Below, in pieces: positions 1 through 45,617 of a DNA stretch of 45,617 bases. A program made the position numbers and the translations under genes. Origin of the DNA: Polyangiaceae bacterium. Lineage in GTDB: Bacteria; Myxococcota_A; Polyangia; Polyangiales; Polyangiaceae. The stretch's first letter is position 1; each line of letters opens with the position of its first letter. Location of the stretch: positions 1 through 45,617 of the forward strand of contig JAPYTK010000017.1 of NCBI GenBank assembly GCA_029941785.1, given 5' to 3'. A model generated the notes under the pieces. The model was not told where the DNA came from, searched no databases, and worked only from the letters and a program-made list of their open reading frames with translations.

Positions 1-43
1 CTTTCATGCTCGCATCTGCGGCCACCGTGGAAGCGGCGTCAAA

Positions 44-1207
44 CTACTTCTTCTTGAAGCTCACGAGATCGGACACCTCATGTGACCCGTCTACAATGGC
101 CGCCACGACGCCATCCTCGTCCCCGAGAAGGTGTCGCCGACCGAAGGCGAGCGCGTAGGCGTTGACGATGGGAAATCCCAACTCGTCGCTGATCCCCTCG
201 CAATTGCCCAGACCGAAGAGTTGATGACAACCGCCCGCGATCTCGACCCATGTCATGTCGATACCGCTGACTTGGTCGAAGAGCCCAGCGGCGCCCACAT
301 CGTCATCACCGCCCGTAAGAAACAAGATCGGGACCGGGACCGCGTCGTAACCATCTTGACCAAAAAACATATCGCGCGGACGACCCGCCATCGGCAAAAT
401 GGCTTGCACGCGCGAATCTGAAAGATCCGTCTCGAAGGCAGCGACTTCAGCTTCGGTGCACATCTTCGCGGGAAATTCTCCGGCCTCACAGGCAGCGCGA
501 ACGGCGTTCATGTCGTACGCAGCCCCCCCTGAGGCCCAGGTCGTATAACACCCAAAACTATGACCGCTCATGACGACGCCCCCCGTATCCACCTTGCCTG
601 CGAGCGGATCGCTCTCGGGTAGATCCTCCAGGGCGTCGAGCGCAGCCCGAATGTCGAGCGGTCGTTCGAAGTAGTGCTTGGTCGGCAAGGGATCCACAGC
701 CCCCGCCAGGGTGTTGTCCTTGTGATCCGGAGCCACCACCACCCAGCCGTGGGTCGCCAAGTGACGCCACACCTCCGAGCTGTTGCCACCGAACCCCTTG
801 TGCCCGTGGGAATGGACCCACACCGGGTAGGTGCCGCCATACGCTGGCGGGGCCAGGCTCGCATCCGCGAAGACGTCGGGATCGAGCAAGAATAGCTCGT
901 AACGGGGAGGCTCACCGTCGGTATCTTGAGTGGGGTACCAGAGGTTGACCGTGATGGTCCGCTCACCGGCTCCGGCGAGAGAGGAATAGGTGGTCTCGAT
1001 CGTCCGATAACCCGCAGCGAATGGACCGTCGTCTTGTACGGCGTAGGTGAGGGGATCGGGCACGACGGGCGGCGGCGAATCCTCGCCGGACCCACAACCC
1101 CCGAGCATCATGACGAGCGCCGCGATCGCGATGTGCCTGACGAAGCCGAGGGCCGACGGCCCTGGCGTGCCAAACCGAAAGAAGAAGCCTGTCATCGGCG
1201 CCAGCAT
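44..1207 (-). CDS. alpha/beta hydrolase lipoprotein (PAF-acetylhydrolase/dienelactone-hydrolase-like)
   Basis: 387-residue secreted esterase-type hydrolase. I start it at the ATG at 1205-1207 (a second ATG lies at 1193-1195) because this puts a signal peptide with lipobox LGGC directly before a Ser/Pro-rich linker; the frame stays open further upstream but that part has no signal-like character. The nucleophile elbow is GHSFGC. A candidate acid lies in the GGDDD loop and a candidate His in GGCHQLFG, so the triad looks complete. The HSHGHKG and PDHKDN stretches near the oxyanion side resemble platelet-activating-factor acetylhydrolase-like and dienelactone-hydrolase-like proteins. Anchored to the envelope, it probably hydrolyses an ester; the substrate is unknown. 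It is divergent from the DUF1592 operon and ends 43 bases from the window edge. The fold is well supported, the substrate is not. Confidence 0.85.
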   Translation of the reverse strand: MLAPMTGFFFRFGTPGPSALGFVRHIAIAALVMMLGGCGSGEDSPPPVVPDPLTYAVQDDGPFAAGYRTIETTYSSLAGAGERTITVNLWYPTQDTDGEPPRYELFLLDPDVFADASLAPPAYGGTYPVWVHSHGHKGFGGNSSEVWRHLATHGWVVVAPDHKDNTLAGAVDPLPTKHYFERPLDIRAALDALEDLPESDPLAGKVDTGGVVMSGHSFGCYTTWASGGAAYDMNAVRAACEAGEFPAKMCTEAEVAAFETDLSDSRVQAILPMAGRPRDMFFGQDGYDAVPVPILFLTGGDDDVGAAGLFDQVSGIDMTWVEIAGGCHQLFGLGNCEGISDELGFPIVNAYALAFGRRHLLGDEDGVVAAIVDGSHEVSDLVSFKKK

Positions 1208-1252
1208 ATCGCCCACAGGCGGCACAGAACAGGTTATAGTGCCCGCGGCCTT

Positions 1253-1269
1253 GAGCACACGCGGTGCTC
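1253..1269. promoter_or_regulatory. inverted repeat GAGCAC-N5-GTGCTC upstream of the DUF1592 operon
   Basis: Perfect 6-bp arms with a 5-base spacer in the 94-bp gap between divergent genes. A TATAGT that could be a -10 box lies just upstream at 1235-1240, so the repeat would form a hairpin at the 5' end of the DUF1592 transcript. It is followed by a pyrimidine-rich stretch up to the ATG at 1302 with no Shine-Dalgarno sequence. It could be an operator or a leader hairpin. Confidence 0.35.
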
Positions 1270-1301
1270 GCCCTTCTCTTTTCTCCTGCTTTCCCTTCCC
1301 T

Positions 1302-2963
1302 ATGCGACGATTCCCCAAACTGGCGCCGCTCAGTCTCTTCTCCGCGGCTGCCGTATTCATCGCTGCGTGCAGCGGGGATGCTCCGCCTCCGCAGCCAACG
1401 GACACCTCTCCCATCCCGGTGAGCGCAGCGGCCGACGTCGCGCTGAAGCGCCTCACGCGTGCTCAGTACACCAAAGCGATTCAGGATGTGCTCGGCCAAG
1501 CGATCGCGGTGCCGATCTCCCTCGAGCCCGACGACGAAGTCGACGGTTTTTTCTCGGTAGGCTCCTCCGAAGCGGGGATCTCAGCACTGGGTGTCGAACG
1601 CTACGAGTCGGCAGCCTACGTCGTCGCCGAACAAGCCATGGTGGCGGGCGACACGCGCGACGCCATCATGCCCTGCAAGCCGAATGGCATAGTCGATGAG
1701 GGTTGCGCGGAGAACTTCGTAGGCATCGTGGGTCGAAGGCTCTTCCGTCGGCCACTCGACACAGACGAAGTGAAACGGTACGCAACGGTCGCCAACACCA
1801 GCGCCCAGACGCTTGGCGACTTCCATGAAGGCCTCGGCTTCGCGCTCGCAGGGATGCTGCAATCACCGCACTTCTTGTTCAGGGTCGAACTCGGCTCGCC
1901 AAACAACGCCAAACAGATGCCCTATGGCGATTATGAGATGGCCACCCGGCTCGCCTTCTTTCTGTGGAACACCACACCCGACGATGAGCTGCTCGATGCA
2001 GCTGAGCGCGGTGAATTGATGGCGGAAGAGGGTCTGCGGATCCAGGTCGATCGACTACTCGCCTCCGAGCGGGCACGGGCCGGTGTTCGTAATTTCTTTC
2101 TCGAACGCTTCAACCTCTACGAGCTCGACGCTCTCGTGAAAGACGCGGAGTTGTTCACCTCGATGAGCGCCGACCTCGGTCCCGACGCAAGAGAGGAAAC
2201 GCTGCGGACGGTCGAGGACCTCGTGTTTGACCGCCAGGCGGATTATCGCACGCTGTTCACCTCGGGCCACACCATCATCAACCGTCGCCTGGCCGCTCTG
2301 TACGGTGTGCCTGCCCCCGCGTTGGAGGGATTTGGTAAAACCGAGTTTTCCGCATCGAGCCCGCGTGCCGGACTGCTCGGCCAGCTCAGCGTGCTCGCGC
2401 TGCACGCGCACTCCGTCTCCACCTCCGCCACCCTCCGGGGACTCTTCATCCGCTCCACGCTCCTTTGCCAAACCGTGCCTGCACCACCGGCGAACGTGAA
2501 CACCACCCTTCCCGAGCCGTCCAACGCCATGCCTACCTTGCGCGACCGCATCGGCGAACATCTGAAGTCCCCGTCCTGCGCCGCATGTCACCAACTGCTC
2601 GACCCGATTGGCCTGGGCCTCGAGCGCTTCGATGGCATCGGTAAGTTTCGCGAGCAAGAGAGCGGCTTCGACATCGATCCGAGCGGTGACCTAGACGATG
2701 TTCCCTTCGCGGACGCGCGTGAGCTCGGCAGCCTCGTTGCCGCCCACCCTGACACCGTCCGCTGCCTGGTGCGCCATCTGTACCGGTATGCGACGAGCCA
2801 TTACGAGACGGCCGGGGAGGACAGCTTGCTCAAGGAATTGATGGCCCGCTTCGAACAGGACGGCTTTCGCATCAAGCCGCTCTTGCGGCACATCGCGCTG
2901 AGCGAGGGCTTTCGTTTTGGCAGCGAGGCCCCAACCGAGGCTCCCGAAAAGGAGGCCAACTGA
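1302..2963 (+). CDS. DUF1592/DUF1588/DUF1585-type lipoprotein with a CxxCH motif
   Basis: 553-residue protein of the family that in Planctomycetes and Myxococcota carries the DUF1587-1595-1592-1588-1585 series. The start at 1302 gives a signal peptide with lipobox IAAC (Cys23). LKRLTRAQYTKAIQDVLG near the N-terminus matches the DUF1587 motif, and a C-terminal PSCAACHQLLDPIGLGLE (C426-x-x-C429-H430) matches DUF1588. CxxCH is the covalent haem-c attachment motif, so it may be a periplasmic c-type cytochrome-like protein, but haem binding in this family is inference. Its stop overlaps the next gene's start (TGATG) and AAGGAGG at 2949-2955 serves that start, so the two are translationally coupled. 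The biochemical function is unknown. Confidence 0.9.
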   Translation: MRRFPKLAPLSLFSAAAVFIAACSGDAPPPQPTDTSPIPVSAAADVALKRLTRAQYTKAIQDVLGQAIAVPISLEPDDEVDGFFSVGSSEAGISALGVERYESAAYVVAEQAMVAGDTRDAIMPCKPNGIVDEGCAENFVGIVGRRLFRRPLDTDEVKRYATVANTSAQTLGDFHEGLGFALAGMLQSPHFLFRVELGSPNNAKQMPYGDYEMATRLAFFLWNTTPDDELLDAAERGELMAEEGLRIQVDRLLASERARAGVRNFFLERFNLYELDALVKDAELFTSMSADLGPDAREETLRTVEDLVFDRQADYRTLFTSGHTIINRRLAALYGVPAPALEGFGKTEFSASSPRAGLLGQLSVLALHAHSVSTSATLRGLFIRSTLLCQTVPAPPANVNTTLPEPSNAMPTLRDRIGEHLKSPSCAACHQLLDPIGLGLERFDGIGKFREQESGFDIDPSGDLDDVPFADARELGSLVAAHPDTVRCLVRHLYRYATSHYETAGEDSLLKELMARFEQDGFRIKPLLRHIALSEGFRFGSEAPTEAPEKEAN

Positions 2964-4297
2964 TGTCCCTCAAGCTCAACCGCCGAACCCTGCTGCGCGG
3001 TGCCTTTGGCGCCACAGCCATCGGTGTGGCCTTGCCCGCCCTGGAGGTTTTCTTGTCGGAGCATGGCAATGCCTATGCCGATGGCAGCGGCTTTCCGGTG
3101 CGCTTCGGGTGGTGGTTCTTCGGCAACGGTGTCCATATGGACAATTGGATGCCTGCCGGCAATGGTCCCACCTGGGAGCTCTCGCCACAACTCGCCCCTC
3201 TCGCCCCCGTCAAGGAGGACATCACGGTCGTTAGCGGCCTGAAGGTGTACTGCGAAAACAGCGTGCCTCACGGCAGCGGCCCGGCCGGGGTCTTGACCGG
3301 AGCTCCGCTTGGCAAGGCAGGAGAGAACTTCGCCTCGTCAGCGCTCGGCGCCGCCACCATCGATCAGGTCGTCGCGAACGCCATCGGAAACGACACCCGC
3401 TTCCGGTCGCTCGAGATCGGCGTGGAAGACTCGCATCATTCCTTGTCTTATGTGGCGGACGGCACGAGCAACACGCCAGAGACCAGCCCCAAGGCGCTCT
3501 TCGAACGTCTCTTCGGCATGGGTTTTGTGGCCCCGGGCGACGAGCCGATCATCGATCCGAAATGGGCCTTGCGTCGCAGCGTGCTCGACGCTGTGTCGGA
3601 AGACGCCACGCAGCTCAAGAAGCGGCTCGGCTACGCGGACAAGCTCCGTATCGATCGACACTTCGACAACATCCGTGCGCTGGAAAAACAAATCGCCAAA
3701 CTCGAAGACGATCCCCCGAACCTCGCTGCTTGCGCCAAAGCGAACGCACCTCTGGACGCCTATCCACCCGATAACGACGTCCCGCAAATGTCGGCCAAAC
3801 ACCGCGCGATGGCCGACATGATGGCGATGTCGCTGGCCTGCGATCAGACGCGGGTGTTCAGCGTGATGTTCAGCACCCCGGTGAACAACGTGCGTTACCC
3901 GGGAACGAGCGCCGGGCATCACAAACTCACGCACGACGAACTGGGCGAGCAACCCGAGGTTCACGGCATCGTGGTGCAAATCATCGAGGAACTGTCCTAC
4001 TTTCTCCAGGCCATGAAGAATGTCGAAGAAGGAGATGGCACCCTCCTCGATCACTCGGCCGTGCTCGCCTTCTCAGATTGTTCCTTCGGCAAATCGCACG
4101 CCATCGACAACTACCCGCTCCTCGTGGCCGGCGCCGCCGACGGAGCACTGAAGAAGGGGGTTCACTACAAATCTCCGGCCGCCGAAAACGCGAGCAAGCT
4201 CGGCTTCACGCTTCTACGCGCGATGGGTTTGCCCGTTACAGAATTCGGCGCTGCTGAAGGCCTCGTCACCGAGGGCCTGAGCGACATCGAAACCTGA
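2963..4297 (+). CDS. DUF1552 domain-containing Tat-exported protein
   Basis: 444-residue partner of the preceding DUF1592 protein; these two families are regularly adjacent. The N-terminus carries a twin-arginine signal (RRTLLRG, residues 7-13, then a hydrophobic stretch), suggesting export as a folded protein. The family is distantly related to DUF1501/sulfatase-like proteins. Visible conserved stretches include GWWFFGNGVHMDNWMP, SAGHHKLTHD and AFSDCSFGKSHAIDNYP; the His- and Asp-rich patches could bind metal. The ATG lies inside the upstream stop (TGATG) behind a strong AAGGAGG. Which protein depends on the other, and the substrate, are unknown. Confidence 0.9.
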   Translation: MSLKLNRRTLLRGAFGATAIGVALPALEVFLSEHGNAYADGSGFPVRFGWWFFGNGVHMDNWMPAGNGPTWELSPQLAPLAPVKEDITVVSGLKVYCENSVPHGSGPAGVLTGAPLGKAGENFASSALGAATIDQVVANAIGNDTRFRSLEIGVEDSHHSLSYVADGTSNTPETSPKALFERLFGMGFVAPGDEPIIDPKWALRRSVLDAVSEDATQLKKRLGYADKLRIDRHFDNIRALEKQIAKLEDDPPNLAACAKANAPLDAYPPDNDVPQMSAKHRAMADMMAMSLACDQTRVFSVMFSTPVNNVRYPGTSAGHHKLTHDELGEQPEVHGIVVQIIEELSYFLQAMKNVEEGDGTLLDHSAVLAFSDCSFGKSHAIDNYPLLVAGAADGALKKGVHYKSPAAENASKLGFTLLRAMGLPVTEFGAAEGLVTEGLSDIET

Positions 4298-4309
4298 GAG
4301 AACCAGACC

Positions 4310-5224
4310 ATGCTCTTGTCCCCTTCCCGTCCTCTCGCGCCACGCTGCTCAGTGCCATGGATCGCAGCGCTCGCGCTGAGCACCACGGCCTGCGGCGGTC
4401 TGGACGAAGATCCCATCAGCTGCATGGCCACCGGTGAAACCAAGGCAGCGGTCGTCACCTACGCAACCTTTGCACGAGTCATCGACGAAGACAGTCTGAT
4501 GGCGGAGGGGCTCAACCTCGACGGGGCGGAGAGCGAACGAGGCGGAGACACGGGCTGCGCCAAGCAGGATTTTACCGCCACGGACGGCCGTAAGGGTATC
4601 GACAATCAGTTCGGCATGCTCCTGCCGATCATCGAAAACTACGTCGGTACGGAGAACATCGACGCTTTGCTCTCGGCGGCGATCGCCAATGGCCAGCTCC
4701 TGTTGGTCCTTGCGGTATCCGGCGTCGACGACCCAATGAACGACGAGTGCGTCGAGGTGCGGCTCGGTTCGGGCGCCGGGACACCCTATCTCGACACCCA
4801 AGGAACCTACGAGCAGTACCAGACCTTCGGGTTCGATTCTTCCGAAACACCCGTCAGCCACTTCACGACCGGACGGATCATCGATGGGGTACTCGAGGCG
4901 GGCCCCGCGCCGGCCACTCTCCCGGTGCGTATCCTGGACGCGGCGTTCGAGCTAAAACTACTCAACGCACACCTTCGCATGGACGTGACTCACGACCCTG
5001 TCGGCGATGGGATCCGGCTCGAGGGATACGCGGCGGGCGGGGTGGACGTCGAACAATTTCGCGGGATCATCAAGGAGCTCAACATTGGCGACGATGTCAT
5101 CAACACCGTCACGCCCATCGTCGGCACGCTCGCTGACCTCGGCCCCGACGAAGAAGGTCGCTGCCAGCACGTGTCGGCCGCCCTGCGGCTCAAGACGACC
5201 GAGGCCTTCTTGCTAGAAGACTGA
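4310..5224 (+). CDS. lipoprotein of unknown function, third gene of the DUF1592/DUF1552 operon
   Basis: 304 residues, starting 12 bp after the DUF1552 stop, with GAGAGAACC as a weak ribosome-binding site. The signal peptide ends in STTAC (Cys28), a usable lipobox. The mature part is acidic, alpha/beta in character, with a few scattered Cys (after DEDPIS, in DTGCAKQDF, in DECVEV, in EGRCQH). I recognise no domain. Position alone suggests it acts with the DUF1592/DUF1552 pair at the outer membrane. It may be a lineage-specific accessory. Confidence 0.75.
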   Translation: MLLSPSRPLAPRCSVPWIAALALSTTACGGLDEDPISCMATGETKAAVVTYATFARVIDEDSLMAEGLNLDGAESERGGDTGCAKQDFTATDGRKGIDNQFGMLLPIIENYVGTENIDALLSAAIANGQLLLVLAVSGVDDPMNDECVEVRLGSGAGTPYLDTQGTYEQYQTFGFDSSETPVSHFTTGRIIDGVLEAGPAPATLPVRILDAAFELKLLNAHLRMDVTHDPVGDGIRLEGYAAGGVDVEQFRGIIKELNIGDDVINTVTPIVGTLADLGPDEEGRCQHVSAALRLKTTEAFLLED

Positions 5225-5272
5225 CGCCCCGCGGCGCACGGCGGCCTCTCGCCCCCTACCCTCGCCGAGATA

Positions 5273-5286
5273 TTTCGTGTACGAAA
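5273..5286. promoter_or_regulatory. inverted repeat TTTCGT-GT-ACGAAA, candidate operator
   Basis: Perfect 6-bp arms separated by 2 bases, 17 bp upstream of the ATG of the epimerase-like gene at 5303 and inside an A/T-rich patch. The size and symmetry suit a dimeric helix-turn-helix repressor. No regulator gene is adjacent. Confidence 0.35.
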
Positions 5287-5302
5287 CAATCGAGCTGCGG
5301 CT

Positions 5303-6439
5303 ATGAGCAAAAAAGCAAACAAGGACGCATACGACATCGTCACGGGCGCCTTCGGCTTCTCGGGAAGCTACGTGGTGAGGACCTTGCTGAACAGCGGACG
5401 CTCGGTGATCGCCACCGATCTCGAAGCGACCGCCAGCGACCCGGACAAACGCCAGCTCCTCGAAGCTCTCGGCGTCGACCTCAGCCACCCGAAGCTGCGC
5501 ATCGTGCCCGCCAATCTACTTGAGCCCGCTTCGCTGAAGCCTCTGTTCGAGACGCCGATAGCCCGCATTTTCCATCCCGCCTCCCTCTACGACTATTCCG
5601 CGTCACTCGAGCGGCTCCGGAGCATCAACGTCGAGGGGACCCGCAACCTCCTCGATGCCGTTGGCGAGCGGAAGATCGAGCGCTTCATTCACTGGAGCAC
5701 CTGCGGTGTGTTCGGCAAACCCGTTACCGTCGCCGAGGGCCGGCAGCGTAACGTTCCATTCTCTGAAAGCTCCTCATCACCGAAAAATGCAGTGAGCGGC
5801 GCTCGCGGACCGGAGGGCACCCCGCTGGTCAACGCCTACTCCGTCAGCAAATGGGAACAAGAACAACTCGTGTGGGCGGCCCATCGCGACAGGGATCTCC
5901 CTCTCACGGTGATCCGCCCAGCGCCGATCTACGGCCCGGGCAGCCAATACGGTCACTGCGGGATCATCCAGTCCATCGCCCGCGGCTTGCTTCCCGCCAT
6001 TCCGGCGGACGCGAAGAACTTCGTCACCACCTCCGTGCATGTCCAAGATGTGGCCCGCTTCGCGTGCTTCATCGCTGAACGGGAAGACGCTCTCGGCGAA
6101 GACTACAACGTGGTCGACCAGAGCATCGTCAGCTACCACGAATTCTTGCACTACATCGCACTGCTGACCGGACGACCGATGTTCGACCTGCCCCTCATCA
6201 AGAACCGATGGCTACGCCCCGCCATGGTCGGCATGGCGACCGCCTGGACCTTCCTCGAGCGTCGCTTCGGCGTTCCGAGACTGCGGGTTCTCGAGGTACA
6301 GAGTGCCGAATACATCGCCTCGAGTTACTGGCTGTCCAACCGAAAGAGCCTGAGCACGGGATTTCAGTACGACTATCCGGACGTGCGTGAAGGACTCAAA
6401 GACACCGTGGCGTGGATGACCGAGCGCGGCTGGATTTGA
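5303..6439 (+). CDS. NAD(P)-dependent epimerase/dehydratase (extended SDR, 3-beta-HSD-like)
   Basis: 378-residue cytoplasmic oxidoreductase. The N-terminus carries the Rossmann motif TGAFGFSG (G15-x-x-G18-x-x-G21) followed by an acidic D at the end of beta-2 (IATDLE), which favours NAD(H). STCGVFG supplies the catalytic Ser/Thr region, and the Tyr-Lys pair is in YSVSK (Y179, K183). RPAPIYGPGSQYG matches the substrate loop of extended SDRs such as sugar epimerases and 3-beta-hydroxysteroid dehydrogenases. The NVEGTRNLLDA segment is also typical. The substrate cannot be told: sugar nucleotide, sterol or dihydroflavonol-like are all possible. It has its own promoter region with an inverted repeat and is followed closely by the metallopeptidase/ATP-grasp pair. 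Confidence 0.88.
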   Translation: MSKKANKDAYDIVTGAFGFSGSYVVRTLLNSGRSVIATDLEATASDPDKRQLLEALGVDLSHPKLRIVPANLLEPASLKPLFETPIARIFHPASLYDYSASLERLRSINVEGTRNLLDAVGERKIERFIHWSTCGVFGKPVTVAEGRQRNVPFSESSSSPKNAVSGARGPEGTPLVNAYSVSKWEQEQLVWAAHRDRDLPLTVIRPAPIYGPGSQYGHCGIIQSIARGLLPAIPADAKNFVTTSVHVQDVARFACFIAEREDALGEDYNVVDQSIVSYHEFLHYIALLTGRPMFDLPLIKNRWLRPAMVGMATAWTFLERRFGVPRLRVLEVQSAEYIASSYWLSNRKSLSTGFQYDYPDVREGLKDTVAWMTERGWI

Positions 6440-6459
6440 CAGCGAACGCCCACTAGCAA

Positions 6460-6488
6460 TTGCGACTTGGTCCGTGGACGCCTACCAT
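6460..6488 (+). promoter_or_regulatory. candidate sigma-70 promoter TTGCGA-17-TACCAT
   Basis: A -35-like TTGCGA (6460-6465) and a -10-like TACCAT (6483-6488) are spaced by 17 bp. Transcription would start around 6495, only a few bases before the ATG at 6499, which has no Shine-Dalgarno sequence. This implies a leaderless transcript for the metallopeptidase/ATP-grasp pair and argues against the TTG at 6460 as the start. Confidence 0.4.
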
Positions 6489-6498
6489 TGTGCCCTCG

Positions 6499-7515
6499 AT
6501 GGCGTGCTTCGATTGGGCTGACTGGCCAGCGGACGAATTACTTGATGTGCGCTTGTGCGATCTGCGCGTGCACATCGACGGCACCTGGCTCGAGGCGATG
6601 GCCGGCCAAATCCATCGTGAACTCGGCCGCCGCGATCTACGGCTGAAGCCCCATTTCTGGTTGTCCGACGAGTGGTTCTCGCCCGACGGGGTCCCAGGAG
6701 TAGCCCTGCCGTTTTACCTCGCTCACCCGCGCCTCATGCGACTCGAACGGAAACAGATGCTCGCGGTCGAGGGGGGCAGTCGCACCGATTGCCTCAAGCT
6801 CATGCGTCACGAGGTGGGGCACGCCATCCAGCACGGCTTTCAACTTCACCGTCGTCGCAAATGGCAGCAGATCTTCGGAAAGGCTTCGGTAAAATATCCC
6901 GAACATTACCGACCCAACCCTGCGAGCAAACGCTTCGTCGAACATCTGGACGGCTGGTACGCCCAAGCCCACCCGGTGGAAGACTTTGCCGAGACCTTCG
7001 CCGTGTGGCTGAAGGCTCGATCGAATTGGGAGGAACGGTACGCGGGCTGGCCGGCCCTTCGAAAGCTCGAGTATGTCGAAGAATTGATGACCGAACTAGC
7101 GGGCATCAAACCCACGGTGCGGAGCCGCACCAAGCCCTACTCCCTGTCTCGCTTGCGCTTCACCTTGCGCACGCACTACCGCCGCAAACGAGAGCGCTTT
7201 ACTATTGGCTATTCGGAGATGCATGACCGCGATCTCCGACGACTATTCAGCGACGATTCCAAGTACCGACGACGACCGGCCGCCGCGGCTTTCTTGCGGC
7301 AAAACCGACGGGAGATCCGAGAACTCGTCGCCAATTGGTCGGGCGAATACATCTTCACGCTCGATCAAATCCTCAAAGAGATGATCGGCCGCTGCCGCGA
7401 ACTCAAACTCCGGCTCACCAAGAACGAACGAGATACCAAACTCGACTTTGCCATCATGCTCACCGTGCACACGATTCAATATCTCCACCGAGGACGTGAA
7501 TGGCATCCCATGTAA
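6499..7515 (+). CDS. putative zinc-binding metallopeptidase (gluzincin-like)
   Basis: 338 residues from the ATG at 6499; the frame is open from a TTG at 6460, but the promoter-like boxes there favour 6499. The zinc-binding motif is HEVGH (H104, E105, H108) within LMRHEVGHAIQHGF, and a downstream acidic helix, VEDFAETFAVWL (about 155-168), offers the third ligand. This layout fits the Pfam family 'putative zinc-binding metallo-peptidase'. There is no signal peptide, so it is cytoplasmic. The C-terminal half is rich in Arg/Lys and helical. It overlaps the ATP-grasp gene by 16 bp, so the two are co-translated. Such pairs suggest formation and trimming of a small peptide-like product, but the substrate is unknown. 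Confidence 0.82.
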   Translation: MACFDWADWPADELLDVRLCDLRVHIDGTWLEAMAGQIHRELGRRDLRLKPHFWLSDEWFSPDGVPGVALPFYLAHPRLMRLERKQMLAVEGGSRTDCLKLMRHEVGHAIQHGFQLHRRRKWQQIFGKASVKYPEHYRPNPASKRFVEHLDGWYAQAHPVEDFAETFAVWLKARSNWEERYAGWPALRKLEYVEELMTELAGIKPTVRSRTKPYSLSRLRFTLRTHYRRKRERFTIGYSEMHDRDLRRLFSDDSKYRRRPAAAAFLRQNRREIRELVANWSGEYIFTLDQILKEMIGRCRELKLRLTKNERDTKLDFAIMLTVHTIQYLHRGREWHPM

Positions 7516-8534
7516 AAAAACGACGCGTCCTCGTCATCATGCACGAGAGCTTGGTGCCGCCACCCGATTCGAAGTCGTACACCTTTGAAGAACGACAGGA
7601 GTTTCGCACCGAGGATGATGTCGTCACGGGCCTACGTGAACTCGGCCACGACGTCCAAACCCTCGGCCTCAGCGATTCACTCACCCCGTTGCGGCAGGCG
7701 ATCCGTGAGTGGCAACCCCACGTGGTCTTCAACCTGCTCGAGGAATTTCACGGCGAGGTCGTGTACGACTATCACCTCGTCGCCTACCTCGAACTGAAAC
7801 GTGTCGCGTATACCGGCTGCAACCCACGGGGTTTGCTGATCGCTCGAGACAAGGCACTGTCAAAAAAGATCCTCCATTACCATCGGGTCAAGGTGCCCCG
7901 TTTTCACACCTTCATGCGAGGTCGGAAGGTCAAGCGACCCAAACACCTCGACTTCCCCCTCATCGTCAAGTCGCTCATCCACGAAGCCTCCTACGGCATC
8001 GCGCAGGCATCCGTCGTCCACGACGACGAGGCGTTGGGTGAACGCGTCCGTTTCATTCACACGAAGATCGGTACGGACGCCATCGTCGAGCAGTTCATCG
8101 ACGGCCGCGAAGTTTACGCGGCCGTGCTCGGCAACCAACGGCTCAAGGTGTTTCCGACGTGGGAGCTCAACCTCAGCGGCCTACCGGATGACGCCGTCAA
8201 GATCGCCACCCGCAAGGTCAAATGGGATCTCGCCTACCAAGCGCGACACAAGGTCACCATCGCGGCAGCCAAGGGGCTGAGCGATGAACTGCAAGCTCAC
8301 ATCCAGCGGACGAGCAAACGCATCTGTCGGTGCCTCGGGCTCGATGGCTATGTGCGGATCGATTACCGGCTCACTCCAGACGGGCAGCTGTATTTTCTGG
8401 AGGCGAACCCCAACCCCGACGTGGCGTACGAAGAAGAGTTCTCCAGCGCCGCGGAGGCGGCCGGACTGAAGTACAATGATCTGCTTCAACGGATCATCAG
8501 CCGCGGCATGAGTCGCGGCCTCGGGAAGGTCTGA
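7500..8534 (+). CDS. ATP-grasp ligase related to D-Ala-D-Ala ligase
   Basis: 344 residues. The ATG at 7500 lies inside the metallopeptidase gene, with GAGGA about 6 bases before it. The layout is that of D-alanine-D-alanine ligase: an N-terminal pre-ATP-grasp domain (VLVIMHESLVPP), a central lobe with FPLIVKSLIHEASYGIAQ (nucleotide-binding Lys and Gly-rich-like loop) and VEQFIDGREVYAAVLG, and a C-terminal metal-binding stretch GYVRIDYRL...YFLEANPNP in which E and N bind Mg. Cell-wall Ddl is usually next to mur/fts genes; this one is next to a metallopeptidase, so it more likely joins another carboxylate and amine. It is ordinarily annotated as D-Ala-D-Ala ligase family. The real substrates are unknown. 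Confidence 0.85.
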   Translation: MASHVKKRRVLVIMHESLVPPPDSKSYTFEERQEFRTEDDVVTGLRELGHDVQTLGLSDSLTPLRQAIREWQPHVVFNLLEEFHGEVVYDYHLVAYLELKRVAYTGCNPRGLLIARDKALSKKILHYHRVKVPRFHTFMRGRKVKRPKHLDFPLIVKSLIHEASYGIAQASVVHDDEALGERVRFIHTKIGTDAIVEQFIDGREVYAAVLGNQRLKVFPTWELNLSGLPDDAVKIATRKVKWDLAYQARHKVTIAAAKGLSDELQAHIQRTSKRICRCLGLDGYVRIDYRLTPDGQLYFLEANPNPDVAYEEEFSSAAEAAGLKYNDLLQRIISRGMSRGLGKV

Positions 8535-8580
8535 ACCGCTGTTTTCCGTGCGAAGAGGCTCAACCACTATATGGTCGTGC

Positions 8581-8596
8581 CGAATCATTTAATTCG
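8581..8596 (+). terminator. weak hairpin followed by a T-rich stretch
   Basis: CGAAT-N6-ATTCG followed by CTTTATTTTGCTT, 46 bases after the ATP-grasp stop. It could end that transcript, but the stem is short. It sits in an unusually A/T-rich patch that could instead belong to the promoter of the Cys-rich lipoprotein at 8727. Nothing else is seen in the 8535-8726 gap. Confidence 0.3.
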
Positions 8597-8726
8597 CTTT
8601 ATTTTGCTTATGTTTACACGGCACAGAGGTCATCCTGTACTCAGCAGTCGCCGCTAGGCTAACCTTGGCACAGCACGAAACGTCGAATGCGAAACGAACG
8701 TGGAACCTTGAACGAGGCAGGTTGTG

Positions 8727-9119
8727 ATGAAAGTGGATCGCTTATTTCATGTGTTGGTCTTGGGTGGTGCGGCACTCGGTGCAGGCGGCTGCGCGGACGA
8801 AAAGCCAGACGAAACGCCGGGAGCGGGCGGCAGCAGCTCGACGGGAACGCAAGCGTCAGCCGGATCCGGTGATCAGGGCGCAGGCGGCATGACCGCCGGG
8901 CAAGGTGGCGCAGCGCAATCAACGGCCAGCGGAGCGGGCGGAAGCGGAGCGACCGTCGCGAGCAGCGGAGCGGGCCCACTCACCTGCTCCGACACGCCAA
9001 GTCCGGCCGATGCCTGTGGTTGCCCCTGTTGCTGGATGGACAATTGCCTCAACACCGAACCCTGCTGCGAAGGTTTCTGCAGCGCCGGCAACATGGGCGC
9101 GGGTTGTTGTGGCGGATGA
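8727..9119 (+). CDS. small Cys-rich lipoprotein
   Basis: 130 residues from the ATG at 8727 (a GTG directly before it is the alternative), with GAGG about 9 bases upstream. The signal peptide ends in a GAGGC lipobox. A 70-residue Gly/Ser/Ala linker follows, then a dense Cys cluster: CGCPCCWMDNC, then CCEGFC and a terminal CCGG, about a dozen Cys in 45 residues. It may bind metal or be strongly disulfide-linked on the cell surface. The stop overlaps the start of the ferritin-like gene, so the two are probably made together. I know no family for it. Confidence 0.75.
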   Translation: MKVDRLFHVLVLGGAALGAGGCADEKPDETPGAGGSSSTGTQASAGSGDQGAGGMTAGQGGAAQSTASGAGGSGATVASSGAGPLTCSDTPSPADACGCPCCWMDNCLNTEPCCEGFCSAGNMGAGCCGG

Positions 9120-9882
9120 CCATACGGATGTGGACGAACACACGCTTCGGCGTGCAGCCGGGGCCGTGTGGTGCGCGCGGCACCGCTTCGAACTCGAGGC
9201 GGCGAGTCGTTTCGCTCGGCTGAGCGAGGATCTCAGCCGGCTGGGGGCTCACCAAGCCGTCCTCGCCCTCACCCGGGAAGCGGTCGTGGACGAAACACGG
9301 CACGCCTCTCAATGCAGCGAGTTGGTGTCGTACTTTGGCGAGACCGCACCGACCTCATCGTCGATGTCGACAGACCGTACGTCCCCCTCCGGCCTCACCG
9401 AGCGCGAGGCGGTGCTTTACGAACTCGTGTCGATGGCTTGCGTCACCGAGACCCTCAGTTGTGCGCTTCTCGGAGCCTTGGTCGAACAGGCCAAGGACTC
9501 GAAAGTACGCCAGGTCATGCACGAGATCTTGCGCGACGAGATACGCCACAGCCGCCTCGGTTGGGCCCATCTCGAGAGCGAATCGCTCGCGCTGCCATGT
9601 AAGCTGTTGGCCGACTACTTGCCCGCCATGCTCGCCGGCACGGTCAACGAAGAGCTCTTCGTCGAGCGGCAGGCCTTAGCGATCGAAGAGCCCCTCAGCG
9701 GCCTCGGCTCGCTCACCCGACGTCAGCGCGTCGAGCTCTTCTCCGACGCCATGCACAAGGTCGTGTTCCCCGGCCTCGAGCGTTACGGGGTCGACACCGC
9801 TCAGGGCGCCTCGTGGCTCGACAAACGCTTTTCGCCGCCTCATCCACGCGACTGCGACGGTACGAAACCCACCGCGTCGTAG
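9109..9882 (+). CDS. ferritin-like di-iron domain protein
   Basis: 257 residues from the GTG at 9109-9111, which overlaps the end of the Cys-rich lipoprotein gene by 11 bases; in-frame ATGs further upstream lie inside that gene and give non-coding-like sequence. The four-helix di-iron pattern is complete: Glu near residue 28-30, E62TRH65, E114, and E144IRH147 (two ExxH motifs plus two single Glu). This places it in the ferritin-like superfamily (rubrerythrin, di-iron oxidase and similar). There is no signal peptide. Tight coupling to a Cys-rich secreted protein is odd and suggests it acts on, or senses metal for, that product. Its 3' end overlaps trpS on the other strand by 43 bp. Confidence 0.8.
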
Positions 9883-10853
9883 ACATCCGCGAGCGTACGA
9901 CTCGCCCGCTCACGCGCGCGCTCGGCCCCAAGACGCATCATCCGCTCGAGCTCTCCCGGATCGTCGCGCAGCTCGTGATAGCGAGCCTGCAAGGGCTCGA
10001 TCATCGCGCAGACGGCCTCGGCCACCTCCACCTTCAGGTGGCCATACATCTTGCCCTCGAAGCCGGCGGCTATTTCGCTGATCGAGCCGCCCGTCACGCC
10101 GGCCATGATCGTCAACAAGTTCGACACGCCCGGCTTGTTCTCGAAGTCGACGACGATGCGCGGAGGATCGTCGGAATCGGTAACCGCCCGCTTGAACTTC
10201 TTGGTGACGGCTTTCGGAGACTCGAGCAGTCCAATAAAATTATTGGGATTCCCGTCCGACTTGCTCATCTTCTTCGTCGGCTCCTGCAACGACATCACCT
10301 TGGCCCCCACCTTTGGGATGAAAGGCTTGGGCACGGTGAACACGTCTCCGTGCTCACGATTGAAGCGCTGCGCGACGTCCCGCGACAGCTCGAGGTGCTG
10401 CTTCTGGTCCTGCCCCACGGGTACCTGGTCGGCCTGGTACAGCAGAATGTCGGCCGCCATCAACACGGGATAAGCGAACAATCCGACGTTGATGTTCTCG
10501 GCGTGTCGATTCGACTTGTCCTTGAACTGGGTCATCCGATTAAGCTCGCCCATTTGCGTATAGCAATTGAGCACCCAACCCAGCTGGGCATGCTCCGGCA
10601 CCTGGGACTGCACGAAAATGGTGCTTCGCTCGGGATCGAGGCCACAGGCGAGGTAAAGCGCCATCGTATCGAGAGTCGCTTCGCGTAGGGCCTTCGGCTC
10701 CTGGCGCACCGTGATGGTGTGCAGATCCACGATGCAAAACAAGCAGTGGTAGTCGTCCTGCATCGCGAGCCACTGTCGGAGGGCACCGATGTAGTTGCCA
10801 ATGGTCAACACGCCCGAGGGCTGACACCCGCTTAGCACGATGGGCTTGCTCAT
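9840..10853 (-). CDS. trpS: tryptophan--tRNA ligase
   Basis: 337 residues, the usual length for bacterial TrpRS. It activates Trp and loads it onto tRNA-Trp in the cytoplasm. The class I signatures are clear: the HIGH-equivalent PSGVLTIGN at the N-terminus and KMSKSDGN near residue 200. [11 protein letters not shown] and the stretch from AGTQP-like residues onward match TrpS. The ATG at 10851-10853 is the first in frame. It is divergent from terC and convergent with the ferritin-like gene, overlapping its last 43 bp. Confidence 0.97.
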
Positions 10854-10953
10854 ATTGTCGGTGTTAGACCAGCTATCCGCGCAGCGATAGATGTTGTCGT
10901 AGAACCAGACGCCAGAGCTAGGATCGCCCGATTGTTCGGTCTAGGGTGGGCCC

Positions 10954-11763
10954 ATGGCCTCCGATCTCATGACCCTTGCGATTCTCGTCGTCCTCCAAGC
11001 TGTGCTCGGATTCGACAATCTCCTGTACATCTCCATCGAGTCCAAACGCGTCGAGGAAGACAAGCAGGCCATGGTTCGGCGGGTCGGCCTGGTGCTCGCG
11101 ATCGCCTTGCGCATCGTCTTGCTGTTCGTCGTGATCAAGGCCATCGACTCCTTCCAGAAACCCTTCTTCGAGTTCCACCTGACGGGGATCCTCGAGGGCG
11201 CCTTCAACGTCCACTCCTTCATCGTCCTGCTGGGTGGCGGCTTCATTCTCTACACGGCGCTGAAGGAGATCTCCCACATGTTGGTGGTCGACGACATCGC
11301 TAGCAGCGGCGGAGAAAAGAAGCGCTCACTACAGTCGGCGATCTTCTGGATCGTGATCATGAACTTGGTTTTCTCCTTCGATTCCATCCTCAGCGCGATC
11401 GCCCTCACCAAGGTCTTCTGGGTGATGGCAGCGGCCATCCTGATCAGTGGCGTAATGATGATCTACCTGGCCGATCGGGTGGCCGAATTTCTCAAGAAGA
11501 ACCGGATGTACGAGGTGCTCGGCCTCTTCATTCTGCTCATCGTGGGCGTCATGCTTCTCTCCGAGGGCGGACACCTCGCTCACCTCAAGATTGCCGGGTA
11601 TGCCATTGAACCGATGGCGAAGAGCACCTTTTACTTCGTCATCGGGATCATGGTCATCATCGACATCGTGCAGGGGCGTTATCACAGGAAACTGATGGCT
11701 CAAGCCGACGCCGAACGGGACGACAGCTGTGCGGTGCCAGAGGAATCCAACGCGCCGGCTTGA
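10954..11763 (+). CDS. TerC family integral membrane protein
   Basis: 269 residues with about seven membrane segments. The acidic intramembrane motifs typical of TerC are present: LGFDNLLYI in the first helix and FSFDSILSAIALT in a middle helix, each with Asp next to Asn or Ser. The family is linked to metal (Mn) export and was first found with tellurite resistance. No ter operon genes are near, so a role in metal homeostasis during protein export is more likely than tellurite resistance. The C-terminus is short and hydrophilic. There is a 100-bp divergent gap to trpS and a 25-bp gap to the next gene, which may be cotranscribed. Confidence 0.92.
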   Translation: MASDLMTLAILVVLQAVLGFDNLLYISIESKRVEEDKQAMVRRVGLVLAIALRIVLLFVVIKAIDSFQKPFFEFHLTGILEGAFNVHSFIVLLGGGFILYTALKEISHMLVVDDIASSGGEKKRSLQSAIFWIVIMNLVFSFDSILSAIALTKVFWVMAAAILISGVMMIYLADRVAEFLKKNRMYEVLGLFILLIVGVMLLSEGGHLAHLKIAGYAIEPMAKSTFYFVIGIMVIIDIVQGRYHRKLMAQADAERDDSCAVPEESNAPA

Positions 11764-11788
11764 CCGCCCGCTACACCTCTGTCCCGCC

Positions 11789-12667
11789 ATGACCGCCACC
11801 AAACATGTCGTCAGCGTGCCTACGCCGCCGTTCCGAATCGCCGACGGCGCGATCGAGGTCCATCAGGTTGTCGCTTGGCAAGACAACCTGATCTGGCTGC
11901 TGGTTTGTACCGCGACCGGAGCCGCAGCGGTCGTCGACGGACCCGAGGCCGACCCCTTGCTTCGTTATTGCGACGCAAAGGGGATCACGCTGACGGCCGT
12001 TTTCAACACGCACACGCACCACGACCATGTGGGGATCAATTACCAGCTCGCCGAGCAAGGACGCCTCGACGCTCTCGAGGTGGTAGGGCCAGCGCTCGTG
12101 AGCGATCAGGTCCCCGGTCTCACCCGTGGTGTCCACGAAGGGGATGTCGTCGCGCTAGGCAAAGCGCGCGGGCGGGTCATGCTCACCGAGGGGCACATCA
12201 ACGGCCACGTGTCGTACGTCTTCGATGGAGCCATCTTCTGCGGCGACACGATGTTCGGTGCGGGATGCGGATACCTCTTCGACGGACCACCGAGCAAAAT
12301 GCACGAGAGCCTCTCACGTATCGCGAAACTCGACGATGCGACCCGCGTATGTTGCGCCCACGAGTACACCGAAGACAACCTCAGGTTCGCTTGGACACTC
12401 GAGCCCGACAACGAAGCGCTCGCCAGCCGCATTCGCGAAACGTGGCAGATCCGCAGCCGGGGACAATGCTCCGTGCCATCGACAATCGCGGTCGAGCGAG
12501 CCACCAACCCCTTCCTGCGACATCATTCCGACACCCTTCGCAAGAACCTGCGAGCAGCCATGCCCGATCGCTCGCTGCAGTCGGCCTGCGAGGTGTTCGC
12601 CGCAACGCGCGCCCTCAAGGACCGCAAGGACTACCGCAAGCTCGACGACAGCCGCCTACCGCTCTAA
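11789..12667 (+). CDS. gloB: hydroxyacylglutathione hydrolase-like metallo-beta-lactamase-fold enzyme (glyoxalase II type)
   Basis: 292 residues from the ATG at 11789. The metal site THTHHDH (H75, H77, D79, H80) is followed by LTEGHINGHVSYV (third His), CGDTMFGAGCGYLFDG (bridging Asp) and CCAHEYTEDNLRFA (last His). This series, including the late AHEYT motif and the glutathione-side RK(D)Y region near the C-terminus, is that of GloB, which hydrolyses S-lactoylglutathione to lactate and glutathione. Whether the host uses glutathione is not shown here; a related thiol is possible. Its stop overlaps the QueD-like gene on the other strand by 4 bp. Confidence 0.88.
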   Translation: MTATKHVVSVPTPPFRIADGAIEVHQVVAWQDNLIWLLVCTATGAAAVVDGPEADPLLRYCDAKGITLTAVFNTHTHHDHVGINYQLAEQGRLDALEVVGPALVSDQVPGLTRGVHEGDVVALGKARGRVMLTEGHINGHVSYVFDGAIFCGDTMFGAGCGYLFDGPPSKMHESLSRIAKLDDATRVCCAHEYTEDNLRFAWTLEPDNEALASRIRETWQIRSRGQCSVPSTIAVERATNPFLRHHSDTLRKNLRAAMPDRSLQSACEVFAATRALKDRKDYRKLDDSRLPL

Positions 12668-13203
12668 CGCGAAGGTCGGTACTCGGCGATGAGTTCGCTT
12701 GGATGCATCGTCTCGTAGACGCGCGCGCTGTGGACCTGAACGCGTGGCTCTTGGAGCATGGCGTCCGTCAGCTCAAAGAGCCACTTCGCCAGGCGCTCGG
12801 AGGTCGGAATGAACGGGAACACCGCCACCTTGATCCCCCCGAGCCAACGATTGTGGGCGGTGCCGAGTTCACCGTCCAAGCCTGCCTGTCGCTCGCCGAG
12901 GTCGCCCGTGAACTCCCGACGGGACTCGACCAGCACCTCGCCAAGCTTCTCGAGTAGCTCGTGGGTTTCGTCCCATGTCTCGGAGCCGATCGCCAAGCCG
13001 TGGTCCAACAGATCGTGGCAGGGCTGGAGCACCCGTTCGTGCAGGATGTCGAAATCCACAACGAAACCCTGCTTGTCGAGTTCCTCGGCTTGAAGGGTGA
13101 TCTCGAACTGCCAAGTATGCCCGTGGAGCGAGATGCACGGACCCGCGTGCCCTCGGATGTGGTGGGCAAAATGGCAAAAGATGCCGTTGGTTACGGTAAA
13201 CAT
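12664..13203 (-). CDS. 6-carboxytetrahydropterin synthase / 6-pyruvoyl-tetrahydropterin synthase family (QueD-like)
   Basis: 179 residues. The zinc and catalytic motifs are CHFAHHIRGH and C23-ISL-HGH (Cys23, H27, H29), which match the CxxxHGH of QueD/PTPS. VVDFDIL and the late VYETMHPSELIAEY fit the conserved D-F and E-T regions. It is about 50 residues longer than standard QueD (about 120), with an extra helical segment near residues 75-125. It acts on dihydroneopterin triphosphate, leading to queuosine precursors or biopterin. No queC/queE neighbour is visible, so the pathway is undecided. AAGAAGGTG precedes the ATG. It is divergent from the DHH gene. Confidence 0.87.
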   Translation of the reverse strand: MFTVTNGIFCHFAHHIRGHAGPCISLHGHTWQFEITLQAEELDKQGFVVDFDILHERVLQPCHDLLDHGLAIGSETWDETHELLEKLGEVLVESRREFTGDLGERQAGLDGELGTAHNRWLGGIKVAVFPFIPTSERLAKWLFELTDAMLQEPRVQVHSARVYETMHPSELIAEYRPSR

Positions 13204-13295
13204 GGGCGGACACCTTCTTTACGCCATCCTGAAGACATGCGCAAAGCCGTCGAAACCTTCTCTGCCCACATTCACTTACCTTTGTCGAATCGAGC

Positions 13296-14291
13296 GTGTT
13301 ACAAGAATGCGTGGCGCAACGCAAAGTCCTCGTCGCTGCCCATGGCTATTGCTTCGATGGGATGACAAGCGCAGCTTTGTTTACGAAGTTGAGGCAATCG
13401 CTCAGCGACGACCAGCTCAGCTTTGCTTACCGATCTTGCGGCTACAGTCCCAAGCTGAAGACGGTTCCCGATCGTTGGCTCAAAGGCGATGAAAATGCCA
13501 TCGTCGACTTCAAGTACGCCCCCACGAAGCGTCTGCATTGGTACTTCGATCACCACGTAACGGCCTTCGACAGCGATCGGCAGCGAAAGAAAACGCACCT
13601 CGACGACGGGCACCTCTTCTACGACCCGCACTACACGTCATGCGCAAAGCTGATCGCCGATCGTGCGCTCGATCACTTTGGCGTCGATCTGTCTGGCCAT
13701 GCAGAGCTCATCGAATGGGCCGATCGCATCGACTCTGCGAACTTCGATTCACCGGATGAAGCCATTGCCCGAAACCATCCGGTCATGCAGTTTGCCAGCG
13801 TCGTAGAAAGTCACGGCAACACCGAGTTTTACCAGAAGATGGTCCCACGGCTCATCCGCGAGCCGCTGTCCGCCATCGTGCGATCCGACGAAATTCAAGA
13901 CCGCTGGGCCCCCATTGCGGTCGATCACCAGGGTGTCCTTCGTCGCATTCGTGAAGCCTGTGAATTGCGTGGAGAAGTCGTGTTCGCCGATTTGCACGAA
14001 CATGAACTTCCCGGCAGTGGAAAATTCGTCTCCTACGCTGCCTTTCCCCACGCGCGATATTCGGTGACCGTCTTGCGCACGCCCAAGCACTTCAAGCTGT
14101 CCGTCGGCTACAACCCCTGGTCGCAGAAAGCACGAAAGCACGACATCGCTTCGATCTGTGCCCGCTACGGCGGGGGAGGCCATCCGGTCGTTGGTGCAGT
14201 CTCCGTCGGCCTCGATCGAGTGGACCGCGTACTGGAACTGGCCACCAAGATCACCGAAGAGCTCAACGGCGCTGAGCCAACCGAAAGCTGA
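13296..14291 (+). CDS. DHH/DHHA1 family phosphoesterase
   Basis: 331 residues from a GTG at 13296 (a GTG at 13311 is the alternative; no ATG is suitable). Motif I is AHGYCFDGMTSAAL, in which the first Asp of the usual motif is replaced by Cys, as in some DHH subfamilies of the H-x-x-C-x-DG type. The name-giving motif is FDHH (D85-H86-H87). A C-terminal YGGGGHPVVGAV is the substrate-binding GGGH of DHHA1. Likely activities are hydrolysis of small nucleotides (nanoRNA, pAp, cyclic dinucleotide products) with Mn. It is cytoplasmic, and its transcript ends at a strong hairpin directly after the stop. Confidence 0.85.
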   Translation: MLQECVAQRKVLVAAHGYCFDGMTSAALFTKLRQSLSDDQLSFAYRSCGYSPKLKTVPDRWLKGDENAIVDFKYAPTKRLHWYFDHHVTAFDSDRQRKKTHLDDGHLFYDPHYTSCAKLIADRALDHFGVDLSGHAELIEWADRIDSANFDSPDEAIARNHPVMQFASVVESHGNTEFYQKMVPRLIREPLSAIVRSDEIQDRWAPIAVDHQGVLRRIREACELRGEVVFADLHEHELPGSGKFVSYAAFPHARYSVTVLRTPKHFKLSVGYNPWSQKARKHDIASICARYGGGGHPVVGAVSVGLDRVDRVLELATKITEELNGAEPTES

Positions 14292-14294
14292 CAG

Positions 14295-14319
14295 TTGCTC
14301 GGCGCACCGGGCCGAGCAA
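14295..14319 (+). terminator. strong GC-rich hairpin after the DHH gene
   Basis: TTGCTCGGC, a 7-base loop, then GCCGAGCAA: a perfect 9-bp stem starting 3 bases after the TGA stop. No long T-run follows (only ATTT), so it may be a GC-rich terminator or an mRNA 3'-end stabiliser. It separates the DHH gene from the selenoprotein gene. Confidence 0.6.
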
Positions 14320-14371
14320 GCTCGGATTTGAAGTGGCCGTCGCGCGGGGCAATAGCTGCTACATTGGGACC

Positions 14372-15205
14372 ATGAGGTCATGGCTGCTTGCGGCAAGTAC
14401 CCTGTCTGTCTGGGCGGCCGTGGTCGTGGGCTGTTCCGACCGCTCACGGAGCAACCACTTCACGCCGCTCAGCTCCGGCATCGTGACCAGTGCGGCGGTA
14501 GGCCCGTCGAGTAGCTCCGGCGCGGGCGCGCATGGAGGAAACGCTCCAGCGCAGACTGGCGTAGGCGGGGCGAGTAGCAGCGCGATCGGCGGGATGGGAG
14601 GCCTGGCCGCGAGCGGAAACGGGGGCATGGCCCCGACCTGCATCGGCCCGACACCCCCTCAAGACGCATGGATGGCCATGCCCGGTCCGGTGTACGGCGG
14701 GGGAGGCGCAGGCGGGGGGATCGAAGTCGGCACACCAACCATCGGTGCATTACCGCCTCCATGGCTTCTCCCAGACGTAGAGCCGACAAGCTGTGGATTC
14801 GGCGCGACCTACGGGATGGATGTTTTCACGAGCACGGTGACGGTCGCCGTCCTGCTCGCCGGATGGTGAGACTTCTGCATTGCCCAGGCTGGGCAACTCG
14901 AAAAAATGCGCCTGGAGCTCGCTGGCGAAGGGCACCTGGTTCACTTCTTGACGATCAACGCCACGAGCGCGCTGAGCTACCAGGCGGATTTGCTCAAGCA
15001 GCAGGCCTTCGCCCTCATGCAAGATCAAACGAACGTCAACGTTTGGACCCTGCTCGGCGGCAACAAAGACGACTTTTTCATCTACGACAAGACGGGCAAA
15101 CTCAAGGTGTACCTCTCGGCCTCTGGCTCCGTAGATACCAACCTGAGCAGCGCCACGGGATACAACAATCTCAAGACCTACATCCTCAATGTCTTGGGCC
15201 CTTAG
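14372..15205 (+). CDS. selenoprotein P-like thioredoxin-fold lipoprotein with in-frame UGA (selenocysteine)
   Basis: 277 residues if the TGA at 14867-14869 is read as selenocysteine (U166). Seen: the ATG at 14372 begins a signal peptide with lipobox VVVGC (Cys21); residues 30-125 are a Gly/Ser/Ala linker; residues 128-277 form a thioredoxin-like domain. The frame before and after the TGA is the same, and the TAG at 15203-15205 ends it. The motif is VTVAVLLAGW-U-DFC, a UxxC redox pair (U166, C169). From memory of human selenoprotein P, VTVVALLQAS-U-YLC-ILQASKLE aligns with it, and VWTLLxGxKDDFxIYDxxGxL (224-244 here) is shared. Inferred: an outer-membrane-anchored selenium-dependent thiol oxidoreductase. 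A hairpin fitting a bacterial SECIS follows the UGA. Alternatives are a broken gene or a true stop, but conservation continues past the UGA. No Shine-Dalgarno sequence is seen. Confidence 0.85.
14867..14896 (+). promoter_or_regulatory. candidate bacterial SECIS element (UGA plus hairpin)
   Basis: UGA at 14867-14869, then 10 unpaired bases, then TTGCCCA (14880-14886), loop GGC (14887-14889) and TGGGCAA (14890-14896): a perfect 7-bp stem. Seventeen bases separate the UGA from the loop, and the loop begins with G. Both fit the bacterial SECIS consensus as I recall it (loop about 16-37 nt from the UGA, with a G among its first two bases). Weaker pairs (TG/CG, TT/AA) extend the stem below a small internal loop. 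SelB would bind here. Confidence 0.75.
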
Positions 15206-15216
15206 GCCGTCAAGAA

Positions 15217-15244
15217 AGCACTGGCCGGCCGGCCGGCCTGTGCT
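15217..15244 (+). terminator. hairpin with (GGCC)4 core between the selenoprotein and copper monooxygenase genes
   Basis: AGCAC, a T-T mismatch, then sixteen bases of GGCC repeated four times, then GTGCT. It folds as a 5-bp plus 6-bp stem with a CCGG loop. It starts 12 bases after the stop of the selenoprotein gene and ends 12 bases before the next ATG. There is no T-run. It may be a terminator, a processing site, or simply a slipped GGCC repeat. Confidence 0.5.
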
Positions 15245-15255
15245 ATCCTTCACCC

Positions 15256-16278
15256 ATGCGAATCACCCATTCTCTCTCGATCTTGCTGATGGTTGTCTGC
15301 TTGGGGTGTGGGCAAAACGCCGATAATTCGACCGACGCCGCGAGCGCCGCGAGCGGAGGAAACAACTGCACGGGCGTGGACTGCGACCCGGGACCCACCT
15401 GTGACGATCCGGCGGAGCTATGCCTTCCCGAACCGGACGCGGGGATCCAGATCCGGACCGAGGGCGAGATCATCGAGCCCGGCGAAGACGTCGAGTACTG
15501 CGAGGTGATCGTGCTGCCGGGAGACGCATCCACGACCTATTACGTGAAGCGGTTCGACGTGCAGATGACCCAGCACAGCCACCACCTCATCGTGTCGGCC
15601 GCCAAAGTCGGAAGCGAAACCGAAGCGAACGCGCAGCCCGGCCTCAAAGAGAAGTGCATTGGCGCGCGTATCTTCGGCGACGAACTCGTCTCCGTCACCG
15701 GCAGTCAGCAAGCCTACAGCACCGAGACCTTTCCCGACGGCGTTGGCCGTCTGTACCATGGCGGGCAACGCCTGATTTTTGACTACCACTACCTGAACAC
15801 GACGAGCGAGCCGGTCCAGGCGAGGGCGGCGGTCAACTTTCATACGGTGCCGGCAGAGGAGATCCAGCGGATCGCACGGAGCTTTGGCTTTTACAATCTG
15901 GGGATCCACATCGAACCCGGGCAAGAGGCAGACTTCACAAAGACCTGTTACTTTAACCACGACGTGATGGTTCACAAGGTGACGCGCCACACCCATCAGT
16001 GGGGTCAGAACTTCGATGTTCGCTATGCTGGTGGCCAAAACGACGGCAAGCTCTTCTTCACCTCCGAGCACTACGAAGACATCGACCACATCTTCGACGA
16101 ACCGATCCTCGTACGTAAAGACGAAGGCTTCACCTTCCGTTGCGCATTCAAGAACACGAACGACTACGCGCTCGAGTTTGGCGTCAAGGCCACCGACGAG
16201 ATGTGCATTTTGTTCGGCACATGGTTCGTGGTGAACGAAGGCGAGCAGGTGCCCAGCCAAGGTTGCTTCGGCACCTGA
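15256..16278 (+). CDS. copper type II ascorbate-dependent monooxygenase-like lipoprotein (PHM/DBH fold)
   Basis: 340 residues with a signal peptide ending VCLGC (Cys18), so probably outer-membrane-anchored. The copper ligands of peptidylglycine alpha-hydroxylating and dopamine beta-monooxygenases are all visible: CuA from HHL (H109, H110) and DYHYL (H178); CuB from HTHQWG (H245, H247) and the late Met in DEMCILF (M316). EYCEVIVLPG at about 80-89 and the paired Cys also fit. Family members hydroxylate a C-H next to N or an aromatic ring using O2 and an electron donor. The substrate here is unknown. An N-terminal region of 60 residues is rich in Cys and acidic residues. It lies 50 bp behind the selenoprotein gene across a hairpin and converges with slyX. 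Confidence 0.85.
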   Translation: MRITHSLSILLMVVCLGCGQNADNSTDAASAASGGNNCTGVDCDPGPTCDDPAELCLPEPDAGIQIRTEGEIIEPGEDVEYCEVIVLPGDASTTYYVKRFDVQMTQHSHHLIVSAAKVGSETEANAQPGLKEKCIGARIFGDELVSVTGSQQAYSTETFPDGVGRLYHGGQRLIFDYHYLNTTSEPVQARAAVNFHTVPAEEIQRIARSFGFYNLGIHIEPGQEADFTKTCYFNHDVMVHKVTRHTHQWGQNFDVRYAGGQNDGKLFFTSEHYEDIDHIFDEPILVRKDEGFTFRCAFKNTNDYALEFGVKATDEMCILFGTWFVVNEGEQVPSQGCFGT

Positions 16279-16287
16279 GCCTTCGCG

Positions 16288-16470
16288 CTAGTAGTGGGGA
16301 GGGGGTTCGTCGGGCGGGGTTTCAGCCGCGTCACGTAGTTGCACGAAACGAATCTCCTTGGAGAGGACGTCGACCTGCTTTTGCAGCCGCGCCACGACAT
16401 CGTCCAAAGACCGCAAGAGATCATCCTGATGGGCCAGCTTGATCTCGAGTTCGATGATGCGATTTTCCAT
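16288..16470 (-). CDS. slyX: SlyX family protein
   Basis: 60 residues from the ATG at 16468-16470, preceded by GGAG; the frame stays open upstream but without SlyX-like sequence. The protein is a short coiled coil (ENRIIELEIKLAHQDDLL...) ending in PPPHY, the typical SlyX C-terminus. The function of SlyX is not established; in E. coli it lies beside slyD. It converges on the copper monooxygenase gene with a 9-bp gap, and its promoter lies in the 137-bp gap shared with the lamin-tail/PLD gene. Confidence 0.88.
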   Translation of the reverse strand: MENRIIELEIKLAHQDDLLRSLDDVVARLQKQVDVLSKEIRFVQLRDAAETPPDEPPPHY

Positions 16471-16607
16471 GTATCTCCGTCTCGGTCGTCCGTCACGATC
16501 TCGTATATTTACCGGTGTTTTCGGCACAACATGCCGGGGACCACGCTTGCACATGCCCTTGGCAGCTGATATGTCCGCCATTCGTGTGAATGCGTAAAGG
16601 TAAACGA

Positions 16608-18569
16608 ATGATGCATAATCGATCTTCTCTTTTCAACGCCTTGTCTTGGTCGAGCGTGATCGCCATGGGGGCACTGATCGCCTGCTCGAGTGGCGACAAC
16701 AACGCGGACACCACCTCAGGCAACGGAGGCGGAACGAGCACCATGGTGGGCGGCGCGGGCGGCACCGGAGCCCAAATGCCCAGCAGTGGTCCCGGAGGAG
16801 CAGACGGATCGCAACTCATCATCAACGAGATCATGTACGATCCCAAGGCCGTGTCCGACGAGGCCGGCGAGTGGATCGAGATCTACAACGCGGGCGTCAA
16901 CTCCGTCGACTTGAAGGGCTACCGCATCCACGACCAAGGCTCCAACAGCCACACCATCGCGAGCAGTGTCACGGTCGAAGCAGAGGGCTACGTGGTGCTC
17001 GGCCGACAGGGCAGCAACAACGGCGGCTACGACGCCGACTATGTCTACGGCAACGACTTCTTCCTTGCGAACAGCAAAGACGCCGTCATCCTCCGCGGCC
17101 CGGACGACGCAGAAATCGACAGCGTCATCTATGGCTCGACCGCCCCCTGGCCACTGAAGAACGCCGGCGTGAGCATCGAACTTTCCGCGCCGACCCTGGA
17201 CAATGCCACCCCGACGAGCTGGCAGTTGGCGATCGTCAGCTACGGCGACGGCGATCTCGGCACGCCCGGCGGGCCCAATGGAGGCGCCATACCAGGCGAC
17301 TACACGATCGACGACACCGTCGATGGTTGGCACCAACCCGCGCTCAAGACGTCCTTGTTCTTCGGGCCACTCGATCCGCTCGAGAGCATCGTCCTGGACG
17401 AACTGAAGCTCGCTCAAGACAAGATCCGCCTCGCCTTCTTCAACATCCGACTGTACGACGTGCGTCAGCTGCTCAAGAGCAAAATCGCCATCGGCGTCGA
17501 CGTTCACGTCATCCTCGACAAGAAGCAGCAGGCGCTCTCCTACAACACGATGGGCGAGCAGCTCGTCGCCGATGGCATCACCGTCACGCTCGTCGAACGG
17601 ACCGAGGCGGTCGACGCGACCATGCACGACAAGTTCGCCATCATCGACGACGGCCGCGTGATCACCGGCTCGGCCAATTACTCCCATACGGCGCTCAACA
17701 TCAGCGACGAAGATCTTGTCGTGATGGAGAGCAGCAGCTTGGCCGCTCGATACCAGCTGGAGTTTGACGAGTTGATCGCCGACGGCGACGACAAGAGCGC
17801 GCCCTACGGGGCCAGCGACAAGATCCACGCCTGGATGGGTCCGGAAGACAGCATCTACCAAAAGGTGATCAGTGCGCTGGACGGCGCGCAGAATACGGCC
17901 TTGGTGGCGATGTTCCAATTTAACACCAGCAGCATTCTCGACGCGATCATCGACGCCAAGAACCGCGGGGTCGCGGTGGTGGTGGTGCTCGACAAAGTGC
18001 AGGCTGACGATCCCGAATCCCTCGCAAACGAGACGCTAAGCTCTGCCGGCATCTCGGTCGTCTTGGCCCACAACATGGGGAGCAACTTCGCAGAAATGCA
18101 CTCCAAGTTTGCTGTTATCGACCATCAACTCCTACTCATCGGGTCGTACAACTGGACCAACCTCGGTTCTTTTTTCAACGACGAGAACCTGTTGATCATC
18201 GACGACGGACATCTCGCGGCTCGTGCCGAAGGCAAATACGCCGACATGCTCAACGCCTACGGAGCGCCGTCAGCCAGCTCGCTCGGTCTGACTACCGGCC
18301 CGCAAACGGTCGATTTCGAGGTCAACAATGTCACCCTCGGCGCCCAAGAGAAGCTGATGATCAAGAGCATCGGTGGCGGCCCCTTCGATCCGGCGGTCGA
18401 GATGAGCGGCACCACCCTCGCGGCCAACGTCGAGGCGGGTACCCGCATCGAGTACCGCTACGAGATTCACGATAGCAAGGGACCGCTCGCGCTCGAGGGA
18501 ACCACTCACGCCTTCACGGTCCCCTACGCTCCGGGGCCCTTCAGCGTGGTCGATACCTTCGAGAAGTAA
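16608..18569 (+). CDS. lipoprotein with lamin-tail domain and two phospholipase D (HKD) motifs
   Basis: 653 residues. I choose the ATG at 16608 because AAAGG lies 7 bases before it; ATGs at 16590 and 16611 are alternatives. The signal peptide ends ALIAC (Cys26), followed by a Gly/Ser/Thr linker. Residues about 65-205 form a lamin-tail domain (LIINEIMYDP, EWIEIYN, VDLKGYRI). Two PLD half-sites follow: H340-D-K342 (MHDKFAIID...GSANYS) and H498-S-K500 (MHSKFAVID...GSYNWT), so the active site is complete. Short HKD enzymes of this kind are often nucleases or phosphodiesterases, so a surface nuclease or phospholipase is likely. The last 90 residues look beta-rich. It converges on sohB with a 6-bp gap. 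Confidence 0.88.
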   Translation: MMHNRSSLFNALSWSSVIAMGALIACSSGDNNADTTSGNGGGTSTMVGGAGGTGAQMPSSGPGGADGSQLIINEIMYDPKAVSDEAGEWIEIYNAGVNSVDLKGYRIHDQGSNSHTIASSVTVEAEGYVVLGRQGSNNGGYDADYVYGNDFFLANSKDAVILRGPDDAEIDSVIYGSTAPWPLKNAGVSIELSAPTLDNATPTSWQLAIVSYGDGDLGTPGGPNGGAIPGDYTIDDTVDGWHQPALKTSLFFGPLDPLESIVLDELKLAQDKIRLAFFNIRLYDVRQLLKSKIAIGVDVHVILDKKQQALSYNTMGEQLVADGITVTLVERTEAVDATMHDKFAIIDDGRVITGSANYSHTALNISDEDLVVMESSSLAARYQLEFDELIADGDDKSAPYGASDKIHAWMGPEDSIYQKVISALDGAQNTALVAMFQFNTSSILDAIIDAKNRGVAVVVVLDKVQADDPESLANETLSSAGISVVLAHNMGSNFAEMHSKFAVIDHQLLLIGSYNWTNLGSFFNDENLLIIDDGHLAARAEGKYADMLNAYGAPSASSLGLTTGPQTVDFEVNNVTLGAQEKLMIKSIGGGPFDPAVEMSGTTLAANVEAGTRIEYRYEIHDSKGPLALEGTTHAFTVPYAPGPFSVVDTFEK

Positions 18570-18575
18570 ATTCGA

Positions 18576-19610
18576 TCAGAGTGCTGACCACGCTCGGGCG
18601 CGATGCCACAGCGTATCGACGACGCCTCCGACAGCCTGCGCCGCAGCACCAGAGAAACGGTCGCGCAAGGTGGCAGGCTTCTTGTACCGCAACTCATACA
18701 GCTCAGCCTGGTCGAGCCTCGACATCAGGTAGTCATCGCTGGTTCCGAGCTCGTCGACCAGGCCGAGCTCGGCGGCCCGACTCCCGTGCCAGTGCTCACC
18801 TGTCGCGATCGCGTCAATATCGACTCCCTTGCGTTGCTCGGCGACGAAGCTCTTGAACAAAGCGTGCGTTTCCTCGATCTGCTCCTGGAATTTCATGCGT
18901 CCTTCTTCGGTGTTCTCCGCCAAGAAGCTCATGGTTCGTTTGTACTTCCCCGCGGTGATGTTTTCGTAATCGACGCCGTGACGGTCGAGGAGTCGGTGAA
19001 CGTTGGGAACCGGTGCGGCCACGCCGATCGATCCGATGATCGCAAACGGCGCCGCGACGATGTGGTCGGCCACGCACGCCATCATGTATCCGCCGCTCGC
19101 CGCGATGCGGTCAACACAAACGGTCAACTTGATGTCCTTGGTCGCAAAACGGGCCAACTGCGAGGCTGCAAAGCCATACGCATGCGCAGCCCCTCCACCA
19201 CTCTCGAGGCGAACCACCACCTCGTCATTGGGCTCGACAACGGCGAGCAACGCGCTCACCTCGCGGCGTAGTCCTTCCACCTGCTGAGCCATGAGATCGC
19301 CTTTAAAATCGAGGATGAACAGCTTCGGCTTGACCTCCGAGGCCGCGGCGGCCTTTTCGGTCGCCTTGCGCTCAGCCTTCCGCTCCTTGAGGTAGCGCTT
19401 GCGCTCTTTGGCCGGCAACAGGGTCGCACGGAGTCCCTCGACGGTCCGCTGCCAACGCGAATTCAACGGCGTGACGCCCAGTCGTCCCCTCTCTTCCTCG
19501 AACTCGGATCGGCCTCGCCGACGAAAGAGGAGCGCCGAGACGAACAGAACCACCACGAGAATGACGAGACCCTTGGCCGCAAATCCAGCGACATCCAACA
19601 CAACATCCAT
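18576..19610 (-). CDS. sohB: SohB-like inner-membrane serine protease (peptidase S49)
   Basis: 344 residues from the ATG at 19608-19610, with a strong AAGGAG before it. One N-terminal membrane helix (KGLVILVVVLFVSALLF) is followed by a charged Lys/Arg/Glu linker and the S49 domain. The catalytic Ser is in RIAASGGYMMA and the Lys in TAGKYKRTMSFL, giving the Ser-Lys dyad of SohB/SppA. The length matches E. coli SohB, and it has a single S49 domain rather than the two of SppA. It is thought to degrade membrane-associated peptides in the periplasm. It shares a 52-bp divergent gap with the SRPBCC lipoprotein. Confidence 0.93.
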   Translation of the reverse strand: MDVVLDVAGFAAKGLVILVVVLFVSALLFRRRGRSEFEEERGRLGVTPLNSRWQRTVEGLRATLLPAKERKRYLKERKAERKATEKAAAASEVKPKLFILDFKGDLMAQQVEGLRREVSALLAVVEPNDEVVVRLESGGGAAHAYGFAASQLARFATKDIKLTVCVDRIAASGGYMMACVADHIVAAPFAIIGSIGVAAPVPNVHRLLDRHGVDYENITAGKYKRTMSFLAENTEEGRMKFQEQIEETHALFKSFVAEQRKGVDIDAIATGEHWHGSRAAELGLVDELGTSDDYLMSRLDQAELYELRYKKPATLRDRFSGAAAQAVGGVVDTLWHRARAWSAL

Positions 19611-19662
19611 ATGCGGCTCCTTGTCACACTTATGCTCCCGTGACAAAGCCAACCAAGAAACC

Positions 19663-20346
19663 ATGTTGTACCCATCGCAGCGGAACCGACACCGGCTCCT
19701 GCACCGGCTCTCTCCCCGGTGGACGGGGCCGGTAGCGATGCTCCTCTTCGGCTTCGCAGTCGCATCATGCGGCGGCGCCATACCCACGCCCCAGTCCGCC
19801 CTGGCCCCTCCTCCTCCGCCACTGCAGCGCTTCGACGCCCCGGCAACCCGAGAGGCCGTCGCCATCGAGGGAAGCGACCTCGTGCGCGGCCGCTCGCGCG
19901 TGGTGGTCCGCGCCCCCATGGCCAAGGTTCGTCGCTACGTCCTCGATTTCGACCATTACGCCGAGTTCATGCCCCACTACCGCCAGAGCCGAGTCCTCAT
20001 TCGACGGGACAACGGCGGCCTGCAGATCATGATGGAGGTGGCCGCGATCGGCGGCCTAATCAAGATGTGGACGAAGTTCGAGATGCCCCCACCACGCATG
20101 ATCGACAAGGCGGAAGTACACGAGAGCGAGTTCTTGGAAGGGAACGTCGATGACTTCAAGGCCATATGGCGTTTGCGCAAGATGGACGAGGACCACACCG
20201 AGCTTACCCTCGAGGTCTTTCTCGAACCCAGCCTTCCCCTCCCCGATAGTCTAATCAACAGCGAGAACGTCGGTGGGGCGGTCGATGGGGTGATCGCCAT
20301 GCGCAACCGCATCGAAGGTCGCGTCGATCCTTCGAACGACGAGTGA
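19663..20346 (+). CDS. SRPBCC (START/COQ10-like) lipoprotein
   Basis: 227 residues from the ATG at 19663; a second ATG at 19738 would start directly at the hydrophobic core. The signal sequence ends AVASC, followed by a Pro/Ala linker. The rest resembles the SRPBCC hydrophobic-ligand-binding fold: VVVRAPMAKVRRYVLDFDHYAEFMP is the classic polyketide-cyclase/COQ10 start, and AVDGVIAMRNRIEG near the end fits the C-terminal helix. It probably binds a lipid or isoprenoid at the membrane. Its stop is 3 bp before the ABC-F start, so the two are cotranscribed and coupled, although no functional link is obvious. Confidence 0.82.
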   Translation: MLYPSQRNRHRLLHRLSPRWTGPVAMLLFGFAVASCGGAIPTPQSALAPPPPPLQRFDAPATREAVAIEGSDLVRGRSRVVVRAPMAKVRRYVLDFDHYAEFMPHYRQSRVLIRRDNGGLQIMMEVAAIGGLIKMWTKFEMPPPRMIDKAEVHESEFLEGNVDDFKAIWRLRKMDEDHTELTLEVFLEPSLPLPDSLINSENVGGAVDGVIAMRNRIEGRVDPSNDE

Positions 20347-20349
20347 CGA

Positions 20350-22317
20350 ATGATCACCCTGAGCCAACTTTCCAAACGCTTTGGGCAGCAAGCGCTCTTC
20401 GATGGCGTCTCGCTACGTCTTCACGCGGGGTCCCGCTACGGATTGGTGGGGCCGAACGGCTCGGGCAAATCGACCTTGCTCGCCATGTTGATGGGAGAAG
20501 AACCCTCGAGCGATGGCGAGATCATCATCCCAAACAGAACGCGCATCGGCGTCCTTCAACAAGATCGTTACCGAAGCGAGAGCCAACGGATCATCGACGT
20601 CGCCATGATGGGAGACACGGTGGTCTCCGAAGCGATCGAAAAGAAACGAGAGCTGCTCGCCCGTGCGGAGCAAGAGGCCGAAGACACGGTAGACGCACTG
20701 GCTGACGTCGAAGACCTCATCTCCAACGAAGACGGCTACACCTTGCCTTCGCGCGCCGGCGCCATCCTCGAAGGTCTGGGGATCCCCGCCGACCTCCACG
20801 AACAAGCCCTCAGCAGCCTATCGGGTGGCTTCAAGCTACGGGTGTTGCTCGCGCAGACACTCGTCGGCAGGCCCGAAGTGCTGCTCCTCGACGAGCCCAC
20901 CAACCACCTCGACATCCTCACCATCGCGTGGCTCGAAGATTTTCTCCGACGCTATGCAGGACTGCTCGTGGTCGTGTCCCACGATCGACACTTCATCGAC
21001 AACGTCGCCACGCACGTGCTCGACGTCGACTACCAGACGATCACCTTGTATCCAGGCAACTACACTGCCTTCGAGAAGGAGAAGCTGCTCACGCGTGAAC
21101 GCAAGGAAGCCGCAATCGATCGTCAGCAGAAGATCATCGCAGAGAAGAGAGCCTTCATCGAGCGTTTCGCCGCGAAGAATACGAAGGCCAAACAAGCTCA
21201 AAGTCGCGTCAAGCAAATCGAGAAGATCAAGATCGAGGAGTTGGCGCAAACGAGCCGGCGCTCGCCCCTCCTTCGTTTCGAACAGGTTCGGCGCAGTGGC
21301 CGAGATGTGCTGTCACTCGAGTCGCTGGACAAGTCCTATGACGACCATCGCGTCTTGACGGGTGTCGATCTGATGTTGCGGCGGGGTGAACGACTCGCGG
21401 TCATTGGGGGCAATGGTGTCGGCAAGTCAACCCTGCTCAAGATCATGGTGGGCGATCTCGATGCCGATGCAGGTGAGCAAGAATGGGGACACGAGACCCA
21501 CCTGGGCTATTTTCCTCAGGACCACCACGAATGCCTCGGAACCAGCGCTCAGGACGCAAAGAAGAGCGTGCTCGACTATCTCTGGGACTTCTGCCCCCAA
21601 GAGACGACGAGCTTCGTTCGAGGCCAGCTCGGCCGAGTTCTGTTTAGCGGTGATGACGTCGAGAAGCGGTTGCGATCACTTTCAGGTGGCGAAGCCGCTC
21701 GGCTGATCTTCGCGCGGCTCACGATCCAGAAGCCCAATGTCCTGATCCTCGACGAGCCGACCAACCATCTGGACATCGAAGCCATCACCGCGCTTATCGC
21801 TGCGCTCAAGGCGTACCCCGGGACGCTGATCTTCGTTTCGCACGACCGCTGGTTCGTCAACGAGCTCGCCACCCGCGTGCTCGAGCTTCGCGCGGACGGC
21901 TACGACGACTACCCGGGAACCTACGCCGAGTACCTGCAGCGCGATGGCCATGACCATCTGGACGCTGCGACGGCGCTCAAAGCCTCGCGAGAAGAACGTC
22001 ATCTTCGCCGCGAGCACGGAAAGAGCAAATCCCAAGATGACTGGGAGGCTCAAAAGCAGCGTCGCAAGCGTCACCGCCAATTGCTGGCCCGTCGTGACAA
22101 ACTCACCGAATCCATCGACCGGGCAGAGAGTCGCGCCGCCGAAATTCAAACGCTCTATTGTGAAGCCAACTTCTTCGAGAAAACATCCTCTGAGGTGGTT
22201 GCCTCGCTTCAAGAGGAAGAGAGCCAGCTCGGTCCACAGATCGAGAGATGGATGGAGGAATGGGAGACGGTCGAAGTCGAGCTCGCCGGCTTCGCGGATG
22301 TGCTCGAGGACGATTAA
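20350..22317 (+). CDS. ABC-F family ATPase
   Basis: 655 residues, no membrane segments, two ABC cassettes. Walker A motifs are GPNGSGKST and GGNGVGKST; signatures are LSGGFKLR and LSGGEAAR; both Walker B motifs are followed by DEPTNHLD. A Lys/Arg/Glu-rich linker with a KQAQSRVKQIEKI stretch separates them (the P-site tRNA interaction motif region), and the C-terminal extension is a coiled coil. ABC-F proteins act on ribosomes to resolve stalls, sometimes giving antibiotic resistance. The closest class is Uup/YdiF-type, which I do not assign further. It lies 3 bp behind the SRPBCC gene, and its stop overlaps the next minus-strand gene by 4 bp. Confidence 0.93.
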   Translation: MITLSQLSKRFGQQALFDGVSLRLHAGSRYGLVGPNGSGKSTLLAMLMGEEPSSDGEIIIPNRTRIGVLQQDRYRSESQRIIDVAMMGDTVVSEAIEKKRELLARAEQEAEDTVDALADVEDLISNEDGYTLPSRAGAILEGLGIPADLHEQALSSLSGGFKLRVLLAQTLVGRPEVLLLDEPTNHLDILTIAWLEDFLRRYAGLLVVVSHDRHFIDNVATHVLDVDYQTITLYPGNYTAFEKEKLLTRERKEAAIDRQQKIIAEKRAFIERFAAKNTKAKQAQSRVKQIEKIKIEELAQTSRRSPLLRFEQVRRSGRDVLSLESLDKSYDDHRVLTGVDLMLRRGERLAVIGGNGVGKSTLLKIMVGDLDADAGEQEWGHETHLGYFPQDHHECLGTSAQDAKKSVLDYLWDFCPQETTSFVRGQLGRVLFSGDDVEKRLRSLSGGEAARLIFARLTIQKPNVLILDEPTNHLDIEAITALIAALKAYPGTLIFVSHDRWFVNELATRVLELRADGYDDYPGTYAEYLQRDGHDHLDAATALKASREERHLRREHGKSKSQDDWEAQKQRRKRHRQLLARRDKLTESIDRAESRAAEIQTLYCEANFFEKTSSEVVASLQEEESQLGPQIERWMEEWETVEVELAGFADVLEDD

Positions 22318-22703
22318 CCGGAGCTGGCCTCGTCGTACGTCGCCGTGGCTTCAAACCGCAACGCAAGAGGACACTCGGTCTCCTTGACCGTACCACCGCA
22401 CCGATGAGACCCTTCAAAGCTCGTTTGAGCATGACGCAATGCCTTGAGAAACGGGCGCGTCACATCGTGGCCACCACCCGTGCAGCGGGGATCCGAGCAG
22501 GGCAATTCGAACAAGGCTGGCGCCCGCTCGACGACCACCCTACGGATGTAGCTCACGTCGAGATCCCCGACGGCTCTGCCAGACTCGGAAATCGTGATGT
22601 TCAATGACTCGATTCGAGGGACTCGGGATTTTAGACGAGGTGCATCGTCTTCCCGTTTGCGACGTTCGATCGCGCGCAAATACGCTTGTTTGTTAGGACG
22701 CAT
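22314..22703 (-). CDS. small conserved-looking protein with a CxxxxC-H-C-C cluster
   Basis: 129 residues from the ATG at 22701-22703, preceded by AGGAG. The first 30 residues are basic (YLRAIERRKRE). The centre has C69-SDPR-C74, H79, then C102 and C111, a spacing that could bind zinc. There is no signal peptide or membrane segment. I do not recognise the family. GC content and codon use match its neighbours, so it is a real gene. It overlaps the ABC-F stop by 4 bp. Confidence 0.72.
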   Translation of the reverse strand: MRPNKQAYLRAIERRKREDDAPRLKSRVPRIESLNITISESGRAVGDLDVSYIRRVVVERAPALFELPCSDPRCTGGGHDVTRPFLKALRHAQTSFEGSHRCGGTVKETECPLALRFEATATYDEASSG

Positions 22704-22802
22704 GGCAATCTCCTGATCTTCGATGAGCCACCATGATGCGAAATCATGACGACCGGACACGGCTTAACCGCACGATACCGCCGGTTCGCTTGTCTATGCG
22801 CC

Positions 22803-22843
22803 GGCGCACCGTGCGCCCTTCAGCACGATGCGCACATGCGCAT
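22803..22843 (-). terminator. two hairpins downstream of the subtilase gene
   Basis: ATGCGC-ACAT-GCGCAT (22828-22843) and GGCGCA-CCG-TGCGCC (22803-22817), each a perfect 6-bp stem. They lie 74-114 bases past the end of the minus-strand subtilase. There are no clear T-runs. The rest of the 22704-22916 gap must hold the promoter of the small Cys-cluster gene; an A/T-rich TATTTATACT occurs on the minus strand near 22872. Confidence 0.4.
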
Positions 22844-22916
22844 GGCTGCCTCTACTCAGAGACAGCGCTTAGTATAAATATAGCCACCTTTGAGCGAAAT
22901 GCACGCCGAAGCAGAA

Positions 22917-25900
22917 CTATGACGCATCCCGACCTCGGCGACGCCACCAAGCGCCCAACAACAAGAGGAGAAAAGGATAGACGATCGGGGGTCGCGCAGA
23001 CGGTTCGAGAGAACACGCACAACCACCACTCGTGTCGAATCGTTGGCCGCCGTCGTCGGCAAGGCGCCACGTCGCGGCGCCCGTCGCAACATGTTGGCAT
23101 CCCACGTCGCTCTGGAAGCTGACTTCCATCGAAGGGGCGTCTGCTGCATTATCGTCCCCCGCGATCAACTGAAACCGAATCGTGAAGCTACTTCCCGCAG
23201 GGATCTCCTCGATGCGGCAATCCAAGGTCGAGCCGGCCTCGCACTTCAACCCCGCCGTCGTGATGACGTCGAGCTTGGCCCCGTCAACCTCGCCCTTCAC
23301 TTCGATTCCGCGTGCCAGCGACTCTCCGACGTTGCTCACGTTGATCTCGCTCACGAATCGTTGGCCGGGATCGACGCGCTGGGGCAAATTCACGCTCGCC
23401 TTGAGTGCCTCGATCTGTGGAGTCGATAGATCGACGAGTTCCCAACGCTGCCCGGCCACGTTGTTGTGGTGAAACAAAAGCAACTGCGGCAGTTCGGTTG
23501 GCGTCTCGCCGTCCACCGCTGTTTGATCGACCGCAACCCGTACCGCGTCGTGCCCACCGTAGACGGGCTTGCCCATCTCGGGCGCGAGTTTCGCGGTATC
23601 GAGGCGGGACGTCGTCATGTCCAAGGTCTGCCACTCCGTGTACTCCGTCCCCTCGCCAGCCACGGAAGCAAACACCAAGAAGCGAAGGCTCTCGGTCCGC
23701 TCGTCCAGACCCAGCTCGTGAGCGAGAACAGAGAGAACGGCGACGTTGTTGTTGAACGGGGCGGTGTCGTGTTTGTTCGCGGGTACGATATTGAGATAAC
23801 GTCGAGTATCCAAGCGCTCGCCCGTCTCGAGGCGGTAGGTCGACGACGCCAACACGTCCGCGTATTTGGCCTTCTTGTTCAAGGCCTCGGCCACGATCAT
23901 GTGGTCGGCATCGTCGTCGTCGTCGACGTCCAAGAGCACGCCGATGGTACTGAGCTGACCCCGCGCCGGGGTCGTCCACTCGCCCGCGACGCTGATCCCA
24001 AAGTACAGGGTCAAGTCGTCGAAGGAGTCGGCTGTCGAGCGATTCGATCCTACCCCGTATGCGCGCACATCTCTCATCGCGAGGGCGGGGTTCTCCGCGA
24101 CGTCGGGGTTCTCTTCGTGCACTTCGACGAGCTGGAGGGCCGTCACGACAGGGCCCGGGTGCGCACTGCTCCCGACGATCGGTACGGTGAGGTAGGGTTC
24201 GCCGGCACAAGCGATCACCTGCCCCGCACGACGCTGCGCCGCGGCGCGAACCACGCCATGCACGGGCAGCGCCAGCGATCCGAGACCGTCCGAGCCCTCA
24301 AACCGAAGATAGCCCGCCGCTTCGCTCAGGTAGTGCCGAGGCAGATCATATTGGTAGATCGGCGTGTGGGGATCAGGATCGGGCTTGCCTAGTTCGGCAG
24401 GATCCACGATCAGCTTCACCGTCACCGTCGCCGTCGCACCCGCCGCGACGGCCAGTGTCGCAGGCTGGACCTCGAAACGAACGCCCGGCAAGGCGAACTG
24501 CTGACTCACACTCATGGCGAAGGCGCGATCGACCTCGCCTCGGTTGTCCACGATCACCGTCGCCTCCCGCGTGGTGGGCTCGTCGATCACCAGCGATCCG
24601 AAAGACACCGCCACGCGGCCATCCGTTGCCTCGGCATAGGCCATCACCGGCTCGGCGACGGCTTCGGCCACATCCAGACGACCTGCACCTTGGCGCGAAA
24701 CGGGAAACGGAACCTCCTCTTCGTCGCTCAAACGAAAGGCGGTATTCATCATCCGCGCCTTGAGCTGCTCCGGCGTCAGCGTGGGCTCAGCCTGCCGCAG
24801 AAGCGCGACCGCGCCGGCCACTACCGGAGTCGCCATGGAGGTCCCTTGTTTGTTGCTCGCCTCGTGCCCCTTGGCGACCGCCGCCGACAGGATCCCACTG
24901 CCCGGCCCGGTGATCTCGGGCTTGAGCATATTCCCAACTGCGCTTGGACCACGCGAGCTATAGGAGGCGAACAGCTCGGCGGAGGGGCCGGCGTACCGCT
25001 TGCCGGCATCGAGCGTTATCTCCACGCCCTGCGGCAGAGTCTTTGCGAGCCCCTCGCCATCCACGCGTCGAATCATCACGCCCGGGATCGGCACGTCACC
25101 GGGCGACCCGCCTCCCATCTCGAAGGGAAAGGCGTTGAACTCGTCGTCGATAAGCACCGCGGCCTTCGCACCAGCCGCGACGGCTCGTTCGAACTTGGAT
25201 AGGAAAGAACAGCTCCCCCGATCGATCAAGGCAATGTTGCCTTTTAGGGCGGCCGCGTTTTCAATCGTGGAGCACGCCTCCGCTGGTTGTGCACCAACCA
25301 AGGTCCCGCTCACGGGCTCGTCGCTGGACAATGGCGTAGTGAAGTGGCCCTCAACGGCGGCGATCTCGCCGATCGCGCCCTCCGGCGCATCGACCGAAAG
25401 AGCGAGGAAGGCGCGATCGACGCTCGCTGCCACGCTCAGTGACTCGGGGTAATTTCCAGGCGAACCCGTCACATAAAACGTCGCCCCGTCGTTGCCCGCC
25501 GCCGCGACGAACAGAGAGCCCGCTGCGGTGAGATTGCGAACGAGTTCGGCGTTCGTCTGCGACTGCAGGCCGTACGACGAGCCCAGCGAAGCATTGACGA
25601 CATCCAAACGGTCGCTCAGATCGTCATCTTCGTTGGGATCCGCCGCGCGCTCCAGAGCCGCCGCCAGAAATTGGGTCGCGCCCCCACATCCGAATACGCG
25701 AAGCGCATACAGGTCGGCGCGGGGCGCCACGCCCGGACCCACCTCGAAGGACGCGGGATCGAGACTCAGTTGGTACGGTCCGCTGAAAGGCTTTCCGTCT
25801 TTGGTCACGCCCCCACCCGCGGCGATCCCCGCCACGTGTGTTCCGTGCCCCCCCAACGCACAATCGAGAGGATCCGGATCGGGTTGTGGCTCGGAGGTTT

Positions 25901-26597
25901 CGTCTTTTTCCGGATTGTAGTCGTCGCCCACGAAGTCGTAGCCGCCGACAACGCGTGCAGTAGGAAAACTACCGGGCTCGATAATGGCCGAATCGTTGTT
26001 CTCGTGATCTTTGGGATCCCCACTTCCGCCAAAATCGGCGTGAAAGTAATCGATACCCGAGTCGACGATGCCGATCCGTATCCCCTGGCCTTGAAGGCCG
26101 AACGGTGGTGACCAAAGTTCAGGGGCGCGGGTGACGGGCACGGCGCTCAGCAACTGTCGTTGAAACGTCGGTACGATCTCGACGCGCGCCACGCCCTCGA
26201 CAGCACGAAGGCGCTCGACGGCTCGCCTCGGCGCTCGCACTTGAAAGGCATTCGCGAGCCGGGTGAAAACCGCCGTCACGGTCGCTCCCGTCGCCTCGAT
26301 GAGCGGTCTGCGCTCCGCCTGCCGCTCTCGCAAGTAGGCGATGTGCTGCTTCACGCGCGCGCCGATCGACGAATTCGTCCAATCGATGCTCTCGTGGGGA
26401 GCGGGCCTGACGACCGCCACCGCCGCCGGCTCGGCGAAAACGACGTAGTACGCCTCATGCTGTCGCTCGACATCGTCCACCTCGAGCGACGCAGCCGCGA
26501 TCTGCGTCGCCCCGGGCTCGCTCGGGACAACACAACCACCCATCAAAACGAGGCTCGCGGCGACGAGCCCGGAAAAGACGAAGAATGGTCGCTTCAT
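22917..26597 (-). CDS. subtilisin-like serine protease (S8) with PA domain, lipobox and MYXO-CTERM-like tail
   Basis: 1226-residue secreted protease. The N-terminal signal ends in LMGGC (Cys22), a lipobox. A propeptide-like region follows to about residue 165. The catalytic triad is D179 (GIVDSGID), H251 (GGHGTHVAG) and S587 (GTSMATPVVAG). A protease-associated (PA) domain is inserted at about 400-520 (PAEACSTIENAAALKGNIALIDRG). The 590 residues after the catalytic core include Fn3-like and CARDB-like beta domains. The last 36 residues run GGCACSL..., a hydrophobic helix (PFLLLLLGAWW) and RRRGRD, which matches the MYXO-CTERM sorting signal (Cys, membrane helix, Arg cluster). Having both anchors is unusual. 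It is divergent from the SUMF1-like gene. Confidence 0.92.
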   Translation of the reverse strand: MKRPFFVFSGLVAASLVLMGGCVVPSEPGATQIAAASLEVDDVERQHEAYYVVFAEPAAVAVVRPAPHESIDWTNSSIGARVKQHIAYLRERQAERRPLIEATGATVTAVFTRLANAFQVRAPRRAVERLRAVEGVARVEIVPTFQRQLLSAVPVTRAPELWSPPFGLQGQGIRIGIVDSGIDYFHADFGGSGDPKDHENNDSAIIEPGSFPTARVVGGYDFVGDDYNPEKDETSEPQPDPDPLDCALGGHGTHVAGIAAGGGVTKDGKPFSGPYQLSLDPASFEVGPGVAPRADLYALRVFGCGGATQFLAAALERAADPNEDDDLSDRLDVVNASLGSSYGLQSQTNAELVRNLTAAGSLFVAAAGNDGATFYVTGSPGNYPESLSVAASVDRAFLALSVDAPEGAIGEIAAVEGHFTTPLSSDEPVSGTLVGAQPAEACSTIENAAALKGNIALIDRGSCSFLSKFERAVAAGAKAAVLIDDEFNAFPFEMGGGSPGDVPIPGVMIRRVDGEGLAKTLPQGVEITLDAGKRYAGPSAELFASYSSRGPSAVGNMLKPEITGPGSGILSAAVAKGHEASNKQGTSMATPVVAGAVALLRQAEPTLTPEQLKARMMNTAFRLSDEEEVPFPVSRQGAGRLDVAEAVAEPVMAYAEATDGRVAVSFGSLVIDEPTTREATVIVDNRGEVDRAFAMSVSQQFALPGVRFEVQPATLAVAAGATATVTVKLIVDPAELGKPDPDPHTPIYQYDLPRHYLSEAAGYLRFEGSDGLGSLALPVHGVVRAAAQRRAGQVIACAGEPYLTVPIVGSSAHPGPVVTALQLVEVHEENPDVAENPALAMRDVRAYGVGSNRSTADSFDDLTLYFGISVAGEWTTPARGQLSTIGVLLDVDDDDDADHMIVAEALNKKAKYADVLASSTYRLETGERLDTRRYLNIVPANKHDTAPFNNNVAVLSVLAHELGLDERTESLRFLVFASVAGEGTEYTEWQTLDMTTSRLDTAKLAPEMGKPVYGGHDAVRVAVDQTAVDGETPTELPQLLLFHHNNVAGQRWELVDLSTPQIEALKASVNLPQRVDPGQRFVSEINVSNVGESLARGIEVKGEVDGAKLDVITTAGLKCEAGSTLDCRIEEIPAGSSFTIRFQLIAGDDNAADAPSMEVSFQSDVGCQHVATGAATWRLADDGGQRFDTSGGCACSLEPSARPPIVYPFLLLLLGAWWRRRGRDAS

Positions 26598-26654
26598 GGG
26601 GTAGGCAGCCTAACGCGCTTCATCCTGAAAGTCCGGTTCGAAATGCGTAGTGAA

Positions 26655-26690
26655 CCTTGCTTCCAAGGCCTCGGCGCACCAAGCTGAGGC
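26655..26690 (+). promoter_or_regulatory. tandem leader hairpins covering the ribosome-binding site of the SUMF1-like gene
   Basis: CCTTG-CTTC-CAAGG (26655-26668) is followed by GCCTCGGC (26668-26675), loop GCACCAA, and GCTGAGGC (26683-26690), which pairs over 8 bp with one G-U. The second stem contains the only Shine-Dalgarno-like GAGG, 4 bases before the ATG at 26694, so it would hide it. The two hairpins share one base and cannot both form fully, which suggests a switch. Confidence 0.45.
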
Positions 26691-26693
26691 GCG

Positions 26694-27911
26694 ATGGGGT
26701 CGACTCGCACACCGCCGATAATTTATTCCATCCGCGCTGCAAGTCTGCTGATGTGGGGAGGCCTCCTCGGCGCGTGCAACGAAGCTCCAAGCAGTGGGGA
26801 AACCGCGCCCGCCAACGATCCGCAGCCCTCGGCGACGACCACCACCACCGCCGTCACGAAGCCCCCTCCCCCCACCGCCTCGGCGACTAGCTCATCGAAA
26901 GCCACCCCGGCGCCACCAGGCTGGGGCGACCGGACACAATGGACCGGAACGCTCGCGGAGCAAAACGCGCTTCTCTTTGAGCAGATTGCGCATTTTCACA
27001 AACCGACTGGCGAGCAGCTCGAACAGATCGAACAGATCTTCGCGGCGAGTCCTCGACTCGGGCAAGGCAATCCCAAAGCCGCGCGCCATCCCATGTCTCC
27101 AGACGCTTGCCGCGAGAAGCTCGCCCAAACCAAGACCCGCTACGAGGATCGGAGCGCCGAGGCGACTTGCGGCGGACCGTACATGGCTCCGCTTTACGAT
27201 CCCACCAAAGAGACAGCGAAAGACGCCCGAGTGTGTATCGACCGATTCGAGTTCCCGAACATTCCCTGCGTGTACCCGGTCACCTGGGTCAGCGCGAGGG
27301 AGGCCGTTCAGATCTGCCAAGCCTTCGGAAAGCGTCTCTGTGATGCACACGAATGGGAAGGAGCCTGCGCCGGCCAGCTCACGCCGCCCGATTACGACTT
27401 CTCCCTGGCGAAGCGCATGAAACAGGCCGACGCCCTGCGGACCATGCGCAAGCGACAGAACCACCTTATCGAGAAGAGCAAGCGGTGGGCCTACGGACCC
27501 GAATACCAAAAAGGCATCTGCGCCACCGGCAGTCGAAAGAGCAAACGCTGCGGAGTTGGCTGGAGAAAGTGCGGCACGAACACCTACCCGGCCGGCGCCT
27601 TTCCCAAGTGCGTCAGTCCACTGGGCGTCTACGACATACACGGCAACGCCGCCGAACACATGAACCTCCCCGTGTTAGCCGAACAAATGGCAAGCTCGCC
27701 TTCACAGAAGTACGGCCACACCGAAATGAAGGGCAGCTGGTTCGTCTTCGATCAGATCCGGGCGCACAAGGATCACTGCCGCTGGCGCGCGCCCTACTGG
27801 CACGGCAACCGCGTGATGAGCAAGGGCAGCCATCAGAACTATCACCTGGGCTTTCGCTGCTGCAAATCGATCGGCGGAGCGAACGCCGAGCCCTCTCGCG
27901 ATCCCAAATAG
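26694..27911 (+). CDS. SUMF1/formylglycine-generating-enzyme-like lipoprotein, probably non-catalytic
   Basis: 405 residues. The signal peptide ends GLLGAC, then a Thr/Pro/Ser linker to about residue 75. The C-terminal domain shows the FGE-sulfatase (C-type-lectin-like) pattern: PVTWVSAREAVQICQAFGKRLCDAHEWEGAC, GVYDIHGNAAEH, KGSWF and HLGFRCC. In true formylglycine-generating enzymes two Cys (CxxxxC) bind copper; here the site reads H-C362-RWRA-P367, so the second Cys is missing. It is therefore likely a binding or structural protein of this fold. Many Myxococcota have such proteins, often linked to Ser/Thr kinases. The start codon ATG at 26694 has GAGG before it, within a hairpin. Confidence 0.88.
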   Translation: MGSTRTPPIIYSIRAASLLMWGGLLGACNEAPSSGETAPANDPQPSATTTTTAVTKPPPPTASATSSSKATPAPPGWGDRTQWTGTLAEQNALLFEQIAHFHKPTGEQLEQIEQIFAASPRLGQGNPKAARHPMSPDACREKLAQTKTRYEDRSAEATCGGPYMAPLYDPTKETAKDARVCIDRFEFPNIPCVYPVTWVSAREAVQICQAFGKRLCDAHEWEGACAGQLTPPDYDFSLAKRMKQADALRTMRKRQNHLIEKSKRWAYGPEYQKGICATGSRKSKRCGVGWRKCGTNTYPAGAFPKCVSPLGVYDIHGNAAEHMNLPVLAEQMASSPSQKYGHTEMKGSWFVFDQIRAHKDHCRWRAPYWHGNRVMSKGSHQNYHLGFRCCKSIGGANAEPSRDPK

Positions 27912-27915
27912 ACGA

Positions 27916-28016
27916 AGGCGCCGCCGGCTCGGTGCTTTGCAGCACGTGACCTGACGGCGCCTCGTACCTCGGCATCAGGCCGAGGTCGTCGTGTCGAGAT
28001 CCTAGGGAGTCTCGAC
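27916..28016. terminator. three hairpins in the convergent gap after the SUMF1-like and PPC genes
   Basis: AGGCGCCG/CGGCGCCT (27916-27923 with 27955-27962, enclosing a smaller GCTTTGCAGC stem), CCTCGGC-ATCAG-GCCGAGG (27967-27985), and GTCGAGA-N10-TCTCGAC (27993-28016). The last one overlaps the stop codon of the PPC gene. All are perfect and symmetrical, so they can act on both strands as a bidirectional terminator. Confidence 0.65.
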
Positions 28017-29528
28017 GTGGATACCGCAAGCGTAGTTCGTCGTGAGCACGTTCGGGTCCCGATCGGCTCCTTCGATCTTGAGGTAATAATTGCCCGTCTG
28101 GTTGACGACGATCTTCGGCTTGCTCGCCGAGGTCGACTGCGCCCAGTACAGGTTCTTCGTCTTGGTTTCCGACTCGGTCTGAAGGGGGTTGTTCAGGTCA
28201 CCCTCTCGATAGATGGAGAACGTGGGAGAGATGAGCCCGGTCCCACCACGCACGGACGTGCAGGTAAGAATGATGTTCTGACCCTGCTGCGCTTGGAAGC
28301 TCCACCAATCCGTGTCCGCCCCCCACGCCGTGGCGTCAGAGCTGATGTCTTCACTGTTGAGTGTTCCACCGATGTAGTGGCTATATAGCATCGGGTTGCC
28401 CGAGTTGACTTGGCCAACCGCGACGCTCGCGCTCATCGAGTCGTCGTTCGGCTCCACCTCTTGCGGATTCTCGTAGTCGGTCGACCGCGTCTGAATATGA
28501 TAGAAGGGGTTGCCTCCGATATCGTCGACTGCCTCGCCGTTCACCTCGACAATGAGATTCGTGGCCGTCGGAGAGATGGCCGCCCAAATGCGCCGACGCT
28601 GAGAGTTGTCGATGTCTTCGGCCACGTTGACCTCAGAGAGAATGTTTCCGTCCTGATCGCGCACGCGGACGAGGTCCGGATCCATGCTCGAGCCCTCGCC
28701 TTTGGCCGCGAAGTACACGTAGAAGGTATTCGTCCCGTCCCGGCGAGCCATCGAGAACATATCGACATCGTCCTTGGCGGAGAAGGTGCCGGACGCATAA
28801 CCGTAATCGGTGATCCCCGAAGTGCCCTCGGACACGGTCATCGCTTGAGCATCCATCACCGTGCCGTTGGGCTCAGCATCGAGGTTGTGCTGCGGATACT
28901 GAGGGAAATCGATTGGCACCGCGTACACGCGATACATGAAGCTCGGCCCCCCTTCGGGAGTCTGTCCGTCAAACGCCGTGCTCGCGTCTTCGATCTTGAG
29001 ACAGTAGGTGCCGGCCTTGACGAAGCGGTAGTTGAGCTCACTGTCATCGCTGCTCGAGTAAGGCGCGTAGTTGTTTTGCGCCAGCTGCTCCTCGCCCGTC
29101 TCGTTGTACAGGGTCATGACGGTATCGATCATGTCGTTCTTGCCGTCAGGATTCGCGTCGGTACCGATGCTCCACCAGTCGCCGTCGTTGGCCACCGTGA
29201 ACTTGAAAAAGTCGGTGTCGCCCGCGGGATCGATCGCGCCGCCGTCGTACTGAAAAAACGGAAGCATCAAGGAGTTGGTCGCCTGCTCGAGTTCGACCGC
29301 GTCACCGCAATTCGTGCTCTCGTCGGGCGTCATCATCCCGGTGGTCGTTGGGCCGGACATCGTACTGGTCGACGACACGGTCGACGACACGGTGGTCACC
29401 GAGCCGCTACCGCCGGCACCACCGGCACCACCGGATCCGGTCTCCTCGGCATCGCCACCACAGCCCGATCCAAGAAGAAACACTCCACCAAACAGCGCAA
29501 AACAAGACGACAATCGCACGATATTCAT
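28002..29528 (-). CDS. lipoprotein with PPC (pre-peptidase C-terminal-like) repeats
   Basis: 508 residues from the ATG at 29528, with GGGGAGAAG upstream; a GTG one codon earlier is an alternative. The signal ends LLGSGC, followed by a Gly/Ser/Thr linker that includes a VSSTVSST repeat. At least three beta-sandwich repeats of PPC type are visible, each with the D-F/W-F core: GDTDFFKFTV...GTYCLKIE, KDDVDMFSMA...TFYVYFAA and DTDWWSFQA...GNYYLKIE, introduced by acidic EPN motifs (DAEPNGTVMDAQ, EVEPNDDSMSAS). No catalytic domain accompanies them, so it is a surface binding or structural protein. It converges on the SUMF1-like gene. Confidence 0.82.
   Translation of the reverse strand: MNIVRLSSCFALFGGVFLLGSGCGGDAEETGSGGAGGAGGSGSVTTVSSTVSSTSTMSGPTTTGMMTPDESTNCGDAVELEQATNSLMLPFFQYDGGAIDPAGDTDFFKFTVANDGDWWSIGTDANPDGKNDMIDTVMTLYNETGEEQLAQNNYAPYSSSDDSELNYRFVKAGTYCLKIEDASTAFDGQTPEGGPSFMYRVYAVPIDFPQYPQHNLDAEPNGTVMDAQAMTVSEGTSGITDYGYASGTFSAKDDVDMFSMARRDGTNTFYVYFAAKGEGSSMDPDLVRVRDQDGNILSEVNVAEDIDNSQRRRIWAAISPTATNLIVEVNGEAVDDIGGNPFYHIQTRSTDYENPQEVEPNDDSMSASVAVGQVNSGNPMLYSHYIGGTLNSEDISSDATAWGADTDWWSFQAQQGQNIILTCTSVRGGTGLISPTFSIYREGDLNNPLQTESETKTKNLYWAQSTSASKPKIVVNQTGNYYLKIEGADRDPNVLTTNYACGIHVETP
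29367..29390. repeat. two tandem 12-bp repeats GGTCGACGACAC
   Basis: Perfect duplication within the linker of the PPC lipoprotein, coding VSST twice on the minus strand. A third partial unit begins at 29391. Length changes here would only alter the linker. Confidence 0.8.
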
Positions 29529-29737
29529 CACACTTCTCCCCGGAGGTGGGCCCGGTTCGTAACCATGGGACCCTTATGAATGACAAGCAAACGCGCTCTT
29601 ACTCAACGCGTAATCATGGACTCTCTAGCGCTTTCTTGGTCTTTGTTCCAGAACTTCGGGCTCTGAGCCCACTCCGCTGCCGCATGAGATGACCGGTCCC
29701 CTGCCCTCCGAGGCGCAGGATCGGGGCTGCGGGGCCG

Positions 29738-30775
29738 TCACACCTCGATGTCGATCTCCCGCCGCCACGCGGGATCGTCATCCTCGCCCAGCTTTCCCTG
29801 TTCGGCCCGACGAAGCAGGCGCCACACTTGAGGCCCCATCAAATCGAGGTCCGTGGATGTGAAGTTCTCACCCCCAAACTCCTGAATTGCCTTCGTTTGT
29901 GCCCGCAAAATCGCCACGTCCTGACCAAAGATCTTCATGGCGACGGGATAGAGCACCAGCTTGATCAACCAAGCGGGCAGGCGGGACACACGAAAGCTCA
30001 CGACCGCGTACATGCGCGTATGAAAGTCGTCGACCGGCGTACATATCGAGGTGACCATGAAATGCGTATCTTCGCCCAAGGCGTATTCGACCTGAGCCAC
30101 CGATGGCAAGATGAAGCGGTCGAAGTGCCTCACCGTCCCACCTCTGGGAGCCAAGATCCGCGCGGCCATGCCCTCGGGCCGCGGCTCGCCGACGTACTCG
30201 GTCTGCACCCGATCGGCTTGTCGCGTCACGATCGCCTTGATCCGGTTGCGCTCGCCGCTGCCGCGAAACAGCCCCCCGTGAAGAAACGCCGTGTGCGGCA
30301 CATCGAGCGCGTTTTCCACAGTCGCGTGCAGTGTCGCCTCCGTCTCGACCGTGCGGCGCACGGTGCTGTAGCCGCACTCCGTCAACAAAGGGAGACGAAA
30401 GGGCTCGCTCGGAGGCTCGACGTCCGGCTGCATGAAGACCCAAACGTAGCCCTCACTCTCGCGGGTAGCGTAGTGGGGCACGATGCTCCGCTTGAAGCCA
30501 GGCGAGGTGCACAGGCTCGGCACCTTCCGGCAGTGTCCGCCACCGTCGAAACGCCAACCATGATAGGCGCACTCGAGTTGGCCGTCAGAGACCCGTCCGA
30601 GAGACAAGGGGACATTACGGTGTGCGCAGCGGTCGAGGAGCGCCGCGGCTTTGCCGTCCTCGGCCCGAAACAAGACCAGCGGCGTGCCGAGCACGGTCCG
30701 CGCAAGAGGGGTGGAGCCCAATTCGCGCACGAGGCAAGCGATGTACCAAGCCTCCGTCACCCGGATGGCGGACAC
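29738..30775 (-). CDS. Rieske non-haem iron oxygenase
   Basis: 345 residues from the GTG at 30773-30775, chosen because family members begin 5-25 residues before the WY motif (here W10-Y11); the frame is open to about 30952 but would then overlap the divergent FG-GAP gene. The Rieske [2Fe-2S] site is C50-A-H52 and C69-AYH72 (CAHRN, CAYHGW). The mononuclear iron site is ENALDVPHTAFLHGG (two His; the Asp ligand is expected further on). It resembles oxygenases acting on aromatic, sterol or pigment precursors; no reductase gene is near. GAGGGTGG lies before the GTG. The substrate is unknown. Confidence 0.87.
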   Translation of the reverse strand: MSAIRVTEAWYIACLVRELGSTPLARTVLGTPLVLFRAEDGKAAALLDRCAHRNVPLSLGRVSDGQLECAYHGWRFDGGGHCRKVPSLCTSPGFKRSIVPHYATRESEGYVWVFMQPDVEPPSEPFRLPLLTECGYSTVRRTVETEATLHATVENALDVPHTAFLHGGLFRGSGERNRIKAIVTRQADRVQTEYVGEPRPEGMAARILAPRGGTVRHFDRFILPSVAQVEYALGEDTHFMVTSICTPVDDFHTRMYAVVSFRVSRLPAWLIKLVLYPVAMKIFGQDVAILRAQTKAIQEFGGENFTSTDLDLMGPQVWRLLRRAEQGKLGEDDDPAWRREIDIEV

Positions 30776-30940
30776 GTGTCCACCACCCTCGACGATTCTC
30801 CGGCTTGCTGCCAACGGCGCGTCCACGATTCGATTGTGGCGCTGCGACGGCCGAATGTCACGCAACAGCCACGCAAAGCCACTCGCCCGTGGGCCTGAGC
30901 GTAGGTGGTGCTCAAACCCAGGCTGCGTTATTCTCATGGC

Positions 30941-33046
30941 ATGCGTCGTCACTTGTGGCTTCTTTCAGCTGCCGCTGTGCTCCTCGCCGCTCGTCCAGGA
31001 ACGACTGGCTCAGGGTGCGATTGTGATGGTGAACGACAAACCGGCTTCACGACGATCACCGCCGCATCGAGCGGTGTCGGGGGCGCCGGCGGAAGCATCG
31101 ATGACGACAACAGCTGCAACAACCAAGCTGAGAACGGAATCTTCGATCCCGTCGAAGAATGCGCATTCACGGGCCCGCCAAGCGGCGATCCCTATCCCGA
31201 CTGGGACGATGTGGTGATGACCCCGGTCGTCGTGAACCTCAACGACGACAACGGCGACAACGTGGTGGACTTGACCGACATCCCTGACGTGGCGTTCATC
31301 AGCTATCGACTGCAAGAAGACGGCTGCTGCGGCCAAAACGGGGTGCTGCGGGTGGCGTCAGGTCGTTGCCAAGACGACGGGAAAATGAAGCTCCATTACT
31401 CGATCGGCGCCACAGAAATTGAAAAGGATACGGGCCAAGCAGACGTCTGGCTCGACAACTCTGGCGGCCTGGCGGTAGGCGACATCGACGCTGACGGCTC
31501 CGTCGACCTCGTCGCGACCGTCAACGGCGGCGGCACCGTCGCCTTCGAGAAAGACGGCAAGGTAAAATGGCTGCAGCTCGAGCACCCGAAAAGCGGCGAG
31601 GACCATTACGCCGGCACCGCGCCGTCGTTGGCCGATCTCGACGCCGACGGAAAGCCAGAGGTCATTCAGGGCCGCGTCGCCCTCAACGGCGCAGACGGCA
31701 CGCTCAAGTGGAAGGGCGAAGGGTCCGTCGGTACGAACGGATTCATGGGGCCTGTTTCCGTCGTGAGCGATCCTGATCTGGACGGCCAACTCAACGTGCT
31801 CGCCGGCAACACGATGTATGGCGCCGACGGCACCGTCATGTGGACGTACGACTTCGCCGACCCATCAACCCAGGAGCTGTGCCAGGGTGGCGACAAGTGG
31901 CCATGCACGGGCTTCACGGCCGTTGGCAATTTCGACAAAGATCCTCAAGGCGAAATCGTGATCGTCCGGATGGGTGCTGTTTACATCCTCGAACATGACG
32001 GCAAGCTCTTGGAGCATAACGGGCTCAAAGCCAAGATCGCCATCCCGGTCGACGGCTGCGCGAAGAACGAAGGGGGCCCGCCAACCGTCGCCGACTTCGA
32101 TGGAGATGGCGAGGCCGAAGTCGGCGTAGCCGGTGCAGACTTTTACATCGTCGCCGACCTCGAATGCCTCGCCGATCCCGTCCCCTCAGAATGCGATTCA
32201 CGGGGCATTCGCTGGAAGGTCCCCAACAAGGACTGCAGCTCGCGGGTCACCGGGTCGAGCGTGTTCGATTTCGACGGCGATGGCGAAGCCGAAGTCGTCT
32301 ACAACGACGAGAAGAACTTTCGGGTCTTGAGCGGTTCGACCGGGGAGGAACTTCTCTCCATCGCCAACCGGTCCCATACCCGACTCGAGATGCCCATCGT
32401 GGCGGACGTCGATGGCGACGGAAACGCCGAAATCGTATTCATCGAGAACGGAAGCGACGCGAGTGGAATTCAAATCTGGGGTAGCAAGACGAACTCTTGG
32501 GTCGCGACCCGCCGCATCTGGAATCAGCACAGCTACCACGTCACGAACGTCGGCGAGCTTGGCGAAATACCCACCACGGAGCCCGTCAATTGGCTTGAGC
32601 CAACGAGCGCAACGCCCCTCGGCTTGATGAACAATTTTCGCCAAAACCTACCGGACTACGACATCTTTCAAGCGCCCGATCTGACGGTCTCCCTCAGCGC
32701 GAGCGGTACCTGCCCGATCCTCGAGTTGACAGCGGAGGTGTGCAACATTGGCGCCTTGGTCGTCGGTTACGGCGTACCCGTTCACTTTTACGACAACGAG
32801 ACCGAAAAGGAGATCAGCTGCAAGGGCGGGCCCGCCCTCACCCAATTCCCTATCAATCCGGGCAACTGCGAAGATGTGATTTGTAGCTGGGATGGCGCGC
32901 CCGAACAGCCGCTCACGGTCGACATACGCGCGTGCGTCGACAACGCCAACTATGCATGCACAGGAGACGGTGAGCACGTCGAGTGTCATGAAGAAAACAA
33001 CCGCGACGACTACCAGGGCGACGGTTGCGCAGAGGCCCCCAAGTAG
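30941..33046 (+). CDS. secreted FG-GAP/VCBS repeat (integrin-like beta-propeller) protein
   Basis: 701 residues with an N-terminal signal peptide (MRRHLWLLSAAAVLLAA) and no clear lipobox. At least six calcium-binding loops of FG-GAP type, each close to DxDGDGxxD/E, are spread over residues 80-520: DDNGDNVVDLTD, DIDADGSVDLV, DLDADGKPEV, DFDGDGEAEVG, DFDGDGEAEVV, DVDGDGNAEIV. These fit a seven-bladed propeller. The last 130 residues start PDLTVSLSASG and look like a CARDB-type beta domain with several Cys pairs. It is probably a surface or secreted adhesion or structural protein. The ATG at 30941 has no Shine-Dalgarno sequence but TATTCT lies 6 bases upstream. Confidence 0.85.
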   Translation: MRRHLWLLSAAAVLLAARPGTTGSGCDCDGERQTGFTTITAASSGVGGAGGSIDDDNSCNNQAENGIFDPVEECAFTGPPSGDPYPDWDDVVMTPVVVNLNDDNGDNVVDLTDIPDVAFISYRLQEDGCCGQNGVLRVASGRCQDDGKMKLHYSIGATEIEKDTGQADVWLDNSGGLAVGDIDADGSVDLVATVNGGGTVAFEKDGKVKWLQLEHPKSGEDHYAGTAPSLADLDADGKPEVIQGRVALNGADGTLKWKGEGSVGTNGFMGPVSVVSDPDLDGQLNVLAGNTMYGADGTVMWTYDFADPSTQELCQGGDKWPCTGFTAVGNFDKDPQGEIVIVRMGAVYILEHDGKLLEHNGLKAKIAIPVDGCAKNEGGPPTVADFDGDGEAEVGVAGADFYIVADLECLADPVPSECDSRGIRWKVPNKDCSSRVTGSSVFDFDGDGEAEVVYNDEKNFRVLSGSTGEELLSIANRSHTRLEMPIVADVDGDGNAEIVFIENGSDASGIQIWGSKTNSWVATRRIWNQHSYHVTNVGELGEIPTTEPVNWLEPTSATPLGLMNNFRQNLPDYDIFQAPDLTVSLSASGTCPILELTAEVCNIGALVVGYGVPVHFYDNETEKEISCKGGPALTQFPINPGNCEDVICSWDGAPEQPLTVDIRACVDNANYACTGDGEHVECHEENNRDDYQGDGCAEAPK

Positions 33047-33066
33047 ATAGAGCGGACGGTGCACCC

Positions 33067-33945
33067 ATGCCCCGCGCACAGGCCAACGGAATCGACCTCG
33101 AATACGAATGCATCGGCGATGGCGTGCCGCTGCTACTCATCATGGGGATCGGTGCACAGCTCATCCATTGGCCGGGGGGTCTGTGCGAGCGGCTCGTCGC
33201 CCAGGGCTTCAAGGTGATTCGGTTTGACAATCGGGACACGGGTCTGTCGACGAAAATCGAGGGTGCCCCGACACACAAGACCTGGACCATGGTCACCCGC
33301 GGGCTGCTCGGCCTCCAGGTCGAGGCTCCGTACACATTGGACGATATGGCCGATGACGCCGTCGGTTTGCTCGATGCACTCAAAATCGAGCGTGCCCATG
33401 TGGTCGGCGCCTCGATGGGAGGCATGATCGCGCAAACGATGGCGCTGCGACACCCGGAGCGTCTGTTCACTCTCACCTCGATCATGTCACACCCCGGGGA
33501 CATCAAATACGCGGTGGGCACGCCGAAATCCCTGCTTCGGCTCTTGGCCCCAGCTCCGACCAATCGGAACGAAGCGATGGACAATGCGATCGCGTTTTAC
33601 GCTGCCACGGGGAGCACGGGCTTCGAGCAAGACGAGGTCATGATCCGTACGCGGGCAGGCCATGCTTTTGACCGCTGCTTCTATCCGCAGGGCTTCAAGC
33701 GACAGATGGCCGCGATTCTGGCGAGCGGAAGTCGTTCGCAGGCCCTCAAGTACCTACGCGTGCCCACACTGGTGATCCACGGCTCCGCTGACTGTTTGAT
33801 CCGGCCCGCCGGTGGGCGTGCCACCGCCCAGGCCATCCCCGGCGCAAAGCTCGAAATCGTCGAAGGGATGGGACATGATCTGCCTGAGGGCGCGTGGCCC
33901 CTGGTGGTCGCAGCCATCAGCCAGCACGCTCAACCTCAGCGCTGA
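33067..33945 (+). CDS. alpha/beta fold hydrolase
   Basis: 292 residues, 20 bp behind the FG-GAP gene and probably cotranscribed. No signal peptide. The oxyanion region is MGIGAQLIHWP, the conserved FDNRDTGLS loop follows, and the nucleophile elbow is VGASMGG (S116). The acid is in HGSADCLI and the His in GMGHDLP, completing the triad. The layout resembles methylesterases of the RdmC/aclacinomycin type and proline-iminopeptidase-like hydrolases. The substrate is unknown. It converges on the pterin dehydratase with a 5-bp gap. Confidence 0.9.
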   Translation: MPRAQANGIDLEYECIGDGVPLLLIMGIGAQLIHWPGGLCERLVAQGFKVIRFDNRDTGLSTKIEGAPTHKTWTMVTRGLLGLQVEAPYTLDDMADDAVGLLDALKIERAHVVGASMGGMIAQTMALRHPERLFTLTSIMSHPGDIKYAVGTPKSLLRLLAPAPTNRNEAMDNAIAFYAATGSTGFEQDEVMIRTRAGHAFDRCFYPQGFKRQMAAILASGSRSQALKYLRVPTLVIHGSADCLIRPAGGRATAQAIPGAKLEIVEGMGHDLPEGAWPLVVAAISQHAQPQR

Positions 33946-33950
33946 TCCAC

Positions 33951-34235
33951 TCAGAGCAAAGCGTCGATCGCGCGCGCCAAATCCACATCACGCTGACTGA
34001 TCCCGCCCGCATCGTGCGTCTGGAGATCGATGCGCACCGTGCTGTAGACGTTGAACCACTCCGGATGATGATTGGCTCGCTCCGCCAAGAGGGCCACCTT
34101 CGACATGAACCCAAAAGCCTCGATGAAACTTCCGAACTTCAACTCGCGGCGCAGTTTGCCATCGTGAAGACTCCAGTCTTCCAAGATCACGAGCGCTTCT
34201 TGAATATCCGCGTCACTCAATTTGGCAACCGACAT
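33951..34235 (-). CDS. 4a-hydroxytetrahydrobiopterin dehydratase (pterin-4a-carbinolamine dehydratase)
   Basis: 94 residues from the ATG at 34233-34235, preceded by GGAAGG; ATGs further up in frame lack a ribosome-binding site. The signature is [20 protein letters not shown] with the catalytic His pair, then [15 protein letters not shown], all diagnostic of PCD/PhhB. It dehydrates the 4a-hydroxy pterin made by aromatic amino-acid hydroxylases, or serves molybdopterin or another pterin pathway. No hydroxylase gene is in the window, though a QueD/PTPS-like gene lies at 12664. It is divergent from the Cys-rich lipoprotein. Confidence 0.95.
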
Positions 34236-34281
34236 ATAGCCTTCCATAAACATACCGGGCCGCGATGTCATCAGTGCATAG

Positions 34282-34309
34282 TTGTCGACGCCCGCAACTC
34301 GGGCATAAT
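34282..34309 (+). promoter_or_regulatory. candidate sigma-70 promoter TTGTCG-16-CATAAT
   Basis: -35-like TTGTCG (34282-34287) and -10-like CATAAT (34304-34309) are spaced by 16 bp. Transcription would begin about 34316-34318, next to the ATG at 34319, which has no Shine-Dalgarno sequence, so the mRNA would be leaderless. Confidence 0.5.
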
Positions 34310-34318
34310 GCGTCAGCT

Positions 34319-34783
34319 ATGGTCGACGCGCGACATCTCGCTTGGGGCTTTCTCTGCCTGATGCTGGCGGCCGCCTGTTCCGCGAACCCTGGATCAGACC
34401 TCACCATTAGCGACGATGACAGCAGTCAAGGAGACAGCGCCGGTGGCGCAGGGGCGGCAGACAACAGCTCGGCGGCCGGCGGCGGAGACGGGGGCACGGC
34501 CAGCAGCGCGAAAATGGCCAGCTCGTCCGTTTCGAGTTCAGCGCTCACGAGCTCTGTGAGCAGTAGCTCCTCCGGCGGCGGCGGCAGCGCCAACAGCTGC
34601 GCACACAGCCCCTGCACACCTGGCGACACGCTCAAGCCAACCTGCCACGTGTGCGTATCCAACATCTGTTCGAGCCAGCCGTCCTGCTGCATGTCGAGCT
34701 GGGACTCAGGGATCTGTGTCGCTTTGGCGAGCAACTTCTGCAAGGACTGCGCGAGCTGCGCCGGCTCCGACAACACCTGCTGA
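34319..34783 (+). CDS. Cys-rich lipoprotein with a myxobacterial Cys module
   Basis: 154 residues. The signal peptide ends LAAAC, followed by an 80-residue Gly/Ser/Ala linker and then about 60 residues with some 14 Cys. The pattern CxHxxCxxGxxLxxxCxxCVxxIC...CCxxxWDxxC recurs in secreted proteins of myxobacteria as far as I recall, as a small disulfide-linked module; its function is unknown. It is a second Cys-rich lipoprotein, different from that at 8727 in Cys spacing. The TGA at 34781-34783 is followed in frame by open sequence, but I see no domain there and treat it as a true stop. Confidence 0.75.
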   Translation: MVDARHLAWGFLCLMLAAACSANPGSDLTISDDDSSQGDSAGGAGAADNSSAAGGGDGGTASSAKMASSSVSSSALTSSVSSSSSGGGGSANSCAHSPCTPGDTLKPTCHVCVSNICSSQPSCCMSSWDSGICVALASNFCKDCASCAGSDNTC

Positions 34784-34866
34784 CGCGGTCAGCCGGAACA
34801 TCGTACGAGCCGACACACGTCGCCGCGCTTGATCTACGACACAACTGCTGGGCGGTCCGGTGCTGC

Positions 34867-34888
34867 GACGCCGGCGATACTGGGCGTC
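34867..34888. terminator. hairpin between convergent Cys-rich lipoprotein and FlgM-like genes
   Basis: GACGCC-N10-GGCGTC, 6-bp stem in the 124-bp convergent gap. It can serve both strands. No T-run follows. Nothing else is seen in this gap. Confidence 0.35.
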
Positions 34889-34907
34889 AGCTGCTCGGCT
34901 TCAGGAT

Positions 34908-35189
34908 TCAGCCACCGGTCGATACGATTCGCTCGGCGATCAACTGAAAGTCCATCACGAACTTACCGCTCTCGATCAACTCGCGCAGCTCGTTCACCTT
35001 TTGGACGTTGATCGATGTCTCGCCAGCAAGCTCACGCGCTCGCGTGGAAACCGTCGCCTTGACGCCGTCCGCCGCGCCAGTACTGCCCGAGCCCGCGTGC
35101 TGGGCCTTGGCGCTCGATTTGCCGGCGTCTTTCGTTCGCTCGGCTCTCGCTGCACGATCGGGTGCATTGACTTTACTAGGGATGCGCAT
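34908..35189 (-). CDS. flgM: FlgM-like anti-sigma factor
   Basis: 93 residues. The N-terminal half is disordered and rich in Lys/Ala/Ser. The C-terminal half, DGVKATVSTRARELAGE and NVQKVNELRELIESGKFVMD followed by FQLIAERIV, matches the sigma-28 binding part of FlgM, which holds FliA inactive until flagellar hooks are complete. No flagellar gene is in the window, so this may be an orphan anti-sigma factor with another partner. The ATG at 35187-35189 has no clear Shine-Dalgarno sequence. It lies downstream of an A/T-rich 220-bp gap that presumably holds its promoter. Confidence 0.75.
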   Translation of the reverse strand: MRIPSKVNAPDRAARAERTKDAGKSSAKAQHAGSGSTGAADGVKATVSTRARELAGETSINVQKVNELRELIESGKFVMDFQLIAERIVSTGG

Positions 35190-35263
35190 GGGATGAAGGA
35201 AGTGCCGCGACAGGCAGTTTGGGATAAGCCGCTTTCTTCCTCAACCAACAGAACGGACAAACC

Positions 35264-35413
35264 GTGAGATACTTGAGAAAAATTGCCAAAGCTCTCAGCC
35301 TCTATTTGAGGAGCTATTTGAAGTACGGCAATAATTCTAGTAATTTACAGTGTATCTGTCCACAACTTGTCCTCAATCTAACAGCGTTACAGACGAGTGC
35401 GAATGCCTGCTAA
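35264..35413 (+). CDS. possible 49-residue ORF in an A/T-rich island (doubtful)
   Basis: GTG start, 49 residues, beginning VRYLRKIAKALSLYLRSYLK, which would form a cationic amphipathic helix, and ending in a short Cys-containing tail. The stretch lacks the strong G/C third-position bias of every other gene here and has no Shine-Dalgarno sequence. It ends 4 bases inside the aminotransferase gene on the other strand. It may be a chance frame. Confidence 0.15.
   Translation: MRYLRKIAKALSLYLRSYLKYGNNSSNLQCICPQLVLNLTALQTSANAC
35290..35315 (-). terminator. weak intrinsic terminator after the aminotransferase
   Basis: On the minus strand: AGCT-CCTC-aaata-GAGG with a bulge and a closing AGCT, followed by TTTGGCAATTTTT. 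It lies about 95 bases past the aminotransferase stop and upstream of the FlgM-like gene. Confidence 0.35.
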
Positions 35414-36729
35414 CGATGGGCTGACAAGATGGATTCGAGTCGATCGCAGGCGAGCTCGAGCTGAGCGGACACCGGTCCAAAGGAGAACCGGGCATACTGC
35501 CGAAAGCGAGAATGATCGGCGTTTCGTCGCTTGCCGGGATTCACGTCGAAGAACATACCCGGCACGGTGATCACCTTCTCCTTCAGCGCCGCATGGAAGA
35601 GCCCCATGCCGTCATTCAGCGGCGGCGGAAGGTCGGCGAGACGACCCCAGACGTAAAAGCTCCCCTCCGGATCGCGGTCCGTCGTTATCCCCATCTTGGC
35701 GAGCCGCTCGACCAGGCGATCGCGCTTGGCGCGAAACACACGCTGAATGGCAGCCGTCTCGGCCATCACGTGCTCGTGCTCGAGCAAGGGCACGGCCGCC
35801 CGCTGCATCATGCGGCTGCCGCCACCGTCGAGGAAGGAGCCGGCACTGCATAGGGATTCGATCGCGTGCTTTGGCCCGACTGTCCAAGCGACGCGCCACC
35901 CCGGGTAACGCCAGTTCTTCGTCAAGCCGTCGAAGATCAACACCGGATCCCGATCCACATCGGAGACGTAACGGGCTGCACTCACGATGGGGGCCTGCCC
36001 GCCTTGGTCGCCAACATCGGTCCAGACGTAGTGGGAATAAAACTCGTCGACGAGCAACATGCAGTCGAGCTGGCGCGCGAGGCCCACCCAGGCCTCGAGC
36101 TGCTCGTCTTGCACGAGTTTACCGCTTGGATTGCACGGGTTGCTCATCAAGAGAGCGGCCAAGCCGCGACCGCGGATTTCACGCCGGAGGTCGTCGACCG
36201 AAAACGAGTAGCCCTTATCTCGATCGAGCAAGATTGGAATGGCGGTGAACGCACGGAAAATGTCGAGCAGCTCCTCGTAAGCCGTGTAGTCGGGCAAGAA
36301 GTGTCCGAGGTTGACTTGACCGATGCTGGCCGCGGCACGGGTCAACGCCGCTCGACCGCCGCTCGAGATCGCCACGTTCTCAGCCGTGTACTGTGACGCC
36401 AAGCCGCGCCGAAAGAGGCGGTTGTACATCGCCGCAACCGCCTCGCGCAGCTCCGTAATCCCTGCAACCGGCGCGTACTCTTGGTCGCCCGGATCGATCC
36501 TCACCTCCGTGATCCGAGCGGGCGCCCCCTCGAGTTCACCGGCTTCAGGTTGCCCCTGGCCCAAGTTGCACCACTGCGGATCACCTGAGGAGAAGCCGCG
36601 GCGCGACGCTTCGGTCGTCACGTAAATCACACCGGTGCGCGGAACGGCGCGAATGGCCGCAATGGAATGCTCCTCGGACGGATTCAAGACCTTCCGCGCA
36701 GCGCGGCCCTCTTGACATGACCGCCGCAT
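35410..36729 (-). CDS. pyridoxal-phosphate aminotransferase, class I/II
   Basis: 439 residues from the ATG at 36727-36729; no convincing ribosome-binding site precedes it and the frame is open for 46 more codons. The N-terminal GQGQPEAGEL and EYAPVAGITELREAVAAMYNRLF are typical of fold-type I aminotransferases. NPCNPSGK is the Asn-Pro-Gly-type cofactor loop, DEFYSHYVW contains the Asp-x-x-Tyr pair that holds the pyridine ring, and FDGLTKNWRYPGWRVAW carries the Schiff-base Lys (K271) and the phosphate-binding Arg. The C-terminal RFSFG matches the substrate carboxylate Arg. Acceptor and donor are unknown. Neighbours do not point to a pathway. Confidence 0.92.
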   Translation of the reverse strand: MRRSCQEGRAARKVLNPSEEHSIAAIRAVPRTGVIYVTTEASRRGFSSGDPQWCNLGQGQPEAGELEGAPARITEVRIDPGDQEYAPVAGITELREAVAAMYNRLFRRGLASQYTAENVAISSGGRAALTRAAASIGQVNLGHFLPDYTAYEELLDIFRAFTAIPILLDRDKGYSFSVDDLRREIRGRGLAALLMSNPCNPSGKLVQDEQLEAWVGLARQLDCMLLVDEFYSHYVWTDVGDQGGQAPIVSAARYVSDVDRDPVLIFDGLTKNWRYPGWRVAWTVGPKHAIESLCSAGSFLDGGGSRMMQRAAVPLLEHEHVMAETAAIQRVFRAKRDRLVERLAKMGITTDRDPEGSFYVWGRLADLPPPLNDGMGLFHAALKEKVITVPGMFFDVNPGKRRNADHSRFRQYARFSFGPVSAQLELACDRLESILSAHR

Positions 36730-36947
36730 TCTGACGCCCGATCGAGGAGCGGACCGTGACACGAGCAGCGTCGTTGCGCCGCGAAGGATGGGTGATGGAT
36801 AAGGTGCGTAGACGGCATGGTCGAGCCCTTCAGACGGACCGACCTTACACCTGGCGGCCCAACACAAGCAAACACGAAGAGCCCGCGACCTTCACGCCAG
36901 GCCGTCATGCTTCGCACAGTCACCGATCCGGAGTATGAAAGCAGCTA

Positions 36948-37589
36948 GTGAGTGACCAAGACGGGCGATGTCAAAGCTGCGCGGCCTTCAGCCGAGACTG
37001 GGAGCACCCTCAACTCGGCCGCGTCGGTGAATGCAACCTGGCGGTGTACCCGCCGCCGGTCCGGGTCACTTCGACCTGCTCTCGGTATCGTCCCAAAGGA
37101 GCGGCCCACGCCGCCATAAAACCTCGCGCTGCCGGCGAGCCTAAGCGTAATCGTCGCACCGCGCCGACCCGAGACACTTCACCACGTATCCGTACCCCGA
37201 GCACTCCGGTGCGCCGGCCATTACCTCAGGAGATCGACATCGACATGGACATCAACGAATTCCGAAGTGTGTTGCGTGAAGTCATCGCAGACGAACTGGG
37301 GATCACCGAGGTGGAGCTGGGCCGCCGCTGGGAGGGAGGGGAGATGGTCCTTCAACCGGGCGACGGGGACACTCAATCCAAGAGTATCCCGATCGAGAGC
37401 TTCTTTCACAAGATTGTCATGGTCCGGGACAAGCTGCGCGTGCTCGAAGCCAAGCTCAACGGCCACAACGGTCTGAGCGACGAGGAGAAGGTGCAGCTGC
37501 AAGCGTACATCACAGCTTGCTACGGCAGCCTCACGACGTTCAACGTCTTGTTCGCGAACCGTGAAGACAACTTCTCAACCAAGCGCTGA
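36948..37589 (+). CDS. unknown protein with an N-terminal CxxC-C-C domain
   Basis: 213 residues from the GTG at 36948. Residues 1-47 hold C8-QS-C11, C29 (GEC) and C44 (CSRY), a four-Cys pattern seen in small zinc- or iron-sulfur-binding domains of anaerobes and Deltaproteobacteria-like groups. A basic, Pro/Arg-rich linker (50-90) leads to an acidic, helical C-terminal domain (INEFRSVLREVIADELG...) with a short beta part (EMVLQPGDGD). No signal peptide. I do not know the C-terminal domain. It converges on the deacetylase with a 20-bp gap. The 36730-36947 gap upstream shows nothing clear beyond two divergent promoters' likely positions. Confidence 0.75.
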   Translation: MSDQDGRCQSCAAFSRDWEHPQLGRVGECNLAVYPPPVRVTSTCSRYRPKGAAHAAIKPRAAGEPKRNRRTAPTRDTSPRIRTPSTPVRRPLPQEIDIDMDINEFRSVLREVIADELGITEVELGRRWEGGEMVLQPGDGDTQSKSIPIESFFHKIVMVRDKLRVLEAKLNGHNGLSDEEKVQLQAYITACYGSLTTFNVLFANREDNFSTKR

Positions 37590-37609
37590 GAGACTGAACC
37601 ACCCCGGGG

Positions 37610-38989
37610 TCACAGCTTCACGGGATTGCGCACCCAGTCCAGAACATCCTTGCTGCTGACGACGCGCACAGCGTCCTTGCTCAGAGCGTAATCGAGAAAG
37701 GCCTCGATCGTCTCGCGACGCTCGGCCGGAGTCGAATCGGAAGCGCCAGTGTATTTGCTCGAGTAGTAGTCGGTGTGGGCGCCGAAAAGGAACGGCGCAC
37801 GGTTTCCCTTGAGACGAAGGTCGAGCGTGTACTTGAGCGTCGCGAGCACCTCGTCCTTGTTCATCTTGAACAACACCCAGAGGTTGTAGTCGAAACCGGT
37901 AATCTTGCCGCCCTCCACATCGAACCAATCGTGGACGGCCTGCAATTTCGCCCGAAGACCGCTCGGGATACCGTAGTTTTCACACTCATGATCCGGAGGC
38001 ACGACCACGGGATGCACGGGCATCTCCCAAAGCCCCGGCTGTGGACTGATGGGATCTTTCAACTCCCAGGACACGAGCACATCGTGACCCGGGCTGCCGC
38101 CATCGAGCGTGAAGGGCCAGAAGTAGTTCTCTCCATTTTGGTCGGACTGCCAACCCTCCTCGATACTGCAATCGTAGCGAAAACCCTTGCCGGCGACGGA
38201 GCTGAGGGCCGCGTCGTTGTATTCGAGGAAGGGCGTGCGAAAACCGTACAGTTCCGAGTTCGGGATCCCAATTCCCTTGCTGTCATTGGGGGACATGCCC
38301 ACTTCGTTCGGATCGAAGGGCTTCCCCAACCAGTCGATGCAGGTCTGAATCTCCTCGTCCCACTGCGCGACGCTAAATTCGCCACCGTGTGAATGGTTGT
38401 GGGTATGAACACCGATTTCGTGGCCGGCCTCGTAGGCATCCCGCCACGAGCGTTTCACATAGGAGGGGCTCTCCGCCATCCACTTCGCGACGTACACCGA
38501 CGTCATGTAGAAACTATTTTTCGCGGGAGCACCGTCGAAGGTTCCTGCGTTTCCAGATCCTGACGGATTGTTGCGCGCAGCGAGCATCGACACCGCCCAA
38601 TTCATAGCGCCCTCTCCGCTCGAGCCCTGCAAACCGGAGTAGCCATTGTCATCCCAGCCAACGGACACGAACATCGGCACCTGCGCCGCGGAAAGTTCGA
38701 ACGGCGGGTCGGCGGAGGGGGGCACGTTGTCCATGCCCGTCCAAGGTCCGAGGCCCTCGCCAGGTGTGCCGCTCGCCGTGCTCGTGGTCGTCATGCCCCC
38801 GTCTCCTGCCCCGCTGCTCGGCCCACTATCGGCACCGCTCGAACCACTCGCCGCACCAGCGCCAGCCGTCGACGTCTTGCCGGGCGAGGCGTTTCCACCA
38901 CCGCAACCCACGACAGGGATCGCGACCGCAGCGGCAACGAAGAGAGTAAGAAACGCGCCATGGCGCAGACGGGCAAGCTTGAGCTTCAT
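37610..38989 (-). CDS. polysaccharide deacetylase-like lipoprotein (NodB fold)
   Basis: 459 residues, ATG at 38987-38989 with GGAGAA before it. The signal ends VVGC (Cys29) and a Gly/Ser/Ala/Thr linker runs to about residue 80. NodB motif 1 is VGWDDNG (D113, D114) and motif 2 is HTHNHSHGG (H195, H199), giving the Asp-His-His metal site; GFRTPF is motif 3. The FYMTS stretch and EAGHEIGVH are standard. Carbohydrate esterase family 4 removes acetyl groups from GlcNAc polymers. It is the last gene of the minus-strand polysaccharide group. Confidence 0.85.
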   Translation of the reverse strand: MKLKLARLRHGAFLTLFVAAAVAIPVVGCGGGNASPGKTSTAGAGAASGSSGADSGPSSGAGDGGMTTTSTASGTPGEGLGPWTGMDNVPPSADPPFELSAAQVPMFVSVGWDDNGYSGLQGSSGEGAMNWAVSMLAARNNPSGSGNAGTFDGAPAKNSFYMTSVYVAKWMAESPSYVKRSWRDAYEAGHEIGVHTHNHSHGGEFSVAQWDEEIQTCIDWLGKPFDPNEVGMSPNDSKGIGIPNSELYGFRTPFLEYNDAALSSVAGKGFRYDCSIEEGWQSDQNGENYFWPFTLDGGSPGHDVLVSWELKDPISPQPGLWEMPVHPVVVPPDHECENYGIPSGLRAKLQAVHDWFDVEGGKITGFDYNLWVLFKMNKDEVLATLKYTLDLRLKGNRAPFLFGAHTDYYSSKYTGASDSTPAERRETIEAFLDYALSKDAVRVVSSKDVLDWVRNPVKL

Positions 38990-39110
38990 GATGGGTTCTC
39001 CGGAACGAGGCGTGACCTTAGGGTCTGAGTATGGCGCCGAAGCGACCCTTCCGGGTGTCTAATTTCTCTCTCCATCGTGTCTCTTTTTCTCTCACACGGC
39101 CAACCGTTGT

Positions 39111-40334
39111 CTACGTGGCCATGCCTGTGAGCCGCTGCACGACCCAAAAACAGCCCGCAAGGGCAACGATCAAGCAGGTCACCACACGCACGGCGGGAAA
39201 CACGCGCCACTCACGCTTCCGCGCGAAGCGCACGCCAGCGAAGAGAGGAAGCACGATGGCCAGCTGCCCGATCTCCACGCCAACATTGAACCCAAACAAC
39301 ATGGGAGCAAGATCGCCCCCGACGATACCCAGGTCGAGCAGAACGCTCCCGAAGCCGAGACCGTGAACGAGTCCAAATCCGAAGGTCACGCCGAGACGGT
39401 GGCGGGGCTCCTCACGAACGACGTTCTCGACGGCGACGTAAACGATGGACGCGGCGATGATCGGCTCGACGACGATCGGGGCGACGCGCACCAGCTCCAG
39501 AGCGGTCAGGCCAATGGTGATGCTGTGAGCAACGGTGAAGCTCGTCACGATCCAAGCGAGTTGTCGCCAGCTACGCGCGGCGAGCAGCAAGACGATCACG
39601 AACAGCACGTGGTCCAAACCACCAAAGATGTGCACCACACCTTGGTTGACAAACTCGAAGAAGCTGGCCTTCGGCGCGATCGCTCCCGGCTCGGGGAGCG
39701 GCGGCTTCGACGCACCCGACGGTGGTCGCGACGAGGCCGCAGATGGAACCACCGACGACGGGCCGCTCGTGGCTCGCGGTTGGTCCAGCTGCGCGAGGTC
39801 GATCTCGAGGCGACTGTTCTTCTTGTTGAAGAAGAAGCGCTCCGCACCTCGACCATGGCGAACCGTCGCAATGACCGTGTGGGGCGTGTCTTCGTCGCGC
39901 CACAGTTCCGACTCGATGCGCAATCGACCAACAGGTCGATCGCATCGATACGCCAACGACAGCGGTACCTTTCCGCCCCGTGGCTCGAGCCATAGCTTCG
40001 GGGCCGGGGCACCGCGGTCGCGAAGACAAGCTCTCCCCTCGTTGCTCACGCGGAAACGAGCATCGACGTACGACACCAAGAGCTCGCCATAGGGCTCCAA
40101 GCTCGTCTTGTCGACATCCTTCAACTGGGGTCGCACACGCTGCACCAGGTCCACGACCGAGGTGGCGTCGAACTGAAACCCAACCGCCAGCCCCTGCTCT
40201 TGGCTGCGAATCGAAACCTGACTGATCGCAAAGGGATGACCGAGCGCGAGCGAGCACCAGAGCAAGGCCCCTGTCACGACCCCGAGCAGGATCAGCCGCA
40301 GGGCGACGCTGTCGTTAGCGATGCGCCTCTCCAC
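39111..40334 (-). CDS. HupE/UreJ family 2 membrane protein
   Basis: 407 residues from the GTG at 40332-40334, 5 bp behind the deacetylase gene. A signal peptide (LILLGVVTGALLWCSLALG) leads a periplasmic beta-rich domain of about 170 residues, then a Ser/Pro linker (SSVVPSAASSRPPSGAS), then about six membrane helices. The membrane part shows the family's His motifs: GVVHIFGGLDHVLFV, SFTVAHSITIGL and FGLVHGLGFG. HupE/UreJ proteins carry nickel or cobalt in hydrogenase and urease clusters; the second subgroup, with a periplasmic domain, is common in other contexts and has unknown cargo. No hydrogenase or urease gene is near. Confidence 0.85.
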   Translation of the reverse strand: MERRIANDSVALRLILLGVVTGALLWCSLALGHPFAISQVSIRSQEQGLAVGFQFDATSVVDLVQRVRPQLKDVDKTSLEPYGELLVSYVDARFRVSNEGRACLRDRGAPAPKLWLEPRGGKVPLSLAYRCDRPVGRLRIESELWRDEDTPHTVIATVRHGRGAERFFFNKKNSRLEIDLAQLDQPRATSGPSSVVPSAASSRPPSGASKPPLPEPGAIAPKASFFEFVNQGVVHIFGGLDHVLFVIVLLLAARSWRQLAWIVTSFTVAHSITIGLTALELVRVAPIVVEPIIAASIVYVAVENVVREEPRHRLGVTFGFGLVHGLGFGSVLLDLGIVGGDLAPMLFGFNVGVEIGQLAIVLPLFAGVRFARKREWRVFPAVRVVTCLIVALAGCFWVVQRLTGMAT

Positions 40335-40339
40335 GCGCG

Positions 40340-42232
40340 TCAGTATAGCTCGACGTCGTCGAGGTAGATCTCGAAGTTACTGGCCTTGTCACTGATCCCC
40401 CAGTCGATAGCCTGGAGCTTCCCTTTCGCAACCGCATTGAGGCCGACGGTGTCGCCCCAGGTGGGCGAGCCCAAGTCAGCCCACTTGATGGAAACGGTGG
40501 TCCATTGCGCGCTGACCGACACCACCTTGTTGAAGTGTCCGCCCGAGCCATCCAGATCGCCACCAAAGGTCTGACCCTGTGTCTCGGCCGTGACCAAACT
40601 CATGATCACCTTGCCGCCCAGATCCGGACTGGTAACCGATCCCTTGATCTTGAATCGAATCCCCTGATACGCTGACGCGTCGTAGCACGAGCCCGCCCCG
40701 TTGCCGCCCAAGAAGGCCAAGGTCACGCCCGTCCAAGCGTTCAAGCCGCCGCCCGCATACTTGAGCACGGTGTTGCCCCCGTCTTTCATCATCTCGACCG
40801 TGACGTTCTGCGGATACCAGGACCAGCTGCCGGTGCGCCCGTCCCCTTGTGAGGGATTGGGCAAAACCTGAAACTGCTCGAAGGGTCGCTCCAAATCGTC
40901 CATCATACCCGGTGATCCCGTTGCTGTGACGAGTTCGAGGTCGCACACCGTATCCGCCGGCAGGGGCCGCTCCGGCCAAGGCACGTCCTCCACCGCTGCG
41001 ATCGTACCCTCGTTCGAGCAACCCTCGAGGGAGATATCTCCCTTGGTGGGATCCGCCGTCACGCTGAAGGTGTTGGCTGCGATCTTGCGCGTATCCTGGG
41101 GGGTATCCCCTTGCATGGCCCTGAGGCTCGCGACGTCGTTTTCCGTCTTCACGATCACGCTGATGGGGGTCGCGAACGTCTGGCAATCCGGGGCGGACGC
41201 ATCATAACGAATCGACGTCCCGTCTACCGACGCTTTGCATGCCGTGCGCGCCCGTCGGTACGAGATGGCGGTCGACGGGTTCGTCGTCCAGACGTGATTG
41301 CCCCTCCACGCGTCCACGAGAAAATTGAGGTGGGTTTCGTAATCCTTCAGCTCGATTGGACCGAAGCCCTGCCCATCGGGGTTTGAACCGTTGTCGATCA
41401 CGCTGTGAAACTCACGCACCGCCCAGCCGTCACGCTCGTAGGCATTGTGCACATGAACTTCGAGCATATTCGGTGCACTGTACAAGGCGTATTTGGAGTA
41501 GGTACGCGGCCACGCGTCGAACTCCACCTCCATGTCCGCCGTCGGATCGGCCGAGTTGATCGGAGGATTGTCGGATCCATTGTTGTCGTCACGGTTGCCT
41601 GCGCGCGCGCCAATGTGACCCGCGTCGGCGACGGCCTGCAGCGTCTCGGCCGTCCAGTAGTCGTAGGGAAAGATGTAGAAGGTGACCGGGTTGGCCGTGT
41701 GCATCTCGAAGCCCGCCTTGGCGTCAGCGACTTCCTTCGGCGCGTTGGCGACCGAGATCTCCGGGTGGGTATACGAGTGGTTGACGATCTCGTTTCCCTT
41801 GGCCTCCGCGTCCTTCACCACACCCCACATGTCGGCCTTCTCGCACTCGTCGACGATGGGGCCCAGCGCGGCGGTCAGCCCGCGCATCGCGAGCGCCGGT
41901 ACCGCGTTCTTGTCGATCCCGCGCAGCGCAGGACCGCACATGTCATCGTGGATCATCGAGTAGGCGCTCTTCGCGCCGTCGCGCCAATTCGGGATGCTAT
42001 CGACCGTGAAGGCTCCAGGATCAGCCGCCTCGCACTCGGTCTGAGGCGGTGCTGCGCCGACACCTGTGGTGGCTACCGCCGAAGTCGCTGATCCCGATTG
42101 ATTGCCGGCTCCCGAGCCGCCTACGCCTGACGTCGCTCCAGGTGGCAAGGAGGCATCCTCTCCACTGCATCCGGCAACAATCCCGATCGCGGCCAAAACC
42201 AACGAACCCACTCGAGCTATACCCATCATCAT
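40340..42232 (-). CDS. polysaccharide deacetylase-like lipoprotein with C-terminal carbohydrate-binding-like module
   Basis: 630 residues; three consecutive ATGs at its start behind GAGAAG. The signal ends VAGC (Cys22), followed by a Gly/Ser linker. The NodB-like domain has YSMIHDDMCG (D97, D98) and NHSYTHPE (H153, H157), the metal site of carbohydrate esterase family 4. Residues about 440-630 form a beta-sandwich resembling CIA30/CBM11-type modules, ending WGISDKASNFEIYLDDVELY. The same module, as a separate protein, is coded by the gene just upstream. The gene starts 6 bp after that gene's stop. Confidence 0.83.
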   Translation of the reverse strand: MMMGIARVGSLVLAAIGIVAGCSGEDASLPPGATSGVGGSGAGNQSGSATSAVATTGVGAAPPQTECEAADPGAFTVDSIPNWRDGAKSAYSMIHDDMCGPALRGIDKNAVPALAMRGLTAALGPIVDECEKADMWGVVKDAEAKGNEIVNHSYTHPEISVANAPKEVADAKAGFEMHTANPVTFYIFPYDYWTAETLQAVADAGHIGARAGNRDDNNGSDNPPINSADPTADMEVEFDAWPRTYSKYALYSAPNMLEVHVHNAYERDGWAVREFHSVIDNGSNPDGQGFGPIELKDYETHLNFLVDAWRGNHVWTTNPSTAISYRRARTACKASVDGTSIRYDASAPDCQTFATPISVIVKTENDVASLRAMQGDTPQDTRKIAANTFSVTADPTKGDISLEGCSNEGTIAAVEDVPWPERPLPADTVCDLELVTATGSPGMMDDLERPFEQFQVLPNPSQGDGRTGSWSWYPQNVTVEMMKDGGNTVLKYAGGGLNAWTGVTLAFLGGNGAGSCYDASAYQGIRFKIKGSVTSPDLGGKVIMSLVTAETQGQTFGGDLDGSGGHFNKVVSVSAQWTTVSIKWADLGSPTWGDTVGLNAVAKGKLQAIDWGISDKASNFEIYLDDVELY

Positions 42233-42238
42233 GTCTTC

Positions 42239-42985
42239 TCAATCACCCTTCTTGCAACCAACGAAGGTTACGTCGTCGATCCAAACCTCAAAATCGGCTG
42301 CGCGCTCCGAGAGCTGCCACTGTACGCCAAACAAACGCTTGGCATCGACACGCTCCGGCCGCGGACTACCCCAACCGCTCTCTTGTTTGAGGTTGGCAAA
42401 CTTCACGACGTAACGCGTCCACTCCTCGGTCAGTTCGAAATCGACGCCAAAGTCGTTGTAGCACTCCTTGCACGCTCCACCTCCCGGCTCCGTGTTCGCG
42501 TCGGGCAACTTCACACGCAACGTGCCCGCTGAGCCCGCACCTCGTTTCGCGACGAAGGCGATTCCCTCGTACTCGGCCGCGTCGTACGCGCCTTTGGGAT
42601 CCACGAAACTGAAACCCATGCCGGCGTACACATCGTCCCCGTCGCCAGTCCTCCCCTTCATCTGAAGTGCGTAGGCTGATCCAGGCGGCCCACCCGCCGC
42701 AACCTTGAACGCACTCGACGGCGGCGAGACGCGACTGCCCTTGTCATCCGTGTAGGTGTAGAGATAACCGCCTCGTCCTTGACGCGTAAGCGATTGTGCA
42801 TCTCCGTCCTCGGCGTTCTCGATGAGAGCGCGTCCTTCACAGCTATCGGTGACCGGGGCGGCGGCGCCTCCCGGCCCGGCTGCACCTCCCGGCTGCGCTC
42901 CGGGCTCAAGGGGCAGGAAGTGCGAGCACGCGCTGAAGCTGAAAAGAGACAACAGCGCCACCAGACCATGAACGACGTGCTTCAT
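42239..42985 (-). CDS. lipoprotein with a carbohydrate-binding-like (CIA30/CBM11-type) module
   Basis: 248 residues from the ATG at 42983-42985. The signal ends SFSAC (Cys20), then a Gly/Ala/Pro linker. The rest is one beta-sandwich module: YDAAEYEGIAFVAKRG and FGVQWQLSERAADFEVWID followed by DVTFVGC, which parallels YDASAYQGIRFKIKG and the C-terminal end of the deacetylase encoded next. It probably holds polysaccharide at the cell surface for the neighbouring enzymes. No Shine-Dalgarno sequence is clear. It lies 80 bp behind the AraC gene. Confidence 0.78.
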   Translation of the reverse strand: MKHVVHGLVALLSLFSFSACSHFLPLEPGAQPGGAAGPGGAAAPVTDSCEGRALIENAEDGDAQSLTRQGRGGYLYTYTDDKGSRVSPPSSAFKVAAGGPPGSAYALQMKGRTGDGDDVYAGMGFSFVDPKGAYDAAEYEGIAFVAKRGAGSAGTLRVKLPDANTEPGGGACKECYNDFGVDFELTEEWTRYVVKFANLKQESGWGSPRPERVDAKRLFGVQWQLSERAADFEVWIDDVTFVGCKKGD

Positions 42986-43065
42986 GGAATGAGTAGAGCG
43001 CACAACGGTAACCTTGATAAGGCGGTGAACATTTTCATCCATTAACCTGATTGAAATTGCACATG

Positions 43066-44874
43066 TTAGGGCAGCAGATCGCTGGTTTTGCGGTATTCGC
43101 CCGGCGTCCGCTCTGTCACTTTCTTGAAAGACCGGATCAGGTGATGCTGTGACTTGAAGCCACACGCCTGCGCGATCTGCTCGGTGGTCATGGGCGTCGT
43201 GACGAGCAGCGCTTTGACGCGCTCGACGCGAATGGCGCGCAGATAGGCCAGAAACGACGTCCCGGTGGCTTTCTTGAAGACACGACTGAAGGCCGGCACG
43301 CTGAACCCCGCCTGCTTCGCAACGACGGGGAGTGGCAAGGACTCGGAAAAATTCTCAGCGAGGTATTGGAGCGTCGCCTCGATGCGCATGACGCTCGGCC
43401 CCTGCCACGCGGTCGAAGACACGAAGACCAGCCGTTCCAGGGCGGATCCAAACGCTTCGATCACTTGGTAGAGCGATTGGGCTCCTTCGATGGCATCGGT
43501 CAGCTCGTCCGCGAATCGCTCGCGCGCCTCGGCTCGCATCGGGTGACGCTTTTGCACCGCCCGGAGAAGCTCGAACAAGGTGGCGAGCAGCAGACTTCGC
43601 GCCACCTCGATGCGCTCGGCGGCATAACGCAGAACCAAGCTCACGTAGCGATCACTCTGAAGTTTGATCTCCGTCGCGTTCTGACGGTTCATCGCCTCGC
43701 CCAACTCGTTCGCCGCCGCCTGCAAATCCCCATAGCGTGGGCGATGCGTCGCCTCGTGCTCGTCAAAGAACAGCACGTCCCTTTTCATCTGCGCACACAC
43801 ATGAAGAGCCAACACCGCCTCCTGATGGGAGGGGTGCAGACGGGCTCCGGGCGCCAAGGTATTTCCAATGCCCAGGACGATGCGCACCCCGAAGAGCTGC
43901 CGAATGTGGTCCCGAAAACGCTGAGCTCGCTCGCGAAGCTCCAGTCGCATCTGGGTAGTGTTGGAGCACGATTTGGTCGACGTAATGATCGACACGCCAT
44001 AATCCTGAAGTCGCGTCGCTGCGGTTTGAGCAGTCTCCCGAGCGAGAGCAATACACGCGCGTTGGATCTGGGCATTGCGGATCAGGACCTGAACCGGATC
44101 GAAGCGCTCGCGGCGGTCGTCGATCGGCATGAGCGCCATGGCGGTCGTCGGCAAGCGCTCAATTCCCATCCCTTCTTTCATCCAGTCGCTGAGTTCGCCC
44201 TCCTCGTGCCAGGGCGTCTGCCTAAACTTGTCAGGATGGATCACGCTGTCGATCCAACCATCGACCGGCCACTGGGTGGCGAAGCACTCTCGATTGAGTT
44301 TGTCGATGCGTTCCGACAAGGCGGCTTCGTCGCGCTCGCTCGTCAGATGGTCGCCCCACAGCTTCGCAAAACCGCTGAGCGCTTCGAGCAGCTCGTCGTT
44401 TACGACGGGAACGCCCAATGCCATTCGAACAAAATGCACAAAGTCCGGGTCGGCGCTCGATGGCTCGCGGCCGCTGATGTTGGCCCATTGTTCTTGCAGA
44501 CTCTCCCAGTTTGGATGCGCACGCAAAAACTGGCCGGCGAAGAGAAAGGTCGGTTTGTCCGCATCGGGAGAAAGGGGGACGAACAAATCGGAGAAGCCAA
44601 ACAGGTCACCGACGTGGGGCGCCCGACTCTGCAACGCCGCTTCGATACACGTTAGATAGTGAGCGTCCCGTTGCAGATCGCGGCCGAAATGTGTCTCGAA
44701 ATGAAACGGTTGCAAGCGCTGCCGCGGATCGCCGAGATCGCGCCACTCCAAGTGATCGCCCCGATCCCACTGAATCAGGAAGAACGGCAAAGCTCCCCGA
44801 TGCGACACGACGTTGTGAACCGCGTAGGCGTTGCGAAAGCGAACCTCCCAAGGTTCTGACTGGGATTCAGGCAT
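43066..44874 (-). CDS. AraC-family transcriptional regulator with a large sensory region
   Basis: 602 residues from the ATG at 44872-44874 with GGGAGG 11 bases before it. The C-terminal 100 residues are a double helix-turn-helix: LPLPVVAKQAGFSVPAFSRVFKKATG and EQIAQACGFKSQHHLIRSFKKV...PGEYRK. Residues about 290-390 show a degenerate GGDEF-like pattern (VRIVLGIGNTLAPG then SHQEAVLALHVC) seen in YesN- and CdaR-type regulators. The N-terminal 280 residues hold no domain I know. Regulators of this build usually respond to carbohydrates, which fits the neighbours: GH8 upstream and carbohydrate-binding protein downstream. It starts 39 bp after the GH8 stop. Confidence 0.9.
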   Translation of the reverse strand: MPESQSEPWEVRFRNAYAVHNVVSHRGALPFFLIQWDRGDHLEWRDLGDPRQRLQPFHFETHFGRDLQRDAHYLTCIEAALQSRAPHVGDLFGFSDLFVPLSPDADKPTFLFAGQFLRAHPNWESLQEQWANISGREPSSADPDFVHFVRMALGVPVVNDELLEALSGFAKLWGDHLTSERDEAALSERIDKLNRECFATQWPVDGWIDSVIHPDKFRQTPWHEEGELSDWMKEGMGIERLPTTAMALMPIDDRRERFDPVQVLIRNAQIQRACIALARETAQTAATRLQDYGVSIITSTKSCSNTTQMRLELRERAQRFRDHIRQLFGVRIVLGIGNTLAPGARLHPSHQEAVLALHVCAQMKRDVLFFDEHEATHRPRYGDLQAAANELGEAMNRQNATEIKLQSDRYVSLVLRYAAERIEVARSLLLATLFELLRAVQKRHPMRAEARERFADELTDAIEGAQSLYQVIEAFGSALERLVFVSSTAWQGPSVMRIEATLQYLAENFSESLPLPVVAKQAGFSVPAFSRVFKKATGTSFLAYLRAIRVERVKALLVTTPMTTEQIAQACGFKSQHHLIRSFKKVTERTPGEYRKTSDLLP

Positions 44875-44913
44875 GGCTCCGCCTCCCGCTGATCCGCCTC
44901 GTGGTCGGTCCAA

Positions 44914-45617
44914 TTATGGGCATGGTGCCTTCTCGGGCGGCCACCAGTTTCCGCTCATCACGATCATGGTCAGGATCTTGATCGTGTCTTCGTAATAGGC
45001 TCCGTCGAGCGCTCTTTGGTCGAGGGTCGTCCAAATCTTGTTGAGCCACGCCTGATGAGCGCCGTCGCTCATCGCCGCCACGCCCAGCGGTCCGGCAAAG
45101 GCTGTGCTGAAGTAACTCGCACCGGGCAAGGTGTCGCCATCGAGCCAATACCCTGCCGCGATGTTGCCGGGTTCGCCCGCCGTCTTTGTTTTCACCCAGC
45201 CATTGATCTTCGAGAGGAGAGCCGCCGCTCGCGGCTCACCCGAGGTGAGGAAGTGGACGCCGAGCCGCCAGGGAACCCGGCAGGCGTTGTAGCGATAGGT
45301 CCCGTCATAAGGACCCTCAAGAAAGCCCGATCCGGCCGGAGACGGAGACGATGCCGGAAAGCGGATGAAGTCGGGAAACAAGCCGGTGGTGCTGGCCGAC
45401 TTGGACTGAACCGCGCTGAGAATCGAATAGCCACCGTCGAGCACCGTCTGCCACTCATTGGAACCACCCGCAGCGAGAAAGCTCGCCACGTGACCGGGCA
45501 TGAAGTCGCTGCTGCGTGTCGCGTCGTAGTACTGCCCACTGTTGTGAGCCCAATCGCCGAGCAGGAACCATGAGTTGGTGTCGTCAACCTCGTGAGTTAA
45601 AATCGCCTGGCTGATCC
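44914..45617 (-). CDS. glycoside hydrolase family 8 enzyme (partial, 5' end outside the window)
   Basis: 234 codons of the C-terminal part; the frame is open to the window edge. The conserved pieces are TRSSDFMPGH, YDGTYRYNACRVPWRLGVHFL and YYEDTIKILTMIVMSGNWW, the C-terminal landmarks of GH8 (endoglucanase, chitosanase, licheninase, xylanase). The catalytic Glu expected in the N-terminal half is not in the window. The enzyme cuts beta-1,4-glycans; the neighbouring deacetylases make chitosan-type substrate plausible but cellulose is equally possible. It seems to head the minus-strand set. Confidence 0.85.
   Translation of the reverse strand, partial: ISQAILTHEVDDTNSWFLLGDWAHNSGQYYDATRSSDFMPGHVASFLAAGGSNEWQTVLDGGYSILSAVQSKSASTTGLFPDFIRFPASSPSPAGSGFLEGPYDGTYRYNACRVPWRLGVHFLTSGEPRAAALLSKINGWVKTKTAGEPGNIAAGYWLDGDTLPGASYFSTAFAGPLGVAAMSDGAHQAWLNKIWTTLDQRALDGAYYEDTIKILTMIVMSGNWWPPEKAPCP

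Follow-up and report, generated by a model that had tools for sequence, protein, structure and literature searches.

The hairpin at positions 14880–14896 of a 45,617-nucleotide stretch of Polyangiaceae DNA, referred to here as the window (all features lie on the forward strand), is best explained as a bacterial selenocysteine insertion sequence (bSECIS), with the upstream UGA codon at 14867–14869 decoded as selenocysteine (Sec) in a SelP_N-like lipoprotein, a reading to which a probability of about 0.96 is assigned. That the UGA is most likely read as Sec follows, at the level of sequence comparison, from the association of stem and UGA among homologues, the covariation of the stem, the rank of the element in a genome-wide covariance-model search, and the presence of tRNA-Sec, SelA, SelB and SelD in the same genome. 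Bacterial selenoprotein genes are easily truncated at UGA by annotation, and a SECIS-like stem seen in a single sequence carries little weight; the many Sec and Cys relatives available for this gene constitute an unusually clean natural experiment.

The gene (14372–15205) extends over 277 codons from a presumed ATG start at 14372 to a TAG at 15203–15205, with a single in-frame TGA, and the frame is open throughout if this TGA is translated as a residue. The N-terminus of the predicted product resembles a lipoprotein signal (MRSWLLAASTLSVWAAVVVG-C), in which the lipobox VVVG-C21 is apparent from the letters themselves; a Ser/Gly-rich linker comes next, and after it a domain containing the motif ...LLAGW-U-DFC.... 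This domain (14816–15118) is matched by Pfam SelP_N (PF04592) at 60.0 bits (E 2.9e-16), exceeding the gathering cut-off of 23.2 bits, with Redoxin as runner-up at 12.1 bits; a SelP_N match is present in 36/36 aligned relatives. The AlphaFold2 model adopts a thioredoxin fold (mean pLDDT 92, pTM 0.85), its best solved-structure neighbours being CcmG, DsbE, ResA and similar envelope thiol oxidoreductases. Within the U-D-F-C motif, the UGA corresponds to Sec166; the aligned codon is likewise UGA in 72 further homologues and encodes Cys in 22. The putative resolving residue Cys169 (Sec166-x-x-Cys169) is encoded at 14876–14878. The protein is predicted to be an exported lipoprotein of the cell envelope and is probably a thiol-disulfide or thiol-peroxide reductase, in which the Sec166 selenolate would attack the substrate and Cys169 would resolve the resulting selenenylsulfide.

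Downstream of the UGA the sequence reads 5'-GACUUCUGCA-UUGCCCA-GGC-UGGGCAA-3', with ten bases between UGA and stem. The 5' arm UUGCCCA (14880–14886), supported by covariation and by a covariance-model match, forms the last 7 nt of the 17-nt stretch separating the UGA from the apical loop (14870–14886); the A-U-closed triloop GGC occupies 14887–14889, a place held by GGC, GGU or GUU in 70/73 sequences; and the 3' arm UGGGCAA (14890–14896) is likewise supported by covariation. The first-pass annotation had described a perfect 7-bp stem, a loop starting with G and 17 intervening bases, exactly as the bases read, and had placed the hairpin inside coding sequence, which holds if the UGA is read through from ATG to TAG. 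Published bSECIS rules specify a loop of 3–9 nt, a stem of 4–16 bp, a G among the first two loop positions, a UGA-to-loop spacing of 16–37 nt and a minimum free energy (MFE) limit of -7.5 kcal/mol (PMC13188914), together with the loop rule N-G-[G/U]-N-N (PMC13188914). The hairpin agrees with all of the sequence rules (GGC loop, seven Watson-Crick pairs, 17-nt spacing), its A-GGC-U loop fits the loop rule, and MFE values of -9.3 kcal/mol for the hairpin and -9.0 kcal/mol from UGA+1 to the stem end both pass the energy limit; an alternative fold of -14.3 kcal/mol was found in one 50-nt fragment. As in the bSECIS consensus model (type example E. coli fdhF), the element lies directly 3' of the UGA and within coding sequence. 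Compared with the bSECIS model, the window family is unusually uniform, featuring an A-U-closed GGC, GGU or GUU triloop and a fixed 17-nt spacing in most members.

The main competing explanation is that the UGA is a true stop, with the gene either ending at 14869 or being a pseudogene or sequencing error, and that the hairpin is a chance palindrome. TGA is an ordinary stop elsewhere in the window, ending for example the gene at 13296–14291, so the genetic code has not been reassigned; a 99-codon ATG frame (14906–15205) is also available downstream. Watson-Crick stems of at least 7 bp allowed by the bacterial SECIS rules follow 14 of the 1278 other TGAs in the window (1.1%, both strands). When the peptide was recoded synonymously 100,000 times with the window's codons, 1.2% of the sequences contained any allowed 7-bp stem, and 0.05% a triloop stem of 7 bp with a spacing of precisely 17 nt (P ~5e-4). 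Folding energy is unremarkable against dinucleotide shuffles, with z-scores of -2.1 for the bare hairpin and -0.3 for 60 nt. With a chance rate of 0.05 to 1% and an ordinary folding energy, the hairpin on its single sequence is moderately improbable and suggestive, without amounting to proof: the earlier contention that such a palindrome is unlikely by chance is borne out, whereas the independent support for Sec drawn from it proves suggestive only. Decisive proof is supplied by the comparison of homologues.

Searching 387 related genomes with PF04592 yielded 23 genes in which this codon is UGA and 20 in which it encodes Cys. An allowed stem was found in 23/23 of the UGA genes (20 at 17 nt, one at 21 and two at 25), and at the equivalent place in 0/20 of the Cys genes. 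A phylum-wide profile search (Myxococcota), from which 50 more UGA genes were fetched after the stem set had been fixed, recovered a stem in 50/50, none of which had been used in defining it. Across the 73 UGA homologues, 63 feature a triloop stem of 5–8 bp at exactly 17 nt, six combine that stem with an AGUUC loop of 5 nt (spacing 16 nt), and in four an equivalent stem is found at a spacing of 21 or 25 nt; UGA homologues devoid of a stem, which the first-pass annotation had singled out as the observation that would count against a SECIS, are therefore absent from this set. Counted strictly (triloop stem of at least 5 bp at 17 nt), the association is 63/73 Sec vs 0/20 Cys genes (Fisher P 3e-13); counted widely, with alternative forms admitted after seeing the data, it is 73/73 Sec vs 0/22 Cys genes. 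Against a true stop, the UGA is shared by 72 homologues from many genera, is replaced by a Cys codon in others and is flanked by intact coding sequence on both sides, and a covarying stem accompanies it in every Sec gene and is found in no Cys gene; the true-stop explanation is accordingly very unlikely.

Stem and Sec also change together. Within genus g157, three genes (L019, L029, L033) encode Sec and carry the stem, and two (L024, L083) encode Cys and lack it. On a tree of 95 proteins with the Sec/Cys position masked, 10 Sec/Cys changes are needed, three of which are forced by supported branches, and the stem tracks the Sec/Cys state in all independent pairs examined; with three well-supported forced switches only, a sign test corrected for the tree cannot become significant by itself. 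The stem lies 4 or 8 nt further downstream in L017 (21 nt) and in L025, L027 and L087 (25 nt), and the peptide of the latter three reads Q-A-S in place of Q-A-G. From these sequences, the SECIS of L025, L027 and L087 appears to have been relocated as the codons that usually form the stem changed. With a stem that accompanies the UGA exactly and that has moved in some members, the family offers a potential training and test set for SECIS models.

Base pairing is maintained across stems of differing sequence, as in UCGAGCCA/UGGCUCGA, UUUCCA/UGGAAA and GCUCA/UGAGC. In a set of 20 sequences, 93.6% of cells are paired, with changes on both sides in 4/7 pairs; in 69 sequences, 95.2% of cells are paired and double changes affect 5/7 pairs (99 cells). 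The covariation score of the 69 sequences is 0.602 vs 0.124 (SD 0.019) for shuffled sequences, with 0/500 shuffles as high. Compensatory changes in homologous stems, proposed at the outset as a check, are thus found, and the score stands far from the shuffled level that had been named as the adverse outcome. When the register is slid by one to three bases, pairing falls to 25–49%, and no slid register reaches the observed covariation score. Two styles of stem are evident, UCCCA-GGC-UGGGA (the window type) and AGCCA-GUU-UGGCU, the latter characterising the NCBIfam NF053656 group and a third paralogue in this genome (L048).

It could be argued that the conserved stem is a by-product of the Q-A-G peptide and G+C-rich codons, with no RNA structure involved, particularly as protein-level conservation also extends to CAG at +6 and Gly at +8. 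Codon choice at neighbouring positions speaks against this: GCU encodes Ala at +7 in 42/42 Sec genes vs 1/11 Cys genes (P 6e-10), and UCC encodes Ser at +5 in 38/52 Sec genes vs 0/4 Cys genes. Where Cys homologues keep these residues, they spell them with codons incompatible with the stem. Codon usage is tied to the RNA and not to the amino acids, and, with pairing kept between different stem sequences and lost in slid registers, a peptide-driven origin is exceedingly improbable.

A covariance model (R1) built from 19 relatives, excluding this genome, ranked the window element first in the whole 6.03 Mb genome (31.4 bits, E 4.8e-5; match at 14877–14899). The second match, a paralogue on contig C83 of the same genome (G000:C83), scored 19.8 bits (E 0.16), which is not significant alone, and the genome scan detected no UGA in register beyond these two elements. 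R1 thus disclosed no further selenoprotein families in this genome, the matches below the paralogue being without a UGA in register. A DNA pattern combining UGA and stem returned 39 matches over 257 Gb of genomes, 34 of which encode this SelP_N-type family; the records concerned are labelled Myxococcales, Polyangia, Deltaproteobacteria, or unresolved proteobacteria and bacteria. The remaining five (L164, L165, L166, L172, L178) fall outside the family and are regarded as chance matches, against about four unrelated matches expected by a rough estimate assuming equal base frequencies. The same pattern had no match in viral contigs.

The genome, which is 98.8% complete, encodes the Sec-decoding set: a tRNA-Sec with anticodon UCA (74.3 bits), SelA (481 bits), SelD (280 bits, matched at a contig end), and a SelB with SelB-wing_2 and SelB-wing_3 winged helices at its C-terminus. 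The C-terminal winged helices are the SECIS-binding end of known SelBs. By analogy with known bacterial Sec systems, a ribosome reaching the UGA at 14867 would be met by SelB carrying Sec-tRNA-Sec; the winged-helix end of SelB would bind the GGC triloop on its A-U-closed stem, and SelB would deliver selenocysteine, and translation would go on to the TAG at 15203. The genes for tRNA-Sec and SelB lie back to back and divergent, ~50 bases apart (L060:3371-5413, G000:C55). Assigning the stem some other role (terminator, attenuator or protein-binding site), with the UGA read otherwise, for example as Trp, has in its favour that hairpins serve many roles and that Rfam searches at gathering and permissive thresholds gave nothing relevant at the hairpin, but carries next to no weight given that no U-run follows the stem, UGA ends other genes under an unreassigned code, the aligned residue in homologues is Cys and not Trp, the stem is missing exactly where the UGA is missing, and the Sec machinery is complete.

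Sec decoding by the bSECIS is mirrored in the wider distribution of the machinery, tRNA-Sec being detected in 17/18 genomes with a Sec form vs 7/14 with Cys forms only, as classified by the PF04592 search (P 0.01). The lone Sec-form genome in which tRNA-Sec was not detected (G038) is 77% complete, and a Sec homologue of greater divergence (L143) is present in G221, one of the seven tRNA-Sec-positive genomes counted as Cys-only in that search. Four genomes (G008, G238, G256, G358) have Cys forms only by the PF04592 search and retain tRNA-Sec; since tRNA-Sec persists there, Sec may have been lost from the SelP_N-type gene with the machinery kept for other selenoproteins. The window genome itself harbours two more SelP_N-type genes, L047 (G000:C83:2007-2291) and L048 (G000:C303:1988-2323), both of which contain a single in-frame UGA followed by a stem at 17-nt spacing; that of L048, a member of NF053656, is of the other style, UCGAGCCA-GUU-UGGCUCGA.

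Among described families, NF053656 (redoxin_TUGYCR, 'TUGYCR motif thioredoxin fold (seleno)protein') shares the thioredoxin fold and the position of Sec. Members L134, L135, L127 and L048 reach 143–199 bits, and their stems occupy the same position as that of the window gene, whereas the window protein, at 54.6 bits (47.5 when the domain is taken by itself), falls short of the 100-bit cut-off. On sequence grounds it is placed in a sister subfamily, with the motif GWUxxC and stems of the UCCCA-GGC-UGGGA type, as opposed to ATUxYC and the AGCCA-GUU-UGGCU type in NF053656. The 'Prx-like 2' selenoproteins of the Global Ocean Sampling (GOS) metagenome were described in 2008 from 99 marine reads as bacterial UxxC proteins with weak similarity to pfam04592 (PMC2398784), with an E-value >0.001 and no strong homologue in the genomes then available (PMC2398784). 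The window family is likely the same family, to go by this published description; the PF04592 E-value of the window protein is 2.9e-16. Bacterial SelP_N-like selenoproteins have therefore been known since the 2008 metagenomes, and the window element adds an unusually well-supported case. A 2026 inventory, which covers 119 selenoprotein families of prokaryotes, does not list PF04592 by name.

The N-terminal domain of animal SELENOP has been argued to be distantly related to bacterial thiol oxidoreductases (PMC2397514, 2008), and it shares with the window protein the PF04592 match, the UxxC thioredoxin fold and export. Unlike SELENOP, the window protein ends after the thioredoxin domain, without the Sec-rich C-terminal selenium-carrier domain; it has only one Sec, is predicted to be anchored as a lipoprotein, and is encoded with a bacterial-type SECIS inside the reading frame. 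A search of the PDB with the family profile returned no SELENOP among the best 60 matches. Predicted envelope-anchored bacterial relatives of the SELENOP N-terminal domain, with Sec at the same place, bear on the origin of SELENOP. A broader and distinctly tentative proposal, doubtful as a whole, is that the Myxococcota SelP_N lipoprotein selenoproteins form a clade listed as its own family in no published inventory; that its rigid, minimal triloop SECIS (A-GG/GU-N-U, 17 nt) is lost or moved whenever Sec changes to Cys or the Q-A-G codons change; and that this clade may be near the bacterial source of the SELENOP N-terminal domain.

Two further predicted lipoproteins are encoded downstream in the window, one directly adjacent (15256–16278) with a copper type II monooxygenase C-terminal domain (E 1.5e-7), and another (16590–18569) featuring a lamin-tail domain and two phospholipase D-like domains.
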